Assembly: GCF_003664995.1 (NCBI RefSeq)
Contig: NZ_JFHL01000018.1
Span: 62,001-126,000, forward strand
Reading direction: 5' to 3'
DNA: 64,000 bases
From: Mesotoga sp. BH458_6_3_2_1
Lineage (GTDB): Bacteria > Thermotogota > Thermotogae > Petrotogales > Kosmotogaceae
Within the stretch, counting starts at the first letter, position 1, and every line of letters begins with the position of its first letter. Shown one piece after another: positions 1 through 64,000 of this stretch. The notes below the pieces were generated by a model that saw nothing but the letters and a program-made list of their open reading frames with translations, searched no databases and was not told the origin of the DNA. Both the position numbers and the translations under genes were made by a program.

Positions 1-98
1 GGGCTGGCGAAAGCGGATATCACGAATAGAATCGCAAGAGCTATTAACGGACCAAACTTCTCGTATTCGAATCGTCTACCAACATTTTCTCTTGCCAT
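1..98 (-). CDS. Sugar ABC transporter permease, N-terminal fragment
   Basis: Partial gene cut by the window edge; only about 32 codons from the ATG at 98 are present. The peptide starts MARENVGRRFEYEKFGP and runs into a hydrophobic stretch (LIALAILFVISAFAS), which fits the first membrane segment of a RbsC-type inner-membrane permease. Its ATG abuts the TAG stop of the upstream RbsA-type ATPase (TAGATG), so the two are almost certainly co-translated. The family is inferred mainly from this neighbour, because too little sequence is present to identify it alone. Confidence 0.7.
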   Translation of the reverse strand, partial: MARENVGRRFEYEKFGPLIALAILFVISAFAS

Positions 99-1592
99 CT
101 AAGCAACCCCCTTGAGTCCAGTGGCGTGAAGCATTATCTCCTCTTCATTAATATGCTCTCCTTCAAGAATTCCCGTAATCCTTCCTTCTTTCATAACGAT
201 CACGCGATTACACATGCCTATGATTTCTTCAAGTTCAGAGGATATTAGAATACAGGATACACCTTCCATAACTAGCTCGTTCATGAATCTGTAAATTTCT
301 CTTTTCGCGTTGACGTCAATTCCTCTCGTCGGTTCATCAAAGATGAATATTTCAGGCTCCGGATCGAGGGATTTGGCAAGAGACACTTTCTGCTGATTAC
401 CACCGCTGAAGAACTCCAGCCTCGTCTTCAGAGAGGCTGCCCTGATGTTGAATTTGTCGACGTACTTCTTTGTCTTCTCCTTCTCCAACTTGTTGTTGAT
501 CAGTATCTTAGAGTAGGCAGGCAGTGAAATAAGGGTGGTGTTCTTTATCATGTCGAACGAAGTGAGGACTCCACTTCCCTGGCGGTCTTCAGACAAGTAA
601 GCTATTTTGTTCTTCACGGCATCGATGGGAGACTTAATCTCGACGGATTTTCCGTTGATGCTGATCTTGCCAGAGTCTTTCTTCCTGATGCCAATGATCG
701 TCTCGGCAAGCTCTGTCCTTCCAGCGCCCACCAGACCAGCAAAGCCAAGAATCTCGCCTTTGCGAAGGCCGAAGGAAATGTCTTCCAGAAGGCCATGTGA
801 AGTAACATTTTCAACTTGAAAAACAATCTCTTCAGATGGCGAAACCTTCTCTGGAAAGACCTGGCTCAGTTCACGACCAACCATCCTCCTTGCCATTTCT
901 TCTTCATCTGCCTCGTCAGTTTGGCTGATGCTAATCGTCTTTCCATCTCTCAGAACCATAACCCTATCACAGATCTCCCTAACTTCCTTAAGTTTGTGAG
1001 ATATGTAGATAATCGTGACGCCGCTCTCCTTGAGATTCCTCATTAGGTCAAAAAGGGTCTCAATCTCATTTAGAGTTAGGACTGTTGTCGGTTCATCCAT
1101 TATCAGGAGCTTAGAATCAAAAGCAATTGCCTTAGCTATTTCAACCATCTGTTTTTGGGCTACGCTTAGCCTTTCAATTTTTTCCTCGGGATGTATTGAT
1201 TTCTTGAGCTCCTCCAGAAGTGAGACGGTCCTCTTCTTCATCTCTCTCTTTTTGAGGAAGCCTTTGCGCGTAATCTCACTGCCTAGAAAGATGTTTTCAT
1301 AGACGTTGAGTTCGTTGATCAGATTGAATTCCTGCGGAATCATGGAGATGCCTATCACTTTTGCATGCAAGGGGTCCTTGATATCTACTTCATTACCCTC
1401 AAAGAAGACTTTTCCCTCTGTAGGTGTGTAGATTCCACTGAGAATCTTGACAAGCGTAGACTTGCCGGCGCCATTTTCCCCGATTATCCCGAAGATTTCT
1501 CCTTTGTTTATTTCGATGTCAATATTGTCGAGAACTCTAACCCCTGAGAATTCCTTTGAAATTCCTTGGGTCTTTATCAGGGTATCACCCAT
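99..1592 (-). CDS. Sugar ABC transporter ATP-binding protein (RbsA/MglA type)
   Basis: Double ATPase of about 497 residues that powers import of a monosaccharide or polyol. Two nucleotide-binding domains are visible: the first has Walker A GENGAGKS (about residues 38-45) and Walker B LLIMDEPTT; the second has a degenerate P-loop GLVGAGRTE, the signature FSGGNQQK and DEPTRGID, the usual pattern for RbsA/MglA/XylG proteins. An in-frame ATG lies at 1607, but the ATG at 1592 is preceded by GAGGAG at a 7-base spacing and also removes the overlap with the upstream gene, so it is preferred. The permease follows directly. The substrate cannot be read from the sequence; the neighbouring dehydrogenase and isomerase suggest a sugar or inositol-like compound. 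Confidence 0.93.
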   Translation of the reverse strand: MGDTLIKTQGISKEFSGVRVLDNIDIEINKGEIFGIIGENGAGKSTLVKILSGIYTPTEGKVFFEGNEVDIKDPLHAKVIGISMIPQEFNLINELNVYENIFLGSEITRKGFLKKREMKKRTVSLLEELKKSIHPEEKIERLSVAQKQMVEIAKAIAFDSKLLIMDEPTTVLTLNEIETLFDLMRNLKESGVTIIYISHKLKEVREICDRVMVLRDGKTISISQTDEADEEEMARRMVGRELSQVFPEKVSPSEEIVFQVENVTSHGLLEDISFGLRKGEILGFAGLVGAGRTELAETIIGIRKKDSGKISINGKSVEIKSPIDAVKNKIAYLSEDRQGSGVLTSFDMIKNTTLISLPAYSKILINNKLEKEKTKKYVDKFNIRAASLKTRLEFFSGGNQQKVSLAKSLDPEPEIFIFDEPTRGIDVNAKREIYRFMNELVMEGVSCILISSELEEIIGMCNRVIVMKEGRITGILEGEHINEEEIMLHATGLKGVA

Positions 1593-1603
1593 TAGGTCAC
1601 TCC

Positions 1604-2596
1604 TCAACTTTTCATTGCATCGTCAAAAGCGACGTTTGAAGGCTCAAAGTCAACTTTCCTCACAAAATCAGCTGCTTCTTTCGCTCCGAATTCTCTTTCC
1701 ATTCCGCTGTCTTCCCATTCTACTGATAAGGGACCGCTATAACCTATGTCATTCAGTTCTCTAATGATCTCTTCAAAATCAACGTCACCGTGACCGAGTG
1801 ACCTGAAGTTCCATCCGCGTCTAGTGTCACCGAAGGTCATCATCGATCCAAGTATCCCTGCCCTTCCGTCTAGTGTCACTGCAGCGTCCTTCATGTGTAC
1901 ATGATAGATTCTTTCAGCGAAGTCCCTTACGAAAAGGTGGGGTTTGACTCCCTGCCAGATGAGGTGGCTTGGATCAAAATTGAAGCCAAGCGTCTTTCTG
2001 CCATTGAATGCTTTGAGCAACCTTTCTGCAGTGTAATAATCGAATGCAATCTCAGTGGGATGAACTTCGAGAGCGAAGGTAATTCCTTCGGCATCAAACT
2101 TATCGAAAATCGGAGTCCAGAGATCAACTATCTCTTTATAAGCATCTTCCACCATTTTCTCCGTTGTCTGGGGGAATGAATACCAGAACTTCCAAACAGG
2201 AGAACCCGTAAAGCCGGTCACCGTGTAACAGCCCATATTCTTCGCAGCCGTCGGTGCGTACATCATCTGTTCGATACCCCATGCTCGAATCTTTTCGGGA
2301 TTTCCTTCACAGCTTGCCGGTGCGAAGCCGTCAAGTCTGACATCGTACAGGTCACCTACACATTGCCCCATTAAGTGTGCTCCGATGGCCCAGCACTTCA
2401 GATTGTTTTTTTCGAGGATTCGCCTTCTTTCATCGACATACTTAGGATCCTTCGCAGCCATCTCGAGATTCATATGATCGCCCCAACATGCTATCTCTAA
2501 ACCATCATATCCCCATGAACTGGCCTTTTCACAGATTTCTTCGAAAGTGAGATCGGCCCACTGACCGGTAAATAGCGTAACAGGTCTCTTGCCCAT
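1604..2596 (-). CDS. Sugar phosphate isomerase/epimerase family protein (xylose isomerase-like TIM barrel)
   Basis: A 330-residue AP-endonuclease-2/xylose-isomerase-like TIM barrel. The expected divalent-metal ligands are visible as ALEVHPTE, NFDPSH, YHVHMKD and SVEWED. Enzymes of this superfamily isomerise or epimerise sugars, inosose-type compounds or keto-sugars. It is preceded by AGGAGG in front of the ATG at 2596, and lies between a Gfo/Idh/MocA oxidoreductase and a sugar ABC ATPase, so it probably acts on the imported or oxidised substrate in the cytoplasm. The exact reaction is unknown. The stop lies 11 bases upstream of the preferred ATPase start, so the ATPase ribosome binding site sits in this gene's end. 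Confidence 0.85.
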   Translation of the reverse strand: MGKRPVTLFTGQWADLTFEEICEKASSWGYDGLEIACWGDHMNLEMAAKDPKYVDERRRILEKNNLKCWAIGAHLMGQCVGDLYDVRLDGFAPASCEGNPEKIRAWGIEQMMYAPTAAKNMGCYTVTGFTGSPVWKFWYSFPQTTEKMVEDAYKEIVDLWTPIFDKFDAEGITFALEVHPTEIAFDYYTAERLLKAFNGRKTLGFNFDPSHLIWQGVKPHLFVRDFAERIYHVHMKDAAVTLDGRAGILGSMMTFGDTRRGWNFRSLGHGDVDFEEIIRELNDIGYSGPLSVEWEDSGMEREFGAKEAADFVRKVDFEPSNVAFDDAMKS

Positions 2597-2611
2597 ACTT
2601 AAGCCTCCTAA

Positions 2612-3775
2612 TTACAGATCTAGCCAAACGCTTCCCTTCTGGGAGCTCTCGACTGCCTTTCCAATGAATCTAACTCCTGCCAGACCATCCTCTACTGTGG
2701 GGAAGTCGGCGCCAGAGAGATCTTCTCCATTTTTCTTTTTTATAAGAGTCGTTGCGAAATTCCTGTATATGTTCGCAAAAGCTTCGTAGTACCCTTCGGG
2801 ATGTCCCGCAGGTATTCTGGAGACGTTTGCCGCTGACGGGAGCATGTAACCTCCGCCTCTTGAAAGAATCTGAACAGGTCCCCCCACATACGCGACCTTC
2901 AGGTAGTTAGGATTTTCCTGATCCCATTCTATAGAACCCTTGCTTCCGAAAACTCTTACCTTAAGACCATTGTCGTGACCGATTGCGACCTGTGATGCCC
3001 AGAAAACTCCTCTAGCCCCATTTTCGAACCTGACGAGAATTTCTGCGTTGTCATCCAGCGCCCTGCCGGGAACAAATGAGTCCAGACTTGCGCAAATCGA
3101 ATTCAGTTTCAAGCCTGTAATGTAAGCCACAGTGTTTTCAATGTGGCTTCCAATATCTCCGACGCAATTTGATTTACCTGTCTGAGAGGGGTCGGTTCTC
3201 CAGGAAGCCTGCATGTTGCCCGTGTCTTCTAATCGAGTTGCCAGCCAATCCTGTGCATACTCGCCCATTACAACTCGGACTTCTCCAATATCGCCCCTTT
3301 GTACCATTTCTCTGGCATGTTTGACCATTGCATAACCGGAATAAGCGTAAGTGACCGCAAAGAGAAGGTTTTTCTCTTTCGCAAGATCCGCCAACTCTTT
3401 TGCTTCTGTTTCATCAACTGTAAGAGGTTTCTCACAAACGACGTTAATATCTGCTTCGAGAAATTCCTTTGCGATTGGGAAGTGAGTAGCGTTTGGGGTG
3501 CAGATACTCACAAAGTCTATTCCATCTTCTCTAGCAGACTCTTTGGAGGCCATTTCCTTGAAATCTTTATAGACTCTGTCGTCAGAAACACAGAGTTTCT
3601 TTGCGGTTCTAACTGTGTCGTCGTAATAGATCGAGAAACAGCCAGCAACAAGCTTCGCAAGACCGTCCATTGCTATTGCTTTTCTATGAACATCACCAAT
3701 AAACGAACCTTCGCCCCCACCTACCATTCCGTATTTTAACTTACCTGCTGAGGCGACTTCTTTGCCTTCAATCAT
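2612..3775 (-). CDS. Gfo/Idh/MocA family NAD(P)-dependent oxidoreductase
   Basis: About 387 residues with an N-terminal Rossmann domain ([13 protein letters not shown] near residues 16-28) and the family signature CEKPLTVD, followed by the C-terminal alpha/beta substrate domain ([16 protein letters not shown] contains the typical catalytic-region His). These enzymes oxidise or reduce sugars, inositols or derived ketones with NAD(P). An in-frame start exists at 3886, but the ATG at 3775 is preceded by GAGGTG and begins just before the Rossmann fold; the upstream extension looks non-coding and overlaps a TATAAT. It is the first gene of the sugar cluster that continues with the isomerase-like protein, 15 bases downstream. 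Substrate unknown. Confidence 0.9.
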
Positions 3776-3851
3776 TTCACTCACCTCGAGTATATTTGTT
3801 TTTCTTACGGCAGAATACAGAGAAAAGGAGGAAATTCCCCTATTCTCTAAA

Positions 3852-3857
3852 ATTATA
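3852..3857 (-). promoter_or_regulatory. Candidate -10 box for the first sugar cluster
   Basis: A perfect TATAAT on the minus strand about 76 bases upstream of the oxidoreductase ATG. No good -35 is seen at the standard distance, so this is a weak prediction based on position and the -10 match only. Confidence 0.35.
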
Positions 3858-4077
3858 GCTAAAATCGGACTCAATTCTTGCATCATATCTGGCTCAAATA
3901 ACAGGAGGAAAACGGAAGAATTTTGTGAGAAACTGAATTGATTTTTGCTGTTTTCATCAGATGGACCCTAATCATCTCAGATCGTTCCTAGAGCGCTTAG
4001 AAGACGCTTGCACTTATAGCATCGTGTTGTCTTTAATTTTTTGCTCCATAAAAATATTTATTCAGTGGAAAGAGAGC
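3858..4077. other. Intergenic region between the ABC-2 operon end and the first sugar cluster
   Basis: About 220 bases, AT-rich, with no open reading frame that has coding character and a ribosome binding site. It lies upstream of the oxidoreductase promoter and beyond the hairpin that ends the ABC-2 export operon. Nothing further was recognised. Confidence 0.5.
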
Positions 4078-4096
4078 GGCGGGGGAATTCCCCGCC
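4078..4096 (-). terminator. Stem-loop after the ABC-2 export operon
   Basis: GGCGGGG and CCCCGCC arms (4078-4084 and 4090-4096) around a 5-base loop start immediately after the stop of the last permease gene. On the minus strand the stem is followed by the pyrimidine-rich GCTCTCTTTCC, not a clean T-run, so it may be a weak intrinsic terminator or an RNA-stabilising 3' hairpin. Confidence 0.6.
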
Positions 4097-5107
4097 TCAG
4101 TTTTGATAAGTCTGGAGTCCCCTTTTTATCTTACTCTTCATCAAAAGGAATAATATAGCTGTCGTAAGACAGATCCAGAAAATCTGAAAAGCAAAACCGC
4201 TCCATTTTGAGCTCAGGTTCAGAATATCTCGTAACGCCACGAATGACCAGTAAGTAGGGGACCAGAAGAATATCCATTGCGCTCTCTCTGGAAGAATAAA
4301 AGCTAGCATCACAGGCATAAGCAAAAGCCAACCGCTAATCTTCATGTTTGCAATGCCGCTCATTTGAGAGGATGAAACCACACCGATGAGAAAGCCGAAA
4401 ACTATTCCGATCATCGAGCTCACAACGCAAACGATCATCAGTTTTAGATAGTCGATGCTGGGGATATCGAATATCAAGGTCGCAACTAGCGCATGGAATA
4501 GAGGAATCACAATTCCCATGATACTTCTGCCGAAAATGAGTTCATTCTTTGTGATAGGAGTTACCATGAGAGCCCTCATAGCTCCGGACTCTTTCTCTTC
4601 TATTATGTTGAATCCTATAACCATACCGCCAAGAACAAAAGAAATTATGACTACAAAGCTGAAACCAAACACCGTAATCGGAGGAACGAACCTTCCTTTA
4701 TTGCTCTCCTCAACTTCGAGCGATCTCCATACTTCAAATTGAATTCCTGACAAAATTAGTTTCGCGGCTTCTTCGATTTCCTTCGATTCGTTTCCTTGAA
4801 GAACGAGGTTAAATGATTCTCCGTCATAATATATGCCGATAACATCGGTCGCTTCTTCGACTCTTTCTTTCAACTCAGCTTCAGATACAGTAAATTCAAT
4901 ATCGCCGAACTTGTTTAGGATCTCCGCAGTCTCTTCCTGCCCGCTGATAGTAACGAAATTCAGAGAAAGGGTTTGAAACCCAGGAGCAATTACCCTGAAG
5001 AAGAATGAAAAGATAATTGGAGTCAGGAGTATGTATATTACTATCTTATCCCGGCTACCATTTACAACATCGATTCTGAAGATATTGAATATTCTCTTAA
5101 GGCTCAT
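4097..5107 (-). CDS. ABC-2 type transporter permease
   Basis: 336 residues: one N-terminal membrane segment (IVIYILLTPIIFSFFF), a roughly 130-residue extracytoplasmic domain, then a five- to six-helix C-terminal bundle with the motif IIEEKESGAMRALMVTPITKNEL typical of the ABC2_membrane_3/NatB-like family. It is the second of two homologous permeases and probably forms a heterodimer with the one encoded at 5119-6159, energised by the ATPase at 6159-7013. Export is expected for this family; the substrate (drug, lipid or peptide) is unknown. A TetR gene at the head of the operon suggests it is induced by its substrate. The start follows GGTGG. Confidence 0.88.
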   Translation of the reverse strand: MSLKRIFNIFRIDVVNGSRDKIVIYILLTPIIFSFFFRVIAPGFQTLSLNFVTISGQEETAEILNKFGDIEFTVSEAELKERVEEATDVIGIYYDGESFNLVLQGNESKEIEEAAKLILSGIQFEVWRSLEVEESNKGRFVPPITVFGFSFVVIISFVLGGMVIGFNIIEEKESGAMRALMVTPITKNELIFGRSIMGIVIPLFHALVATLIFDIPSIDYLKLMIVCVVSSMIGIVFGFLIGVVSSSQMSGIANMKISGWLLLMPVMLAFILPERAQWIFFWSPTYWSFVALRDILNLSSKWSGFAFQIFWICLTTAILFLLMKSKIKRGLQTYQN

Positions 5108-5118
5108 CTCTACACCAC

Positions 5119-6159
5119 CTAACCTTTTCTCAGTCGGAGTTTGTAGGTCGTCACTGCAATCAGAAAAGCAGCAGCGGCTTCGATCGCAACTAGAATCAAG
5201 CCAGAAATCTCAGATGAACTAAACTCTGGGAAAACCGCCCCCTTCAAAGCAAATAGAATGGGATAGGTTGGAAGAATTCTCAGATACCATGGAGAAAAGC
5301 CTTCTGAAAAGTACGATAGCATAGGCAACGTAAAAACCACTGTCAGAGCAAGCATAGCGGCCATTGACTGAGATAGGTTCTTGTAGAAGCTTGCCACTAT
5401 GAGGGAGACAGAAGTTGATAGGAAGCTGCCGACAACTACAATTATTATGAGTATGAAGTAATCGGCTCCAAGGCCAACAACCAGCGGAGTAAGAATAAAG
5501 GTAAAGACAATTCCCAGAAGCGCAAGAAGTATTACTTTCGCTCCCAGGTATTCCCAGATCTTACCGGGCGTTACCGAATATGCGTGGAGAGTCTTCTGCG
5601 ACTTCTCGCTAAATACCATTGCAAATACCATTATCATTCCCATCATCACCGCTTCGAACATCAAGAATATGGGTAGGAAGGACTTGTTGAAGGGAATCTT
5701 ATCCGAAGTGCTTTGAATCTCGTGAAGGTACTCAATGTCTCTTTCAGAGGTAAATTCAACATCAGGACCAGCCAAAAAGGTTGCAACGAAGAGTTTAATG
5801 AATTCTTTAGTCTCAGCATCTTCATGACCCTGGAATACTAGTTCGATCGATGGAGAAGAAATACTGCCTTTGACTATAATACCGATGCTGTTGAATCTCC
5901 CGTTCATTAAACTATCCATTTCTTCCCGGCTATTTACTATGGATAGTGAGGCCTGTGATTCACTGGAATCGAGTTGCAACATGGTCGCCAGTTCATCATT
6001 CTCAGTTAGCAAGACCAGCTCGATGTTAGTTGAGAGATCCTCGGGGAGCAAGAAGGTCATCAAGAGGAAATAAGCCATCGCCAGTCCCACAGTCAACAAG
6101 AAGAAGTGACTTCTCCATCCAAGTTTGACTTCCTTCAAAATGTTTGTGAAGAGTCTCAT
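5119..6159 (-). CDS. ABC-2 type transporter permease
   Basis: 346 residues with the same layout as the following permease: an N-terminal membrane helix, an extracytoplasmic domain, then a C-terminal helical bundle beginning MIMVFAMVFSEKSQKTLHAYSVTPGKIWEYLGAK, an ABC-2 signature. Its ATG shares one base with the TAA stop of the ATPase gene (TAATG on the coding strand), indicating translational coupling. The two permeases are similar in design but clearly diverged in sequence, consistent with a heterodimeric exporter. Confidence 0.88.
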   Translation of the reverse strand: MRLFTNILKEVKLGWRSHFFLLTVGLAMAYFLLMTFLLPEDLSTNIELVLLTENDELATMLQLDSSESQASLSIVNSREEMDSLMNGRFNSIGIIVKGSISSPSIELVFQGHEDAETKEFIKLFVATFLAGPDVEFTSERDIEYLHEIQSTSDKIPFNKSFLPIFLMFEAVMMGMIMVFAMVFSEKSQKTLHAYSVTPGKIWEYLGAKVILLALLGIVFTFILTPLVVGLGADYFILIIIVVVGSFLSTSVSLIVASFYKNLSQSMAAMLALTVVFTLPMLSYFSEGFSPWYLRILPTYPILFALKGAVFPEFSSSEISGLILVAIEAAAAFLIAVTTYKLRLRKG

Positions 6160-7013
6160 TACTTCAACTCCTCTCCCGTAGCCTTTATAAATATCTCTTC
6201 GAGAGTGGCCTCCTTAGAGTGAATCGTCTCGATTACCTCAGAGTTGAGCAGAGAATTCAGCCTTTCTCTGTCGGCCGGTTGGGTCAGCGAGATCTTTTCC
6301 TTTCTGAGTGAACCATTTGCTTTGTACTCGACCTCTACCAAACGTTTCCCGTACTTCAGTTTCAGGTTCCTTGGAGAGTCAATAAGGGAGATCTCTCCAG
6401 AAACGATAAATGCCACTCTATCACACAGTTCATCTGCTACATGCATGTTATGCGTCGTCAGGAAAATCGTCGTGCCTTCACTGTTTTTTTCTTTGATTAC
6501 CTTCCTTATTGATGCGGAAGTCGAGGGATCGAGCCCCGATACGGGCTCGTCAAGGAACCAGATCTTCGGACTGTTAATGAGAGAACGGGCAAAGACAAGT
6601 CTTTGCTGCATTCCCTTCGAGTACTCCCCCGCCTTCTTTTTGGCAGCTTCTTTGAGACCGACCATTTCCAGTAAATTCATTGGATCTGCCGTGGGTACAT
6701 CGTAAAGGCTAGCGAAGTATTCAAGGTTTTCGAGACCCGTAAGCTTGAGATAAAGATTCGGATTTTCGAAAGATACGCCGACCCTGTTATAGAATTCTGA
6801 GGTGAGTTGTGAAACATCTACATCCATGACCCTTGCAGAGCCCTTCTGGAGTGGCAGCAGGCCGGTCAATATCTTTTGGGTTGTCGATTTTCCTGCCCCG
6901 TTAGGACCCAAGAAGCCGAAAACTTCACCTTCTTTTACTTCGAATGAAATGCCCTTCACCGCATATTCCGTATTATTACTGTACGAGTAATATAGGTTAT
7001 TTACTTCAATCAT
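6159..7013 (-). CDS. ABC transporter ATP-binding protein (exporter type)
   Basis: 284-residue cytoplasmic ATPase. Walker A is GPNGAGKST (about residues 35-43), the signature region is EYSKGMQQRLVFARSL, Walker B is IWFLDEPVSGLDP, and the H-loop is FLTTHNMH. A C-terminal extension of about 70 residues resembles the regulatory tail of CcmA/NatA-type drug exporters. It overlaps the TetR gene by 8 bases and is coupled to the next permease by a one-base overlap, so all four genes form one operon. Confidence 0.92.
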   Translation of the reverse strand: MIEVNNLYYSYSNNTEYAVKGISFEVKEGEVFGFLGPNGAGKSTTQKILTGLLPLQKGSARVMDVDVSQLTSEFYNRVGVSFENPNLYLKLTGLENLEYFASLYDVPTADPMNLLEMVGLKEAAKKKAGEYSKGMQQRLVFARSLINSPKIWFLDEPVSGLDPSTSASIRKVIKEKNSEGTTIFLTTHNMHVADELCDRVAFIVSGEISLIDSPRNLKLKYGKRLVEVEYKANGSLRKEKISLTQPADRERLNSLLNSEVIETIHSKEATLEEIFIKATGEELK

Positions 7014-7632
7014 AATCTACTCTCCTTTTCATACCGTATTCAAGCAACTTGATAAGTGAAAGATACTTATCTCTTGCCCGTTCTGAAATCATTCCTTCAC
7101 TGTCGGATCTGACCATTTCGCTCAGCGAGAGCATAAAAGCAGTTATGAGCTTCGCAGTCATTTCTGGATCGACCCATTCAGCGATCTCACCGCTATCTTT
7201 ACCCCGTTTAATCAAAGAACTGATCAGGTCGTTGCTTGAGGGAGCGTACTCTCCCAGGATTTTGTTCATCAATGATTTGTTTGCGACCAAGTCATCGCTG
7301 ATTTTTGAAAGCCGGGGATCATCCTCGGCCATTTTGATTCCGGCTCCAACCATAATTCTCAGAATTTCGAAAATACTTGATTTCTCAAGAGAGTCCCTTA
7401 TACCGGTCATCATCTGCATCTTCTTTTCAAAGACAATGTCCAGTATATGCTTGAAGATATCACTCTTGTCTCTGAAGTACTGATAAAAACTACCTTTAGG
7501 AATGGAGGATTTTCTTACTATTTCATTTACCTTGGCGTTTTCAAAACCATTCTCGGCAAATTCATCTACGGCTGCCTCGATTATTCTTTCCTTCTTTTCG
7601 TCAGGCAGATTGAAAAATGTCTCTGTCGGCAT
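7006..7632 (-). CDS. TetR/AcrR family transcriptional regulator
   Basis: 208 residues. The N-terminal domain (about residues 10-60) has the TetR helix-turn-helix pattern: RIIEAAVDEFAENGFENAKVNEIVRKSSIPKGSFYQYFRDK. The remaining helices form the ligand-binding and dimer domain, which differs between members, so the inducer is unknown. It heads the operon with an ABC-2 exporter and starts downstream of AGGAGGTG. Three ATGAC-N6-GTCAT repeats sit in its promoter, so it very probably represses its own operon until a toxic substrate binds. Confidence 0.92.
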   Translation of the reverse strand: MPTETFFNLPDEKKERIIEAAVDEFAENGFENAKVNEIVRKSSIPKGSFYQYFRDKSDIFKHILDIVFEKKMQMMTGIRDSLEKSSIFEILRIMVGAGIKMAEDDPRLSKISDDLVANKSLMNKILGEYAPSSNDLISSLIKRGKDSGEIAEWVDPEMTAKLITAFMLSLSEMVRSDSEGMISERARDKYLSLIKLLEYGMKRRVDYD

Positions 7633-7646
7633 TTACTCACCTCCTA

Positions 7647-7662
7647 ATGACCACATAGTCAT
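7647..7662. promoter_or_regulatory. Candidate TetR operator 1 (ATGAC-N6-GTCAT)
   Basis: Inverted repeat ATGAC CACATA GTCAT lying between the -10 box and the ribosome binding site of the TetR gene. Half-sites and spacer length match the two other copies. Binding by the adjacent TetR protein is inferred. Confidence 0.6.
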
Positions 7663-7678
7663 ATGACCGGTCAGTCAT
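7663..7678. promoter_or_regulatory. Candidate TetR operator 2 (ATGAC-N6-GTCAT)
   Basis: ATGAC CGGTCA GTCAT, directly abutting operator 1 (centres 16 bp apart) and ending one base from the TATAAT at 7679-7684. Flanking bases extend the arms to ATATGAC/GTCATAT. It would cover the transcription start. Confidence 0.65.
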
Positions 7679-7684
7679 ATTATA
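7679..7684 (-). promoter_or_regulatory. -10 box of the tetR-ABC exporter operon
   Basis: Perfect TATAAT on the minus strand 47 bases upstream of the TetR start codon, embedded between operators 2 and 3. The -35 region (about 7702-7708) is a poor match. Confidence 0.55.
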
Positions 7685-7707
7685 CATTGCCAGACCCATC
7701 GTTCGCT

Positions 7708-7729
7708 AACATGACCGAACGGTCATGTT
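7708..7729. promoter_or_regulatory. Candidate TetR operator 3 (22-bp palindrome)
   Basis: Perfect 10-bp arms AACATGACCG and CGGTCATGTT around a 2-base AA spacer, containing the same ATGAC-N6-GTCAT core (7711-7726). Its centre is 48 bp from operator 2 (three times the 16-bp spacing of the first pair) and it overlaps or adjoins the -35 region. Confidence 0.7.
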
Positions 7730-7862
7730 AAGTCGAGATTAAAAGGAGTATCCTGAATCGGGCCGTTTTGGTTAGATCTCATGAAGCTTCTCTTATAAGA
7801 CTAAGTTACTGCAGAAGCCATCTGCACAAGATCAAAAGAAGCGAATAATCAATTGACTTTTC

Positions 7863-7883
7863 ATTGATATATTATCTATCAAT
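7863..7883. repeat. Inverted repeat ATTGATA-N7-TATCAAT
   Basis: Perfect 7-bp arms with a 7-bp AT-rich spacer, in the gap between the ribose operon terminator and the TetR promoter. A TTGACT lies just to its left on the plus strand, but no plus-strand gene follows. Function unknown. Confidence 0.5.
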
Positions 7884-7911
7884 CGTGGTTGATGAAGAAT
7901 CACCGAAGAAT

Positions 7912-7941
7912 AAAAAAAGAGAGCGGCATCTCGCCGCTCTC
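7912..7941 (-). terminator. Intrinsic terminator of the ribose-type operon
   Basis: Stem GAGAGCGGC/GCCGCTCTC (7919-7927 and 7933-7941) with a 5-base loop, followed on the minus strand by a run of seven T (7912-7918). It lies about 16 bases after the rbsB stop codon. A textbook Rho-independent terminator. Confidence 0.93.
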
Positions 7942-7956
7942 AAGAAAAATTGCAGC

Positions 7957-8847
7957 TTAGTCAAGAACGTCAATAGTTATTAGTTTCAGAGGAATGATAA
8001 CCTTTGCTTCGACACTTGCGCCGTTGATGATTCTCTGAGCGGCAATTACTGCCATCTCCATCTGTAGGTAGGGCTGCTGTTGGACTGTAGCAACCATCTC
8101 GCCTGCTTTTATTGCAGCAATCGCATCGTCAGTTGCATCGATTCCGACGATTTTGATTTCATTCAGCCTTCCTGCTGCAATCGCCGATCTTACAGCACCT
8201 AGAGCCATTTCGTCATTGTGGCCGTAAATTCCATCCAGAACCGGGTTCCCCTGAAGAATGTCGTCACTAACTCTTGCACCTTCTTCCCTCGAGTAGTTTG
8301 CTGTCAGTGATGCAACGACTTCAATACCTGGGTACTTCTTTATCTCGTCGATGAAACCCGCTTGTCTGTCTACTGCCGAGGGCGCACCGGGAATTCCCTC
8401 AAGAACTGCAACTCTTCCCTTTCCATCAAGTGCTTCCGCCATTGCCATTGCAGCAAGCATTCCGGCTTCTTTATTATCAATATCCAGGTGCTGTGCTACA
8501 ACTCCTCCGTTAGAAGGTCTAGTAACTGTAATTACCGGGATTCCAGCCGCATTTGCTTCCAGAACTGCCGAGACTATCGCATCTGAATCAACTGGATTAA
8601 TGATAAGCACATCAACCCTTCTCGTTATGAGATCCTGAATCTGAGCAAATTGAGTCTCCGGTTTGTCCTGTGCGTCAAGAACGATCAGTTCCAACCCAAG
8701 TTCGCTTGCCTTTGCCTCTCCACCCTCTTTCATGGTTACGAAAAAGGGATTCGCCAGCGTGGAGACTGAGAATCCAATGGTCTTGGCCGCAAGGCCAGTT
8801 AGTGCCAGCAATCCAACCATCAAAACTACTAAAAGCATTCGTTTCAT
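7957..8847 (-). CDS. rbsB: Ribose-type sugar ABC transporter substrate-binding protein
   Basis: 296 residues. Residues 1 to about 21 are a signal peptide (MKRMLLVVLMVGLLALTGLAA), so the mature protein is periplasmic. The body is a peripla_BP_4/type I binding protein: TIGFSVSTLANPFFVTMKEG at the start, then IINPVDSDAIVSAV, VTRPSNGGVVAQHLDIDN and GHNDEMALGAVRSA, the last being the conserved region near the ligand in RbsB and related proteins. It is the last gene of an operon with a permease, ATPase, ribokinase and RbsD, so D-ribose is the most likely ligand, though a related sugar is possible. Start supported by GGAGGGG. Confidence 0.92.
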   Translation of the reverse strand: MKRMLLVVLMVGLLALTGLAAKTIGFSVSTLANPFFVTMKEGGEAKASELGLELIVLDAQDKPETQFAQIQDLITRRVDVLIINPVDSDAIVSAVLEANAAGIPVITVTRPSNGGVVAQHLDIDNKEAGMLAAMAMAEALDGKGRVAVLEGIPGAPSAVDRQAGFIDEIKKYPGIEVVASLTANYSREEGARVSDDILQGNPVLDGIYGHNDEMALGAVRSAIAAGRLNEIKIVGIDATDDAIAAIKAGEMVATVQQQPYLQMEMAVIAAQRIINGASVEAKVIIPLKLITIDVLD

Positions 8848-8874
8848 GTTACCCCTCCTTTTTGATAGGTAATC

Positions 8875-9840
8875 TTAATCACTACGTTTTGCAAGTACGG
8901 CAACGAGTATTATGACTCCTTTAACGATTTGCTGAAAGAACGATGAAACTCCAACTAGATTCATTCCATTATCAATAACACCTATTACCATGGCGCCTAG
9001 GAGTGTGCCCAACACGGTTCCCACTCCTCCTGAAAGGGAGGCTCCGCCAAGTATCACCGCAGCGATTACATTCATCTCAAGCCCTTCTGCAGCATTTGGT
9101 TGCGCCGAGAGCAATCTGGAAGTTATGAGAATGCCGCCGAGTGCGCTCATCAAACCGGAGATAGCAAAGGCAAGTACTCTGTATTTCTTTACGGGAATAG
9201 CCGAAAGCCTTGCGGCCTCCTTATTAGCTCCGATTGATTTCATGTACACTCCATGTTTTGTTCTGTTCAGAATAAAGAATGCGAGAACAAAGACTCCGGC
9301 AGCAATTATCGTTGAAACCGGTACCGGTCCAAGATAACCGGCACCCATGATTCCAAAATCAACCGGCAATCTCGATATAGGTTTCCCTCCCGTCCACACC
9401 AAAGCGGCTCCTCTGGCAATTCCCATCATGGCAAGCGTTACTATGAAGGATTGAACTCTTCCATAAACGGCGAGAACGCCATTTGTAAGGCCTATACCGA
9501 CTCCCATAGCCAATCCCGCAATGATAGCAAGGAATATTGAGCCCGTAACAGTCAGAACCGCTGCGGTTGCAACTCCTACCAATGCCGCGGAAGAACCTAC
9601 AGAAAGATCTATTTCTCCGGTTAGAATGACGAAGGTCATTCCAATGGCGACTATTAGAGTTATCGACACCTGCCTGGTTACGTTCAGCAGATTTCTCGAA
9701 TTGAAGAAGAAGGGAGACATCAATGAGAAGACTACCATAAGGATCACAAGAATTAGAATCAGTCCCAACTCTCCTTTGAGCATCTTCAGGAATTTGGTCC
9801 AAAACGCTGATCTATCTGTTTTCTCAATTGTGTTTTCCAT
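8875..9840 (-). CDS. rbsC: Ribose-type sugar ABC transporter permease
   Basis: 321 residues with eight to ten hydrophobic segments and the BPD_transp_2 family motifs LTGEIDLSVGSSAALVGV and GGASLSGGVGTVLGTLLGA, diagnostic of RbsC/XylH permeases. It works with the ATPase encoded immediately upstream (5-base gap) and the binding protein encoded 27 bases downstream. The start at 9840 follows GGAGGTTAGGGCAG. Nothing unusual. Confidence 0.94.
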   Translation of the reverse strand: MENTIEKTDRSAFWTKFLKMLKGELGLILILVILMVVFSLMSPFFFNSRNLLNVTRQVSITLIVAIGMTFVILTGEIDLSVGSSAALVGVATAAVLTVTGSIFLAIIAGLAMGVGIGLTNGVLAVYGRVQSFIVTLAMMGIARGAALVWTGGKPISRLPVDFGIMGAGYLGPVPVSTIIAAGVFVLAFFILNRTKHGVYMKSIGANKEAARLSAIPVKKYRVLAFAISGLMSALGGILITSRLLSAQPNAAEGLEMNVIAAVILGGASLSGGVGTVLGTLLGAMVIGVIDNGMNLVGVSSFFQQIVKGVIILVAVLAKRSD

Positions 9841-9845
9841 CTGCC

Positions 9846-11339
9846 CTAACCTCCAAGTGCCAGTGTCAACAACTGCTCTGTTGAAGATTCTTTGCCGACT
9901 AACTCTGCCACAATGTCTCCCTTTCTTATAACAAGTATTCGATCACAGATCGCATTCATCTCCCTGAACTCCGAAGACAATATCAGAATTCCCGTGCCGC
10001 GGTCGGCAAGATAATTTATCAGAGAATAGATCTCAGTCTTTGCGCCAATATCGATTCCGCGGGTCGGTTCATCTAGAATCAAGATATCGGGTTCACCGCA
10101 CAGCCACTTCCCAATAACCACTTTCTGTTGATTGCCGCCGGAAAGATTTTGAACTGCCATCTTTATATCTAGCGGTCGCACTCTCAACTTTTCAGATGTA
10201 TCCTTTGCGAGCTGTGATTTCTTCTTGTTGGAAATTACCCCTTTGCTAATGGCAAGATCGATATTTGCAACACAGATATTGTGCTCTACATTAAGCCTTA
10301 GGAAAAGGCCCTGACCTTTTCGATCCTCAGGGATGAAGGAAATGCCGAGTTTCTTTGCATCATCAGGCGACTTCAGACTTACCGCCTTGCCGTCGATCGA
10401 AATATCACCCCGCAGAGATTTGTCGGCTCCGAAGAGTCCAAGTGCTAGCTCACTCTTTCCAGAGCCAATTATTCCCGTAATTCCCAGTATCTCGCCTTTT
10501 CTCAGAGAAAAACTGATTGGTGCAAACATCTTCTCTGTCTTGAACTCTCTCACTTCAAGGAGCATGTCTTCTGACGGGGCTCCTTCACGAACGGGAAACT
10601 CCTCTTTTAGTGTTCTTCCAAGCATTGATTTGACAAGAGTTTTTAGATCTACCGAATCAATGTCGAATGTTCCAGCGTTCTGGCCGTCTCTTAATACGGT
10701 CGCCCTATCACAAACGCGAAAAACCTCATCTAGGTGGTGGGATATGTAGATCATGTTTACTTCTTTCTTCTTCAGGTCATCCATGATTTTGAAGAGTGTG
10801 TCAATTTCTGCTCTGCTCATACCGGTTGTAGGTTCATCTAGAAGAAGAATATTCGCATTGATAGAGAGAGCTTTGATGATTTCTACTATCCTTTTCTGGC
10901 CAAGCCCCAAATCCCCCACAAAAGCACTCGGATCCACTGCGATTGCAAAGGAGGAAAGATACTTTGCCGCTTTATCCATAAGCTCTCTCTTTTTGATGGA
11001 GCCAAAGAAAGATGTGGTTGGCTCGTGGCCAAGGAAAATGTTTTCTGCAACCGTAAGAGAGTCAACCAGGCTAAGCTCCTGATATATTGCGCCGATTCCT
11101 TTGTGTCTAGCATCTACAGGGTCTTCGATCGTGACGCTTTTCCCTCTCACTTGAATCGATCCCGAATCCATTTTGTGAACACCTGTAAGGATCTTGATTA
11201 ACGTTGATTTTCCGGCACCGTTCTCCCCAAGAAGCGCGTGGACTTCACCTTCTGCCAGTTCGAAGCTTACATCTTTTAGTGCGTGAATACCTCCAAAAGA
11301 CTTGTGGATTCCTTCGAGCTTCAGGACAGTCTCAGGCAC
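9846..11339 (-). CDS. rbsA: Ribose-type sugar ABC transporter ATP-binding protein
   Basis: 497-residue double ATPase. Domain one has Walker A GENGAGKST (about residues 38-46), QELSLV at the Q-loop, LLLDEPTTGMS; domain two has the degenerate P-loop GIIGSGKSE, LSGGNQQKVVIGKWL and LDEPTRGIDIGAK, as in RbsA. It lies between ribokinase (3-base gap) and the permease. It is a distinct paralogue of the ATPase at 99-1592, not a recent duplicate. Confidence 0.94.
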   Translation of the reverse strand: MPETVLKLEGIHKSFGGIHALKDVSFELAEGEVHALLGENGAGKSTLIKILTGVHKMDSGSIQVRGKSVTIEDPVDARHKGIGAIYQELSLVDSLTVAENIFLGHEPTTSFFGSIKKRELMDKAAKYLSSFAIAVDPSAFVGDLGLGQKRIVEIIKALSINANILLLDEPTTGMSRAEIDTLFKIMDDLKKKEVNMIYISHHLDEVFRVCDRATVLRDGQNAGTFDIDSVDLKTLVKSMLGRTLKEEFPVREGAPSEDMLLEVREFKTEKMFAPISFSLRKGEILGITGIIGSGKSELALGLFGADKSLRGDISIDGKAVSLKSPDDAKKLGISFIPEDRKGQGLFLRLNVEHNICVANIDLAISKGVISNKKKSQLAKDTSEKLRVRPLDIKMAVQNLSGGNQQKVVIGKWLCGEPDILILDEPTRGIDIGAKTEIYSLINYLADRGTGILILSSEFREMNAICDRILVIRKGDIVAELVGKESSTEQLLTLALGG

Positions 11340-11342
11340 TTC

Positions 11343-12287
11343 TCACACCCGCTTTCTCAGCAAATCTCGTACGCTCTCAGACGAAGGGATAGAAGTCTGG
11401 GCGCCGGAAGTTGTTGTACTTAACGCTCCAGCTGCATTTGCCCATTCTAGAGACTGTCTAAGGCTTTTACCCTTTGAAAGAGCTGCCGCCAGTGCTCCCG
11501 AGAAGACATCTCCAGCAGCAGTAGTATCAACGCAGTTGACTTTGAAGGGATCGAGCTCTATGAAGCAGTCTTCGTCGAGGCCAACAATTCCCTTTTCACC
11601 CAAAGTAATTATCGGTAATCTGAAACCCAGCAACTTAAGTTTCTTAAGAGCATTCCGTTCAGACTCTTTGTCATGTATTTCTATGCCGGTGAGTATCCTC
11701 GCTTCCGTTTCGTTTGGTTTTATGAGATTAACCAAAGACGCGATGGAATCGGGAAATCCCTGTCTTGGGGCAGGCGCAGGATCGACAATGGTAAACATTC
11801 CCTTCTCGTGAGCCATTTCTATTGCCCTAAAGATAGTCTCTTCTGCTATCTCCATAGTTAGCAGGAGAATTCTTCCTGATTCGAAGAGATCCGAGTTTCT
11901 CTCTACATCATCGGGAGAGAGTAATGCGTTGCTGCCTGGAGTAAATGAAATCGAATTCTGGCCCTTCTTGTCAACTCGTATCATTGCTATTCCTGCTGTT
12001 CTTTCTGGATCTCTTAGAATTCGGGAAGTGTCGACTCCTTTTTCACTCATTAATTTATTCAGCTCTTCACTAAATCCGTCACCGCCAAGTTTAGTGAACA
12101 TCTGCACTTTGGCGCCATTCATTGCAGCTGCGACCGCCTGATTGCCGCCTTTACCACCTGGATAAGTACTGAAGTTGTCCGTAAGAACTGTCTCACCAGG
12201 CTCGGGAAGGTTATCCATTACCATAACAAGATCCATATTCATACTTCCCATGCACAGAATCTCTCCGTTGAAGTCAAAGTCAATCAT
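11343..12287 (-). CDS. rbsK: Ribokinase (PfkB family)
   Basis: About 314 residues. The N-terminal GSMNMDLVMVMDNLPEPGETVL and GGKGGNQAVAAAMNGAKV match the ribokinase substrate-site motifs, and the C-terminal DTTAAGDVFSGALAAALSKG is the PfkB signature 2 with the catalytic Asp in AAGDVF. It phosphorylates ribose with ATP to ribose 5-phosphate. An ATG at 12317 is in frame, but the ATG at 12287 is preceded by AGGGAG and fits family length. It overlaps the BtpA-like gene by 8 bases. Confidence 0.93.
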   Translation of the reverse strand: MIDFDFNGEILCMGSMNMDLVMVMDNLPEPGETVLTDNFSTYPGGKGGNQAVAAAMNGAKVQMFTKLGGDGFSEELNKLMSEKGVDTSRILRDPERTAGIAMIRVDKKGQNSISFTPGSNALLSPDDVERNSDLFESGRILLLTMEIAEETIFRAIEMAHEKGMFTIVDPAPAPRQGFPDSIASLVNLIKPNETEARILTGIEIHDKESERNALKKLKLLGFRLPIITLGEKGIVGLDEDCFIELDPFKVNCVDTTAAGDVFSGALAAALSKGKSLRQSLEWANAAGALSTTTSGAQTSIPSSESVRDLLRKRV

Positions 12288-13128
12288 CTTTAGTCTCCCT
12301 TCTAAGAGAGTCAACACTTTTCATGAACCTCTTTACTCTGTCGGGATCAACAGGATTCTTCCAGTTGTTGTCCTTCTTGAAGTAACTGCCAACAATTGCT
12401 CCATCAGAGAATCTAAGGAGCTCACTCACATTATCTTCCGTTAAACCGCTACCGATTATTACGGGAACGCCAACTGTATCGCTGAAACTCCTTACTTTCT
12501 TAGCATCGGGTGCTTGTCCGGTTTCAAATCCCGTAACTATCAATACTTCTGCGCCTTCAGACTCTGCATCGTGGGCCTGTTCCTCCACACTTCTGTCTGA
12601 AATGATGAAATGGCTTCCATGCTTGACATTGACGTCGCACATGAACTTTACGTCTTCTGCACCTAGAAGTTTTCTGTATCTTGCGAGTTCTGCTCCGATA
12701 CCTTCCGTCAAGCCGGCGTGAGAAACATATGCATTCACCCATTCGAAGACTCTTATCCATCTGGCTCCTGCTGCAACGGCCGATGCAAGCGAAACCTTGC
12801 CTCCATTGAGATGGCAGTTCACGCCCACTGGAATTCTGACGGCTTCCCGAACCTTCTGAGTCGCCACTGCCAGGGCTGCAGAGGTTTCATGGCCAATCTT
12901 TTCTCCCTTAAGATAGGGGAAGTCCCAGATATTCTCAATTTGGAGTCCGTCAACACCGCAATCCTCCATGGTTCTTGCCTCTTCAACGGCGATCCTAAGT
13001 ATCTCCTTCATTCCAAACCTGGCAGAATCGTATCTTGGAGAACCTGGGAGGGGACGTAAGTGTATCATTCCAATGATGGGTTTGTCGATTTTGAATATTT
13101 CTTCAAGAACTTCCTTGTTTCTTTTCAC
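12280..13128 (-). CDS. BtpA/SgcQ family protein
   Basis: About 282 residues of a TIM-barrel family known from BtpA (linked to photosystem I assembly in cyanobacteria) and from SgcQ of enteric sugar operons. Motifs: PIIGMIHLRPLPGSPRY near the N-terminus, DGLQIENIWDFPY, IPVGVNCHLNGG, RVFEWVNAYVSHAGL, VKHGSHF and the C-terminal phosphate-site-like VPVIIGSGLTEDNV, DGAIVGSYFKKD. Two GTG starts are possible (13137 and 13128); the one at 13128 has GAGGTG at a good distance. The family's reaction is not established; location between rbsD and rbsK suggests a step in handling an imported sugar or its phosphate. Confidence 0.85.
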   Translation of the reverse strand: MKRNKEVLEEIFKIDKPIIGMIHLRPLPGSPRYDSARFGMKEILRIAVEEARTMEDCGVDGLQIENIWDFPYLKGEKIGHETSAALAVATQKVREAVRIPVGVNCHLNGGKVSLASAVAAGARWIRVFEWVNAYVSHAGLTEGIGAELARYRKLLGAEDVKFMCDVNVKHGSHFIISDRSVEEQAHDAESEGAEVLIVTGFETGQAPDAKKVRSFSDTVGVPVIIGSGLTEDNVSELLRFSDGAIVGSYFKKDNNWKNPVDPDRVKRFMKSVDSLRRETKDD

Positions 13129-13198
13129 GATTACCACCTCTTTGTCTTTCGGCGCAGCTGCAAAACAGTATCCTTGATCGATGAAGAAGAGAAGATCT

Positions 13199-13642
13199 CT
13201 AGAAATCTACACCGGAAACCAGTATGATATTTGCGTATGGAGTAAACTCTCCTGTCTTGACGAATACTTTTACTTCTTTGCCTTGGAGACCGCCATTTAG
13301 AACTAGATCCTTGAATTCTGGATGAGGGATATTCTCCTCCACTATAGCGTTCCCTTTGTTCTTGACTTGCGAAACAATTTCCTTCAGTTGTGAATAGATT
13401 TCCGGGCTTGCCGATTTGGTTTCGTCAGCGATAATTACCTTCTCGATTTCAAGTTCCTCGAGGACGACCTTAACGACATCTACGAACCTGGGGAGATCTC
13501 TTCCTACCGATACATCGATGCAAATTGTGTTTTCGTGCCTTGGGAACGGAAAGCCCCTGTCTGTTATAACTAACATGTCTCCGTGGCCAAGTCTTGCCAC
13601 TTCTCTTGCAAGATCGTTGTGAAGAATACCCTTTGTCTTCAT
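13199..13642 (-). CDS. rbsD: D-ribose pyranase
   Basis: 147 residues, close to the usual 130-140 of RbsD. It begins MKTKGILHNDLAREVARLGHGDMLVITDRGFPFP, the conserved family start with the catalytic-region His, and ends TGEFTPYANIILVSGVDF, typical of RbsD/FucU mutarotases. It interconverts beta-pyranose and beta-furanose forms of ribose, making the furanose form that ribokinase uses. Its presence is the best argument that this operon is for ribose or a close relative. It follows the regulator gene by 21 bases. Confidence 0.93.
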   Translation of the reverse strand: MKTKGILHNDLAREVARLGHGDMLVITDRGFPFPRHENTICIDVSVGRDLPRFVDVVKVVLEELEIEKVIIADETKSASPEIYSQLKEIVSQVKNKGNAIVEENIPHPEFKDLVLNGGLQGKEVKVFVKTGEFTPYANIILVSGVDF

Positions 13643-13663
13643 TCCTTCACCTCCATTGATTAG

Positions 13664-14677
13664 TCATATTTCAGTTGATTCCCTCACTATAAGCTGTGAA
13701 TCCAGCTCCATTTTTTTCGTATGGACGCTTTCCCCATTCTGCTTTTTCATGATCTTCTCAAGAAGCAACTTCATTGCTGCCCTTCCAGCTTCATACTTGG
13801 GCTGATTCACAGTCGTCATTGCCGGGATTACTAGTGATGAGTAAAGAACATTGTCAAACCCTGCAATTGAGATGTCTTTCGGAATCTTCAACCCGTGCTG
13901 TTTTGCTGCCTCAATTGCCCCCCACGCCATCATGTCATTCCCGGCAAAGACAGCAGTTGGTCTGTTCTTAAGCTTCAATATTTGCTGCTTCATTATCTTG
14001 AATCCGTCCTCATATTTGAAGCCACCATAATAGATTCTTATATCTCCTTCGCGTATTCCATCTTTCTCAAGTTCGCTGCAGAATCCCTGAAGCCTTCTTA
14101 CTGCACTGGGTACATCTCTTGGTCCAGCTATGCAGGCAAATCTTTTGTGCCCTTTATTTAGTAAGTGTCTGGCTAACTGAGCAGAACCTTTGAAATTATT
14201 GGTGTAGATTACGTCAATTAGCGGATTCTCGATTGTGAGATGCCTGTCAAGAATCACCATGGGCATTCCATCTGAAAGATCGGCTAGAAGCCCCTCTTCC
14301 ATTCTGGGTGCAACATTGATCACACCATCCACTCCGTGGCCGAGGAAGGAAATCAACGTCTCTTCTTCTCTGTGACTCTTTCCATCGCTGTTACAGAGAA
14401 ACATCTGGTAATCGTGATCGAGTGCGACGCTTTCCACACCCCTTGCGATTTCGGCGAAGTACGGATTAGTAATATCCGGAACCAGAAGTCCAACCAGGAA
14501 TGACTTTCGAATTCTAAGACTTCTAGCAATTTTACTTGGTCTGTATTGAAGGGCGTTTATGGAATCAAGGACAACGCTCTTCAGTTCAGGACTCACGAAT
14601 TTCTTCCCAGATATTACATTTGATACTGTGGCCACCGATACTCCAGCATGTTTGGCAACATCTTTCATATTAGCCAT
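13664..14677 (-). CDS. LacI family transcriptional regulator of the ribose-type operon
   Basis: 337 residues. The N-terminal helix-turn-helix and hinge (MANMKDVAKHAGVSVATVSNVISGKKFVSPELKSVVLDSINALQYRPSKIARSLR) are typical LacI/RbsR. The C-terminal domain is a periplasmic-binding-protein fold (VGLLVPDITNPYFAEIARGVE, GVDGVINVAPR, AVFAGNDMMAWGAIEAAKQHG). It heads the operon and directly faces tandem LacI-type operators at 14699-14730, so autoregulation is likely, with ribose or ribose phosphate as plausible inducer. The gene is probably an rbsR equivalent. Confidence 0.93.
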   Translation of the reverse strand: MANMKDVAKHAGVSVATVSNVISGKKFVSPELKSVVLDSINALQYRPSKIARSLRIRKSFLVGLLVPDITNPYFAEIARGVESVALDHDYQMFLCNSDGKSHREEETLISFLGHGVDGVINVAPRMEEGLLADLSDGMPMVILDRHLTIENPLIDVIYTNNFKGSAQLARHLLNKGHKRFACIAGPRDVPSAVRRLQGFCSELEKDGIREGDIRIYYGGFKYEDGFKIMKQQILKLKNRPTAVFAGNDMMAWGAIEAAKQHGLKIPKDISIAGFDNVLYSSLVIPAMTTVNQPKYEAGRAAMKLLLEKIMKKQNGESVHTKKMELDSQLIVRESTEI

Positions 14678-14698
14678 TCAACGACCCTCACTCGATTG

Positions 14699-14730
14699 CT
14701 AGTTAAACGTTTAGTTAATCGTTTAACTAG
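14699..14730. promoter_or_regulatory. Tandem LacI-family operators in front of the ribose-type operon
   Basis: An inverted repeat with 11-bp arms CTAGTTAAACG (14699-14709) and CGTTTAACTAG (14720-14730). It also reads as two tandem pseudo-palindromes with central CG, TTAAACGTTTAG (14703-14714) and TTAATCGTTTAA (14715-14726), whose centres are 12 bp apart. LacI-family operators normally have a central CG of this type. It lies 22 bases upstream of the regulator start and just downstream of a candidate -10. Confidence 0.8.
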
Positions 14731-14758
14731 AGTGTATCATGTATAAACTCGAATGCAA
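14731..14758 (-). promoter_or_regulatory. Candidate promoter of the ribose-type operon
   Basis: On the minus strand TTGCAT (14753-14758) is followed after 16 bases by TACACT (14731-14736). The operators begin at the next base, so bound repressor would cover the transcription start. The match to sigma-70 consensus is moderate. Confidence 0.5.
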
Positions 14759-14965
14759 AACCCAGTTATCTTTGAATGAAAGGAATTATCTTTGAAGGAG
14801 GGTGATTAAAATCGTTTTGCTAAGTAAATCGCAAGTATTCGATGAAGAGGCTGTTCATCCCTAACCTCGGGTCCATCATCAGAATTCGATGTTCTTGAAT
14901 ATTTCCCCTGCAGAAGTGGAAAGCAGTCATACGAAAAGTATTGGAAATCCCATTTGGCTTTGTGT

Positions 14966-14995
14966 TTGTGGAAATTGATTAGATCGTATTATAAT
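14966..14995 (+). promoter_or_regulatory. Candidate promoter of the PspC/LiaF-like gene pair
   Basis: TTGTGG (14966-14971), an 18-base spacer and a perfect TATAAT (14990-14995), about 54 bases upstream of the GTG start at 15049. The stretch between this site and the ribose promoter (about 14760-14965) contains nothing else recognised. Confidence 0.55.
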
Positions 14996-15048
14996 GTATG
15001 AGGTTTTTGTAGTATTATTGCACAGAAGTCATCGCGGGAGGTGGTTGT

Positions 15049-15492
15049 GTGAGCTTGGAAAAGAGGCTTTACAAGTCTAGAAAGGACAAAGTTATAGATG
15101 GTCTGGCTGCAGGAATAGCAGAGTATCTTGGAATCGATCCGGTGATAGTCAGGTTAGTGTTTGTAGCACTGGTTTTCGCAGGCGGAGCTGGCTTAATAAT
15201 ATACATTATTGGCATGTTTATTGTACCCAGAGCTCCGATAAACAGTGAAAACAATGTTGTAATAATGGATGAGGAAGGGAAGCCGATTGAAGAAGGGGAG
15301 AAGACGGGCATATCCGATGACAAGAGTAAACTGATAATTGCAGGAATTCTCATTGTCTTCGGAATAGCTCTCTTATTGGGATCCTTCACCCCATGGAACA
15401 TTTTCAGTGGTGTTTTCTGGAAGCTGGTAATAGGAGTGGTCTTAATCGCAGGCGGAGGTTTTGTCATTTACAAATCCATCAGCAGGAGATGA
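15049..15492 (+). CDS. PspC domain membrane protein
   Basis: 147 residues starting with GTG behind GGGAGGTGG. Residues about 2-60 are a PspC domain: KRLYKSRKDKVIDGLAAGIAEYLGIDPVIVRLVFVALVFAGGAGLIIYIIGMFIVPRAP. Two further hydrophobic segments follow (IAGILIVFGIALLLGSF and KLVIGVVLIAGGGFVIY). PspC proteins act in envelope-stress sensing in other bacteria. The next gene begins 4 bases after the stop and encodes a LiaF-like protein, so the pair may form a small membrane-stress module; no sensor kinase or regulator is next to it. Confidence 0.9.
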   Translation: MSLEKRLYKSRKDKVIDGLAAGIAEYLGIDPVIVRLVFVALVFAGGAGLIIYIIGMFIVPRAPINSENNVVIMDEEGKPIEEGEKTGISDDKSKLIIAGILIVFGIALLLGSFTPWNIFSGVFWKLVIGVVLIAGGGFVIYKSISRR

Positions 15493-15496
15493 TTCT

Positions 15497-16366
15497 ATGA
15501 AAATTGCGATGGGACTGATCTTTGTATTAGTTGGGGTATTGCTGATTTTTGGGATATTTACCGGCGACACACTTCTAAATGCTTTTGTCAACCTTGCGAA
15601 TTACTGGCCTATCATCCTAGTGTTTGTCGGATTGAGTATTCTCTCAAGTATAAAGGGACTTAGATGGATCAGATATTTGAATGCCTTGCTGATCATAATC
15701 TTTGTGCTGTTCATCTTCTTCTGGCCGTCTCCTTTTTTGTCTGGCGAGAGAGCGGTGAAAGACACTGTAACCCTTGAGGCTTTGGAATCATCCAGGAGCA
15801 TTGAGATTCAGTTAAACCTTGCGATGGCTAATATCACCGTAGAGGCCTTAGAAGAAGCGGCATCGTCAACGGCTGCCGTCATCGATTACACTGTGCGTGG
15901 TTCGAATCTCAGGATCGAAGAAGACAAAACTCAGCTATCTCAGAAGTTTGTTATTAGGCCAGATTCGAACGTTTCGTGGTTAGGAACAAGTACTGTTGTG
16001 ATGAAGTTGAACCCCAATTATAACTATGTCCTAAAATTTGACAGCGCGGTCATTAACAGCAGGTTCAATTTAGAAGAACTGAAAGTTGATGAACTAAGAC
16101 TTAACGGAGCAATTATCAAGGCAGAACTCAATATGTCTGAAGTTGGACCCACAGACATAAAGGTCAATGCGGCGATAATCAATTCTGAGATTTATGTTCC
16201 TGATACTATCAGATCAATTCTAAGAGCAAACGCCGCGATCAAGAATGTCAAAACGGACCTGCCTTATACAGGCAATGGGGAGTATGTATTTGAGGGCAAG
16301 TCCTTTGACTTCAGCTCTTTTCTTTCATTTGAAAGTGCAATCATGAACCTGAAGGTTTCAGACTGA
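15497..16366 (+). CDS. LiaF/LiaI-like membrane protein with toastrack-type C-terminal domain
   Basis: 289 residues from the ATG at 15497, preceded by AGGAGATGATTCT; an in-frame start at 15461 would overlap the PspC gene and lacks a better site. Three to four membrane segments fill residues 1 to about 80 (GLIFVLVGVLLIFGIF, YWPIILVFVGLSIL, LLIIIFVLFIFFWPSP), the layout of LiaI/LiaF-like domains. The remainder is beta-rich with repeated alternation (AIIKAELNMSEVGPTDIKVNAAIINSEIYVP, ANAAIKNVKTDLP) resembling the DUF4097/toastrack fold of LiaF C-termini. Role inferred: envelope-stress signalling with PspC. Its stop overlaps the convergent lipid kinase by 9 bases. Confidence 0.78.
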   Translation: MKIAMGLIFVLVGVLLIFGIFTGDTLLNAFVNLANYWPIILVFVGLSILSSIKGLRWIRYLNALLIIIFVLFIFFWPSPFLSGERAVKDTVTLEALESSRSIEIQLNLAMANITVEALEEAASSTAAVIDYTVRGSNLRIEEDKTQLSQKFVIRPDSNVSWLGTSTVVMKLNPNYNYVLKFDSAVINSRFNLEELKVDELRLNGAIIKAELNMSEVGPTDIKVNAAIINSEIYVPDTIRSILRANAAIKNVKTDLPYTGNGEYVFEGKSFDFSSFLSFESAIMNLKVSD

Positions 16367-17260
16367 GGCGATCTTCAGAGCTTTATCGCAAACGGAGACT
16401 TCCATGGGAAGACCTCCGACAACTTCTCCGTCCATCTGAATAATGACATCTCTGTCACTCTTCACGGAGATGTTCTTGGCGGTCCGATAGCTAACGGTGT
16501 CAACGGCTAAATGTTCACCGCGGTAGATCTTTGGAAAGTGATAAAGCAAACGAATTTTAGACATCTTTGACACGCCCACGACATCAACGAGTCCATCATC
16601 CACAACAGCTTTGGGCGCTATTCTCATTCCTCCGCCAAAGTAGTTCCCATTGGCCATTGTAAGAAAGAAGAAACTGCCGGAGACTTCTTCCCCTTCAACA
16701 ACGAAACTCAAAGGATAGGTCTTTGAGGTTACGTACTCTATCAGGAAGGAGAGCAGATAAGCCATCTTTCCGCTCGTCTTGAATCTTGATTTGTTCATTC
16801 TGTCTGTTATTGCGGCATCGAATCCCGCTCCAATGACATTTACTGCATACCTGAGAGACTTGTTGCCGGTGAAATCTCTATAGAAAACCTTCAGTAAGTC
16901 TATTTCGCGTGTTTTCTTTCCAGAAGCAATCTTGACCATTTCCTTGTAGTCATGTTTGAGATCAATAGCTCTTGCAAAGTCATTGCCCGAACCGATGGCG
17001 ATGATTCCCACTGAAGCCCGAGATTTGCCGATTGTCATTCCGTTCACTACCTCGTTTAGAGTTCCGTCTCCTCCTACACTAATTATTCTTTCGTAGTCAG
17101 AGTTGTGTGAAACGTAGTCCATAGCATCTCCTGGACAAGTTGTCACGTGGAGGTCGTAGTCACCGATTTCATCACGAATCAATGTGGAGATGCTGTTCTC
17201 AAAATCTCTGCCGGCTTCACCATGACTAGCATTTGGATTAACTACTACGAGGGTTTTCAA
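16358..17260 (-). CDS. Diacylglycerol kinase family lipid kinase (YegS/DgkB-like)
   Basis: 300 residues with TTG start at 17260 behind GGAGGTAAACGGAT. The catalytic domain begins VVVNPNASHG, and the nucleotide loop SVGGDGTLNEVVNGM and GIIAIGSGNDFARAI are signatures of the DAGK catalytic family. C-terminal residues YFGGGMRIAPKAVVDDGLVDVV and MDGEVVGGLP complete the two-domain fold. It phosphorylates diacylglycerol or a related lipid with ATP at the membrane surface. It begins 50 bases after the lysine operon and no terminator was recognised between, so it may be co-transcribed. Confidence 0.9.
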   Translation of the reverse strand: MKTLVVVNPNASHGEAGRDFENSISTLIRDEIGDYDLHVTTCPGDAMDYVSHNSDYERIISVGGDGTLNEVVNGMTIGKSRASVGIIAIGSGNDFARAIDLKHDYKEMVKIASGKKTREIDLLKVFYRDFTGNKSLRYAVNVIGAGFDAAITDRMNKSRFKTSGKMAYLLSFLIEYVTSKTYPLSFVVEGEEVSGSFFFLTMANGNYFGGGMRIAPKAVVDDGLVDVVGVSKMSKIRLLYHFPKIYRGEHLAVDTVSYRTAKNISVKSDRDVIIQMDGEVVGGLPMEVSVCDKALKIASV

Positions 17261-17309
17261 ATCCGTTTACCTCCGCCCATGCTTCGATGGTAGATTTTAT
17301 CACAAGTTT

Positions 17310-18086
17310 TCAGGTCATTGACTCAAGTCTGTGAACTATAAAGGAAGCGACGTCTTCTGCGAAAGTCCCGGGACCGAACCCGGCATCGTATCCCAGTTCT
17401 TTTGCCAGTTCATGAGTTATTCTTGCTCCACCGGCTACAAGAATGACTCTCTTTCTAAGGTTTTCGGCTTCAAGAAGCTCAACCAGCGAAGTCATATTCT
17501 TGAGATGAACATTCTTTGCTGTAACTGTCTGTGATATTAGAATTGCGTCTGCACTAAGTTCAATTGCCTTTGCCACTAGCTCCTCATTCTGAACCTGACT
17601 ACCGAGATTATGGGCATCAATATTCTTGTATCTTTCCAGTCCGTAGTGACCTGCAAAACCTTTCATGTTCATTATCGCGTCGATACCTACCGTGTGAGCG
17701 TCAGTTCCGGTGCTAGCTCCTACTACAACTATCTTTCTCCTTATTCGCTCTTCGATGAATTTGTCGATCTCTTCCATAGACATTTTTTCTAAAGCAATCT
17801 TGGGGACCCGGATAGATGTGTAGTCTAAAGTATAGGAGGACTCACCATAGGCGACGAAGAAAGTGAAGTCAGACGTCATCTCCTTTGAAAAAACAATCTG
17901 GGGGTTCTTCAACCCCATCTTTCTCATCAGCAATTTCGCCGCCTCATCTGCTTCGGGACCAAATGGAGCAGGAAGGGTAAAACTCAGCTGAACTTTGCCG
18001 TCGTTCATTGTATCCCCATATGGAGTTATTCTACTCAGGTCGATTTTTGAGACTCTCTCCTCTTTATTTACTGAGAATTCATCCAT
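17310..18086 (-). CDS. kamE: Lysine 5,6-aminomutase beta subunit
   Basis: 258 residues from the ATG at 18086 (GGAGG 8 bases upstream; an in-frame upstream ATG at 18191 lies inside kamD). The cobalamin-binding motif TDAHTVGID gives D129-H131-G134, and a lysine at 142 (NMKGFAGHYG) matches the pyridoxal phosphate lysine of the clostridial enzyme, which lies 11 residues after its cobalt-ligand His (133 and 144 there). The subunit moves the 6-amino group of beta-lysine to C5 with adenosylcobalamin and PLP, giving 3,5-diaminohexanoate. It overlaps kamD by 8 bases and is the last gene of the pathway operon. Confidence 0.95.
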   Translation of the reverse strand: MDEFSVNKEERVSKIDLSRITPYGDTMNDGKVQLSFTLPAPFGPEADEAAKLLMRKMGLKNPQIVFSKEMTSDFTFFVAYGESSYTLDYTSIRVPKIALEKMSMEEIDKFIEERIRRKIVVVGASTGTDAHTVGIDAIMNMKGFAGHYGLERYKNIDAHNLGSQVQNEELVAKAIELSADAILISQTVTAKNVHLKNMTSLVELLEAENLRKRVILVAGGARITHELAKELGYDAGFGPGTFAEDVASFIVHRLESMT

Positions 18087-19641
18087 TTTGTCTTCCTCCA
18101 AGCATCTTCTCGATAAATGGGTTTCTGTACATGGAACCCTTTTCGACGACTCCGTCCAATCCTTTTCCACCATGCTGCGATCTTCTAACATTTGCGAATA
18201 TACCTTTTTCCAGCGCTTCGAAGAGACCTACGGAAACGATTTCTTTTAGCAGGACCAAAGCTTCCTTTAGCACGGTGGAGGCTCTTGCCTGGATAATGCC
18301 ATCTTCTTTGAATGCTATCTCATCACCAAGATCACGTAAATTGTTGAAAATGTAGCGTGCATTCTCAATCGCAAGATACCTGTCACTCATGAAAGGAGTG
18401 TGAATCGCTTCGGTAAGCATTCCCAGCAGTTGAATGCCTTGATTAGTCATGATGGAAATCACATTGAAAAGAGTATCTTGAGCGTAACCTCTGAAAATGT
18501 TTCCTGTCATGAACTTCGTTGGTGGCATGTATTTCAACGGGGCTTTTGGAAATATCTCCCGGCTCATCTGCGCTTGAGCGAGCTCATATAGGAAGCCGTT
18601 TTCTATTGATGGATCCATCTCGAAGGCGTGCCCAAGTCCCATTTGCTCTTCAGGGATACCGGCCATCAGCGCCAGCCTTTCGTTTATGAACTGGGAAGCC
18701 AGTACAGTGTGGGCTTCTTCATATGCATCGGCAGTAGTCAGGTAGTTGTCTTCACCGGTATTGATTATTACTCCGGCGAATCCATTAATGACCCTTGAAA
18801 AGTATTGGTCGATTATGGTCCTTTTCATGTTTATGTCTCTGAACAGGATGCCGTAGAGGGCATCGTTCAGCATGACATCAAGTCTTTCGACAGCTCCCAT
18901 TGCCGCAATTTCCGGCATACAAAGTCCAGAGCAGTAATTGCAGAGCCTGATATATCTTCCTACCTCTTCTCCAACTTCATCAAGCGCAGACCGCATTATT
19001 CTGAAATTTTCTTGGGTAGCGTATGTACCCCCAAAACCTTCTGTTGTTGGTCCATACGGAACATAATCGAGTAGACTCTGACCAGTCGATCTGATTACTG
19101 CCACTATGTCTGCTCCTTGTTTTGCAGCTGCCTTTGCTTGTACCACATCTTCATATATGTTTCCCGTAGCTACAATGACGTAGAGATACGGTTTTCTTCC
19201 TTCACCAATTTCTCGAATCAAAGACACGCGCTTATCGCGATTTGACCGAATTTTCTCAACAGTCTTACTCACCAATTCATCGATACCGTCGAAAACCTCA
19301 TTGTGAGGCTTATAATCAATGCTTCTTAGATCCATTCTTCCTCGAGAAATTTCCTCAGCAATCCTCTGAGGTGTAAGACCGGTTACCAGCAGGGCATTGC
19401 CAACAACGTATGCGGCACCTTCTTCTATTAGATTCGCCGACTTGAGGTGATCTACGACAATATTCGGCATCGGGATTCCGTGATCGTCGACCCCATCTAT
19501 ACCAAGCAGCCGGCAGACTGCTCTCTCGACACTTACCGTTGTGTGTTGAATAACGAAATCATGTATGCCGTCGGAAATTGTTTCGGCGTAATCCCTTGCC
19601 TCTGCAACTTTTCTCTCGTCAAGATTCAATTTCCCTTTCAT
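18079..19641 (-). CDS. kamD: Lysine 5,6-aminomutase alpha subunit
   Basis: 520 residues, the usual KamD size. Conserved blocks include GKLNLDERKVAEARDYAETISDGIHDFV at the start, FGGTYATQENFRIMRSALDEV, IRLCNYCSGLCMPEIAAMGAVERLDVMLNDALYGILFRDINMKRTIIDQYFSR and LKYMPPTKFMTGNIF, all typical of the TIM-barrel catalytic subunit that holds the substrate against cobalamin. Its ATG overlaps the kamC stop as ATGA (19638-19641), indicating coupled translation. It forms the enzyme with KamE, encoded directly downstream. Confidence 0.96.
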   Translation of the reverse strand: MKGKLNLDERKVAEARDYAETISDGIHDFVIQHTTVSVERAVCRLLGIDGVDDHGIPMPNIVVDHLKSANLIEEGAAYVVGNALLVTGLTPQRIAEEISRGRMDLRSIDYKPHNEVFDGIDELVSKTVEKIRSNRDKRVSLIREIGEGRKPYLYVIVATGNIYEDVVQAKAAAKQGADIVAVIRSTGQSLLDYVPYGPTTEGFGGTYATQENFRIMRSALDEVGEEVGRYIRLCNYCSGLCMPEIAAMGAVERLDVMLNDALYGILFRDINMKRTIIDQYFSRVINGFAGVIINTGEDNYLTTADAYEEAHTVLASQFINERLALMAGIPEEQMGLGHAFEMDPSIENGFLYELAQAQMSREIFPKAPLKYMPPTKFMTGNIFRGYAQDTLFNVISIMTNQGIQLLGMLTEAIHTPFMSDRYLAIENARYIFNNLRDLGDEIAFKEDGIIQARASTVLKEALVLLKEIVSVGLFEALEKGIFANVRRSQHGGKGLDGVVEKGSMYRNPFIEKMLGGRQNG

Positions 19642-21014
19642 TCACAACCTCCCTCCATCTTTCTTTTGATAAGCTGGATAAACTCTCTGTCAAGTCCCAT
19701 TAGACGGGCGATTGTTATTGCCTCTTTTGGAAAGGACTCGGTACTTCCCATTTCTACAAGTGAGTGATCCACGTAATAAGAGACATCCCTGCCCTTTTCT
19801 TTGATTACCTTCTCGTGATCTACACCTTTAATTATGAACATCTGTGCACCTTCAATGCCAAGCGCCTCTTCATAGTGAGATGTGAAAACGGATCGACATT
19901 TTTCGTTTCGGTGAAGGTATTCTGCAGAGGCCATGAGAAATGCAGGTCCTTCAACTGGATTTGTGCTTCTTCCTATTTCGTCAAAAAGAAACAGGCCGCT
20001 AGTGTCTGAATCGACAATTTCGATTGCCATTTTAAGGTGTTCGATTTCCCCTGCGAACGAAGAAAGCCCGTCTACAAAAGACTGTTTGTCTCCACTGAAA
20101 TAAATGACCGTATCATAAACAGGAATGAGCGCATTTCTTGCTGGAACAAAAAGGCCGTGCTGGAACATTGTTTGAAGGAGTGCGACTGTCCTGAGAAGAA
20201 CGGATTTTCCGGTCATATTTCCGCCAATAATCACTACTTTCCTTCCCAGTTTTGCGGAAAAGGGCTGGAATTCTCTGCCTCTCAGGTTAAGGTTTCTAGA
20301 TATTTCTGGGTTTACAAGATCTCGAAACTCATACTCCCCTGAGCTTATATCCGGCTTCTCCAAGCCAAGTTTCCGATTGAGTTCGGTGAGAGCGATTGTG
20401 AAATCTATATTTCCAATAACCTTAATCGCTGCATCAAGTGCTTCGCAGTTTTCGAGAAGTCTCTTAGAAAGTCTGGCTCTCACTCTGTTCTCGATCTCGA
20501 AGTTTTCCTGTAGAAGCTGGTTGAGTTCCGATTCCTTATCTTCAACTTCGATTCGCTGAAGTCTGTGGATCTCCTTTCTGATTACGCTTAGAGAATCGTC
20601 GCAGTTGTCGGAGATATGGAAGCTTTCGGTTCCTGAATTGTCTGGATCTAGAATCGAAAACACAACAGAAAGATCAGGAAGTTCCATCCAAGAAGCGCAT
20701 CTCCCCAGTTTCTCCCTAAGCTTTCCGCACCAATAAGTGAAGCTTTTTACTTCGAACAGTTCAATATCATCTAGGACATTTGCCGAAGAGAGGTTCGAAA
20801 GCGTACCCCTGATATCTCTGATTTTTGAAAGAATTAGCTTAAAAGAAGCAACCTTTCCTTCCTTCTCAGCCATATCAAGCTGTCTTTGGTGAGATTCAAT
20901 TATCTCGTTTGCACTCGTCATGAAGTTGAGATTGCGTAGCTGCTCTCTACCCATGGGAGTGAGAGGGTCTATGAGAGAAACTATGTATTCAAATCCACAA
21001 TCTAGATATTTCAC
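19638..21014 (-). CDS. kamC: MutS-like ATPase of lysine fermentation operons, proposed 5,6-aminomutase reactivase ATPase
   Basis: 458 residues starting with GTG at 21014, whose GTGA overlaps the kamB stop and is preceded by GGAGGAG. A longer reading frame upstream to 21389 overlaps kamB and is not credible. The C-terminal half is a MutS-family ATPase: Walker A GGNMTGKS at residues 264-271, Walker B LFLFDEIGRSTNP at 341-353. The N-terminal half has the clamp/lever-like helices of MutS but no mismatch-recognition domain. Such proteins accompany kamDE in lysine fermenters and have been named as a reactivation ATPase for the B12 mutase; the name rests on family context and not on anything shown here. 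Confidence 0.88.
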   Translation of the reverse strand: MKYLDCGFEYIVSLIDPLTPMGREQLRNLNFMTSANEIIESHQRQLDMAEKEGKVASFKLILSKIRDIRGTLSNLSSANVLDDIELFEVKSFTYWCGKLREKLGRCASWMELPDLSVVFSILDPDNSGTESFHISDNCDDSLSVIRKEIHRLQRIEVEDKESELNQLLQENFEIENRVRARLSKRLLENCEALDAAIKVIGNIDFTIALTELNRKLGLEKPDISSGEYEFRDLVNPEISRNLNLRGREFQPFSAKLGRKVVIIGGNMTGKSVLLRTVALLQTMFQHGLFVPARNALIPVYDTVIYFSGDKQSFVDGLSSFAGEIEHLKMAIEIVDSDTSGLFLFDEIGRSTNPVEGPAFLMASAEYLHRNEKCRSVFTSHYEEALGIEGAQMFIIKGVDHEKVIKEKGRDVSYYVDHSLVEMGSTESFPKEAITIARLMGLDREFIQLIKRKMEGGCE

Positions 21015-22015
21015 TTTGGAATCTCCTCCATAACATCGACAATGGGCACATCGATCTTCTTTTCGAGTGCTCTTATAAGTTCTCTTGAATGAATCTTGAA
21101 TCCTGTTGGAGAAAATGGATTCACAGTTACGGCAATAAGATTTGCTGGATGGAGAACTTCCAGTCGGCCACCGGCTCTTTCGTAATTCATTAGGCTCCTT
21201 TCGTCGACAAAGATCCTCGAAAAATCCTTCACCACCACTCTCGTTCCTCTCTCTGATAGAGAGAGAAGAACGGAAGATGTCAGCGATCCATCGATGAAGA
21301 TCGTTTTCCCCGCTATTCTCGCTCTTGGGTACGATGTGGTTAATGCAGAGGAAGACAGTTTTTCGAATCTCCCGCCATTCTCTATCCACACTCCATCCTT
21401 GAGTGAGAGCATGCGACTCAGTAACTTCGGTTCAGTTGCCTTTAGCGAGATCAACTTTACGGCAAAGAAAGTCTTTCGGCACAGTTCCTCCATATTCATT
21501 GAGAGTGCCGCTCCTGTGGCAAGGATTATTCCATCGGAAACAAGAGGAGTTCCTGGACTCATTCGTGACGTCGAACCATCTATCAGAATTCTTTCGCAGC
21601 CATATGATTTCATGATACTTACAGCTTCAAGAAGGTACTGCAAAATCGATGGTCCCGATAAAATGACTTTCCCATCGGTCTCGGCTCTTGCAAAGACGGT
21701 TTTTCCAAGAGGGGATCTGTAATCCATTAGATCAATTACAGTAGCTGAAAACTGTCTACTCCGGAAGTCTTTCTCAGAAGTTGCAAAATACGTTCCTCTT
21801 TTTAGACTTATCTCGGGTTTTTCATTAAGGTATATCTGGTCTCTTCTTTCACCTTCGAGTCCGGTCGATGTAAGTCCTACAGTAATCCCCTTTTCTCCGA
21901 ATTCCTTCAACAGCTTGTTCAGCACCACTGTCTTGCCTGTGTTTTTCTCGAGGCCAATTATCGACACTACTCTCAGTTTCTCGGTTAACAGTGAAATGCT
22001 GGTCGGGCTCTTCAT
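21011..22015 (-). CDS. kamB: KamB-like P-loop protein, proposed 5,6-aminomutase reactivase subunit
   Basis: 334 residues. A Walker A motif GLEKNTGKT occupies residues 21-29, followed by LNKLLKEFGEKGITVGLTSTGLEG, reminiscent of G3E/MobB-type P-loop proteins. RILIDGSTSRMSP at about residues 140-152 fits a Walker B-like strand. The protein is found with the MutS-like KamC in lysine fermentation clusters, where the pair is thought to maintain the adenosylcobalamin-dependent aminomutase. Both ends overlap its neighbours by 4 bases (ATGA with the hydratase, GTGA with kamC). Confidence 0.85.
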   Translation of the reverse strand: MKSPTSISLLTEKLRVVSIIGLEKNTGKTVVLNKLLKEFGEKGITVGLTSTGLEGERRDQIYLNEKPEISLKRGTYFATSEKDFRSRQFSATVIDLMDYRSPLGKTVFARAETDGKVILSGPSILQYLLEAVSIMKSYGCERILIDGSTSRMSPGTPLVSDGIILATGAALSMNMEELCRKTFFAVKLISLKATEPKLLSRMLSLKDGVWIENGGRFEKLSSSALTTSYPRARIAGKTIFIDGSLTSSVLLSLSERGTRVVVKDFSRIFVDERSLMNYERAGGRLEVLHPANLIAVTVNPFSPTGFKIHSRELIRALEKKIDVPIVDVMEEIPK

Positions 22016-22422
22016 TCTCCCGTGAAAAGCAGAAGGGCTTCACCGTCAACGGCCTTCTCTCCGTCTCTTTTCTCGACAGTTGTCTTTACTACCAATCTCT
22101 TCTTCTCAGAGATTTTCTCCAGGATCTCTATACTTATCTTCACTTCCTCTTCCAGGAAAATGGGTTTAAGAAATTTCACTTCCTGTTTCATGTAGATGGA
22201 ACCAGGTCCTGGGAATTCGTTTCCGAGAATGGCCGAAATGATCCCTACCGAGAGCATACCGTGAGCAATTCTTCTCCCAAACCGCGAGTTTCTTGCAAAC
22301 TCATCGTCTGTGTGAACAGGGTTCCTGTCTCCAGTCAACTCTGCAAAGGAGTCCACCATGGCTGAAGTGATTCTTCTGTTGGTAGAGAAGCACTGACCTA
22401 CAAAGAAATCTTCGAATCTCAT
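22012..22422 (-). CDS. MaoC-type (R)-specific enoyl-CoA hydratase
   Basis: 136-residue hot-dog protein from the ATG at 22422, which overlaps the kamA stop as ATGA and has GAAGGTG upstream; an in-frame ATG at 22446 would overlap kamA further. The hydratase motif is complete: [13 protein letters not shown] gives Asp32 and His37, followed by [13 protein letters not shown]. Members of this family interconvert crotonyl-CoA and (R)-3-hydroxybutyryl-CoA or similar thioesters. Here it is inserted between kamA and kamB, so it probably acts on crotonyl-CoA, the product of Kal. An alternative is an auxiliary role on another pathway thioester. Confidence 0.88.
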
Positions 22423-23687
22423 TTCTTCACCTTCTTCTCCTTCCACTTTCTTATTCTGTCTCTTCTCTGGAGTGTCGTAGGCTCGAAACTCATCGAATTT
22501 CCGTAAAGAAGATCAGAGACGCCGGTGAACTCATACTTCTCCCTGTAGAGCCTGTCATCAACGTCACTGGAAGTATCCTCCGGCTCATGATATGTGGTGA
22601 TTACACCTTCATAATTTCTTAGAACGACTACTCTATCTGACTCGGAGATGTTGTATTGGGGCATCACTCTAATCTTACCGCCTCCTCCGGGGGCATCGAC
22701 CACGAATGTTGGAACGCATAGTCCCGAAGTATTTCCAATCAAAGACTCCATGATTCCTATTCCTTTCCTTATGGAAGTTCTGAAATGGCCAATTCCTTGA
22801 GAAAGATCGCACTGATATATGTAATAAGGTCTAACTCGTATTTTGACAAGCTGGTGTACGAGCTCCATTATTATGTAGGGTGAATCATTCACTCCTCGAA
22901 GGAGAACAGATTGATTTCCCAACGGTATTCCTGCATCTGCTAGCATTTCGCATGCTCTAGTAGAATCGGGAGTGATTTCTAGTGGATGGTTGAAATGGGT
23001 GTTAATCCAAATCGGGTGGTATTTTCTCAGCATCTCTACGAGTTCGGGAGTCACTCTCTGAGGAAGTACGACAGGCGTCCTTGTACCAATTCTTATGATC
23101 TCGACGTGGGGAATTTCTCTCAGTTCACTTAGAATATACTCAAGATAATCGTCCCCCACAAGTAAAGCATCCCCTCCAGAAAGCAACACATCTCTAACCT
23201 CAGGAGTCTCCCTGATGTACTCAATTGCCGCATCGATTTCCTGTCTGGTTCTGGGTCTGTCGAGCTGTCCGGCAAATCTTCGTCGTGTACAATGCCTGCA
23301 GTACATCGAACACTGGTCCGTGATTAGAAAGAGGACCCTATCGGGATATCTGTGAGTAAGCCCGGAAACCGGAGAGTCTTCGTCTTCATGAAGTGGGTCA
23401 ATCATATCCCATCTGTCGATTCTTAGTTCCTTGTCCGTAGGAACTGCCTGCCTTCTAATTGGACATCTCTGATTGATTGGATCCATGAGAGTTGCATAGT
23501 AGGGTGTAATTGACATTCGAAGCGTTCTAAGACATTCGGCAATTCCGAGTGCTTCTTCTTCGGTGATTCCGATTATCTGCCTGAGAGCTTCAACAGTCTT
23601 GATCCTGTTGGCTACCTGCCAGCGCCAATCACTCCACTGAGCAGGAGTAACATCTTTCCACATTGAAATTTCCCTGTAATCTCTCAT
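22419..23687 (-). CDS. kamA: Lysine 2,3-aminomutase
   Basis: 422-residue radical SAM and PLP enzyme that converts L-lysine to L-beta-lysine. The cluster cysteines are C126, C130 and C133 ([14 protein letters not shown]), and the PLP lysine is K338 in [10 protein letters not shown]; both are offset by one from the well-studied clostridial enzyme (C125/C129/C132 and K337). The two acidic residues that bind the substrate amine there (D293, D330) correspond to D294 (YQCD) and D331 (VVDAPGG), which supports lysine and not glutamate specificity. Start preceded by GAGGTG; the gap to kdd is 9 bases. Confidence 0.97.
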
Positions 23688-23696
23688 TGCTTCACC

Positions 23697-24728
23697 TCAA
23701 ATGTATAGCTTCTCAAAAAGCCTTCTAATCTCTCTTGATTCTCTCAAAATATCTAGTGCAAGCTTGGCGTGACCTTTCGTGTAGCCATTTCCAATAATCA
23801 TTGTTATATCCTTTCCCACACCTTCGGCACCAAGAGCTGCTCTTGTGAAAGAAGTCGCCATGCTAAAGAAGTAGACAATACCTCCGTTCTTTACCGCGAG
23901 AATCGATCCCATTTCTGTCCCAGGAACATTAACGTTGTTGATAACCACATCGCAGAGGTTTTCATCTGTAATTCTTTTGATTTTCTCAAACACGTCAAGC
24001 GGTTTAGTTGCATCGGCAATCACTACTTCATGTGCCAGTTTATACTCGCGGATCCTCTCGGCATTCTCTTCTGAATATTCTACTACAATCACTTTTCCCG
24101 AGTCACCACATTTCTTCATTGCCTGATAGCAGCACAGAACGCCGGATTTGCCCCCACCTCCCAGTATAGCTACATTCATGCCGTTCTCAACAAGTTTGTC
24201 GACCTGTGCTGGTGCCCCGGCAACATCCAAAACCGCAAGGGCCATCTTTGCTGGAATATCAGAGGGCAGCTTCGAGTAGATGCCACTTTCAAACAAGATT
24301 GCGTTTCCCACAATGTCTACCTGATCCTTTTCAAGATGGACATTAAGAATTCTCTCGATTCTAAGGGGTGTCAGAGAAAGCGAAACAAGTGAAGCTATCC
24401 TATCGCTAACTTTCAAATCTCTTTCAGAAAGATCTTTTCCAATTCGAGATATCCTTCCTATGAGCATCCCTCCGGAGCCGGTTACAGGATTTTGTAGCTT
24501 TCCCCTGTCCTTAACTATGTCCATTATCATATGTGAGATTCTCGATTCATTGTCCTCACACGCTTCTCTTATTTGCGTGAAACTCGCAGAATCAACGTTC
24601 AAAGTCTCCACATCGACGAGAATTTCGTTGTCATATAGCTCCGTTGAATTATCAATTTTTGCGGCCGCTTGAGGGAGGAACCCAATAGGTTCAATTACTC
24701 TGTGGCTTCCATAAGGACATCCTCTCAT
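23697..24728 (-). CDS. kdd: L-erythro-3,5-diaminohexanoate dehydrogenase
   Basis: 343 residues. It begins [22 protein letters not shown], the characteristic Kdd start, and contains a nucleotide-binding fold with NVAILGGGGKSGVLCCYQAMKKCGDSG (about residues 183-210) followed by VIVVEYSEENAERI. It oxidatively deaminates 3,5-diaminohexanoate to 3-keto-5-aminohexanoate with NAD(P). Its ATG overlaps the kce stop as ATGA (24725-24728). Cytoplasmic. Confidence 0.95.
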   Translation of the reverse strand: MRGCPYGSHRVIEPIGFLPQAAAKIDNSTELYDNEILVDVETLNVDSASFTQIREACEDNESRISHMIMDIVKDRGKLQNPVTGSGGMLIGRISRIGKDLSERDLKVSDRIASLVSLSLTPLRIERILNVHLEKDQVDIVGNAILFESGIYSKLPSDIPAKMALAVLDVAGAPAQVDKLVENGMNVAILGGGGKSGVLCCYQAMKKCGDSGKVIVVEYSEENAERIREYKLAHEVVIADATKPLDVFEKIKRITDENLCDVVINNVNVPGTEMGSILAVKNGGIVYFFSMATSFTRAALGAEGVGKDITMIIGNGYTKGHAKLALDILRESREIRRLFEKLYI

Positions 24729-25549
24729 AGGTCTTTCCTCCTGATCCCAAGTATTGCTCTTGCTTCAGCGGGAGTGGCGACGTCTCTGCCGAGCTCTCCT
24801 GCAATTCTCACAACTCTCTGGACTAACTGCGCGTTAGAAAGAGCAAGTTCACCCTTTGCATAGTAGATGTTGTCTTCAAAACCTACCCTTACATGTCCCC
24901 CAAGAAGTATAGCGAACGTTGCAAGAGGAAGCTCATTTCTTCCGATACCGGCTACCGTCCAGGTACTTCCTGATGGTATTGAGTTAATCATATGGATCAA
25001 ATCTTCGATGTTTCCGGGGCTAGCCCCAGGGACTCCAAGGACAAAGTCAAAGTGAATCGGACTCTCTATCAGACCCTTTTTACGCAATCTAAGCGCATTT
25101 TCAATCATACCTCTTTCGAATACTTCAATCTCGGGTTTGATGTTTCTCTTCTTCATCTTATCTGCGAAGTATTCAATAGTCTCTTCCGAGTTAAAGAAGA
25201 CATCACTCCCGAAATTGCACGTACCGGTAGAAAGAGTTGCCATCTCCGGATCCAGTTCGAGCGGTTCAGCTCTCTCCTCTGCCTTGTGCCACACAGCTCC
25301 GCCGGTTGATGGTTGAAAGATCAGGTCGCATTTACTTTTTATTCTTTCCATGATATCTCTGTACACTTCTCGGTTCTGGGTTGGTTTTCCAGAAGAATCT
25401 CTTGCGTGAATATGGACTATGCTTGCTCCTGAAAGGAAGCATTCATAAGCTTCAGATGCGATTTCTTCTGGAGAAACCGGGAGAGCCGGTTGTTGTTCTT
25501 TCATCACTTCCGCACCGGTCAGGGCAGCCGTGATTATTAGTTTATTCAT
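24725..25549 (-). CDS. kce: 3-keto-5-aminohexanoate cleavage enzyme
   Basis: 274-residue BKACE-family TIM barrel. The zinc ligands are visible in [17 protein letters not shown] (the HIH pair near residue 46-48). Also typical are [36 protein letters not shown] and [16 protein letters not shown]. It condenses 3-keto-5-aminohexanoate with acetyl-CoA to give acetoacetate and 3-aminobutyryl-CoA. It overlaps kal by 8 bases and kdd by 4 bases. Length is normal for the family. Confidence 0.95.
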
Positions 25550-25934
25550 TGTTCTTCCTCTGCCTGTTCTTCGGAACTACGCATGTTCCGCTGGCTTTGC
25601 ACACCAGGACCGGTTCGGTGAGGATTTCGGCCGCCGAATCACCTATATCCGACCTCGTCTGAGCGACCTTGAAGGCTTGGAAAATCATCTTCCTAGATGT
25701 GTTGCCGGTTGAGACTATTTCTCCTGTCGCTTCAACGTAATCTCCTGCATAGACAGGAGCAAGGAATTCGATGTTGTCATAGGCCTTGAATAAGCCCTCA
25801 TCACCGTCATTTCTTATCAGCAACTCAGTAGCAACATCACCAAACATCTGGATAACTTTCGCACCATCAACCAAATTGCCTCCGTAATGAGCATCTTGAA
25901 GGCTCATTCGAATTCTGATCATAGCCTTTGTCAA
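25542..25934 (-). CDS. kal: 3-aminobutyryl-CoA ammonia lyase
   Basis: About 130 residues from a TTG at 25934 (AAGGGGGT seven bases upstream); a longer frame to 25955 includes the ribosome binding site. Hot-dog protein with [45 protein letters not shown], the conserved Kal N-terminus, and [18 protein letters not shown]. It removes ammonia from 3-aminobutyryl-CoA to form crotonyl-CoA. It is the promoter-proximal gene of the operon although it acts last in the deamination sequence. Confidence 0.93.
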
Positions 25935-26157
25935 GATAATACCCCCTTTATACAATTCTGCCTCTAAATTGCAACTTCATCAAAGGTTGCAGCCGATGAT
26001 TAAAATCCTACAGAGTCGAACACATCTTTTTATGTCTCTCTTCCTATTCCGTTATACACGATTTTTCATAAAAATTACCTCCCCGCCTTCGCCAGGTAAA
26101 GCTCTACCTTTCTGGTATGCTATAGATAACAAGATCTTGCAGGAAGGAGAGGTGTGC
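25935..26157. promoter_or_regulatory. Divergent promoter region of the lysine operon and manC
   Basis: About 220 bases between divergent genes. For the plus strand TGC-TATAGA (26118-26126) is a candidate extended -10. For the minus strand TATAAC (26051-26056) is a weak candidate -10. An inverted repeat TGCAAC-N10-GTTGCA (25970-25991) lies in what would be the 5' leader of the lysine operon. No lysine or cobalamin riboswitch fold was recognised, and the space is too small for a cobalamin riboswitch plus promoter. Confidence 0.35.
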
Positions 26158-27162
26158 GTGGTCAAGACACTTATTATGGCTGGCGGCATAGGGGAGAGGC
26201 TATGGCCGGTAAGCGTAAGAAAGAGACCGAAGCAGTTCCAGAAGTTTGGTTCAAAAAAAACTATGATCGAAGAGACTATTGAACGAATGGAAAAGCTTAC
26301 CGATGAAATAATCATTATCACAACAAGGGAGCAGTTTCCACTAATGCAATACTACTTGCCCCTCTTCCCGAGTGACAACGTCATATTCGAACCTATGAGA
26401 AGAAATACAGCTCCAGCGATTGCTTTAGGTAGCAGTAGATTCTCTGCTGAGGATATAATGGTTATTGTTCCTGCTGATCATGTGATCAGAGATGAAGAGA
26501 GCTTTCTTAAGACTTTGAGAAAGGCAATTAAGTATGCGGAATCAAATGAATCGCTAGTTACTATAGGGATAACCCCGACTCGCCCATATACTGGTTACGG
26601 CTACATTGAAAGGGGAAACGTCGTAGGCGGTGATGAGGAAGTCTATTCGGTGAAGAAGTTCCATGAAAAGCCTGACTATGAAACTGCTCAAAGGTATTTT
26701 CAGTCTGGCAAGTTTCTTTGGAATTCGGGTATGTTTGTGTGGAGAAAGAAAATCTTCGACTCCGAGCTTTCAACGAACTTCCCGGACCTGTTCTCTGCAG
26801 TCTCCGAGATTGAAGAGAGGCCTGAAGACATTGAGAAGATTTACGAGAGGCTTCCTAAGATTTCAATAGACTATGGTTTGATGGAGAGATCGACAAAAGT
26901 TGCGACCGTTCCGGCCAATTTCTACTGGAATGATATTGGATCTTGGGATGCGGTCTATGATTTGCTGCTTAAAGACAAGAATGGGAATGCAGTAGAAGGC
27001 GAGTTTTCTCTAAGAGATGTCAAGAATTGTCTCTTAATCAACCATACCCAGAAGAAACTTGCAGTCTCAAGGATTGAGAACTACATTGTGGTGGCAAGTA
27101 GTGAGGGAACGCTTATTTGCAGAAGAGGAGAGTCACAGGAAATAAAGGAGATAATAGTGTAA
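26158..27162 (+). CDS. Mannose-1-phosphate guanylyltransferase
   Basis: 334 residues from a GTG at 26158 behind AAGGAGAGG; an upstream frame to 25969 is intergenic. The nucleotidyltransferase motif TLIMAGGIGERLWPVSVRKRPKQF lies at the N-terminus, with EPMRRNTAPAIALG, VPADHVI, KFHEKPD and FLWNSGMFVWR following in the ManC order. It makes GDP-mannose from mannose 1-phosphate and GTP for glycan synthesis. There is no C-terminal phosphomannose isomerase cupin, so it is the short single-function form. It is 12 bases upstream of the dipeptidase gene. Confidence 0.92.
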   Translation: MVKTLIMAGGIGERLWPVSVRKRPKQFQKFGSKKTMIEETIERMEKLTDEIIIITTREQFPLMQYYLPLFPSDNVIFEPMRRNTAPAIALGSSRFSAEDIMVIVPADHVIRDEESFLKTLRKAIKYAESNESLVTIGITPTRPYTGYGYIERGNVVGGDEEVYSVKKFHEKPDYETAQRYFQSGKFLWNSGMFVWRKKIFDSELSTNFPDLFSAVSEIEERPEDIEKIYERLPKISIDYGLMERSTKVATVPANFYWNDIGSWDAVYDLLLKDKNGNAVEGEFSLRDVKNCLLINHTQKKLAVSRIENYIVVASSEGTLICRRGESQEIKEIIV

Positions 27163-27174
27163 GGAGGAGGAAAA

Positions 27175-28560
27175 GTGGATAGGAAACTTGACGAAATTGT
27201 GATTTCCTTGAAGGAGGAACTGGTAAGATCAATATCCGATTCAGTTAAGATCAAGTCAGTTCAGGATACTCCGGTGGAAGGCGGCCCTTTCGGCAAAGGG
27301 GTAAGGGATTCACTTGATCAGACTATAAAGTTGGCTCAGAAGTTAGGTTTTGAGGCAAGAAACGCCGATGGATATGTGGGCATAGTAGATTATGGATCGG
27401 GCGAGACTTTCGGTGTTCTTGGTCACCTTGATGTAGTTCCAGAGGGAGAGGGCTGGGATGTTCCACCTTACAGTGGAATGGTGAAAGACGGAGAGATCTG
27501 GGGAAGAGGAACTCAGGATGACAAAGGCCCTATGATGGCAGCACTCTATGCCCTCAAGGCAATAAAGAACTATGTAAAAAAGCCCTCCAAGAGAATTAGG
27601 CTGATTTTCGGAACAAACGAAGAGACTGGCTGGGAGTGTATGAAGTACTATGTTAAGCACGAAGAGATCCCAGATTTGTCCGTAACCCCCGATGCCGATT
27701 TTCCTGTGATTTTTGCGGAGAAAGGAATAGTCAATTATGGAATTTCAGCACCCGCCATCAGTGGAGATAAAGGGCTGGTAATCGAGAACTTGACTGCCGG
27801 AGAAGCAGCCAATATGGTTGCTTCGTCAGCAAAGGTCGTTCTCAAGGGTACGGACGATGAGATTCTAGAGAAAATTAGCTCCTTCTCACCGAAAAATGAT
27901 ACTAAGCTAAAGATAAATAAGTCGGATAGAAGGGTTGAGATTTCGATAACGGGAGTCTCTGCCCACGGTTCCACCCCATACAAAGGGCAGAGCGCAATGG
28001 CAGCTCTAGTAGATCTTCTCTCGGAGCTTCCTCTGGAAGATTCTGAAATGAAGAGGCTCTTAAGTACAATACAAAACAAGATTGGTTACGAATTCTATGG
28101 TGAATCGTTAGGAATTTCCGGAAGGGATTCGATGTCCGGTGAATTGACTCTCAATATCGGAACTCTCAGGCTTCAAGCCGGAGTCCTGAAGCTGGTAATT
28201 AACATCAGATATCCGGTTTTCTTCAATGAAGCAATGATAAGATCGCAGATTGAAGAGGCTTTCAATGGATTCCGGGTCGAAACCTACCATCACCAGAAGC
28301 CGCTTTATGTATCTCCCGATTCAGAATTGGTAAAGATGTGCAGAGAGGTGTATAAGGAAGTGACGGGACACGATGAAGAACCGATAGCTATTGGTGGAGG
28401 AACATACGCCCGAGCAGTACCAAATGCCGTGGCTTTCGGAGCTTTGCTGCCCGGAAATGTTGAATTTGCCCATCAGCCAAATGAAAGGATATCGATTGAA
28501 GATGTTCTTCTCGTGGCAAGAATTTACGCTCAGCTCTTTCTTAGGTTCTTGGAAACCTGA
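27175..28560 (+). CDS. M20 family dipeptidase (PepV-like)
   Basis: 461 residues with GTG start after TAAGGAGGAGG. Zinc-ligand motifs are GVLGHLDVVPEG (His and Asp), GRGTQDDKGPMMAALYALK and FGTNEETGWECM (catalytic Glu-Glu), and the C-terminal AIGGGTYARAVPNAVAFG carries the last His-region. The middle lid domain contains GVSAHGSTP. The family cleaves dipeptides such as Xaa-His or beta-Ala-His in the cytoplasm. It fits the peptide-use theme of the window. A strong terminator follows. Confidence 0.92.
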   Translation: MDRKLDEIVISLKEELVRSISDSVKIKSVQDTPVEGGPFGKGVRDSLDQTIKLAQKLGFEARNADGYVGIVDYGSGETFGVLGHLDVVPEGEGWDVPPYSGMVKDGEIWGRGTQDDKGPMMAALYALKAIKNYVKKPSKRIRLIFGTNEETGWECMKYYVKHEEIPDLSVTPDADFPVIFAEKGIVNYGISAPAISGDKGLVIENLTAGEAANMVASSAKVVLKGTDDEILEKISSFSPKNDTKLKINKSDRRVEISITGVSAHGSTPYKGQSAMAALVDLLSELPLEDSEMKRLLSTIQNKIGYEFYGESLGISGRDSMSGELTLNIGTLRLQAGVLKLVINIRYPVFFNEAMIRSQIEEAFNGFRVETYHHQKPLYVSPDSELVKMCREVYKEVTGHDEEPIAIGGGTYARAVPNAVAFGALLPGNVEFAHQPNERISIEDVLLVARIYAQLFLRFLET

Positions 28561-28593
28561 GCAAGAAGCAAATTGCGTGACAAGTCTATCAAG

Positions 28594-28624
28594 GGCCGAA
28601 GAGACTGTTTTTCGGCCTTTTTTT
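28594..28624 (+). terminator. Intrinsic terminator after the manC-pepV pair
   Basis: GGCCGAA (28594-28600), a 10-base loop, TTCGGCC (28611-28617) and a run of seven T (28618-28624). Located 33 bases after the dipeptidase stop. Confidence 0.92.
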
Positions 28625-28638
28625 GATTCCAGATGATA

Positions 28639-29970
28639 CTAATCAACAACGTTTTTCAGCCATTTCCAGGTCAAAGTCCTTCTGACTCCCAGAATTGCCT
28701 TGAAGAGCTCTTCAACCATCATAGCGATGTAGACGAGAGTGAGTGGCCATTTCAATACCAGTCCGGTGACGGCCACAAGAGGAATTCCCACTCCCCAAAG
28801 CGATGTAATCTCGATGAGCATAGCTGCTCGGGTGTCTCCTCCGCTTCGGAGAACTCCGACGATGTTCACTGCATTAAACATTTTGATTGGCTGGGAGATG
28901 CCCACAATGATAATTATTGTAAGGACAATATTCTTAAGTCCCTGATCGATATTGTAAAAATTCACAATAATCCTTGAAAGCAGAATGATGATAAGGCCGG
29001 TTGCCACTGCGGTCATCACAGTGAGCTGAAGCAGCTTCTTCGCGTTATACTTTGCCTGAGTGAAATTGTTTCTTCCAAGTTCTGCTCCTACCATCACAAC
29101 TGTCGCTGAAGCTAATCCACCAAAAATGACGAACCCGAAGTTTTCGATGGTGCTGGAGATATTCCTGGCAGCTATAAACTCAGTACCCATTCTTGCCATA
29201 ACGAGCGAGTACATTGTAATACCCAGGCTCCACAAAAATTCATTTACTATAACCGGAGTAGCGTATTTCATAAGCCTTTTGAAAAACGGTGCTTCGAACT
29301 TTAAGGCGAACTTTGAAAGCCTTACAGGGGTTTTCCTTCGCAAGACAATATTAACAAAAATCACGAACTCCACAAATCTTGACAGGAGAGTTGCAAGTGA
29401 TGCTCCATAAACACCTAGAGGTTGAATCGGCCCAAAACCAAAAATCAGCACGTAGTTCACCACTGTATTGATCGACAGAGCGACAAGACTCACATACATG
29501 GGGATTCTGGCCTTTTCCACTGTTCTCAAAGCCATTGCGATAATAAAGGAAAACGATGTCAAAAATGTTGAAAAGGCTACAGGCCTTGCATATGTCGCGC
29601 CGGTTCTTATTACTTCAGTATCGGTAGTGAAGATCATCAATACTCTTTCGGGCAAAAAGAATAGCAGTACAAAGAATACGATGGCGGCTCCCATGGTTAT
29701 GTAAAGAATATGCCCAAGCGTCTTCTCAATGTTCTTTTCGTCTTTTTTACCCCAGTACTGCGAAACGAATATTCCGGCTCCGCTAGACACCCCGAAGGTG
29801 AGAATATTGAGGATAAAGACCACCTGATTCACCAGACCCACGGAAGCTATTGCGGTTGTACCTAATTGACCAATCATAAGATTGTCAACAAGATTGAGGC
29901 CGGTAGATATGAGATTTTGAAGTGTTATAGGTATCGCAATGGAAAGCATTCGCTTTGTGAAATCCTTCAT
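28639..29970 (-). CDS. MATE family efflux transporter
   Basis: 443 residues from the ATG at 29970 (GGAGGTCGAT upstream); the longer frame to 30054 has no site. Twelve hydrophobic segments are visible, starting MLSIAIPITLQNLISTGLNLVDNLMIGQLGTTAIASVGLVNQVVFI, the MATE N-terminal signature, and GVSSGAGIFVSQYWGKKD. NorM/DinF-type proteins export cationic drugs or metabolites in exchange for sodium or protons. No regulator is adjacent. Converges with the terminator of the previous pair. Confidence 0.94.
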   Translation of the reverse strand: MKDFTKRMLSIAIPITLQNLISTGLNLVDNLMIGQLGTTAIASVGLVNQVVFILNILTFGVSSGAGIFVSQYWGKKDEKNIEKTLGHILYITMGAAIVFFVLLFFLPERVLMIFTTDTEVIRTGATYARPVAFSTFLTSFSFIIAMALRTVEKARIPMYVSLVALSINTVVNYVLIFGFGPIQPLGVYGASLATLLSRFVEFVIFVNIVLRRKTPVRLSKFALKFEAPFFKRLMKYATPVIVNEFLWSLGITMYSLVMARMGTEFIAARNISSTIENFGFVIFGGLASATVVMVGAELGRNNFTQAKYNAKKLLQLTVMTAVATGLIIILLSRIIVNFYNIDQGLKNIVLTIIIIVGISQPIKMFNAVNIVGVLRSGGDTRAAMLIEITSLWGVGIPLVAVTGLVLKWPLTLVYIAMMVEELFKAILGVRRTLTWKWLKNVVD

Positions 29971-30061
29971 ATCGACCTCCAAAAAAATGAACCGTTGAAT
30001 TATACAGCTATTTCTGGCGATAGGCAATAGTAATGATCGAATTAGTATAAGCATTATGAAT

Positions 30062-30070
30062 TGCTATAAT
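30062..30070 (+). promoter_or_regulatory. Extended -10 promoter of the CGGC-domain gene
   Basis: TGC-TATAAT, a perfect extended -10, 40 bases upstream of the GTG start at 30110. No good -35, as expected for an extended -10 promoter. Confidence 0.55.
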
Positions 30071-30109
30071 GATGATGATAAGTATTTCACATTAGAGAGG
30101 GGTGTTTTT

Positions 30110-30553
30110 GTGAAGAAAATTGGAATAATTATCTGTGGTCGCTATCAGAGTTGTGGGGGAGGAAAATGTCTCAGGGCAATGAGAGAACATGTGGGTGGTT
30201 TTTCCATTTATCCTGACGAAGAAGAATTGGTTCTTGTCGGTTATTCTTATTGCGGGGGCTGTCCGGGGGGCAACGTAGAATACGTGCCTCAAGAAATGAT
30301 GAAGAACGGAGCCGAGGTTATTCATCTTGCTACGGGAATGGTGGTGGGCTATCCCCCTTGTCCGCGACTCGGTCAATTTAAGGAGTTCATCGAGAGCTAT
30401 TATGAGATTCCTGTCGTGATCGGGACTCATCCCATCCCAATGAAGTATCTCACCGCCCACGAGAAGCTTTCATTCTGGGAAAAGTCAAATATGTATTCCA
30501 AAGCAGAACACCTGATGAAAGAGGATAGAGAGATAATGAAGGCGTATGACTGA
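30110..30553 (+). CDS. CGGC domain protein
   Basis: 147 residues, GTG start behind GAGAGGGGT. It begins VKKIGIIICGRYQSCGGGKCLRAMREHVGGF and has a second cluster YSYCGGCPGGNVEYVPQEM, plus VVGYPPCPRLGQF: six or more cysteines in the arrangement of the small CGGC-domain family, which is thought to bind metal. Function unknown. It is followed 44 bases later by a HAAS-like membrane protein; whether they are related is unclear. Confidence 0.82.
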   Translation: MKKIGIIICGRYQSCGGGKCLRAMREHVGGFSIYPDEEELVLVGYSYCGGCPGGNVEYVPQEMMKNGAEVIHLATGMVVGYPPCPRLGQFKEFIESYYEIPVVIGTHPIPMKYLTAHEKLSFWEKSNMYSKAEHLMKEDREIMKAYD

Positions 30554-30597
30554 TCCAGAAGCTCTCCATCTTGTCGGGCCTGAAAACGGGGGAAGAG

Positions 30598-31371
30598 ATG
30601 ATTAGCGAGAAGAGAATCTCTCAGTATCTGCGAATCGCATTGAGCACTATTAGTGTAGACAGAGAGATGAAAGAGAGAATTGGAAGAGAGATGAACTACG
30701 ATATCCAGAACAAGGTCTTCGACAGTGGTAAAGGGAACCCTTTTGAAGTGCTGGGAGATCCCGCTGCGTATGCCAGAGAATTCATTGAAGAAAGGAAGTC
30801 GACTTATCCCAAGGTTCGCATGAGGGTTTCTCGCGCTTACGGTCTCAAAGGCTACGCCGGTTATGAGTTTATTTCAAAGATGACCGTTGCCGGTCTGCCA
30901 ATCATACACATTAACACGCTCCCGTTTGGAGTCGCAAAAGGGATTATTGCAATCGGGAATGTGGCAATCGGATTGTTGGCCATTGGCGGAGTTTCAATTG
31001 GAGTATTCAGCTTTGGAGGAGTGGCGCTTTCTCTTCTACTCTCTCTTGGTGGATTGTCTGCCAGTCTTTTCTCTGCATTTGGCGGATTGGCAATTGCTAT
31101 GTATCTGGCAGGCGGGGGCCTTGCGGTTTCTTATGATTTCGCAGTGGGGGGAGCAGCTATTGCCATGAACTATTCGATAGGAGGCTTTTCATCTGCAAGA
31201 GTGGCTATCGGAGGAGAGGCAAGAGGTGTAATTGCTATATACGAGCAGAGTGGAGTTGGTAATTACTTTCTCAGATTACCAAAAACAGCAGATCAGATAA
31301 TTGACTTCGTGGTTTCGAAAGGGGAGGAGATCAGCGCCTTGTTTGAATGGACCGTTAGGCTGATTTATTGA
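30598..31371 (+). CDS. HAAS-like domain protein with glycine-rich hydrophobic repeats
   Basis: 257 residues from the ATG at 30598 behind GGGGGAAGAG; an in-frame TTG at 30571 is less likely. Residues 1 to about 65 resemble the HAAS/DUF1700 helical domain (SQYLRIALSTISVDREMKERIGREM, then GNPFEVLGDPAAYAREFIEE). Residues about 100-215 are a run of short repeats around IG/GG such as GNVAIGLLAIGGVSIGVFSFGGVA and GGLAIAMYLAGGGLAVSY, hydrophobic with a period of about 7-9 residues. The family is not named here; the repeats could be membrane helices or a beta-solenoid. HAAS domains often work with PadR regulators, but none is seen next to it. Confidence 0.7.
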   Translation: MISEKRISQYLRIALSTISVDREMKERIGREMNYDIQNKVFDSGKGNPFEVLGDPAAYAREFIEERKSTYPKVRMRVSRAYGLKGYAGYEFISKMTVAGLPIIHINTLPFGVAKGIIAIGNVAIGLLAIGGVSIGVFSFGGVALSLLLSLGGLSASLFSAFGGLAIAMYLAGGGLAVSYDFAVGGAAIAMNYSIGGFSSARVAIGGEARGVIAIYEQSGVGNYFLRLPKTADQIIDFVVSKGEEISALFEWTVRLIY

Positions 31372-31612
31372 CCCTTAAGAGACAGCCTCCCATTAGAAGC
31401 TCCACTATTTCTATCTAATTCTGAGTTGGTTCTTCGGATATGATAACCAGTCTGCTTTTGTCAAATCCCGTCAGAAGCTGGACAAAGATGTTTCTCGATT
31501 TTCTTCATATCAGCTTCGACTTGATCATAACCTTTTTCATAGAATGACACTTATGAAAAACAATGGTAGTTGCCTTGATGTAAACTATTATCTGTTGGAT
31601 GGGAGGTAGATT

Positions 31613-32911
31613 ATGATAGAGAGATACGCGCTTTCCCCCCTGAAAGAACTGTGGGAACTGGAAGCCCAGTATGAAAGATGGCTCGAAGTGGAACTTGCCG
31701 TCGTCAATGCCTATGAAAAGACAGGGCGAATACCTCAAGGGACACTTGAAAAGATAAAGTCCGCTGCAAGAATCGATTTGGAAGCGATTTCCGAAATTGA
31801 GAAACAAGTAGATCACGATGTCATTGCTTTCATAAAGTTCGTGACACAGGGAATGGGGGATGAAGCTCGTTTCTTCCATCTTGGATTGACATCATCCGAT
31901 GTCGTGGACACCGCTCTTTCACTGGCCGTTAGAAAGTCCGGACGTTTTATTGTCAGCTCTCTGGAACAGCTCTCGAGAGCACTGAAAGAAAAAGCAATTG
32001 CCTATAGAAATGTAGTATGTATGGGTAGGACTCACGGCATACATGCTGAACCCACTTCGTTTGGGTTGAAGTTTCTATCGTTCTTTGTTGAAATTGAGAG
32101 GGCAATCCTTCGCCTGAACAGAGCTATAGATGGTTGTTCAGTTGGGAAGCTGAGTGGAGCCGTCGGAAACTACGCCAATATCTTGCCGGAGATCGAGAGT
32201 ATGGCTCTGGGCGAGCTTGGCCTGAGGCCGACCGCTGTTTCCTCCCAGATTATCCCGAGGGACATTCACGCCGAGTTTCTTTCGGCGCTGGCAATTGCGG
32301 CGTCTTCAATAGAGAGAATGGCTGTCGAGTTTAGGCATCTCCAGAGAACGGAGGTCTTGGAAGTTCAAGAGCCATTTAAGAAAGGTCAGAGGGGTTCTTC
32401 CGCTATGCCTCACAAAAAGAATCCAATCATATGTGAAAGACTCACCGGCATGGCACGTTTGATAAGGAGTTACGCAGGTGCTTCATTAGAAGATATCGCC
32501 CTCTGGCATGAAAGGGACATCTCCCATTCCAGTGTCGAGAGAGTAGTCCTGCCGGATGCGACAATGCTTCTGTACTATATGTCTGAGAAGTCTGTTTATC
32601 TGGTGAGCAATCTTGTCATCTATCCCGAAAGAATGAGAGAAAACTTCAAAGCCTCCAGAAATCTTGTTTTCTCCCAGAGAATTATGTTGGCCCTGATTGA
32701 AAGAGGTATGTCGAGAGAAGAAGCTTACCGGTTGGTTCAGGAGTTGTCAATGGATTGCTGGAATGGAAGTCTTGATTTCAAACAGTTGGTTCTAACTAAT
32801 CAAGTAATCGCAGGGCTTATGGATTCAGAAGAGATCAGTAGACTCTTCAGTCCTGAGTATTTTTTGAGAAACGTTGATTTCGTATTTAAAAGAGTTCTTA
32901 ATGGAGGTTGA
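31613..32911 (+). CDS. purB: Adenylosuccinate lyase
   Basis: 432 residues, ATG after GGGAGGTAG. Fumarase/aspartase superfamily with FHLGLTSSDVVDTALSL, CMGRTHGIHAEPTSFG (catalytic His) and the signature loop GQRGSSAMPHKKNPIICERLTG. It cleaves adenylosuccinate to AMP and fumarate and SAICAR to AICAR. The next gene is purA, 4 bases after the stop, so both steps around adenylosuccinate are co-expressed. Confidence 0.97.
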   Translation: MIERYALSPLKELWELEAQYERWLEVELAVVNAYEKTGRIPQGTLEKIKSAARIDLEAISEIEKQVDHDVIAFIKFVTQGMGDEARFFHLGLTSSDVVDTALSLAVRKSGRFIVSSLEQLSRALKEKAIAYRNVVCMGRTHGIHAEPTSFGLKFLSFFVEIERAILRLNRAIDGCSVGKLSGAVGNYANILPEIESMALGELGLRPTAVSSQIIPRDIHAEFLSALAIAASSIERMAVEFRHLQRTEVLEVQEPFKKGQRGSSAMPHKKNPIICERLTGMARLIRSYAGASLEDIALWHERDISHSSVERVVLPDATMLLYYMSEKSVYLVSNLVIYPERMRENFKASRNLVFSQRIMLALIERGMSREEAYRLVQELSMDCWNGSLDFKQLVLTNQVIAGLMDSEEISRLFSPEYFLRNVDFVFKRVLNGG

Positions 32912-32915
32912 CCGA

Positions 32916-34169
32916 GTGAAAAAACTGGCCGTTGTTGGAGCCCAGTGGGGCGATGAAGGAAAAGGAAAGGTTGTCAATTACTTTTCCAGGGATTTTGAGT
33001 GGATAGTAAGGTTTTCCGGTGGCGCAAATGCCGGTCATACCATTTATGTTGGAGATAAAAAGTATGTGAACCATCTTTTGCCCTCAATAAATCCCGTGAT
33101 TGATTCAAAGGGCTTTCTTGGTGCAGGAATGGTAATAGATGTTGGGCAGCTGATTGAGGAACTGAAAATTCTGGAAAGAGATTTCCCAGGCATCTCCAGT
33201 AGGTTCTATCTTGATCCCGAAGCCTTCATCGTTCTTCCTTGGCACAAAGAGGAAGACCTGTTGCTTGAGGAGATGCGCAAGGTACCGATCGGCACAACGG
33301 GAAGAGGTATAGGACCTGCTTATACCGACAAGGCATCGAGAGAGGGGCTGAAGCTCTTCGTTCTCTTTGACGAGGTACTCTTGAGAGAAAGACTCGAAGC
33401 GATATATCATATGAAGAAAAGCAAGTATAACAGGGATTTCGCCGTCTCTATAGAGGAAATGTTGGTCTACTTGCAAGGTCTTAAAGCTGAACTTGAAAGG
33501 CTCAGCGTCAATTTCACGAGTGCGGTAGACATGTATAGAGTTTTCAGGAGTACTTCCGTCTTGTTTGAAGGAGCTCAGGGTGTTCTTCTAGACCTGGATT
33601 TTGGAACGTATCCCTTTGTGACATCGGGGGCGTGTATGGCTCATGGAGTATCCTCGGTAGGTTTCTCTACTTTTGAACTGGACAGTGTCTACGGGGTTCT
33701 CAAAGCCTACACAACTCGAGTAGGAGCCGGCCCCTTTCCAACAGAAGAGTCCACAGAGGTGGGTGGGCTTCTTCGGGAAAGAGGAAAGGAATTCGGTGCA
33801 ACAACGGGTAGAGCACGAAGGATAGGTTGGCTGGATCTTCCAGCTCTGAGATATGCAAAAATCAGGTCTGGTCTGACGGGCTTCGTTATTACGAAAGGAG
33901 ACGTACTGAACGGACTGGATGAAGTGAAAGTTTGTGTGGCGTATGATGTAGATGGAGTCGTAAAGGAATTGCCTTCCACTTCATATGACTTTTTCAGAGC
34001 AAAACCAATTTACGAAACTGTTAGTGGATGGCCCGTTACTGATCACATAAACTTCCTGAAGTATATGACTTTTATCGAAAGAGAAACCGGTGTCGAGATA
34101 GACTACATCTCATATGGGCCGAAAACCGAAGAGATGAAAACCAGAAACGATCTTATAATGAACATATAG
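32916..34169 (+). CDS. purA: Adenylosuccinate synthetase
   Basis: 417 residues from GTG at 32916, which has GGAGG at an 8-base spacing; an ATG at 32901 overlaps purB and is itself part of the site. The P-loop VVGAQWGDEGKGKVV is at the N-terminus with GGANAGHTIYV next, then GTTGRGIGPAYTDKASREG and the C-terminal GRARRIGWLDLPALRYA. It joins IMP and aspartate using GTP. Nothing unusual. Confidence 0.97.
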   Translation: MKKLAVVGAQWGDEGKGKVVNYFSRDFEWIVRFSGGANAGHTIYVGDKKYVNHLLPSINPVIDSKGFLGAGMVIDVGQLIEELKILERDFPGISSRFYLDPEAFIVLPWHKEEDLLLEEMRKVPIGTTGRGIGPAYTDKASREGLKLFVLFDEVLLRERLEAIYHMKKSKYNRDFAVSIEEMLVYLQGLKAELERLSVNFTSAVDMYRVFRSTSVLFEGAQGVLLDLDFGTYPFVTSGACMAHGVSSVGFSTFELDSVYGVLKAYTTRVGAGPFPTEESTEVGGLLRERGKEFGATTGRARRIGWLDLPALRYAKIRSGLTGFVITKGDVLNGLDEVKVCVAYDVDGVVKELPSTSYDFFRAKPIYETVSGWPVTDHINFLKYMTFIERETGVEIDYISYGPKTEEMKTRNDLIMNI

Positions 34170-34200
34170 CTCAGTTTTCGGGAAGGAGGGAAGGCAGAGG

Positions 34201-35589
34201 ATGGAAATTAGACTTACGAACACAATGTCCCGAAGAAAGGAAGTCTTCAAGCCACTAAGAGAATGCGAGGTGGGGTTATATACTTGTGGACTCACAGTTT
34301 ATAACTTCGCTCACATTGGCAACCTGAGGGCGTACGTCTTTGCCGACACCCTCAAGAGAATGTTTCTCTTCAATGGGTACAAGGTCAATCATGTCATGAA
34401 TATTACTGATGTGGGCCATTTGACCGGAGATGAGGATGAAGGCGAGGACAAGATGGAAGCTGGTGCAAGGCGCGAGGGGAAAACCGTATGGGAGATAGTT
34501 GACTTCTATACCAAGGCTTTCTTCAATGATCTCGAGAGACTGCGGATCATCTTCCCAACTGTTACCTGCAGAGCAACCGAGCACGTAGACGATATGATAG
34601 ACATGATACGCAAGATAGAATCCAACGGATACACATATATTGCTGGTGGGAACGTATATTTCGATACTTCGAAACTGTCGGACTATGGCAAGCTGGCAAG
34701 GCTTAAGCTTGATGAGGACAAGATGCGTTCAAGAGTGGAAAGCGATCCCTATAAGAGAAACCCCTTTGATTTCGTCCTGTGGTTTACTAGATACAAGTAC
34801 GATAGCCACGCAATGCAGTGGGACTCTCCGTGGGGTAAAGGTTTCCCAGGTTGGCATATCGAGTGTTCTGCGATGTCTTCAAAGTACCTTGGTGAAAGGT
34901 TCGATATCCACACGGGTGGGATAGATCATATTCCAATTCATCACACAAACGAGATTGCCCAGAGCGAGGCCGCTTTCGGTCATGAATGGGTTAATTACTG
35001 GCTCCATTCGGAATTCCTTGTTATTGGTGAGGGAGAGAAGATGTCTAAGTCCTTGGGTAACTTCATTACTTTGCAGACGCTGATCGACAAGGGTTACCAT
35101 CCTGCAGAGTATCGATACTACCTTCTGGGAGCTCACTACAAGAAGCAGTTGGCTTTCACGCTTGAGGCTCTTGATGGAGCGAAAAGCGCCATGAAGAAGC
35201 TTGTCACTAGGATAGGAGAATTGAAAGAATCAGAAGCACCTTTTAGTGAACCCAATTCAGTGCTCTTGAACGAATTTCATGAAGCAATAAACGACGATCT
35301 GAATACACCTAGGGCACTCGCTGTGTTGTGGAAGGTTGTTGACAGCGACGATCTCCGCCCTGGCGAAAAACTCTCTTTGATCGGCGAATTCGACAGAGTC
35401 CTTGCGCTAGGTCTTTCCGAAATCGAAACTGAAGTAATCCCCGAAGAAGTAGAAGAGCTTGCAAATCAGAGGGACCAGGCTCGAAGAAACAAGGACTGGA
35501 AGAAGGCAGATGAACTGAGGGGCATGATTTCCGAAAAGGGGTATGAAGTTCTAGATGAACGAGACGGATACAAGATAAGGAAAAAGTGA
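34201..35589 (+). CDS. cysS: Cysteinyl-tRNA synthetase
   Basis: 462 residues. CGLTVYNFAHIGNLRAYVFADTLKR contains the zinc-ligand Cys and HIGN motif, WHIECSAMSSKYLG and GGIDHIPIHHTNEIAQSEA are CysRS-specific, and GEGEKMSKSLGNF is the KMSKS loop. It charges tRNA-Cys. It follows purA by 31 bases with GGAAGGAGGGAAGG in between and is probably in the same operon. Confidence 0.97.
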   Translation: MEIRLTNTMSRRKEVFKPLRECEVGLYTCGLTVYNFAHIGNLRAYVFADTLKRMFLFNGYKVNHVMNITDVGHLTGDEDEGEDKMEAGARREGKTVWEIVDFYTKAFFNDLERLRIIFPTVTCRATEHVDDMIDMIRKIESNGYTYIAGGNVYFDTSKLSDYGKLARLKLDEDKMRSRVESDPYKRNPFDFVLWFTRYKYDSHAMQWDSPWGKGFPGWHIECSAMSSKYLGERFDIHTGGIDHIPIHHTNEIAQSEAAFGHEWVNYWLHSEFLVIGEGEKMSKSLGNFITLQTLIDKGYHPAEYRYYLLGAHYKKQLAFTLEALDGAKSAMKKLVTRIGELKESEAPFSEPNSVLLNEFHEAINDDLNTPRALAVLWKVVDSDDLRPGEKLSLIGEFDRVLALGLSEIETEVIPEEVEELANQRDQARRNKDWKKADELRGMISEKGYEVLDERDGYKIRKK

Positions 35590-35979
35590 ATCGCGGTGGA
35601 TACCGCTAAATGAAGAGTTTTGAGCAAATTCAACATTTCTTGATGTCACGATTGCAGTTGAATTTCGGCTTAAGATCTTTATTCAATCAGAGTCTTTTGG
35701 CTTGTGCAGAGAGATCATTCTTTCATGTTCTTTTTCTTAATGGCTCTCGCTTCAGACAGTAATTTGTCCATCCATTCCGTTTCGAAAAGAGCAATACTTC
35801 AGTTTATGAGCTCAAAACCAGGAGGCAAATAACAAAGGACCCCTGTTGATTGCCTTTCTACAGCTTTGATCCGTCATTCTTGCGAGTATTTAACTGATAC
35901 TTTATATCGGCTTAACTGAGAAGGGCTTCAATCCTGTTAGAATATTTGTGAAAGATATAACAAATTAGGAGGTAAGTAT
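35590..35979. other. Intergenic region after cysS
   Basis: About 390 bases without a convincing gene. A small stem GCGGT-GGAT-ACCGC (35593-35606) follows the cysS stop but lacks a T-run. On the minus strand a short open frame around 35735-35800 encodes EWMDKLLSEARAIKKKNMKE before a TGA; it has coding-like composition but no ribosome binding site and is cut by an upstream stop, so it may be the decayed end of a lost gene. The promoter of the OsmC gene must lie near 35900-35945; no clear box was found. Confidence 0.45.
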
Positions 35980-36429
35980 ATGCCAGATGCGAATTTCAGA
36001 GTAAGAGCAGTTTCGGAAAGTCCGGCGAGAGTTGCCGTAAGAGCAAGAAATTTCACTATGATCGTTGATGAGCCACCAAATCTCGGTGGTGACGATAAGG
36101 GTGCGAATCCTGTCGAGTATGTTTTGGCCGCGTTAGCCGGCTGTTTGAACGTAGTCGGACATCTTGTAGCAAAGGAGATGGGCTTCCAGATAGATAAGCT
36201 GGAGATCGAGGTTTATGGTCCGTTGAATCCGGCAAGATTGTTTGGTAAATCGTATGAAGACAGAGCGGGTTACAAGGAGATAACTGCAGAGATGAAAGTC
36301 GACGCAGATGTAGATGAAGAGACACTCAAGAAATGGGTAGAGGCTGTGGAAGATCGTTGCCCAGTCTCTGATAACCTGGGAAATTCTACACCGGTAAGAG
36401 TACTTGCAAAGGAACTTACAAAGGTCTGA
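35980..36429 (+). CDS. OsmC family protein
   Basis: 149 residues, ATG after TAGGAGGTAAGTAT. The two conserved cysteines of OsmC/Ohr proteins are present: one in AALAGCLNVVGHLVAKEMGF and one in WVEAVEDRCPVSDNLGNSTPV. Members reduce organic hydroperoxides using a thiol donor; the sequence resembles the general OsmC-like group more than Ohr. It stands alone with its own terminator. Confidence 0.92.
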   Translation: MPDANFRVRAVSESPARVAVRARNFTMIVDEPPNLGGDDKGANPVEYVLAALAGCLNVVGHLVAKEMGFQIDKLEIEVYGPLNPARLFGKSYEDRAGYKEITAEMKVDADVDEETLKKWVEAVEDRCPVSDNLGNSTPVRVLAKELTKV

Positions 36430-36440
36430 CAAAACTGAGA

Positions 36441-36464
36441 GGGCTCCTTCAGAGGAGCCCTTTT
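36441..36464 (+). terminator. Intrinsic terminator after the OsmC gene
   Basis: GGGCTCCT (36441-36448), loop TCAG, AGGAGCCC (36453-36460), then TTTT. Twelve bases after the stop. The stem also lies just beyond the end of the convergent protease gene and may serve both. Confidence 0.85.
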
Positions 36465-36470
36465 CAGATT

Positions 36471-38108
36471 CTAATAACCGGACGATTCGTTGACTGGAAA
36501 GAACTGGATCGGAGTCTCGAGCTCATTATGCCCGCTGCTGAAAAAAGACAGAGTCTCGGCGTTATCTATTGTCGGGTGCCAGGCAGTAGTTGCACCGGAT
36601 CCTGAAAAGCCGTAATAGCCCAGGAGGTCGCCTTTATCGATCTCTTTATTTCCATTGAAATCTCTCCAGATCCTTATTTTAATGTGGTTTTCGGTGAGTC
36701 CATTTACGTAGAATGAACCGTTTCCCTCAACTTCGGCTTCCTTCAGAACCTGGCCCGAAGTGGAGAGGATTTGAATCAAGAGAGGTCTCCGCTCTTCATT
36801 GAAGTTTAGAGCATCGAATGCCTGAATAAGGCCGTATCCGTAGTACTGATCCCATCCCGGTTCTCCTAGATCAAGGGCCGTTTCCCGAAGGATCTTCCTG
36901 ATAATCTCTTCGCCGGAAGAGTCTCTGCCTGAGTACCCTTGTGCCATCAGGAGAGCTGCAAGCCCCGTTACATGTGGCGCCGCCATGGATGTTCCTTGCA
37001 TATATGAGTATGTGTTTCCTTCGTCTGTCGAGTATCCGGTACTTAGTATCTGAGCGCTGCTTGAGCCACCAGGGGCGACAAGGTCGAGATAAACTCCGTA
37101 ATTCGAGTAGCTTGCCCATCGCATATCATTGTCGACCGCGCCAACTGATATCACTTCATCATATAAAGCCGGATAACGTTGATATGGTTTGTTTCCTGAA
37201 GCTGCAATCATTAGGACTTCATTTTCTTTAGCATATTTTACAGCTGCAGCAACTACGTCAGCATCCCCACCCGCCAGGCTCATGTTAATTATCTTTGCGC
37301 CGTGATCTACTGCGAAGATAATGCTGCTAGCGAGTATTCCTGCCGTGGTTTCCCCAGCTTCGAAAATCTTTATTGGCATGATAGTGCAATGCTCTCCCCA
37401 TGTCATCCCTGAAACCCCCAGAGAATTATTCGTTTTCGCGGCAATCGTACCTGTAACATGGGTTCCATGGGATTTAACGGGATCATAATCTGTAGGGTCA
37501 TCATCATCGTTTATTAGATCGTATCCCGGAAGAAAGATACCTTCCAAATCTGGATGATCCAACCTAGCACCAGAGTCTATTACTGCGACAACGACAGTGG
37601 AAGAACCCTTAGCAATAGTCCAGGCTTGAGGCATCTGGATCATCGGATAGTTCCATTGACCCGAATACAGCGGGTCGTTGGGGACACTCTCCTCGGATTG
37701 AAGAGTGAAAATCCTCTCCGGTTCGATTGACTTGACTCCTTCAATTCCAGACAGAGAAGATGGATCGTTTGTCTTCACAACGGCATAGCCAAAAGAACCG
37801 TCTCTTGAAATGAAATGATCAAGGATCTCTACTCCAGAAACGCCTGAGATTATTCCTGAATCAAACCCTCTATCAAATAGGACAACGAATTGGTTACTAA
37901 TGAAACCCTGCTCGATGTCTTTACTGGAAAACATGGGAAAGTATGCTGCAGTTCTTTGAAAACTACCAAGAACTGAGGTTTCTGGAAAGTAAGGAATGAC
38001 CTGGCCCGAAAGAGAGTAGTAAACCTCGGGTTTAATGCACCCGGTTAGCGAAAAACAAAGAACAATAAAAAGCGCAGTCAAAAGCGCGAAAACTTTTCTA
38101 AGCTGCAT
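36471..38108 (-). CDS. Subtilisin-like (S8) serine protease lipoprotein
   Basis: 545 residues. The signal peptide ends in a lipobox (FSLTGC, Cys24), so the protein is probably a lipid-anchored exported protease. A propeptide-like region covers about 30-150. The catalytic triad is Asp178 (AVIDSGARLDHPDL), His214 (SHGTHVTG) and Ser374 (QGTSMAAPHVTG), with oxyanion Asn in ASGN. Residues about 430-545 form a beta-rich domain with DFNGNKEIDKGDLLGYYGFSG, an EF-hand-like calcium loop. The layout is that of fervidolysin-type proteases of Thermotogota. Start after GGAGGTTCAAG. Confidence 0.94.
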   Translation of the reverse strand: MQLRKVFALLTALFIVLCFSLTGCIKPEVYYSLSGQVIPYFPETSVLGSFQRTAAYFPMFSSKDIEQGFISNQFVVLFDRGFDSGIISGVSGVEILDHFISRDGSFGYAVVKTNDPSSLSGIEGVKSIEPERIFTLQSEESVPNDPLYSGQWNYPMIQMPQAWTIAKGSSTVVVAVIDSGARLDHPDLEGIFLPGYDLINDDDDPTDYDPVKSHGTHVTGTIAAKTNNSLGVSGMTWGEHCTIMPIKIFEAGETTAGILASSIIFAVDHGAKIINMSLAGGDADVVAAAVKYAKENEVLMIAASGNKPYQRYPALYDEVISVGAVDNDMRWASYSNYGVYLDLVAPGGSSSAQILSTGYSTDEGNTYSYMQGTSMAAPHVTGLAALLMAQGYSGRDSSGEEIIRKILRETALDLGEPGWDQYYGYGLIQAFDALNFNEERRPLLIQILSTSGQVLKEAEVEGNGSFYVNGLTENHIKIRIWRDFNGNKEIDKGDLLGYYGFSGSGATTAWHPTIDNAETLSFFSSGHNELETPIQFFPVNESSGY

Positions 38109-38233
38109 CTTGAACCTCCGGATCTAGATAGAAAGATTGTACCATCATCTCAAGAGTTTTCGCGTTCCCCATTTCTGAAGCGGTGGATTTTTTTGGCAAA
38201 TCGATTCATAAAACGATCACGAATGGAAACACA

Positions 38234-38258
38234 TAAAAAAGCGGCCGCAAGGCCGCTT
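38234..38258 (-). terminator. Intrinsic terminator after mscL
   Basis: Stem AAGCGGCC/GGCCGCTT around loop GCAA (38239-38258), followed on the minus strand by a T-run (38235-38240 on the plus strand is A). It starts 16 bases after the mscL stop. Confidence 0.88.
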
Positions 38259-38273
38259 GTTCTAATTACTATC

Positions 38274-38726
38274 TCAAGTTTTCTTTCCAAGTTCAGATGT
38301 ACAGTTAGGACACCTCACTGCATCGATAGGAATCGATGTGTGACAGAAAGGACAGATCTTGGTCGTCGGTGCTGCCGTTGCCTCCTCCTTCTTCTGTCTC
38401 TCTCTCATCTTGTTGATGAGTTTGACAATCATAAAGATTACGAAGGCAAGAATAATGAAGTTTATGATTGCGTTGATAAAAAGACCGATATTTAAAGTTG
38501 CTGCGCCAGCTTCTTTTGCCTCTGCCAGAGTTGCGTAGCTTTCTCCGGATAGGCTGATGAAGATATTGGCAAAATCAATACCCCCAAGGAACAGGCTTAC
38601 AATGGGCATTATAATATCGTCAACCAGTGACTTCACAATTACCTGGAAAGCGCCACCGATAATGATACCAACTGCCAGATCGATTACGTTACCCCGACTG
38701 ATAAACTTCTTAAACTCCTTCAACAC
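38274..38726 (-). CDS. mscL: Large-conductance mechanosensitive channel with C-terminal zinc ribbon
   Basis: 150 residues from a GTG at 38726 with GAGGGGG eight bases upstream; a GTG at 38735 overlaps that site. Two membrane helices are clear: VIDLAVGIIIGGAFQVIVKSLVDDIIMPIVSLFLGG and NIGLFINAIINFIILAFVIFMIVKLINKM. RGNVIDLAVGIIIGGAF is the MscL signature. After the usual C-terminal helix there is a zinc ribbon, KICPFCHTSIPIDAVRCPNC, with CxxC pairs. The channel opens under membrane tension to release solutes. The ribbon is an uncommon addition to the cytoplasmic tail. Confidence 0.94.
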   Translation of the reverse strand: MLKEFKKFISRGNVIDLAVGIIIGGAFQVIVKSLVDDIIMPIVSLFLGGIDFANIFISLSGESYATLAEAKEAGAATLNIGLFINAIINFIILAFVIFMIVKLINKMRERQKKEEATAAPTTKICPFCHTSIPIDAVRCPNCTSELGKKT

Positions 38727-38905
38727 ACCGCTCACCCCCTCTACTATGACGTTATGAAAAGATTATAATCTTGTTTAATTCCAAAAACAAGTGTCCAAAA
38801 CACTCTTAATAAGCGGTTTGCTTTTGATCCACTCACTAATCGTATTACTGTAGTGAAACTCCGAATTATCTTCGATGAACCTTCGAAAATCCCCAAAATA
38901 CTAAT

Positions 38906-40588
38906 TTAATATGCGACAGCCTGGCCGTCTCTTCTGGGATCTGCTCCTCCAAAGAGTATCCCAATATCCCTGTTGAACAAAACGGCATGAACCCCACCAA
39001 AATAAGGATCATAGTCATCATGAATACTGATTTCATGACCCATTTCAATCAGTTTCTTGTAGGCGTTAATGGATATTCTTCCCTCAATTGACAAAGGTCC
39101 CGTTTCAGTTCGAAATACCCTCGGCGCAAGGATTGCCTGCTGAATTGTCATTCCGTGATCTATTACATTGCTTATCGTCTGAGCAACCGTAGTGATGATT
39201 CTCGTCCCACCCGGTGCGCCTATTGTCATGTATGGTCTACCTTCATGATCAAGAACTAGTGTAGGACTCATGCTACTGAGAGGCCGTTTACCAGGTTCTA
39301 CTGAGTTTGCAGAGCCAGGTGCTTTGACGAAATCGTCCATGTGATTATTTAATAGAATTCCAGTACCCGGAACAACAACGCCTGATCCGAAAAAGGAGTT
39401 TATTGACTTTGTCATTGCCACCATGTTTCCGTCTTTATCCATAACGGATAGATGAGTCGTGCTTCCACTTTCGAATGGCCAGGGATTGCCTGCCTCAACA
39501 TCGTTTAGTAAACTGTGAGGATCAATCCTTTCAGAGAGTGTTTTTGCATATTCTTTGGAGGTCAGGCCTTCAAGAGGCACCTCTACGAAATCCGTATCTG
39601 CCATATACTTCGATCTGTCTGCAAAAACAAGCTTCATGGCTTCCGACCATATGTGAAGGGTTTCGGCAGTATTGTCTCCTAGTGATTTCAAATCAAAATT
39701 CTCAAGAATATTCAGCAACTCAATAACGTGTGTGCCGCCTGAACTAGCAGGCGGAACAGACAGGATGGTGAAGCCGCGGTAAGTACCTTCGACCGGCTTA
39801 CGGACCTTCACTTCATAGTTCGACAGATCATCTAGTGTCATTACTCCACCGCGCTTCTGGACTTCTGCCACTATCTTCTCCGCTATTTCTCCCGAATAGA
39901 TTGCGCTTTCTCCCTTTTCAACGATTAGACGAAGGGTATCGGCTAGATCTTGCAGTATGATTGCCTCTCCAACTTCGTAAGGAATGCCTCCGAACAGGAA
40001 GTATAGGTCGGCGCCATTCTCCATCAAAATGAGTTTCTCGTAGTTGTCGTTGATGATTGAAAAGAGGTTTGCTGTAACGGGGATACCTCTTTCTGCCCAT
40101 TCAATAGCGGGCTGTATTATTTCCGCTCTCGACATAGTCCCGAAGTTCTCGAGAGCGTAAAGAAGTCCCGCTACTTCTCCAGGGACTCCAACCGCTTTTC
40201 CCCCAATGAGGCTTTCGTTGTTTACTGGACGATTACTATTGTCGAGATTGAAGAAAGTGGGGCTTGTTGCCTCAGGAGCAGTTTCCCTGAAATCAATAAC
40301 TACAGCTTCTTCCATCTCTGCAAGCTTGATTATCATGAAGCCTCCCCCGCCGATACCTGAAGCGTTAGGTTCCAGAACACCTAATGCAAAGGCTGTGGCG
40401 ACTGCTGCATCAACAGCGTTACCGCCCAATTCCAGAATTCTGATTCCGACTTCTGAGGCTTCGGGTTTTGCGGCCGCAACAACTCCATTTCTTCCCTCTG
40501 CATCCCTTCCATAAAGGTTAAGAGGGTTCGATGCCAGGACGGTTCCAGCGATTAGTATTGACACAAGAATAAACATGAATTTTCTCAT
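38906..40588 (-). CDS. ggt: Gamma-glutamyltransferase
   Basis: 560 residues with an N-terminal signal peptide (MRKFMFILVSILIAGTVLAS). The autocatalytic cleavage site and nucleophile are Thr377 in ESGSTTHLSVMDKDGN, followed by GILLNNHMDDF and KRPLSSMSPTLVLD, which are typical of the small subunit. VVAAAKPEASEVGIRILELGGNAVDAAVA starts the large subunit. The enzyme hydrolyses or transfers gamma-glutamyl groups of glutathione-like peptides outside the cytoplasm. Start after GGAGGAGAGAAAG. No operon partner. Confidence 0.95.
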   Translation of the reverse strand: MRKFMFILVSILIAGTVLASNPLNLYGRDAEGRNGVVAAAKPEASEVGIRILELGGNAVDAAVATAFALGVLEPNASGIGGGGFMIIKLAEMEEAVVIDFRETAPEATSPTFFNLDNSNRPVNNESLIGGKAVGVPGEVAGLLYALENFGTMSRAEIIQPAIEWAERGIPVTANLFSIINDNYEKLILMENGADLYFLFGGIPYEVGEAIILQDLADTLRLIVEKGESAIYSGEIAEKIVAEVQKRGGVMTLDDLSNYEVKVRKPVEGTYRGFTILSVPPASSGGTHVIELLNILENFDLKSLGDNTAETLHIWSEAMKLVFADRSKYMADTDFVEVPLEGLTSKEYAKTLSERIDPHSLLNDVEAGNPWPFESGSTTHLSVMDKDGNMVAMTKSINSFFGSGVVVPGTGILLNNHMDDFVKAPGSANSVEPGKRPLSSMSPTLVLDHEGRPYMTIGAPGGTRIITTVAQTISNVIDHGMTIQQAILAPRVFRTETGPLSIEGRISINAYKKLIEMGHEISIHDDYDPYFGGVHAVLFNRDIGILFGGADPRRDGQAVAY

Positions 40589-40754
40589 CTTTCTCTCCTC
40601 CTACTCCAAATATGAGATTGCTCTATCAAATCAGTCTAACATTTCTGGCAACTGAAACCTCTTCGATGTGAGACTTTCCGGTCGGCGCTCTGAGTCGAAT
40701 ATTCAGTTTCCAAGAACGAAGGAATTGTCTAGTATAATCTTCATAGGTGATCAT

Positions 40755-41594
40755 ATGCGAGAAATTGTCGATTTCATAAGTAGCACTGTTCTGAAGTGGG
40801 GTTATCGAGGGGCTGTGATAGGTATAAGCGGAGGAATTGACTCTGCGGTGGTAGGTAAGCTAGCCGTCGACGCCCTGGGCAAGAAAAACGTATTTGGCCT
40901 TCTCATGCCCGAGCGCGACTCTTCGAAGGATACCCTGGAGGATTCGAAGCTCGTAACTCGTTTTCTCGGAATAGACTTCAAAGTCAAGAACATAAGTTCA
41001 GTTCTCCGTTCTGTTGGCTGCTATAAACTCCAACCGCCGGCCCTTCTAATACCTCAGTCAGTTAAGGAAAAGTATGTAAGGGATAAGTGGAAACAGCTTT
41101 CTTCAGATCCATTCCTCGATGACTTGGCCGACAGAGGCAATGAAGAATTCAAAAGGGGACTGGCCTTTTATAGAGCCAAGCACAGAGTCAGGATGGTTTC
41201 GTTGTATCTGGAGGCCGAAAAAAGAGGTTACGCTGTACTTGGCACGACAAACAAGACCGAATGGCTTTGCGGACTTTATGTTAAGTGGGGAGACGATTCA
41301 AGTGACATAGAGCCGATAAAACATTTGTTCAAAACTGAGGTAATGGATCTTGCAAGAGACTTAAAAATCCCGGCGAGGATAATCGAAAAACCACCGAGTC
41401 CCGATCTGATTCCGGGAGTCAATGATGAGACTGCCTTTGGACTTCAACTTAACGAGCTAGATGAAGTACTTCGGGAAATCGAAGCCGGCAAAGCCCCAAA
41501 CCCTCACGACAGCAAGGTCATGAGGGTTATGGAAATTCTCCAGGCGGCTGAGTACAGGAAGCTCAGGAATCTTTCAATTATTCAGAAGAAGTGA
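40755..41594 (+). CDS. nadE: NH3-dependent NAD+ synthetase
   Basis: 279 residues from the ATG at 40755 with AGGTGATC upstream; a longer frame to 40668 lacks a site. The PP-loop is SGGIDSAVVGKLAVDAL (residues 25-41), followed by LLMPERDSSKDTLEDSKLV and VLGTTNKTEWLCGLYVKWGDDSSDIEPIKHLFKTEV. It converts nicotinate adenine dinucleotide to NAD with ATP. There is no glutaminase domain, so ammonia is probably used directly. The gene's end overlaps the convergent gene by 17 bases. Confidence 0.94.
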   Translation: MREIVDFISSTVLKWGYRGAVIGISGGIDSAVVGKLAVDALGKKNVFGLLMPERDSSKDTLEDSKLVTRFLGIDFKVKNISSVLRSVGCYKLQPPALLIPQSVKEKYVRDKWKQLSSDPFLDDLADRGNEEFKRGLAFYRAKHRVRMVSLYLEAEKRGYAVLGTTNKTEWLCGLYVKWGDDSSDIEPIKHLFKTEVMDLARDLKIPARIIEKPPSPDLIPGVNDETAFGLQLNELDEVLREIEAGKAPNPHDSKVMRVMEILQAAEYRKLRNLSIIQKK

Positions 41595-42657
41595 GAGTTT
41601 TGAGCCCATTACTCCATGAAATGCTTATCAGATTAACTGCTACTCTTTCAAGTTGTTGATCAGTAAATTCCGGAAAGTCAGTAAAATCTTGTTTCTTTGC
41701 TTCTCCAGGTCCAACACTAAGTCCATCGAGTTCCTTCTCGGCAACGTAGAGCTCTTTACCCATTGGATCCAATAGTCTGAAAGAGATGTGCACTGCTTTA
41801 ACTGTCCCAAGATCTGAATTGTTCTTGACTCTTAGAACAACGCCCTTCTTCTTGCTGAAAGTTCCAATCTTTTCTATACTTGACTGGATAACTACTTCGC
41901 GATGGAGGGAGTTCGTTGTTTTTCTGTCCCCCGCAAGGTAAAGGTCCGCACTCTCTGGAATACTGTCTTCCAGATCGAGATCGGACACAGGCATTTCTTC
42001 TCCAAGCGGTTCTGGGAGCGATTCATTCTTAGTTTCAAAGCTCTCTAGAGACTTGTACAGCTGATAAAGATCCCACAAGTTATCGTTGAAGACTCTGTGT
42101 TGTTTCAGTTCTCCAACGATTATCTCGGTGCTAAAGGAATCCAAATCTATCTTCGAATTTTCTTTGCGAATCTTCACGCCATCCTGGCCAAAGTGGACTC
42201 CAGAGAGAACAAACCATTCATCTGGCAACGGAAAGACAAATCTTCCAACGTGCTCTTCCTTCGAAGAGAACTCTATTGTATTAACGATTATCGGAACGAC
42301 GTAATCGGTTTCTCTTTTTGCAGGAATCTTTGATGCTTCTCCATCTGAGACCACTCTCATAGTCTTTCCAAGAGTTCTCGATTCGAAGGCCCAAAGGGAA
42401 ATTGAATCCTCATAGAACTTGTCATCCACAACTTTTACCCCTTGAAGCTTAACAGAGCTAAGATCGAGTTTGCTTTTGGTTAGAGAAAACTTGGACGATT
42501 CCATCTTCACTTCGACTACAGCCATGAGCCGGTCCTTGTATTTCGCAAAAACTGGATCGGAAGGAAAAGTGAACGTTATCCCTTCGTGCTTTGATTCTTC
42601 GATGAAGACTGATCCTGAATCGCTTATAAGAAATGCCGAGTATCCCATCATCTTCAT
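41578..42657 (-). CDS. Conserved-looking protein of unknown function
   Basis: 359 residues from the ATG at 42657, whose GGGGG ribosome binding site has an 8-base spacing (an ATG 6 bases upstream is too close to it). No signal peptide or membrane helix. The N-terminal part alternates strands (SAFLISDSGSVFIEESKHEGITFTFP, VVEVKMESSKFSLTKSKLDL), a middle acidic linker (NESLPEPLGEEMPVSDLDLEDSIPESADLY) follows, and the C-terminal part is again beta-rich with a DUF-like Ig fold (KKKGVVLRVKNNSDLGTVKAVHISFRLLDPMGKELY). Family not recognised; a two-lobed beta protein with an acidic linker is all that can be said. Confidence 0.8.
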   Translation of the reverse strand: MKMMGYSAFLISDSGSVFIEESKHEGITFTFPSDPVFAKYKDRLMAVVEVKMESSKFSLTKSKLDLSSVKLQGVKVVDDKFYEDSISLWAFESRTLGKTMRVVSDGEASKIPAKRETDYVVPIIVNTIEFSSKEEHVGRFVFPLPDEWFVLSGVHFGQDGVKIRKENSKIDLDSFSTEIIVGELKQHRVFNDNLWDLYQLYKSLESFETKNESLPEPLGEEMPVSDLDLEDSIPESADLYLAGDRKTTNSLHREVVIQSSIEKIGTFSKKKGVVLRVKNNSDLGTVKAVHISFRLLDPMGKELYVAEKELDGLSVGPGEAKKQDFTDFPEFTDQQLERVAVNLISISWSNGLKTLTSSE

Positions 42658-42679
42658 AATCATTTCCCCCTTTCTTTTT

Positions 42680-42694
42680 GTTATCTCCGATAAC
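42680..42694. promoter_or_regulatory. Palindrome GTTATC-N3-GATAAC in the promoter of the unknown gene
   Basis: Perfect 6-bp arms around TCC, between the TATAAT (42698-42703 minus) and the ribosome binding site. It would sit on the transcription start and could be a repressor operator. Confidence 0.5.
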
Positions 42695-42697
42695 AGC

Positions 42698-42703
42698 ATT
42701 ATA
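42698..42703 (-). promoter_or_regulatory. -10 box of the unknown gene at 41578-42657
   Basis: Perfect TATAAT (GGTATAATGCTG on the minus strand), about 40 bases upstream of the start codon. The -35 is not recognisable. Confidence 0.5.
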
Positions 42704-43046
42704 CCTCATTCCGTAGTCGCGGCTTAAGCGAAGTGGACTGGCAGGCAGATTTCGAGTTCTTTTCAAAAGTTAACTAGATGACCCGGGTTGTTCATTGAGA
42801 GTCATATGTCGGTAGTGAGTAGCCTCGAGATAGTTGCTATGGTTTTCTACTCAAACGGGTGAATTCTTTGTCGCTATTGAGATGGAGAATCTTATAGGAA
42901 TCTGGAATTCTGCAAATTGAGAAAAGAGGCCCAGTGCCTCCTAGCATGAATGGGTTGATCCTGTCTTTCCAGAAGAGTTTGTTTACAAGCTATTTGGAGG
43001 GAAGTACTTGTTGCGCAGTTCTGAAAATCAGTGGCTGCCAGAAAGA
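42704..43046. other. Intergenic region without recognised features
   Basis: About 340 bases between the promoter of the unknown gene and the hairpin after the metallopeptidase-like gene. An open frame on the plus strand here (42934-43227) has no site, crosses the hairpin and runs antisense into a real gene, so it was not accepted. Confidence 0.5.
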
Positions 43047-43068
43047 GAAAGGGGAAGATTCCCCTTTC
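43047..43068 (-). terminator. Stem-loop after the metallopeptidase-like gene
   Basis: Perfect 10-bp arms GAAAGGGGAA and TTCCCCTTTC with a 2-base GA loop, followed on the minus strand by TCTTTCTGG. It lies about 50 bases after the stop codon and may act as a terminator despite the short pyrimidine tract. Confidence 0.6.
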
Positions 43069-43117
43069 TTATCTGCTCCCTTTAAGCAGTTTTTGGCTGA
43101 TTTATGGAAATCTCTCT

Positions 43118-45568
43118 TTACGGTTGATTATCCAGTCCAAAGTAGATTCCAAATCGCGAGTCACTGTACTGAATGCCTATCTTGGGGAAAATGTCTCCGA
43201 TACCTATTGTTGAACCGACATTTATGAATAGGTAAAGAGCGGAATGATCTAGACTGGTGTTTGTTCCGCTTATCACACCACCAATTCCCAACTCTTTCAA
43301 GAAGAAAAGAGGACTCCAGCCCCAGTCTATCCTATGCAAGAGTTGAGCACCGTTCGCATACCAGTAGAAATCATCGTAGAAGCCGACACCAAGACCGACA
43401 GATGTACCTAGGGTAGGAGAGAATCCAGCATCCACGACAAGCAGTGGCGTGATCTTTCCGTCGGAAAGTCTTATCCCCGGTTCCAGCGAAATCGAGAAGA
43501 GATTTCCTCCTAGACTTAAGGGAACAGATGTGGTGATGCCTCCCGAGGTGTCAAATCCAATATAAGCGTGTGATCTGAACCTTGTAGAAGGATTGAGTGG
43601 CATCTGGAAAAGCTCAGCAGAAAGACCCGCATTAGCAATGGGAACTTCAGGGAGGCCAAGATTTATTCTCAGCATCGCATTTATTCCTTCAAACAACTGG
43701 CCGGTGTACTCAGCAGTGAAGGAAGGTTTTTCAGTGCCAAATGTAAATGAAGGCATTAGTGTCATAGAGTGATTAGAATCATGAGAGAGGTGTAAGGTCA
43801 AAAATCCCAGGGAGAAGTTTTCTCCATCGTACGATACAAGCGGAGCTCTTAAAATGGGATTCAGAAAGTGAAGGAAGGTCTTCTTCAGATAATCGCCGCT
43901 TGTATACTCCACAGAGGCTGGCTCGAAGTCATCGGGCTCTACTTCTTTAACGCTGTAAGGAGTGCTTTCAAGACCGAATACATAGATAGACATTCCCTTT
44001 TCTCTTCGGGAGTGTCCGAATCCGTACACTGTAGAATTTAGCACCACCGCCTTTTCAAGATTGGCGCCTTCGGTTAGTCTGAAAACCTCTCCTGATATTA
44101 CCTCCACAGCGAAAGCATCCATATATCCTTCTTCATAGGCGGCTGTAAAGACTACCTTTCCCTCGTGATAGTCAATACCCCTTCCCTTGAGATAGGGATC
44201 GTCCAGAATTACTCTGAATTCTCCCTCAGTGAAGGTCGCAATGGCTCCGTTAATGCCATTCCTTGATATAAGCATAACCAGACTTCCATCATCAAGAACA
44301 ACGATATCTTTGACGAGCCATGGAACTGTTATGAGTTGCATCTCATCGAAATATATGGTTGATAGTTCAGTTTTTGTGTCGTACAGTGCTTTGATCAATC
44401 TTCCGTTGTAGATATCAAAGGCAGTGATCATCCCTTTGTCTAGAAGCCTAACAGAAAGAGGGGGTCGGTGAGACCAAATTTCTCTGGACGTTGTATTCCT
44501 TTCGGTTACCGAAGTCATCAAGTAGATGTTCCCTTCGTGCCATTTTAAGCTCAGAGCGTTAAAGTCAGAAAGTCTCCTGGAAAAGCCGCCATCTACATAT
44601 TCTTCAATTCCTCTTTCAACAGAGCCATTCCATGAACTTACTTCACCGAAAATCGAATAGGAGAAGACGATGCCATTTTCAGTCTTCGTCATATCGAATA
44701 TCTGACCGTTGGCCACTGTTCTCACCTCGGTCAAAGTGGCATACTTTGTGGCTTCGATTCCGACTTCTTCTTTCCAGTCATTGTAGAGCCCGTCCAGTGC
44801 TTCGCCGAATGCGATTTTTGAGGCGTTGATGGGTCCGAAAACTGGAAGTCTTCCGGAGACTTGGCCATGAAACTCCTTGACTGATTCTATGCCGAATCTT
44901 CTAACGAGATAGTCATAGAAGCTGGCCATATAGTTATAATACAGTGCTCCTCCTCGGTAGTCTTCTCGCGATACGGACAACGCATAGTCCAGACCTGGGA
45001 AGGAGTTTGCTTTCATGTTCTGATAGATCATTTCCCTTCCCCACATTGGATTGTTCAGTCTTCCCTCTGAGAAGTAATTTGACGATTCTGCGAACAAAGT
45101 AACTCCCTCCACAAACGGTGAAAGCTGCTGAGGAGAAAACATTTCCGTTCCTAAGACCACTCTAGAGATGAAAGCGGGTATACCCGTTGTGTAAGTTAGG
45201 TGAGCAATATGAGTGAATTCGTGGATAAGAAGCTGTCTGTAAAGATTAGATACATTCATTCTGGTCGATAGTATTGTGTCGGCAGGCCACACAAAGACCT
45301 GAATCGTCTTATGGTTCTGAGCTTGAGCCAGCCCATTCGTATTTGCCCCAAAGTCAGCGAGCACGATGTTTATTCTTCCCGGATCGTTGCCGACAAGTTC
45401 GATTGCCTTTGGCCGTATCGATTCGAAGGTGTTGCCCAAATAAACGGCAACTTTCTCATACCCCTCCGGGTAATAGATATCAGCATTGGGGAATTCAAGT
45501 ACATTATTGGCGAGCATTGTGACTGCAAGAACAATCACAATTGCCAAGAGCAACATTATTTTTCTCAT
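43118..45568 (-). CDS. Secreted gluzincin-like protein with propeller-like middle and C-terminal beta-barrel
   Basis: 816 residues with a signal peptide (MRKIMLLLAIVIVLAVTMLAN). Residues 116-120 are HEFTH and Glu154 lies in SPFVEGVTLFAES: the HExxH plus downstream Glu of gluzincin metallopeptidases (peptidase-MA like). Residues about 250-520 have repeated beta blades of WD40/TolB type (EGNIYLMTSVTERNT, KDIVVLDDGSLVML, GKVVFTAAYEEGYMDAF). Residues about 560-816 alternate polar and hydrophobic residues in strands (SLGGNLFSISLEPGIRLSDGK, VDAGFSPTLGTSVGLGVGFY), as in outer-membrane barrels. A surface protease anchored in the outer toga membrane is an inference. Start after AGGAGGTTTAC. Confidence 0.75.
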   Translation of the reverse strand: MRKIMLLLAIVIVLAVTMLANNVLEFPNADIYYPEGYEKVAVYLGNTFESIRPKAIELVGNDPGRINIVLADFGANTNGLAQAQNHKTIQVFVWPADTILSTRMNVSNLYRQLLIHEFTHIAHLTYTTGIPAFISRVVLGTEMFSPQQLSPFVEGVTLFAESSNYFSEGRLNNPMWGREMIYQNMKANSFPGLDYALSVSREDYRGGALYYNYMASFYDYLVRRFGIESVKEFHGQVSGRLPVFGPINASKIAFGEALDGLYNDWKEEVGIEATKYATLTEVRTVANGQIFDMTKTENGIVFSYSIFGEVSSWNGSVERGIEEYVDGGFSRRLSDFNALSLKWHEGNIYLMTSVTERNTTSREIWSHRPPLSVRLLDKGMITAFDIYNGRLIKALYDTKTELSTIYFDEMQLITVPWLVKDIVVLDDGSLVMLISRNGINGAIATFTEGEFRVILDDPYLKGRGIDYHEGKVVFTAAYEEGYMDAFAVEVISGEVFRLTEGANLEKAVVLNSTVYGFGHSRREKGMSIYVFGLESTPYSVKEVEPDDFEPASVEYTSGDYLKKTFLHFLNPILRAPLVSYDGENFSLGFLTLHLSHDSNHSMTLMPSFTFGTEKPSFTAEYTGQLFEGINAMLRINLGLPEVPIANAGLSAELFQMPLNPSTRFRSHAYIGFDTSGGITTSVPLSLGGNLFSISLEPGIRLSDGKITPLLVVDAGFSPTLGTSVGLGVGFYDDFYWYANGAQLLHRIDWGWSPLFFLKELGIGGVISGTNTSLDHSALYLFINVGSTIGIGDIFPKIGIQYSDSRFGIYFGLDNQP

Positions 45569-45624
45569 TGTAAACCTCCTGCCTCAGACCATAGTCGAAC
45601 GGGATTTGTCCTTTGAGAGAATCA

Positions 45625-46089
45625 CTATATACCGAACGTGTCTTTGAAAAACCGCTTTGTTTCCTTCACGTTCAAGATCTTACTGAAGGTCAGTTTAATT
45701 TTGCCTTCTGTCCAGACAATCTTAATTTCCGTACTATCTGAAAAAGCACTTCCCTGCGAAGAGTCCGTTTTCCTGGAGATCTTCACCTTTTTTAGTGACG
45801 CTTTTGGAATAGAGAGATTTCCCGGCGTCTCGTTGATTATCTCTTCCTTTGACTTTTCACCATATCTTTCCAGCAAAGTTGAGCCAGAGGACATAACGGA
45901 TGCCATCTTCTTAAGAAAACCTTCATTGCTTTCCTTAGAAGCTTCCCTCGCCTTATTAACGGCTTCATTTACAAGTGTTTTTGTTATCTGCACCAGCAAT
46001 AGGCCTTCTGAAATCGCAACAATGTCAAATATCTTATTTCCGAAGAACCCCGAAGCCCCTCCTGGAAAGATCTCCAAAATGTTGTCCAT
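45625..46089 (-). CDS. Small protein of unknown function
   Basis: 154 residues, ATG after GGAGG, no signal peptide. It begins MDNILEIFPGGASGFFGNKIFDIVAISEGLLLVQITKTLV, continues with a charged helix (NKAREASKESNEGFLKKMASVMSS) and ends with strands (SLKKVKISRKTD, STEIKIVWTEGKIKLTFSK). The strand pattern loosely recalls pleckstrin-homology-like cytoplasmic domains, but the match is too weak to name. It lies between the metallopeptidase-like gene (56 bases downstream) and a divergent aminotransferase. Confidence 0.75.
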   Translation of the reverse strand: MDNILEIFPGGASGFFGNKIFDIVAISEGLLLVQITKTLVNEAVNKAREASKESNEGFLKKMASVMSSGSTLLERYGEKSKEEIINETPGNLSIPKASLKKVKISRKTDSSQGSAFSDSTEIKIVWTEGKIKLTFSKILNVKETKRFFKDTFGI

Positions 46090-46224
46090 TTAGAAAACCT
46101 CCAAATGAAAAGTCTGCTTACAGTTCCGTTATATTCTAACATTGTTCAGCTGTCATACCGTAAATTGATGGTCTGTTTGATGCATAATAGTCTCAGGAAG
46201 GTACTAAAACTCGGGGAGGTTTCT

Positions 46225-47076
46225 ATGTGGGCATTTCTTGACGGTGATTTTGTGCAGGAGAAAAGCAGAGTTATTCAGTTGGAGAACAGGGGACTGACTT
46301 TTGCAGACGGACTCTTTGAGGTTATAAGGACGATCGAAGGAAGAATTCTCTTTTTTGAAGAGCACTTCTCGAGAATGAAGAAGAGCGCTGAATTTTTCGA
46401 CATAGGGATGCGATTCACTCCGGAAGAAGTGAAGAAAAGTGCACTTGAACTCATAAAAAGAAATTCAATCGAAGATGGTGAGCTATATATAGAGCTGACG
46501 AGGGGTACAGACCCTCACAGAGAGCATAGATACCCTCCAAAGGATACATCCAGTACATTTTTCATGCTTGCTCTGCCTCTGAGAAAGATTGACACAACCA
46601 GCTGGAAGGAAGGCGTTAAACTCCTAACTTACCCGGACTTGCGCCATAGGCTTTGTGAACACAAGACGATCAATCTATTACCGAACGTTCTTGCCAAGAA
46701 CTTTGCCTATGCCAATGGAGGATATGAAGCACTGATGTATCGAGAAGAAGATGGAAGGAAATTCGTGACCGAAGGGGGTAGTTCAAACTACTTTCTTGTA
46801 GATAATGGGATCTTCTTAACGCCCAATGTCGATAATATCCTTCCTGGTATTACCAGGGGGAAGGTAATTGAAATCATAAATAAACTCGGTCACAGGATTA
46901 TTGAAAAGCGAGTCACCGTCCAAGAATTTCTAAACGCAGAAGAGGTTTTCCTTGTGAGTACGGTTTCCCGTGTTATGCCAGTAAAAACGATCGATGAAGT
47001 CACTTTCAAAGTTCGTGGTAGATACACCGAAGAAGTTATGAGCGCCTATGAAGAACTCTTCTTCACAGCCAGGTAA
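46225..47076 (+). CDS. Class IV PLP-dependent aminotransferase (D-amino acid/branched-chain type)
   Basis: 283 residues from the ATG at 46225 (GGGGAGGTTTCT); the longer frame to 46105 has no site. Fold-type IV signature: RGLTFADGLFEVIRTIEGRILFFEEHFSRMKKSAEFF at the start, YIELTRGTDPHREHRYP, and the PLP lysine in EHKTINLLPNVLAKNFAYANGGYEALM. Then TEGGSSNYFLV and TPNVDNILPGITRGKVIEI. The HKTINLLPNVLAK pattern resembles D-amino acid aminotransferases, but a branched-chain aminotransferase or aminodeoxychorismate lyase cannot be ruled out. It is about 135 bases upstream of the peptide transport operon. Confidence 0.88.
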   Translation: MWAFLDGDFVQEKSRVIQLENRGLTFADGLFEVIRTIEGRILFFEEHFSRMKKSAEFFDIGMRFTPEEVKKSALELIKRNSIEDGELYIELTRGTDPHREHRYPPKDTSSTFFMLALPLRKIDTTSWKEGVKLLTYPDLRHRLCEHKTINLLPNVLAKNFAYANGGYEALMYREEDGRKFVTEGGSSNYFLVDNGIFLTPNVDNILPGITRGKVIEIINKLGHRIIEKRVTVQEFLNAEEVFLVSTVSRVMPVKTIDEVTFKVRGRYTEEVMSAYEELFFTAR

Positions 47077-47157
47077 ATGATTTGGTATAAACTTGTTAGA
47101 AAAGGTAACAATACGTGTGAATTTCCTCTTTAAGCCCTTTGTAATGAGCATCTAGTA

Positions 47158-47163
47158 TATAAT
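47158..47163 (+). promoter_or_regulatory. -10 box of the oligopeptide transport operon
   Basis: Perfect TATAAT 50 bases upstream of the binding-protein start codon. No good -35 recognised. Confidence 0.45.
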
Positions 47164-47212
47164 TGCATAAAATCTTCATGATCCACATCATCTTTCTTGG
47201 AGGTGTTACGGG

Positions 47213-49297
47213 ATGAAAAAGCTCTTTGTTCTTATGCTGATTTTTTTCTTTTCATCACTTTTGTTAGGTCAGGTTTTTCCGGAAGAAGCGATACCAGTAA
47301 TTGAATCGAAAGGTATTTTGTCTTCCGTCGATGAATCTCCATTGACGTTTTCGGAGTTCAGAACTGCAGTTGAAAAGGCATTCCCTGGTAAGGGAGAACT
47401 TATCGAAGGCACTGGCGAGGTTTCGAGGGCGAACTTTGCAGTTGCGATGGTTGAGGTTCTTGATCTGAAGTCCGAAGCCGCCGCTTACGATGAAATCTGT
47501 ACGACAGCCCTTGACGAGTGGGATGCTCCTAAGGAAGCTTGGGGAGCGCTCACAGTTGCTTACAGGAGCAATCATCAACTACTTGATTTCCGATATGGCC
47601 ACGCGATAGAGGCGAATTCCCCCATTACAAGAAAGGAAGCGGCTGTTTCTATCTACATGGCTTTGAACCCCCCAGTGGCTGGCGGTTTAGCAACGACAGC
47701 CGTCCCTGCCGATGCTCCGGGTTTCAACACTTTATTCACTTCTGCCGGTTTGACCTGGACTATCTGTAATATCATGGGCGATGGTATTACCGGTACAGAT
47801 AAGGACGGTTTCTACTTCCCCAGAATGGTGAAGAGAATGCCAAGTCTAGAAAACGGACTGATGGTAATAAATGAAGACGGTTCGCTTACGATAACTTACG
47901 AGTTGAGAAAGGGAATGAAGTGGCACGATGGAGAGCCTGTGACTGCCCATGATGCGAAGTTCCAGTGGGAAGTCATGAACAGTGGCGCCCCGGTTACGAC
48001 TAACTACTTCGAGAGTTCAGTTTCGGAAGTGGAGGTTATCGACGATTACACTTACTCTATTACTCTCCCCGAACCTCTGAGTAATGCAGAGCTGGGTTCT
48101 TCTGTTTACGCCTATTACTTCGGGTGGTTCCAGCTTCCAGAGCACGTTTTCAGGAATAGTTACGAAGAGGCTAAGGATTGTGGAAACTGGGACGCTTTTG
48201 TTGAAGAAGCTAACAAGAACCCGATCATGACCGGTCCTTACAAATTCAAAGAGTATGTCGAGGGCCAATACGTGATTCTGGAAGCTTTTGATGAGTTCTA
48301 TATGGGTAGACCCAACATTGATGAGATAGTTATGCGAATCATTCCTGATATGGACGTAATCTTCGCTTCTACACTCAACGGAGAGATAGATTTCGGAAGA
48401 TATACTCTTACACTGAAGCAGTCGGTCCAGCTTGAGAATGAGCGAGCCGACATGTTCAACGTCTTCTATACACCGAACATTGCTTACGACAATCTGAATC
48501 TTAACCTGAGAGATCCTGAGGATACAACAAAACCCCATCCGATCTTTGGAGATAAGAGGGTGAGGCAGGCCGTTCTCTATGGTATCAACAGAGAGCAGAT
48601 AAGCAATGTAGTATACACCGGACTGGCTGAAGTGGTGGATACGTGGATAACAGATCTGCATCAGATGAGAGAAGCGCTCGAAGATCCGGCTGTGAGGCAT
48701 TACGAGTACAGTCCCTCAAAGGCAAAGGCTTTGCTCGAAGAAGCGGGCTGGAAACTGAACAGCAAAGGTATTTACGAAAAGGATGGAAAGACTTTGAAAT
48801 TCAGTCTTTCTCTTGCTTCCGGTAGCGGTGATTATCAGATGATGGCCCAGATGATTCAGGGAATGTTGAAGCAAATTGGAATGGAAGTAGAAATCGATGT
48901 AATGCCAGCGCTGGTAATCTGGACCGAAATCTTCCCCTACGGAGATTTCGATGCACATATCTCCGGTTGGGGCTATGGAGTCAGCGATGAGGCCGCGAAC
49001 TACTGGACGACCGACCAGATTCCTTCCGACGAGAACTACTGGGGTGGTATGAACTATACCGGTTGGGCAAACGCTGAAAACGATGAACTAATAGTTGCCG
49101 CATCCAGAGAGCTCGATCCAGAGAAGAAGCTTGCACTCTATGAAAAGCACTTTGCGCTTTGGACAGAGGAGCTCCCTGTTCTTCCTTTAGTTGTTGCGCC
49201 AACCCCTCATTTTGCAAAATCGTATATCAAGAGCTTCAACTCGGGCTACGATAACGGTCTTGGTTGGATAATTCAGAACTGGTATATTGATAGGTAA
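47213..49297 (+). CDS. Oligopeptide ABC transporter binding protein with N-terminal SLH-like domain
   Basis: 694 residues, longer than the usual 500-600 of the family. Signal peptide at 1-20. Residues about 22-152 contain SLH-like repeats: FPEEAIPVIESKGILSSV, then VSRANFAVAMVEVLDL (about 70-85), then WGALTVAYRSNHQLLDFRYGHAIEANSPITRKEAAVSIYMAL (110-151). Residues about 165-694 are a family 5 binding protein: GLMVINEDGSLTITYELRKGMKWHDGEPVTAHDAKFQWEVM, DKRVRQAVLYGINREQI and SPSKAKALLEEAGWK. It captures peptides for the permeases encoded downstream. The SLH-like part may attach it to the cell wall or toga; SLH assignment is by eye. A long stem-loop follows the stop. Confidence 0.88.
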   Translation: MKKLFVLMLIFFFSSLLLGQVFPEEAIPVIESKGILSSVDESPLTFSEFRTAVEKAFPGKGELIEGTGEVSRANFAVAMVEVLDLKSEAAAYDEICTTALDEWDAPKEAWGALTVAYRSNHQLLDFRYGHAIEANSPITRKEAAVSIYMALNPPVAGGLATTAVPADAPGFNTLFTSAGLTWTICNIMGDGITGTDKDGFYFPRMVKRMPSLENGLMVINEDGSLTITYELRKGMKWHDGEPVTAHDAKFQWEVMNSGAPVTTNYFESSVSEVEVIDDYTYSITLPEPLSNAELGSSVYAYYFGWFQLPEHVFRNSYEEAKDCGNWDAFVEEANKNPIMTGPYKFKEYVEGQYVILEAFDEFYMGRPNIDEIVMRIIPDMDVIFASTLNGEIDFGRYTLTLKQSVQLENERADMFNVFYTPNIAYDNLNLNLRDPEDTTKPHPIFGDKRVRQAVLYGINREQISNVVYTGLAEVVDTWITDLHQMREALEDPAVRHYEYSPSKAKALLEEAGWKLNSKGIYEKDGKTLKFSLSLASGSGDYQMMAQMIQGMLKQIGMEVEIDVMPALVIWTEIFPYGDFDAHISGWGYGVSDEAANYWTTDQIPSDENYWGGMNYTGWANAENDELIVAASRELDPEKKLALYEKHFALWTEELPVLPLVVAPTPHFAKSYIKSFNSGYDNGLGWIIQNWYIDR

Positions 49298-49308
49298 TAA
49301 GCTCTCCT

Positions 49309-49335
49309 GGGGGAGAAGCCAGAGGCTTCTCCCCC
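49309..49335 (+). terminator. Intercistronic stem-loop after the binding-protein gene
   Basis: Perfect 12-bp arms GGGGGAGAAGCC and GGCTTCTCCCCC around AGA, 11 bases after the stop, followed by ATATTCTTTC. No T-run, so it is more likely to stabilise the binding-protein mRNA or attenuate the downstream genes than to end transcription. This arrangement is common in ABC operons where the binding protein is needed in excess. Confidence 0.7.
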
Positions 49336-49369
49336 ATATTCTTTCAGACTATTTTTCGGAGGTTTTGAC

Positions 49370-50737
49370 ATGAAATATACCGAGCTAATAGATTCCGTTC
49401 CTGACTACAAGGAATTCTTTACGGTTGAAGAGATGGACCAAAGGTCTTTAGAGCTTGCAAAGAGGTATCCAGGGAAAGTCAGGGTATATGAAGCGGGGAA
49501 ATCGCGTAACGGAAATCCGATTTACGTTCTGGAAATCGGAAGTGGCAAGAAGAATGCTCTACTATTCGGCTGTCCCCACCCGAACGAACCGATAGGTGCT
49601 ATGATGCTGGATTTCCTTAGCGAAAAACTTGCCAGTGATGATGTTTTTCGCAATCAGTTCGACTACACCTGGCATTTGATAAAAGTTATCGATGTGGATG
49701 GGACGAAGCTCAACGAAGGATGGTTCAAAGACTCTTCCTCTATAAGAAAGTATGCAGGTAACTTCTACAGACCGCCCGGTCATGAACAGGTTGAATGGAC
49801 TTTCCCCGTCGATTATGAGACGCTTCATTTCCATTCTCCGCTGCCAGAAACGAAAGTGCTTATGAAGCTTATTGAAGATAAGAAGCCCGAGTTCATGTAC
49901 TCTCTTCACAATTCCGGTTTTGGAGGGGTCTATTATTATGTGAGTGACGCAGTCCCAGAACTCCATGAGACTTTCAGCAAGCTTCCAGGTTTGTTTGGTT
50001 TGCCACTTTCTCTAGGAGAGCCGGAAGCACCTTTTTTGGAGCAGCTCGAACCTGCTATTTTCAAGCTTTTCGGAATGGCTCAAGAGTATGATTACCTAAA
50101 GAAGAATCTTGGCCCAGACAAAGACCCGGCAGACGTCATCAAAGCCGGTACTAGTTCTGATGATTTTGCTTCATCCGTAGCCGATACGTTTTCTTTGGTT
50201 TGCGAGATGCCATACTACTATGATGCAAGGGTCGAAGACATGTCTGAAGCAGACATTACGAGGAAGGAAGCGCAGAGATTCAACTATCAAAGGTCCGTCG
50301 AGAACTTTGAGTTTGTCAGCGAAGTGATGAAAGCAGTTGAACCTTGCGTTAAAGACAGAAATTCCCCGTTCTACAGAGTCTTCAAGAATGTTCTTGAAAC
50401 CTATCCCGATCAACTACAAGCGCAGAAGAATTGGATTGAGAATGATCAGTCTCTTGAGAGAAAGGCAAGCATGGCAGAGGTCTTTGATAATAAGATAGTC
50501 AGCCAGTTCTATCAATCCTTGATGCTAGGGATGCTAAGAAGATTGGTCAAGGAAAATGATGACGGATCTGAAAAGCTGTCGGCAATCGTGAAAACGGTGG
50601 ACGAAGCATTTGAGAGAAAGATTGAGTATCTCGAGAATAATCTTGATTATACGACTATTCCAATAAAGAGCCTGGTCAGCGTCCAGCTTATCGCAGGACT
50701 TAATGTCGCAGATCACATTCAAAGAAGGAGAAGCTAG
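49370..50737 (+). CDS. M14 family zinc carboxypeptidase-like protein
   Basis: 455 residues, ATG after CGGAGG, no signal peptide. Zinc ligands are His70 and Glu73 (FGCPHPNEPIG) and His180 (MYSLHNSGFGG). Substrate-side residues include RSFR-like spacing in KSRNGNPIYVLE and NFYRPPGHEQVEWTFP. Residues about 330-455 form a helical C-terminal extension that the minimal M14 fold does not have. It probably trims the peptides brought in by the transporter encoded around it (binding protein upstream, permeases 6 bases downstream). The specificity is unknown: a peptidoglycan-type or other modified peptide is possible. Confidence 0.85.
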   Translation: MKYTELIDSVPDYKEFFTVEEMDQRSLELAKRYPGKVRVYEAGKSRNGNPIYVLEIGSGKKNALLFGCPHPNEPIGAMMLDFLSEKLASDDVFRNQFDYTWHLIKVIDVDGTKLNEGWFKDSSSIRKYAGNFYRPPGHEQVEWTFPVDYETLHFHSPLPETKVLMKLIEDKKPEFMYSLHNSGFGGVYYYVSDAVPELHETFSKLPGLFGLPLSLGEPEAPFLEQLEPAIFKLFGMAQEYDYLKKNLGPDKDPADVIKAGTSSDDFASSVADTFSLVCEMPYYYDARVEDMSEADITRKEAQRFNYQRSVENFEFVSEVMKAVEPCVKDRNSPFYRVFKNVLETYPDQLQAQKNWIENDQSLERKASMAEVFDNKIVSQFYQSLMLGMLRRLVKENDDGSEKLSAIVKTVDEAFERKIEYLENNLDYTTIPIKSLVSVQLIAGLNVADHIQRRRS

Positions 50738-50742
50738 AGGTC

Positions 50743-51729
50743 GTGAAAGTCTATTTCCTGAAACGGTTCCTGGAGCTTATTCCAATATTTTTTGCAATCT
50801 CAATAATCATCTTCGTAATTATGAACTCTATGCCCGGCGATCCTCTCTTGCAGATGAGGATGCAGAATCCGAGGGTAATGACTAACGATCCTGAAAGGAT
50901 GAGGGAGCTTAGAGAGTATTATCATCTCGACGATCCGCTTCCTGTTAAATACTTCACCTGGCTGAAGAGTGTCATGACCGGAGATTTGGGATATTCCAGT
51001 ATGTACAAAACGCCAGCAATTGATCTCATAACTTCTCGTCTGCCTAATACCCTTATTCTAACGATTACGGCCTGGCTTATAGGACTTGTAGTAGCTCTTC
51101 CGATAGGAATCCTCTCGGCAGTCAAGAAGTATTCGGCTTTCGACTACACAACAACTGTTTTTGCCTTCATAGGCATCTCTTTGCCGGGATTCTGGTTTGC
51201 TTTAATTGCGATCATAATCTTCAGTGTAAGTCTTGGTTGGCTTCCAGTGTCTGGTATGGCGACGTATGGTATCACCGGTTCATGGAATGTCTTTGTAGAT
51301 AGACTTAGGCACCTCGTGCTCCCAGCCTTTGTACTGGGATTAGTGCAGGTTGCTTCGTGGGTGCGATACATAAGAACATCCCTTCTGGAAGTCCTTGATC
51401 AGGATTATGTTAGAACTGCGTATGCGAAAGGGGTTCCCGATAGAAAGGTCATCATCAAACACGCTTTGAAGAACGCGATGATACCGATTATTACGATAAT
51501 CGCACTCGATATTCCTTACTTCTTCGGCGGAGCATTGATTATCGAGACTGTCTTTTCCTGGCCTGGAATGGGTAGACTTATGTACAATGCAGTGATATCG
51601 AGCGATTACAATCTGGCGATCAGTTGCCTGATGTTCCTGGCTATCATAACCCTCATTTCAAATCTCGTTGCTGACTTCCTGTATGTGATGGTTGATCCCA
51701 GAATCAGGATGGGCAGGAAGGGAGCTTAG
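50743..51729 (+). CDS. Dipeptide/oligopeptide ABC transporter permease (DppB/OppB type)
   Basis: 328 residues, GTG start behind GAAGGAG. Six hydrophobic segments; first is LIPIFFAISIIIFVIMNSMPGDPLL, typical DppB. The EAA loop for ATPase contact is YVRTAYAKGVPDRKVIIKHALKNAMIPIITI, and GGALIIETVFSWPGMGRLMYNAV follows. Pairs with the DppC-type permease 2 bases downstream. Inner membrane. Confidence 0.95.
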   Translation: MKVYFLKRFLELIPIFFAISIIIFVIMNSMPGDPLLQMRMQNPRVMTNDPERMRELREYYHLDDPLPVKYFTWLKSVMTGDLGYSSMYKTPAIDLITSRLPNTLILTITAWLIGLVVALPIGILSAVKKYSAFDYTTTVFAFIGISLPGFWFALIAIIIFSVSLGWLPVSGMATYGITGSWNVFVDRLRHLVLPAFVLGLVQVASWVRYIRTSLLEVLDQDYVRTAYAKGVPDRKVIIKHALKNAMIPIITIIALDIPYFFGGALIIETVFSWPGMGRLMYNAVISSDYNLAISCLMFLAIITLISNLVADFLYVMVDPRIRMGRKGA

Positions 51730-51731
51730 TC

Positions 51732-52664
51732 ATGTCAAAATTCTTCTACAAAAGGAAACTAGATGAAATCGAAGACAAGGCGCGGCCGGTTCATATAAAC
51801 AGTTACAGGCAGTTGGTGTGGGCAAAGTTCAAGAGTCACAAACTTGCCATGTTCGGTGCATTTGTGCTTGTCGGTGTGATTTTGTTCACCGTATTTGGCC
51901 CGCTTTTCGTCGATGTGGGATACGAAGATATGGACTTCTCTTATCTCTTCTCGCCGCCGCTGACAGAGGGCCATCCTTTTGGGACAGACGAGCTGGGTCA
52001 TGATGTGCTGGTTAGAGTAATGTACGGCGGAAGAATATCTCTCTTTGTCGGGTTAGCCTCTGCAGTGATAACCACCCTAATCGGAACAGTTGTTGGACTA
52101 CTTTCGGGCTTCTACGGAGGCCTTGTCGACAGGTTGTTAATGAGATTTGTCGATGTAATGCTTTCTATACCAATGTTCCCGATCCTGATCACTCTTACAC
52201 TTGTTTTCGGTTCGGGAATTATGAATATCATTCTAGTCCTGACAGTTTTCGGCTGGATGGGTGTTTCCAGATTAGTCAGGGGACTCGTGCTTTCCATAAG
52301 AGAAACGGAGTACGTTATGTCTGCAAGAGCTATGGGAGTGAAAAACGGCAGAATTATCCTCCGACACGTTCTTCCCAACGTAATACCGATAGTAATCGTC
52401 TCTGCGACACTTAACATGTCGTATGCAATACTTGCAGAGTCATCGCTGAGTTATCTAGGACTTGGTATTCAGCCTCCCATGCCGTCTTGGGGCAATATGC
52501 TTCAGAGAGCAATGAACTACATACTAGGCACAACTACTGGGGTAAATCCGTGGTGGCTTACCGTCTTCCCGGGCTTCTTCATATTCATCACAGTACTGAA
52601 CGTGAACTTTCTTGGAGATGGACTTAGAGATGCTCTGGATCCCAAATTTGTGAGTGAGAGTTGA
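51732..52664 (+). CDS. Dipeptide/oligopeptide ABC transporter permease (DppC/OppC type)
   Basis: 310 residues. N-terminal cytoplasmic segment, first helix KLAMFGAFVLVGVILFTVFGPLFV, then HPFGTDELGHDVLVRVMYGGRISLFVG, a DppC-specific block, the EAA loop YVMSARAMGVKNGRIILRHVLPNVIPIVIV, and ESSLSYLGLGIQPPMPSWGNML near the C-terminus. Completes the transmembrane channel with the DppB-type subunit. The ATPase gene starts 5 bases after the stop. Confidence 0.95.
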   Translation: MSKFFYKRKLDEIEDKARPVHINSYRQLVWAKFKSHKLAMFGAFVLVGVILFTVFGPLFVDVGYEDMDFSYLFSPPLTEGHPFGTDELGHDVLVRVMYGGRISLFVGLASAVITTLIGTVVGLLSGFYGGLVDRLLMRFVDVMLSIPMFPILITLTLVFGSGIMNIILVLTVFGWMGVSRLVRGLVLSIRETEYVMSARAMGVKNGRIILRHVLPNVIPIVIVSATLNMSYAILAESSLSYLGLGIQPPMPSWGNMLQRAMNYILGTTTGVNPWWLTVFPGFFIFITVLNVNFLGDGLRDALDPKFVSES

Positions 52665-52669
52665 AAATC

Positions 52670-53653
52670 ATGGAAAGAATTCTCGAAGTTGACAACTTGA
52701 AGATTTCCTTTAAAACTCAGCTTGGAAGGATAACGCCTCTAGACGGGGTCTCCTTTGGTCTATCAAAGGGGGAGACTCTCGGGATCGTAGGGGAATCTGG
52801 CTGTGGCAAGACAATCACAGCTTTCTCAATAATGAGGTTGCTCCCAAAGAACGCATTTCTCGGTGAAGATACAAAAATTGCTTTCAGAGGGAAGGACATT
52901 TCGACGCTCGGTAAGGAAGAGCTTCAGAAGATTAGAGGCAAGTCGATATCAATGGTGTTTCAGGAACCCATGACTTCTTTGAATCCTCTCTACACAATCG
53001 GATGGCAGATTTCCGAAGTATATAGACTGCACGAAGGCCTTAGTGAGGAGGAGGCAATGACGAGGAGCGTGGAGATGCTCCGGCTTGTCGGGATTCCGGA
53101 GCCTAAGAAGAGAGTCACGGAATTTCCTCATCAACTGTCGGGAGGAATGAGGCAGAGAGTAATGATTGCTATGGCGCTCGCCTGTAGCCCGGAGCTCCTA
53201 ATTGCTGACGAACCCACGACAGCGCTTGACGTAACTATTCAAGCCCAGGTTTTGGAGCTAATGAACGAGCTGAAGGATAAGTTCAGCACAGCCACGATAA
53301 TCATTACGCACGATCTGGGAGTAATCGCCGAAATGTGTGATAGAGTTCTCGTCATGTATGCGGGACAGATTGTTGAGAGCGGGGATATATTTGACATCTT
53401 CGACAATCCCATGCATCCTTACACAAAGGGCCTGATTAACTCAATACCAAAGATTGAGATTTCTAAAAAAGATCAGAAGAAGTTGAGCGTAATAAATGGT
53501 TATGTCCCCCATCCTTCGAGTTTCCCCGATGGCTGCAGATTCAGGCCGCGTTGCCCGATGGCATTCGAGAAATGTCTGGAGAAACCGCCGATGATTGAAT
53601 CCGAAAGCCATCATTCAGTTCGTTGTTGGCTATTTGAAGGGGATGATAAGTGA
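52670..53653 (+). CDS. Oligopeptide ABC transporter ATP-binding protein (DppD/OppD type)
   Basis: 327 residues from the ATG at 52670 (a TTG at 52661 is also in frame). Walker A GESGCGKTITAF, Q-loop VFQEPMTSLNPLYTIG, signature PHQLSGGMRQRVMIAMALAC, Walker B LLIADEPTTALDVTIQAQ, and a C-terminal oligopeptide_HTH-type region with RFRPRCPMAFEKCLEKPP: three cysteines that hold a 4Fe-4S cluster or zinc in related proteins. Overlaps the next ATPase gene by one base (TGATG). Confidence 0.95.
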   Translation: MERILEVDNLKISFKTQLGRITPLDGVSFGLSKGETLGIVGESGCGKTITAFSIMRLLPKNAFLGEDTKIAFRGKDISTLGKEELQKIRGKSISMVFQEPMTSLNPLYTIGWQISEVYRLHEGLSEEEAMTRSVEMLRLVGIPEPKKRVTEFPHQLSGGMRQRVMIAMALACSPELLIADEPTTALDVTIQAQVLELMNELKDKFSTATIIITHDLGVIAEMCDRVLVMYAGQIVESGDIFDIFDNPMHPYTKGLINSIPKIEISKKDQKKLSVINGYVPHPSSFPDGCRFRPRCPMAFEKCLEKPPMIESESHHSVRCWLFEGDDK

Positions 53654-54648
53654 TGAAGGTTTCCCCAATGGTAGAGATCAAGAACCTGAAGAAATGGTTT
53701 CCCATAAAGAGCGGGTTCAGGTCTAAGTCCAATCTGAAGGCGGTAGATGGGGTTGACCTGCATATTTACAGGGGTGAGACTCTCGGACTGGTTGGAGAAT
53801 CGGGTTGCGGCAAGACTACTATAGGAAGGACTCTCATTAAGATCTACCAGCCGACAGATGGAGAGTTCCTCTACAGAGGTGAAGGTTCTTCTGAGGGTGG
53901 AGTCGATATATTTTCTCTCTCGGAATCGAAAATGAGACCTTTCAGGAGAGAGATACAGATGGTGTTCCAGGATCCTTACGCTTCCCTCAACCCTCGAATA
54001 ACGGTTCACGATATAATCGCCGAAGGCCTGAGAGTGCATTCGGTGGGCAAGAGCAGAGAAGATAGAAAGTCGATGATAGCCGAAATTCTTGAGAAGGTTG
54101 GCCTAAGGCCAGAGTACATGTACCGATACCCTCATGAATTCTCAGGTGGACAGAGACAGAGAATTGGGATAGCAAGGTCTATGATCTTAAACCCAGGTCT
54201 GGTCATATGTGATGAGCCGGTGTCGGCTCTTGACGTTTCCGTTCAGGCTCAGGTAATAAACCTCCTCGAAGATTTGAAACACGACTTCGGTCTCACATAT
54301 CTTTTCATTGCACACGATCTGGCAGTTGTGAAGCACATTTGTGACAGGATATCGGTTATGTATCTTGGGAAAATTGTTGAGACCGCTGAAACCGACGAGC
54401 TATTTGACAATCCTCTTCATCCTTACACGCGCGGATTGCTTTCGTCGATTCCCGTTCCGAATCCTCACATGAGAAAGACCGGAAAGAGGGAGATCGTGAA
54501 AGGAGACATTCCCTCTCCCGTTGATCCGCCTGAAACTTGCAGATTCGTCAAGAGATGTCCTAAGGCCTTCGACAGATGCAGGAAAGAAAGCCCTTCTCTG
54601 AAGGAAGTAAGCGAAGGACACTTTGTCTCGTGCTTTCTTTACAATTAG
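53653..54648 (+). CDS. Oligopeptide ABC transporter ATP-binding protein (DppF/OppF type)
   Basis: 331 residues; start at the ATG 53653 within TGATG, coupled to the previous stop. Walker A GESGCGKTTIGRT, QMVFQDPYASLNPRITV, signature HEFSGGQRQRIGIARSM, Walker B LVICDEPVSALDVSVQAQ, and C-terminal FVKRCPKAFDRCRKESP with the cysteine cluster. Forms the heterodimeric motor with the DppD-type protein. Last gene of the operon; no clear terminator before the convergent hydrolase. Confidence 0.95.
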   Translation: MKVSPMVEIKNLKKWFPIKSGFRSKSNLKAVDGVDLHIYRGETLGLVGESGCGKTTIGRTLIKIYQPTDGEFLYRGEGSSEGGVDIFSLSESKMRPFRREIQMVFQDPYASLNPRITVHDIIAEGLRVHSVGKSREDRKSMIAEILEKVGLRPEYMYRYPHEFSGGQRQRIGIARSMILNPGLVICDEPVSALDVSVQAQVINLLEDLKHDFGLTYLFIAHDLAVVKHICDRISVMYLGKIVETAETDELFDNPLHPYTRGLLSSIPVPNPHMRKTGKREIVKGDIPSPVDPPETCRFVKRCPKAFDRCRKESPSLKEVSEGHFVSCFLYN

Positions 54649-54689
54649 TAGTCTTACGTGATTCATTGGTTTGAGGGCCGGCGTGTCGC

Positions 54690-55970
54690 TCAATCAAAAA
54701 TGTAGATCCAGGAAAACATAGCGTCAATGAGCTGGCTATCGATGTGCCGGAACTCGTAATAGTGGTCGGGTGTTGACATATCGTCCTTCACGGGCATGAA
54801 GTAGTGGTCAAGACCGGGTAGCAGCTGAAAGTAAACATTCAAGCGTGTCCATAGCGCGTTCATGAACATTATGTAGTCTTGGACCGTCGATTCGAAATCG
54901 GCATCGCCCTGAACAATAAGCACGGGGATCTCCAGTTCTCTTACAATTTCAATAGGATTCATTCTGTCAAGTTCATAATAATATCCGGCCGTTGCTGCCA
55001 GGACGGGTGCTCCTGGAGGTAGCTTGCCGTCAAGAGCGGTCTGCAGGTAGTCGGTGAGAAGTTTGGTCTGCTGTCCAGTCTCCTCACCGTAGAGCGACCT
55101 AATGTATTTTTGTTTGTCGATTATTACCTGCAGTTCTCTCCTTGCAGGCGTAGCCAGAAGGATAATTCCATCGACCCTGGAGTCTCTGGTGGCGATTACT
55201 GGAGCAACTCTGCCTCCAAGTCCGTGCCCAGCAAGAAAAATCGATGAAACTGAGGGTATTCTCGATACGGCAGTTATCGCATTGACGACATCTTCAATCA
55301 CTTCTGTTTCGATGCTGGGAGAGGCTTGAGATAGCCGCTCTCCGAACACAAAGGATCTCTTATCATACCTCAGAACGGCCACACCTTGAGTCGCCAGTCC
55401 CCAGGCTATCTGCCTGAATGGTTTGTTCGGCCCAATTGTAGAATCTCTGTCCATAGCTCCTGAATCATGTATGAGAATTACAAGTGGATACTTGTCAATC
55501 TCTTTGGGAACGGTAATTACTGCGGGAAGCCGGTTCCTATCCTCTCCAATCGTGATTTCAAACTCATCGAATTTGCTCGTGTCGATGTATTCGGCAATTG
55601 CTCCTGTTTGTAAAGTCGGTTGAACTAGAAATGTGTCAATTCTGCCTTGATCATCAACCACTACGTTGAAGTCGATAAACCCTCTCTCAAACTGAGCATG
55701 AAAGATGAATACTGTGAATCCTCTTATCTCGCTTGTCTCAGTTGAGAAAATGAAGAGATATGCGCCGTATTCCTCAGAAAGCTGCTGAAATTCCTGACTC
55801 ATGTTTTCGACTGTATAGAGAGTTCTTGCTCTTAGACTTTGCATCTCGTAAGCAAGATGATAGTTTCCTCGTAATAGAAACTGAAGATACCTGTCAGCAA
55901 GTACCTCGGATCCAAAGAGCATTGTGAGAACCAGAATAGCAAAAACCCCGACTGATACTATTTTCCTCAA
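54690..55970 (-). CDS. Exported alpha/beta hydrolase-fold protein lacking the nucleophile Ser
   Basis: 426 residues starting with TTG, signal peptide at 1-24. Residues about 26-115 resemble a DUF3887-type domain; residues about 140-426 are the alpha/beta hydrolase fold with HDSGAMDRDSTIGPNKPFRQIAWGLATQGVAVLRYDKR. The nucleophile elbow reads LAGHGLGGR: position 250 is Gly (GGA at 55221-55223) where the family has Ser in GHSLGG. The acid (GDAD, Asp356 or Asp358) and the His (LDHYF, His389) are kept. It is either inactive as a hydrolase or has another role. Located between the peptide operon and a NatAB-like exporter. Confidence 0.85.
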   Translation of the reverse strand: MRKIVSVGVFAILVLTMLFGSEVLADRYLQFLLRGNYHLAYEMQSLRARTLYTVENMSQEFQQLSEEYGAYLFIFSTETSEIRGFTVFIFHAQFERGFIDFNVVVDDQGRIDTFLVQPTLQTGAIAEYIDTSKFDEFEITIGEDRNRLPAVITVPKEIDKYPLVILIHDSGAMDRDSTIGPNKPFRQIAWGLATQGVAVLRYDKRSFVFGERLSQASPSIETEVIEDVVNAITAVSRIPSVSSIFLAGHGLGGRVAPVIATRDSRVDGIILLATPARRELQVIIDKQKYIRSLYGEETGQQTKLLTDYLQTALDGKLPPGAPVLAATAGYYYELDRMNPIEIVRELEIPVLIVQGDADFESTVQDYIMFMNALWTRLNVYFQLLPGLDHYFMPVKDDMSTPDHYYEFRHIDSQLIDAMFSWIYIFD

Positions 55971-56050
55971 CCTAGACTTCTCCCGACAAATGATTCTTCC
56001 TATTTATCCCTAACTCAATGATAAACCATTGCCCTTGATTGGTGAAATCA

Positions 56051-56074
56051 AAAGGAGGGCCTGTGCCCTCCTTT
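56051..56074 (-). terminator. Terminator after the NatAB-like operon
   Basis: Stem AAAGGAGGGC/GCCCTCCTTT (56051-56060 and 56065-56074) with a 4-base loop. On the minus strand it follows the permease stop by about 34 bases and is followed by TGATTTC, preceded within the stem by TTT. Probable terminator. Confidence 0.75.
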
Positions 56075-56107
56075 GTCTGTAATATCTAAAGATTTCCAGG
56101 TAATCAG

Positions 56108-57295
56108 TTAAGCTCCCGAACTGTCCATGATCTTTTCGCTGTTGAAGACTCTAGTAAGAAAGTAGATGAACAATGATACATAAACGAGGTTGCTCACAAG
56201 CATGAGGGAGAATCTCGAAAAAACAAAACTGGCGGTAATGATATCCTTCATAACGAAAATCGAGTTCATGAAAGGAATCAAGTAGAGAAGGGGATTATCT
56301 GGAGATTCCATCTGCATAGTGGCAACTCCCAGTACTATTGCCATAATATATATGGGCATTACATAACCGCTTCCCTCTTTCATATTTCTTGCTAAGGAGC
56401 CAAGTAGAACAATTAAAGAGGCTGCGAGCCCGGACATTGTCATCAGTGTAATGAAGAGACCAAAGAGAGTTGTGGCTGACAGGGATGAAAAATTGAGCTC
56501 ACCACCCCCAAATGCAGGTCCTCCAACTTTGAAAGCGATTATCAGGCCGATGAAGGTGAATATGCTGTTCAAGATCGCAATAGTCATCACATACAGAATC
56601 TTCCCTGCTGCAATTGATGATCTCGACACCTGATTAACAAGCAGCACAGGCATGCTTCCTCTCTCTTTTTCGCCCGCAGTTGTGTCGAGACCAATATTCA
56701 TGGATCCGGCGAAGATGTAAATGAGCAGGAAGTATGGGATCAATGTGGCCAGCAGCTCTGTTCCCTGAGATTCTTCCGGCGCAACATCTCTCTTCTCTAC
56801 GCTTACGAGATTGAGATCTTCGAGTGTCAATCCATGTTCGAGAAGCTTCTCCGAAAGAAGCAGAGATGAATATGACGATAGGGCATTCTGAACTATTTGA
56901 GCCCCATATGAAGAACCTTTTGAAGTTGAATTGTAGAAGAGACGGGCATCTATCTTCTCTCCACCGCGAACTCTTTCCGCGGCATCTACGGGAAACTCTA
57001 CCATGATTGAGTTCTCCTGGTTTCTGACCGATTCTTCGCTAAGATTTTCGTCAATTTCAAATGATATCATCTGATCCAGAAGACTCAAGAACCTCGCATC
57101 TGGCAAATTAATTATATTCAGTTTGTAGACTGTGTTCTCGTAGGTTCTGCTTTGGGATGAAGACACTGTGTTCATTACCAGGAAGATCACTGGCATGATC
57201 AACATCGGCAAAATCAGAACTGCGAAGACAGTTCTTGCGTCCTTGAATATATTCTTGAGTTCCTTTCGAAAGATAATTAGAGCATCCCTAAACAA
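56108..57295 (-). CDS. ABC-2 type exporter permease (NatB-like)
   Basis: 395 residues, TTG start behind GGGGTGATCGAGA. N-terminal helix FAVLILPMLIMPVIFLVMNTV, a roughly 140-residue extracytoplasmic domain, then five to six helices beginning LATLIPYFLLIYIFAGSMNIGLDTTAGEKERGSMPVLLVNQVSRSSIAAGK, a NatB/ABC-2 signature. It overlaps the ATPase gene by 8 bases. NatAB exports sodium in Bacillus; here the substrate is not known, and sodium is only one possibility. Confidence 0.88.
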   Translation of the reverse strand: MFRDALIIFRKELKNIFKDARTVFAVLILPMLIMPVIFLVMNTVSSSQSRTYENTVYKLNIINLPDARFLSLLDQMISFEIDENLSEESVRNQENSIMVEFPVDAAERVRGGEKIDARLFYNSTSKGSSYGAQIVQNALSSYSSLLLSEKLLEHGLTLEDLNLVSVEKRDVAPEESQGTELLATLIPYFLLIYIFAGSMNIGLDTTAGEKERGSMPVLLVNQVSRSSIAAGKILYVMTIAILNSIFTFIGLIIAFKVGGPAFGGGELNFSSLSATTLFGLFITLMTMSGLAASLIVLLGSLARNMKEGSGYVMPIYIMAIVLGVATMQMESPDNPLLYLIPFMNSIFVMKDIITASFVFSRFSLMLVSNLVYVSLFIYFLTRVFNSEKIMDSSGA

Positions 57296-58037
57296 TCTCG
57301 ATCACCCCTTCTCTATCGGCAATCCTAAAGAACACATCTTCAAGATTGTCTTCCCCAAACTTCTCATAAAGCCCTTCAAGAGTGTCGTCTTCGACAAGCC
57401 TGCCTTTGAAAATAATCCCGACTCTATTGCATAGCTTTTCGGCAACAGACATGATGTGAGTAGAGATGATTATGGTCTTTCCCTGATCGCGGTAGTCTTT
57501 GAGAAAGTCGGTAACTGTTCTTGCCGTAAGGATGTCCAGACCGTTTGTGGGTTCATCAAAGATTATGACTTCGGGATCATGAATAAGACTGACTGCGATC
57601 GCGGCCTTTTGCTTCATTCCTGTTGAGAGCTTCCCGATTCTCTTGTCAAGGAAGTCATTCATATCTAGATAATCTGATAGTTCCTTTGTCCGTTTAGAGA
57701 TATCTGTGTCCCTCATTTGACTGAGTTCGCCGTAGAATCTAAGCAGTTCCTTCGGTGTAAGGTTTCCAGATAGTTTCATATCGCTTGTAAGGAACCCTAT
57801 TCTCTTCCGAACCTCTGTGGGGCGAATCACGCAGTCGAATCCCATTACGCTTGTCTTTCCACTGTCTGGCTTGAGAAGAGTTGAGATAATTCTGAGTGTT
57901 GTAGTCTTTCCGGCACCATTTGGCCCTAGAAGGCCATAAATACTCTTTGGCTCGGCGGAAAAGCTCAACGAATCGACTGCTACCACCTTTTTCCTTCGAC
58001 TTTCGAAAGTCTTTGTGATTTTCTCAACCTTAACCAT
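57288..58037 (-). CDS. ABC transporter ATP-binding protein (NatA-like)
   Basis: 249 residues. Walker A GPNGAGKTTTLR (about 38-49), signature KLSTGMKQKAAIAVSL, Walker B VIIFDEPTNGLDI, H-loop IISTHIMS. Short C-terminal tail, as in NatA. It heads the exporter operon; the promoter region to its left contains TATAAT (58131-58136) and an inverted repeat at 58079-58101. Confidence 0.92.
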   Translation of the reverse strand: MVKVEKITKTFESRRKKVVAVDSLSFSAEPKSIYGLLGPNGAGKTTTLRIISTLLKPDSGKTSVMGFDCVIRPTEVRKRIGFLTSDMKLSGNLTPKELLRFYGELSQMRDTDISKRTKELSDYLDMNDFLDKRIGKLSTGMKQKAAIAVSLIHDPEVIIFDEPTNGLDILTARTVTDFLKDYRDQGKTIIISTHIMSVAEKLCNRVGIIFKGRLVEDDTLEGLYEKFGEDNLEDVFFRIADREGVIEIV

Positions 58038-58078
58038 TTTTTGCCTCCTAAAAACGTTTCTTCCAGGGAGTAGAATAA

Positions 58079-58101
58079 CACTCCATTGTTAATGTGGAGT
58101 G
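58079..58101. promoter_or_regulatory. Inverted repeat CACTCCA-N9-TGGAGTG before the NatA-like gene
   Basis: Perfect 7-bp arms with a 9-bp spacer, 42 bases upstream of the start codon and downstream of the candidate -10. Could be an operator or a leader hairpin. No regulator gene is adjacent. Confidence 0.5.
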
Positions 58102-58130
58102 AAGAAATAAGAATTGTGAAAAAATATTTC

Positions 58131-58136
58131 ATTATA
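58131..58136 (-). promoter_or_regulatory. -10 box of the NatAB-like operon
   Basis: Perfect TATAAT on the minus strand (CCCCTATAATG), about 94 bases upstream of the start. The -35 match is poor. Confidence 0.4.
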
Positions 58137-58178
58137 GGGGGGATATTGATTAATTATATTCACTACGGAATTCATTTA

Positions 58179-58207
58179 TTTCAATCATTGATGAATTATA
58201 GTATAAT
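58179..58207 (+). promoter_or_regulatory. Candidate promoter of tldD-tldE
   Basis: TTTCAA (58179-58184), a 17-base spacer and a perfect TATAAT (58202-58207), about 97 bases upstream of the TldD start. The -35 is weak. Confidence 0.4.
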
Positions 58208-58303
58208 TTGTCATAAGAAACCCGCTTAGAAATCTTAGAGTCGACTCTTCGGAGAAGGTTTGCTTAGAGATAACAAAATACGCATTCCATTAGGAGGTTC
58301 TAG

Positions 58304-59734
58304 ATGAAGGTAGAAGATTCAAGATATCTCAACGATAAACGAGGCTTTTTGAAGAAACTTGTGAGTTCCCTGGAACGCGACTTTCCTTACGTTTCAGTTC
58401 TCGGCACGGATGTCGGGGGCAAACAGTACCAGGTGATGACAACTGGGATTAGCGTGAACGATTCGAGGTGGTCCGAAAGAGGGTTCGTACTCAGGATTCA
58501 TGATGGAAGAGGCTACTTTGAATTCTCGTTTAATGAAATGAGAAATCAATCAGTTGAAGAGATTGTAGAGTATGTCGGGAGAAAGCTTTCTGCGTTCAGG
58601 AATAGTATGAATGAGAATAGTCTGGATGCTTCAGCAGTATCGATGTTCGAAGAAGAGGAATCGGAACTCTGTTTCAATGACGAAGTTGGGATTCTTCCGG
58701 GGTCTCTCTCGGCAGGAGAGATAATCGATAGACTGTCTTCTTTTAAGGATCGGGCTCATGAACTCTCCGATGAAGTGGTAAACGTAATGGCCCTCATGGA
58801 AAACGTGCAAGTGAGCAAGCTCTTCATTTCGTCCAGGAAGGAACTCTCACAATCCTACATCTGGTCTCAAGGATATTTGTACGTCGTTGCCAGAAGGAAC
58901 AAGAGGACCAAGTATAGTATGAAAGGTTTTTCGGGATTAAAGGGTCTGGAAGTTCTGGACGAGATGGAAGCATTCGTTGGAAAAGTCGTCGAGAATGCTA
59001 GACTCCTGCTCTCAGCCGAGAGAATAGATCCAGGTGAGTACGATGTAATTTGCTCGCCAGATGTTGCAGGATTGATTGCTCATGAAGCTTTCGGGCACGG
59101 AGTCGAAATGGACATGTTTGTGAAGGGGAGGGCAAAGGCAGTCGAGTACCTGGGAAAGCACGTTGCGTCTGAGTTAGTCACGATGCATGACGGTGCGGCC
59201 GGTGTAAGGGAAGTTTCATCTTACGCATTTGATGATGAAGGCAGTCTGGCAAAGGACACAGTGATAATTGAAAATGGAATCCTCAAGAGGGGAATTTCAG
59301 ATTTGATTTCTGCATCTGTTCTTGGAACTGAGCCTACCGGCAACGGTAAGAGGGAATCGTTTGAGAGAAAAGCATATGCACGCATGACGAACACATATTT
59401 CTCTCCGGGAAAAGATGATCTAAGAGACATGATCGAATCAATAGATTATGGTTTTCTTCTTGAAGACTATTATAGCGGAATGGAAGATCCCAAAAACTGG
59501 GGGATTCAGTGCGTCATAGCCTACGGACGCGAGATTAAGAAAGGCCAGTTTACAGGTCGTATCGTATCTCCAGTAATGATGACAGGATATGTACCTTCAT
59601 TGCTGAAGTCGATTTCTATGGTATCTGGAGATTTCAAGCTCTCAGGAACGGGAGCCTGCGGCAAAGGTCATAAGGAGTTCGCAAAAGTCTCTGCAGGTGG
59701 ACCGTATATTAAGGCAAAAGCGAGGTTGGGATAA
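58304..59734 (+). CDS. tldD: TldD family metalloprotease
   Basis: 476 residues, ATG after TAGGAGGTTCTAG. The zinc motif HExxxH is at residues 260-265 (IAHEAFGHGVEMD), and a Cys near the C-terminus (SGTGACGKGHKEF) corresponds to the third zinc ligand of E. coli TldD. TldD and TldE form a heterodimer that processes unfolded peptides and, in some bacteria, peptide toxins or RiPP leaders. The gene shares a base with tldE (TAATG). Confidence 0.94.
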   Translation: MKVEDSRYLNDKRGFLKKLVSSLERDFPYVSVLGTDVGGKQYQVMTTGISVNDSRWSERGFVLRIHDGRGYFEFSFNEMRNQSVEEIVEYVGRKLSAFRNSMNENSLDASAVSMFEEEESELCFNDEVGILPGSLSAGEIIDRLSSFKDRAHELSDEVVNVMALMENVQVSKLFISSRKELSQSYIWSQGYLYVVARRNKRTKYSMKGFSGLKGLEVLDEMEAFVGKVVENARLLLSAERIDPGEYDVICSPDVAGLIAHEAFGHGVEMDMFVKGRAKAVEYLGKHVASELVTMHDGAAGVREVSSYAFDDEGSLAKDTVIIENGILKRGISDLISASVLGTEPTGNGKRESFERKAYARMTNTYFSPGKDDLRDMIESIDYGFLLEDYYSGMEDPKNWGIQCVIAYGREIKKGQFTGRIVSPVMMTGYVPSLLKSISMVSGDFKLSGTGACGKGHKEFAKVSAGGPYIKAKARLG

Positions 59735-61008
59735 TGATAGAGACTATTGTAAAGAACCTTGAAGCAAATTCAGTTGATGCATGGAGAATAAGGGAAGAGA
59801 ACATTGAGAGTGAAGAGTATTTCTTTGTTGGGAACAAGGTCGATCTTGGAAGGGCGAAGAAGGTAAAGAAGTACGAAGTAACTGTCTACCGCGATTTTGA
59901 AGAGGGCGAAAAGAAATACAGAGGAAGCTCTACGGTTACCATGAGCCCTGGAACAACGGTTGAAGAAATCGTCCATTCAATACAGGAAGCCTTTTTTGCT
60001 GCAGGTTTCGTAAAGAATCCCTGGTATCCAATGGCGCCGAAGTTTTCACGGAGATTCGAAGCAGTCGAACATGACCTTCATGATCTTTCTAGAGATGCTA
60101 TTGGAGCAATCTTTGACAATGGAAAACCGTCTAATTCATGGTTGAACTCTGTTGAGATTTTTGTGACGAAAAACGGGTTCCGCATTCTCAACTCTGAAGG
60201 TCTCGACGTGGCTTTTTCAAAATATAGAACATACATCGAAAGCATTGTAAGTTCTTCTGGCAGAGAAGAAGTCGAGCTGTACGATCAGTTGCTCCTTGCA
60301 CTTCCCGATGTTGAACGTATAAGAGAAAGGATTTCCAGATTACTTCTGTTGGTCAGTGAAAGAGCTAATGCCGTTCCTACGCCAGCTTTAGGCAGGATAC
60401 CGGTAGTACTTACCGGAGAGCCGGCCAAAGAGGTAATGCGATACTATTTGAAACAGGCAAATGCACGTCTTAAGTATGACAGGATATCCGAAGCTGAACC
60501 TGGAGACTCTGTTCAGTCAGGAGAATCGGGAGATAAGATAACTCTTGAAGTTGTGCCGGAACTTGAAGGTTCATACTTCAGCCTTCCTGTTGACAATGAT
60601 GGTTTTCTCATTGGGAAAAGGACTGTTATCGAAAATGGGATTTTGAAGAATTACTGGGGTGACATCAAATATTCCCACTACCTGGGAATCGAACCAACAG
60701 GTGCTGTTCTGAACTTCTCGGTTGGTCATGGCAGTCTCAGCATTGACGAGATGCGAAAAGTAGATCATCTGGAGGTTACTAATTTTTCTGCAGTTGACGT
60801 TGATGAAACAACGGGCGATTTCGGAGGAGAGATCAGATTAGGCTGGTATTTCGATGGTTCGGAGAGAATCGCGGTATCGGGAGGTTCTGTGACCGGTAAT
60901 CTAAGAGAACTTGAGTCAATCTATCTGTCGAAAGAGACAGAACTGGACGGAGATTACTATGGACCTCTCTCGATCTCTATAGAGGGGCTGAAGATTTCGG
61001 GTGAGTAG
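59734..61008 (+). CDS. tldE: TldE/PmbA family protein
   Basis: 424 residues, the non-catalytic partner of TldD; no HExxxH. Conserved parts: YKVTVYRDFEEGEKKYRGSSTVTMSPG-like N-terminus, PVVLTGEPAKEVMRYYL, GRKTV-like IENGILKNYWGDIKYSHYLGIEPTGAVLNFSVGHG. It lines the substrate channel in the TldDE heterodimer. Coupled to tldD by a one-base overlap. The nitroreductase-like gene follows 17 bases later. Confidence 0.93.
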   Translation: MIETIVKNLEANSVDAWRIREENIESEEYFFVGNKVDLGRAKKVKKYEVTVYRDFEEGEKKYRGSSTVTMSPGTTVEEIVHSIQEAFFAAGFVKNPWYPMAPKFSRRFEAVEHDLHDLSRDAIGAIFDNGKPSNSWLNSVEIFVTKNGFRILNSEGLDVAFSKYRTYIESIVSSSGREEVELYDQLLLALPDVERIRERISRLLLLVSERANAVPTPALGRIPVVLTGEPAKEVMRYYLKQANARLKYDRISEAEPGDSVQSGESGDKITLEVVPELEGSYFSLPVDNDGFLIGKRTVIENGILKNYWGDIKYSHYLGIEPTGAVLNFSVGHGSLSIDEMRKVDHLEVTNFSAVDVDETTGDFGGEIRLGWYFDGSERIAVSGGSVTGNLRELESIYLSKETELDGDYYGPLSISIEGLKISGE

Positions 61009-61025
61009 TTTTTGTGGAGGTGCAC

Positions 61026-61691
61026 ATGATTATTGAGACAATAAGAATGAGGCATTCAACAAGGAAGTTCCTCGCTTACGACCTGTCTGAAGAGGAAAAG
61101 GAAAGGCTAATGAGCTTCTTCAGGGAGCTTCCTACTCTTCATTCTTTGCACCTGAAATGGACCCTAAGAGATCTAAACAAAGGATCGGGCGTTGTATTTG
61201 CACCGTGTCCCGCAAAGCCGAACTGCCTTGTAGAATATGGATTCCAGGGAGAAATCATTGTGTTGGAAGTGACCAAGATGGGATTAGGTAGTTGCTGGAA
61301 TGCCGGGATTAGAGAGGAGAACTCTCCGGCTGGGATTATCCTTGGCAAGGAAGATTCAGGAAAAATAACCCTAAACGATATCCTTACCGGAATGGGGAGA
61401 AGGAAGGAGCTGGAAACTCTTGTCGAGGGACCGTTGCCCGAAGACGAGAGGCTGCTTCAAATATTGGAATCATGCAGACTTGCCCCTTCTTCAATGAACA
61501 GGCAACCCTGGAGATTCAACGTTAAGAATGGCGATCTATATATCTGGACCAAGGCAAACATGATTGGTGGCAGTCACTGGCTAGATCTTGGAATTGTCCT
61601 TTCTCATGCTTACATCACTGCACAGGAATTTTTTTCGAAGGTTTCTATAGAGAGGGCAGCAGGAGAAAAATACAGGTTGATCATGAAGTAA
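61026..61691 (+). CDS. Nitroreductase-like protein (TM1586 type)
   Basis: 221 residues from the ATG at 61026 (GGAGGTGCAC); a GTG at 61014 is in frame. It begins MIIETIRMRHSTRKFLAYDLSEEEKERLMSFF, a typical nitroreductase N-terminus (RHSTRKF binds FMN), and contains GLGSCWNAG and LESCRLAPSSMNRQPWRFNV, the second FMN-site motif. The internal arrangement resembles the tandem, single-chain nitroreductase family seen in Thermotoga. Substrate unknown. Confidence 0.85.
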   Translation: MIIETIRMRHSTRKFLAYDLSEEEKERLMSFFRELPTLHSLHLKWTLRDLNKGSGVVFAPCPAKPNCLVEYGFQGEIIVLEVTKMGLGSCWNAGIREENSPAGIILGKEDSGKITLNDILTGMGRRKELETLVEGPLPEDERLLQILESCRLAPSSMNRQPWRFNVKNGDLYIWTKANMIGGSHWLDLGIVLSHAYITAQEFFSKVSIERAAGEKYRLIMK

Positions 61692-61740
61692 CCAATTTGA
61701 TCGTTTTTGTCATGAGTCACAAACCTTTTTGACTTACTTG

Positions 61741-61755
61741 CATCAAGGCTTGATG
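61741..61755. repeat. Short palindrome CATCAAG-N1-CTTGATG
   Basis: Perfect 7-bp arms with a single central base, in the 125-base convergent gap between the nitroreductase and the P-type ATPase. It is not followed by a T-run on either strand. Could be a weak hairpin or protein site. Confidence 0.4.
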
Positions 61756-61816
61756 ATGAGACCGACCGGCTGGGTAGATCAAAGTGAAACAACTTACGGA
61801 GCATTCCACTCTCAGC

Positions 61817-63865
61817 TTATTCTCCGAGCAACCTAAGAGAATTGAGAACGGCCAGTAGAGTAACCCCCACATCAGCGAATACTGCCCCCCACATGTTCAT
61901 TAAGCCTAAAGTGCCTAGAGTCACAAAAAGAATCTTGATCCCTATGGACATCACAATGTTCTGAATTGCGGTGGTGTTAGTGAACCTCGATATCTCTATT
62001 GCTCTTGCGACTTTCGAGAGCGAATCATTTGAGAGAACGACGTCTGCCGTTTCGATTGTTGCGTCGGCGCCCGAAGCCCCCATGGCAATTCCAACATCGG
62101 CCCTTGCAATTACAGGTGCATCATTTATTCCGTCGCCAACAAATGCGGTTAGTTTTCCACTATCAATTGCTGATTCCACTGCTTTCATTTTGTCTTCGGG
62201 AGTCGCTTCGGAAATCAGACTGTCAAGGTCCAGTTTGGCCGATATAGAAGCAGCATTATCTTGACTATCACCCGTAAGCATTACTATCTCATGAATTCCG
62301 AGTTCTCTAAGCTTGATGAGGGCATCGGCAGAATCGTCCTTCAAAACGTCTGACAGAGTAAATACTCCCTCTACTCTGCCATCAATGGAAAGAAATATCT
62401 TTCCTGATTCGCCTCGCTCTTCATAATCGATTCCGATATCTCTTAGCAGAGATGAGTTGCCAATGCCCATTTTCTTGCCGTTGATTTCTGCTGTGATACC
62501 TTTTCCTGCGATTTCAGTAAGGTGGGAGATTTTCATTTCTTCGGGAATCTCTGGAATGAGTTCTCTAAAAGAACTTGCCACTGGATGAGTGGAGTAGCTT
62601 TCCATTAGGGTTGCGTATTCCAATAACTCCCTCTTGTTATATCGGCCAGAAGTCTCTATTTGAGAGATCTCTGGCTTTCCCCTGGTCAGTGTTCCCGTTT
62701 TGTCTATGAAAATCGCGTCAACCTTGCAGAGAGATTCCAGATAATTACTCCCCTTGAACAATATTCCCTCTTTTGAGGCCTTTCCAATACCGACGAAGTA
62801 GCTTAACGGAACAGAGATGACTAATGCACAGGGACAGGAAATGACAAGAAGGATCAAGGCCTTATGAACCCAGTCTGAGAGTTCCCCTCCGAACAGCAGA
62901 GGAGGAAACACCGCTATTGCAGTTGCAATGGAGACCACAATAGGTGTGTACAGTCTCGAGAACCTAGTAATGAACCGCTCCTTGTTAGATTTTCTTGAAG
63001 TCCCCTCTTCAACTAACTCCAGCATTCTGCTAGTGTAAGATTTCTGAAGATTTGTTGATGCAGTGATTTCTATTACACCTGACTTGTTTATGGTTCCGGC
63101 AAGAACTGTATCGCCTTCTTTTACAGGCACGTGACTGCTTTCTCCTGTAAGAAGTGATTTATCTATCCAGGTGCTTCCAGAGTTGATGAGGCCGTCAATG
63201 GGAATTCTCTCTCCCGGTCTGACAACATATCTATCACCCGGTTCGATCTGACCTGCCGGCACAGTCCGAAGTTTTCCGTCAATGATCTGATTGACCTCTT
63301 CAGCCCTTAAATCTATCAGTTCCTTCACTGATCTTCTTGATTTTCTCAGGGCGATTGCTTCCAGAAGCTCTCCAAAACTGTAAAAGATCATCACGGCAAC
63401 AGCTTCCGGCAATTCGTGGATCGCAAATGCGCCCATAGTGGCGATGGTCATGAGGAAACTCTCGTCGAACAAGTCGCCCTTGAGGAGATTTCTGGAAGCC
63501 TTTAGGACGGTATTTCCCCCAGCGGCAAGGTATGCAGTCACAAACAAACCATATTCCAGCAATTCATTGTTCCCATGGAGAAAGGGAGAAAAGACCAAAG
63601 CAATGAAAAACAGGGCTCCTGAGAAGAGTAGTCTCATTAGTTCCTTGACGGGTAAGTCTTGCTCAACCCCGGAAGATTGCAGCAAAGTTATCTTCGGAGA
63701 ATGTTTGTGAATGATTTCTTCGACTTCTTCGAAAGTCTGACTATCGATTATTAGTGTCGAAGAAGAGAAATCTATTCTAGCATCAACGCCCGATCTCTTT
63801 AGCTGATCCTCCAGTTTGGCTGCACATTTCGGACAATCAAGTCCTTCTATTCTGTATTTCTTCAT
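61817..63865 (-). CDS. Zinc/cadmium-type P1B ATPase
   Basis: 682 residues from the ATG at 63865 (GGAGGGCGATTAGA). N-terminal HMA domain with GLDCPKCAAKL (Cys11, Cys14). Membrane metal site SCPCALVISVP (CPC), phosphorylation site DKTGTLTRG, TGES and GDGINDAPVIARADVGIAMG in the nucleotide-binding domain. The CPC together with the usual trailing helices fits the Zn/Cd/Pb (ZntA/CadA) group; copper specificity is less likely. It exports metal from the cytoplasm. The preceding gene is an ArsR regulator, one base away. Confidence 0.93.
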   Translation of the reverse strand: MKKYRIEGLDCPKCAAKLEDQLKRSGVDARIDFSSSTLIIDSQTFEEVEEIIHKHSPKITLLQSSGVEQDLPVKELMRLLFSGALFFIALVFSPFLHGNNELLEYGLFVTAYLAAGGNTVLKASRNLLKGDLFDESFLMTIATMGAFAIHELPEAVAVMIFYSFGELLEAIALRKSRRSVKELIDLRAEEVNQIIDGKLRTVPAGQIEPGDRYVVRPGERIPIDGLINSGSTWIDKSLLTGESSHVPVKEGDTVLAGTINKSGVIEITASTNLQKSYTSRMLELVEEGTSRKSNKERFITRFSRLYTPIVVSIATAIAVFPPLLFGGELSDWVHKALILLVISCPCALVISVPLSYFVGIGKASKEGILFKGSNYLESLCKVDAIFIDKTGTLTRGKPEISQIETSGRYNKRELLEYATLMESYSTHPVASSFRELIPEIPEEMKISHLTEIAGKGITAEINGKKMGIGNSSLLRDIGIDYEERGESGKIFLSIDGRVEGVFTLSDVLKDDSADALIKLRELGIHEIVMLTGDSQDNAASISAKLDLDSLISEATPEDKMKAVESAIDSGKLTAFVGDGINDAPVIARADVGIAMGASGADATIETADVVLSNDSLSKVARAIEISRFTNTTAIQNIVMSIGIKILFVTLGTLGLMNMWGAVFADVGVTLLAVLNSLRLLGE

Positions 63866-63866
63866 T

Positions 63867-64000
63867 CTAATCGCCCTCCGACAGTTCCTGGAAGTGCTCT
63901 CTGGCAATGTGTATGAGGTCAATAACGTGATGGTCACCCAGAGAGTATAAGACTGACTTCCCCTCCCTACGATTTCTCACAAGTCGATAAGATTTAAGCT
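63867..64000 (-). CDS. ArsR/SmtB family metalloregulator, C-terminal fragment
   Basis: Only the last 44 codons are in the window; the gene enters from the right edge. The peptide LKSYRLVRNRREGKSVLYSLGDHHVIDLIHIAREHFQELSEGD matches the wing and last helix of ArsR proteins. The alpha-5 metal site is intact: Asp, His, His, Glu at relative positions 0, 2, 13 and 16 (GDHHVIDLIHIAREHFQE), the spacing of SmtB/ZiaR zinc sensors. Its TAG and the ATPase ATG are separated by one base, so it likely represses a zinc-responsive operon. It was too short to be listed as a full gene but is well supported. Confidence 0.88.
   Translation of the reverse strand, partial: LKSYRLVRNRREGKSVLYSLGDHHVIDLIHIAREHFQELSEGD

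Follow-up and report, generated by a model that had tools for sequence, protein, structure and literature searches.

A predicted propeller metalloprotease with an outer-membrane barrel in Mesotoga and related bacteria

Here we describe, from sequence and structure models, a predicted secreted protein of Mesotoga sp. BH458_6_3_2_1 in which a gluzincin-type zinc protease, a TolB-like beta-propeller and a 16-strand outer-membrane barrel follow each other in a single chain (Table 1). Its gene lies in the window, by which we mean the whole stretch of 64,000 nucleotides analysed. We infer a role in envelope maintenance: the protein would be a protease tethered to the outer membrane and facing the periplasm, where it serves the processing or quality control of envelope proteins, a reading to which we assign a probability of roughly 0.6.

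Table 1. Positions in the window of the gene and of the predicted features of its product.
Feature	Position	Strand	Basis
Whole gene, predicted propeller metalloprotease with outer-membrane barrel, 816 aa	43118..45568	-	sequence and model; dN/dS 0.055-0.11
Predicted signal peptide, residues 1 to about 20	45509..45568	-	sequence; hydrophobic N-terminus kept in homologues
Predicted gluzincin-type metalloprotease domain, residues 22-275	44744..45505	-	model, invariant columns, weak M1 profile matches, Peptidase_MA_2 in relatives
N78, invariant in 56 protease domains, role not assigned	45335..45337	-	alignments
HEFTH, residues 116-120, predicted zinc ligands and general base	45209..45223	-	alignments
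E154, predicted third zinc ligand	45107..45109	-	alignments
Y211, on the conserved Tyr of M1 aminopeptidases	44936..44938	-	alignments and profile match
Predicted TolB-like beta-propeller, residues 276-540, about 24 strands = 6 blades	43949..44743	-	model; TolB profile; PD40 in relatives
Predicted linker helix, residues 560-569	43862..43891	-	both models (full chain; C-terminus alone)
Predicted 16-strand transmembrane beta-barrel, residues 573-813	43130..43852	-	two models, fold search, strand alternation

Structure prediction, which the initial annotation had proposed as a check, returned three domains, in the order helical metalloprotease, propeller of six blades and C-terminal barrel of 16 strands. 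Sequence and model thereby agree on the single secreted chain of protease, propeller and barrel described in that annotation, whose gene coordinates were exact, with the minus strand as the coding one. The full-chain AlphaFold2 model, built with 20 homologues, reached a pLDDT of 85.5 and a pTM of 0.86, and is largely helical up to about residue 275, with the propeller, a short helix and the barrel following. The predicted signal peptide has no lipobox cysteine, and the protein is, as its sequence indicates, a barrel-bearing protein and not a lipoprotein. Comparison with four Mesotoga homologues indicates purifying selection on the gene, with dN/dS values of 0.06-0.16 in each of the protease and barrel domains and of 0.085 in the propeller where computable. 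As a query the protein gave no hits in Pfam, NCBIfam or PDB sequences, and a scan of the genome contigs for close relatives returned one Mesotoga locus and no second.

The predicted catalytic residues are strictly conserved in the alignments assembled here. The initial annotation had placed the gluzincin set H116, E117, H120 and E154 correctly; across 65 family ORFs they vary little or not at all, and the HExxH motif, whose absence from close homologues had been named there as counting against the assignment, is kept in 64 of these 65. The sole invariant columns in 56 protease domains, an alignment whose most distant members share 15% identity with the window protein, are N78, H116, E117, H120, E154 and Y211, all of which except N78 are still invariant when 20 homologues from outside Thermotogota are added. 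HExxH and the downstream glutamate, the sequence hallmarks of gluzincins (clan MA(E)), are thus both invariant, and around E154 relatives have (W/L)xEG(F/I/L)A. A HExxH is expected by chance at about 0.02 in a random 816-residue protein (a rough estimate for ordinary composition, not computed with a tool), which together with the conservation in 65 ORFs and 56 domains argues that HEFTH and E154 are no chance occurrence.

The top-ranking PDB matches of the protease-domain profile include M1 aminopeptidases, yet these matches are weak (3cia with E 6e-4, ERAP2 with about 0.02); between the two, at 0.0013, lies a retron protein that is unrelated. In the profile alignment, Y211 falls on a conserved tyrosine of M1 aminopeptidases, which we take to be catalytic there. 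M1 enzymes, which also have HExxH and the downstream glutamate in common with the window protein, differ in their other flanking domains and in the lack of a propeller and barrel. The same two motifs are shared with Peptidase_MA_2 (PF13485), which matches 12 of the 56 relatives at E<=0.01 (best 1.2e-7), whereas the window protein scores no Pfam match and the one relative with a cut-off given falls below it. A fold search with the whole-chain model as query gave matches to the peptidase domain of clostridial collagenases (TMt 0.38-0.39 for collagenase T, 0.25 for collagenase G). The zinc protease of the Mesotoga protein is apparently active, and its domain would bind zinc and cleave peptides.

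We also have to consider that the HExxH site might have a non-proteolytic job, or that the domain might be a non-catalytic binding module, as one related lineage lives without HExxH. Two genomes of a related genus (g2) carry full-length paralogues that lack the motif (L099:2446-4950 and L181:1582-4080) and are, on their sequence, apparent pseudo-proteases. In the aligned L099 copy, N78, E154 and Y211 are changed too; this joint loss suggests that N78, HExxH, E154 and Y211 act as one site. Such a loss in the degenerate copy examined and the invariance of the full zinc, base and tyrosine set over phyla both argue against a non-proteolytic function, which we consider very improbable.

The blade-like repeats reported earlier in the middle region are borne out by the model, in whose strand list six four-strand blades were counted by hand, and by the match of the family propeller profile to TolB structures (E 5e-11). 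Pfam detects PD40 in 5 of 21 relatives, the window protein by itself having no match. TolB is likewise a six-blade PD40-type propeller, but it is soluble in the periplasm and has neither a protease nor a barrel.

For the C-terminus, the possible outer-membrane barrel of the initial annotation gains support from both models and from the fold search. Modelled alone with 29 homologues, this region forms the same 16 strands (pLDDT 85.1, pTM 0.64), and each of the 50 best-ranked PDB matches listed is a membrane beta-barrel, examples being PelB, 4y25 (a second polysaccharide outer-membrane exporter), VDAC, TamA and LptD; TMq against the 16-strand porin of Rhodopseudomonas blastica is up to 0.52. We therefore reject a soluble C-terminus, and soluble beta domains, the fold that the annotation had set against its own proposal, did not appear in the model. 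The alternating hydrophobicity of the barrel strands is found family-wide, with best eight-residue windows of 1.5-4.2 (most >3) compared to 0.5-2.3 in propeller strands, a score that is somewhat biased toward the barrel since its longer strands offer more windows.

The barrel bears on the side of the membrane at which the protease would act. In the surface protease suggested initially, the barrel would display the protease and the propeller on the cell exterior or extrude them there, and polymers would be digested for food; this would suit a secreted, barrel-bearing protein of heterotrophic organisms and an own-genome paralogue that adjoins glycoside-hydrolase-like genes. However, a near-universal protein, mostly in one or two copies and conserved over phyla, looks like a housekeeping factor and not like a variable food enzyme. 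Moreover, a 16-strand barrel has its N- and C-terminus on one side of the membrane, which is normally the periplasmic one, and in PlpD, the closest design that has been studied, the enzyme domain, which lies N-terminal to an Omp85 barrel, was shown to be periplasmic (PMC11116518). For these reasons the protease probably faces the periplasm, by structural analogy, and the surface location is less supported and in our view unlikely. In the model, neither face of the barrel has long loops, so that loop length does not settle the orientation. PlpD, formerly called an autotransporter (PMC11116518), and PL-Omp85 (type Vd) resemble the window protein in joining an enzyme domain to a 16-strand outer-membrane barrel, but carry a patatin lipase and POTRA in place of the zinc protease and propeller.

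As a periplasm-facing envelope protease, the protein would be exported by Sec and its C-terminal barrel would insert into the outer membrane (toga), which would hold the zinc protease and the propeller at this membrane and most likely within the periplasm. H116, H120 and E154 would bind zinc, E117 would be the general base and Y211 would stabilise the transition state. The propeller sits between the other two domains and is probably where substrates or a partner are selected or held. Most likely, the protein would process envelope proteins that are secreted or lie in the outer membrane, or act in their quality control, in a way somewhat similar to BepA, an M48 protease that belongs to the outer-membrane assembly pathway of E. 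coli. BepA is an HExxH envelope protease acting at the outer membrane, the role proposed for the window protein, but it is a separate protein with TPR repeats and without propeller or barrel, and the likeness is functional only.

Judging from profile searches, the protein is nearly universal in Thermotogota: the full-length profile matches 95 of 103 genomes and the protease-domain profile 98 of 103, mostly with one or two copies per genome. Outside Thermotogota, 123 of 287 genomes are matched by the protease-domain profile (E<=1e-8). Twenty such homologues taken in full are ORFs of 854-1205 residues, all with HExxH. In their alignment with four Thermotogota members, Pfam detects PD40 in 16 and Omp85 in 5 of the 24 sequences; the barrel profile of the non-Thermotogota homologues matches Thermotogota BamA (hhalign probability 97.8%, E 9e-13), and an xRG(Y/F/L)...EYRxP motif is present in 10 of the 20. 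With PD40 repeats in many of them and an Omp85-type barrel motif in about half, these homologues resemble the WD40-Omp85 class.

The initial statement that no named family has this full layout consequently stands for Pfam and NCBIfam, which gave no match, but not entirely for the wider homologues, which look like the WD40-Omp85 subfamily of the Omp85/TpsB superfamily, as named in passages of Heinz and Lithgow (2014; PMC4104836). As far as those passages describe it, the class combines a TolB-like propeller (WD40/PD40) with a C-terminal outer-membrane barrel of 16 strands, as in the window protein; they name the propeller alone, whereas the window protein adds an N-terminal peptidase. The main-text passages make no mention of an N-terminal peptidase domain for WD40-Omp85, and the "metalloprotease" class in them is a different one, PF00149 (PMC4104836). 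A 2024 paper on PlpD still describes the metalloprotease and WD40 subfamilies as poorly characterised (PMC11116518). Our results suggest the presence of a protease in the WD40-Omp85 class; if so, the class would have to be tested in a different way.

Unlike WD40-Omp85 barrels, the barrel of the window protein cannot be recognised from its sequence as belonging to Omp85; the 16 strands of an Omp85 barrel are present in both models. None of 29 sequences has a Pfam match, profile comparison of the window's barrel clade with Thermotogota BamA gave no match (probability 0.8%), and the RG(Y/F) lid-loop motif ((V/I)RG(F/Y)) is present in just 1 of 65 Thermotogota ORFs, so that Omp85 membership by sequence is not supported. 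Similarity to the Omp85-type members of the family is weak, confined to the first strands (probability 75%) and borderline against reversed controls. The Thermotogota barrel may be a derived Omp85 barrel or a replacement.

These differences weigh on the proposition that the protein is primarily an assembly factor, in which propeller and barrel form a BamB-BamA-type platform and the protease clears failures. While the Omp85-type barrels of homologues in other phyla agree with such a platform, as does the BamA-BamB-like role or fusion proposed for the class in passages of Heinz and Lithgow (PMC4104836), the window clade lacks the lid motif and the BamA similarity, its structure model displays no POTRA, and a separate Omp85/BamA-type gene is present in 54 of 61 Thermotogota genomes searched. 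Early-branching phyla, e.g., Thermotogae, are said in the same passages often to have BamA alone (PMC4104836). We regard a primary assembly function as decidedly unlikely.

The envelope protease that we favour could be extended, though only tentatively, to an ancient one-chain machine for outer-membrane maintenance, near-universal in Thermotogota and spread over much of the diderm tree. Protease, TolB/BamB-like propeller and barrel would then be a self-contained counterpart of BepA plus assembly machinery, whose barrel in Thermotogota lost its Omp85 features and became a pure tether. A protease found in nearly all members of a deep-branching phylum as well as in many other bacteria, with an invariant active site and a predicted outer-membrane anchor, is for this conservation a strong candidate for a basic, unstudied step of outer-membrane upkeep. 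We found no experimental study of this layout in the literature, nor any publication on the homologue in T. maritima, whose gene directly follows TM1012 and is presumably TM1013.

In the protease tree, the Thermotogota sequences do not form one clade, and the window clade is far from the clade of the own-genome paralogue, which may reflect either an old duplication or a transfer. This paralogue (L030:5021-7531) is an 837-aa open frame with HELSH between two glycoside-hydrolase-like genes; similar surroundings are seen in L099 and L181, where a GH13-like gene adjoins the degenerate paralogue. Another genomic stretch (G076:C1:1228270-1236070; L092) holds two family genes about 2.7 kb apart together with an S8-type protease gene. 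Plasmids searched with a divergent homologue gave no match.

Neighbour genes of family members are not conserved outside Mesotoga, and therefore no partner points to a pathway; a conserved operon partner was rejected on the same grounds. The flanking genes in the window, 45625-46089 and 41578-42699 (both on the minus strand), have no significant Pfam match, and their homologues adjoin the family gene solely in Mesotoga loci. Further away, at 38274-38735 (minus strand), the window encodes an MscL with a C-terminal zinc-ribbon-like tail (CPFC...CPNC), for which the Pfam score for Zn_Ribbon_1 is under the cut-off (E 0.0019).
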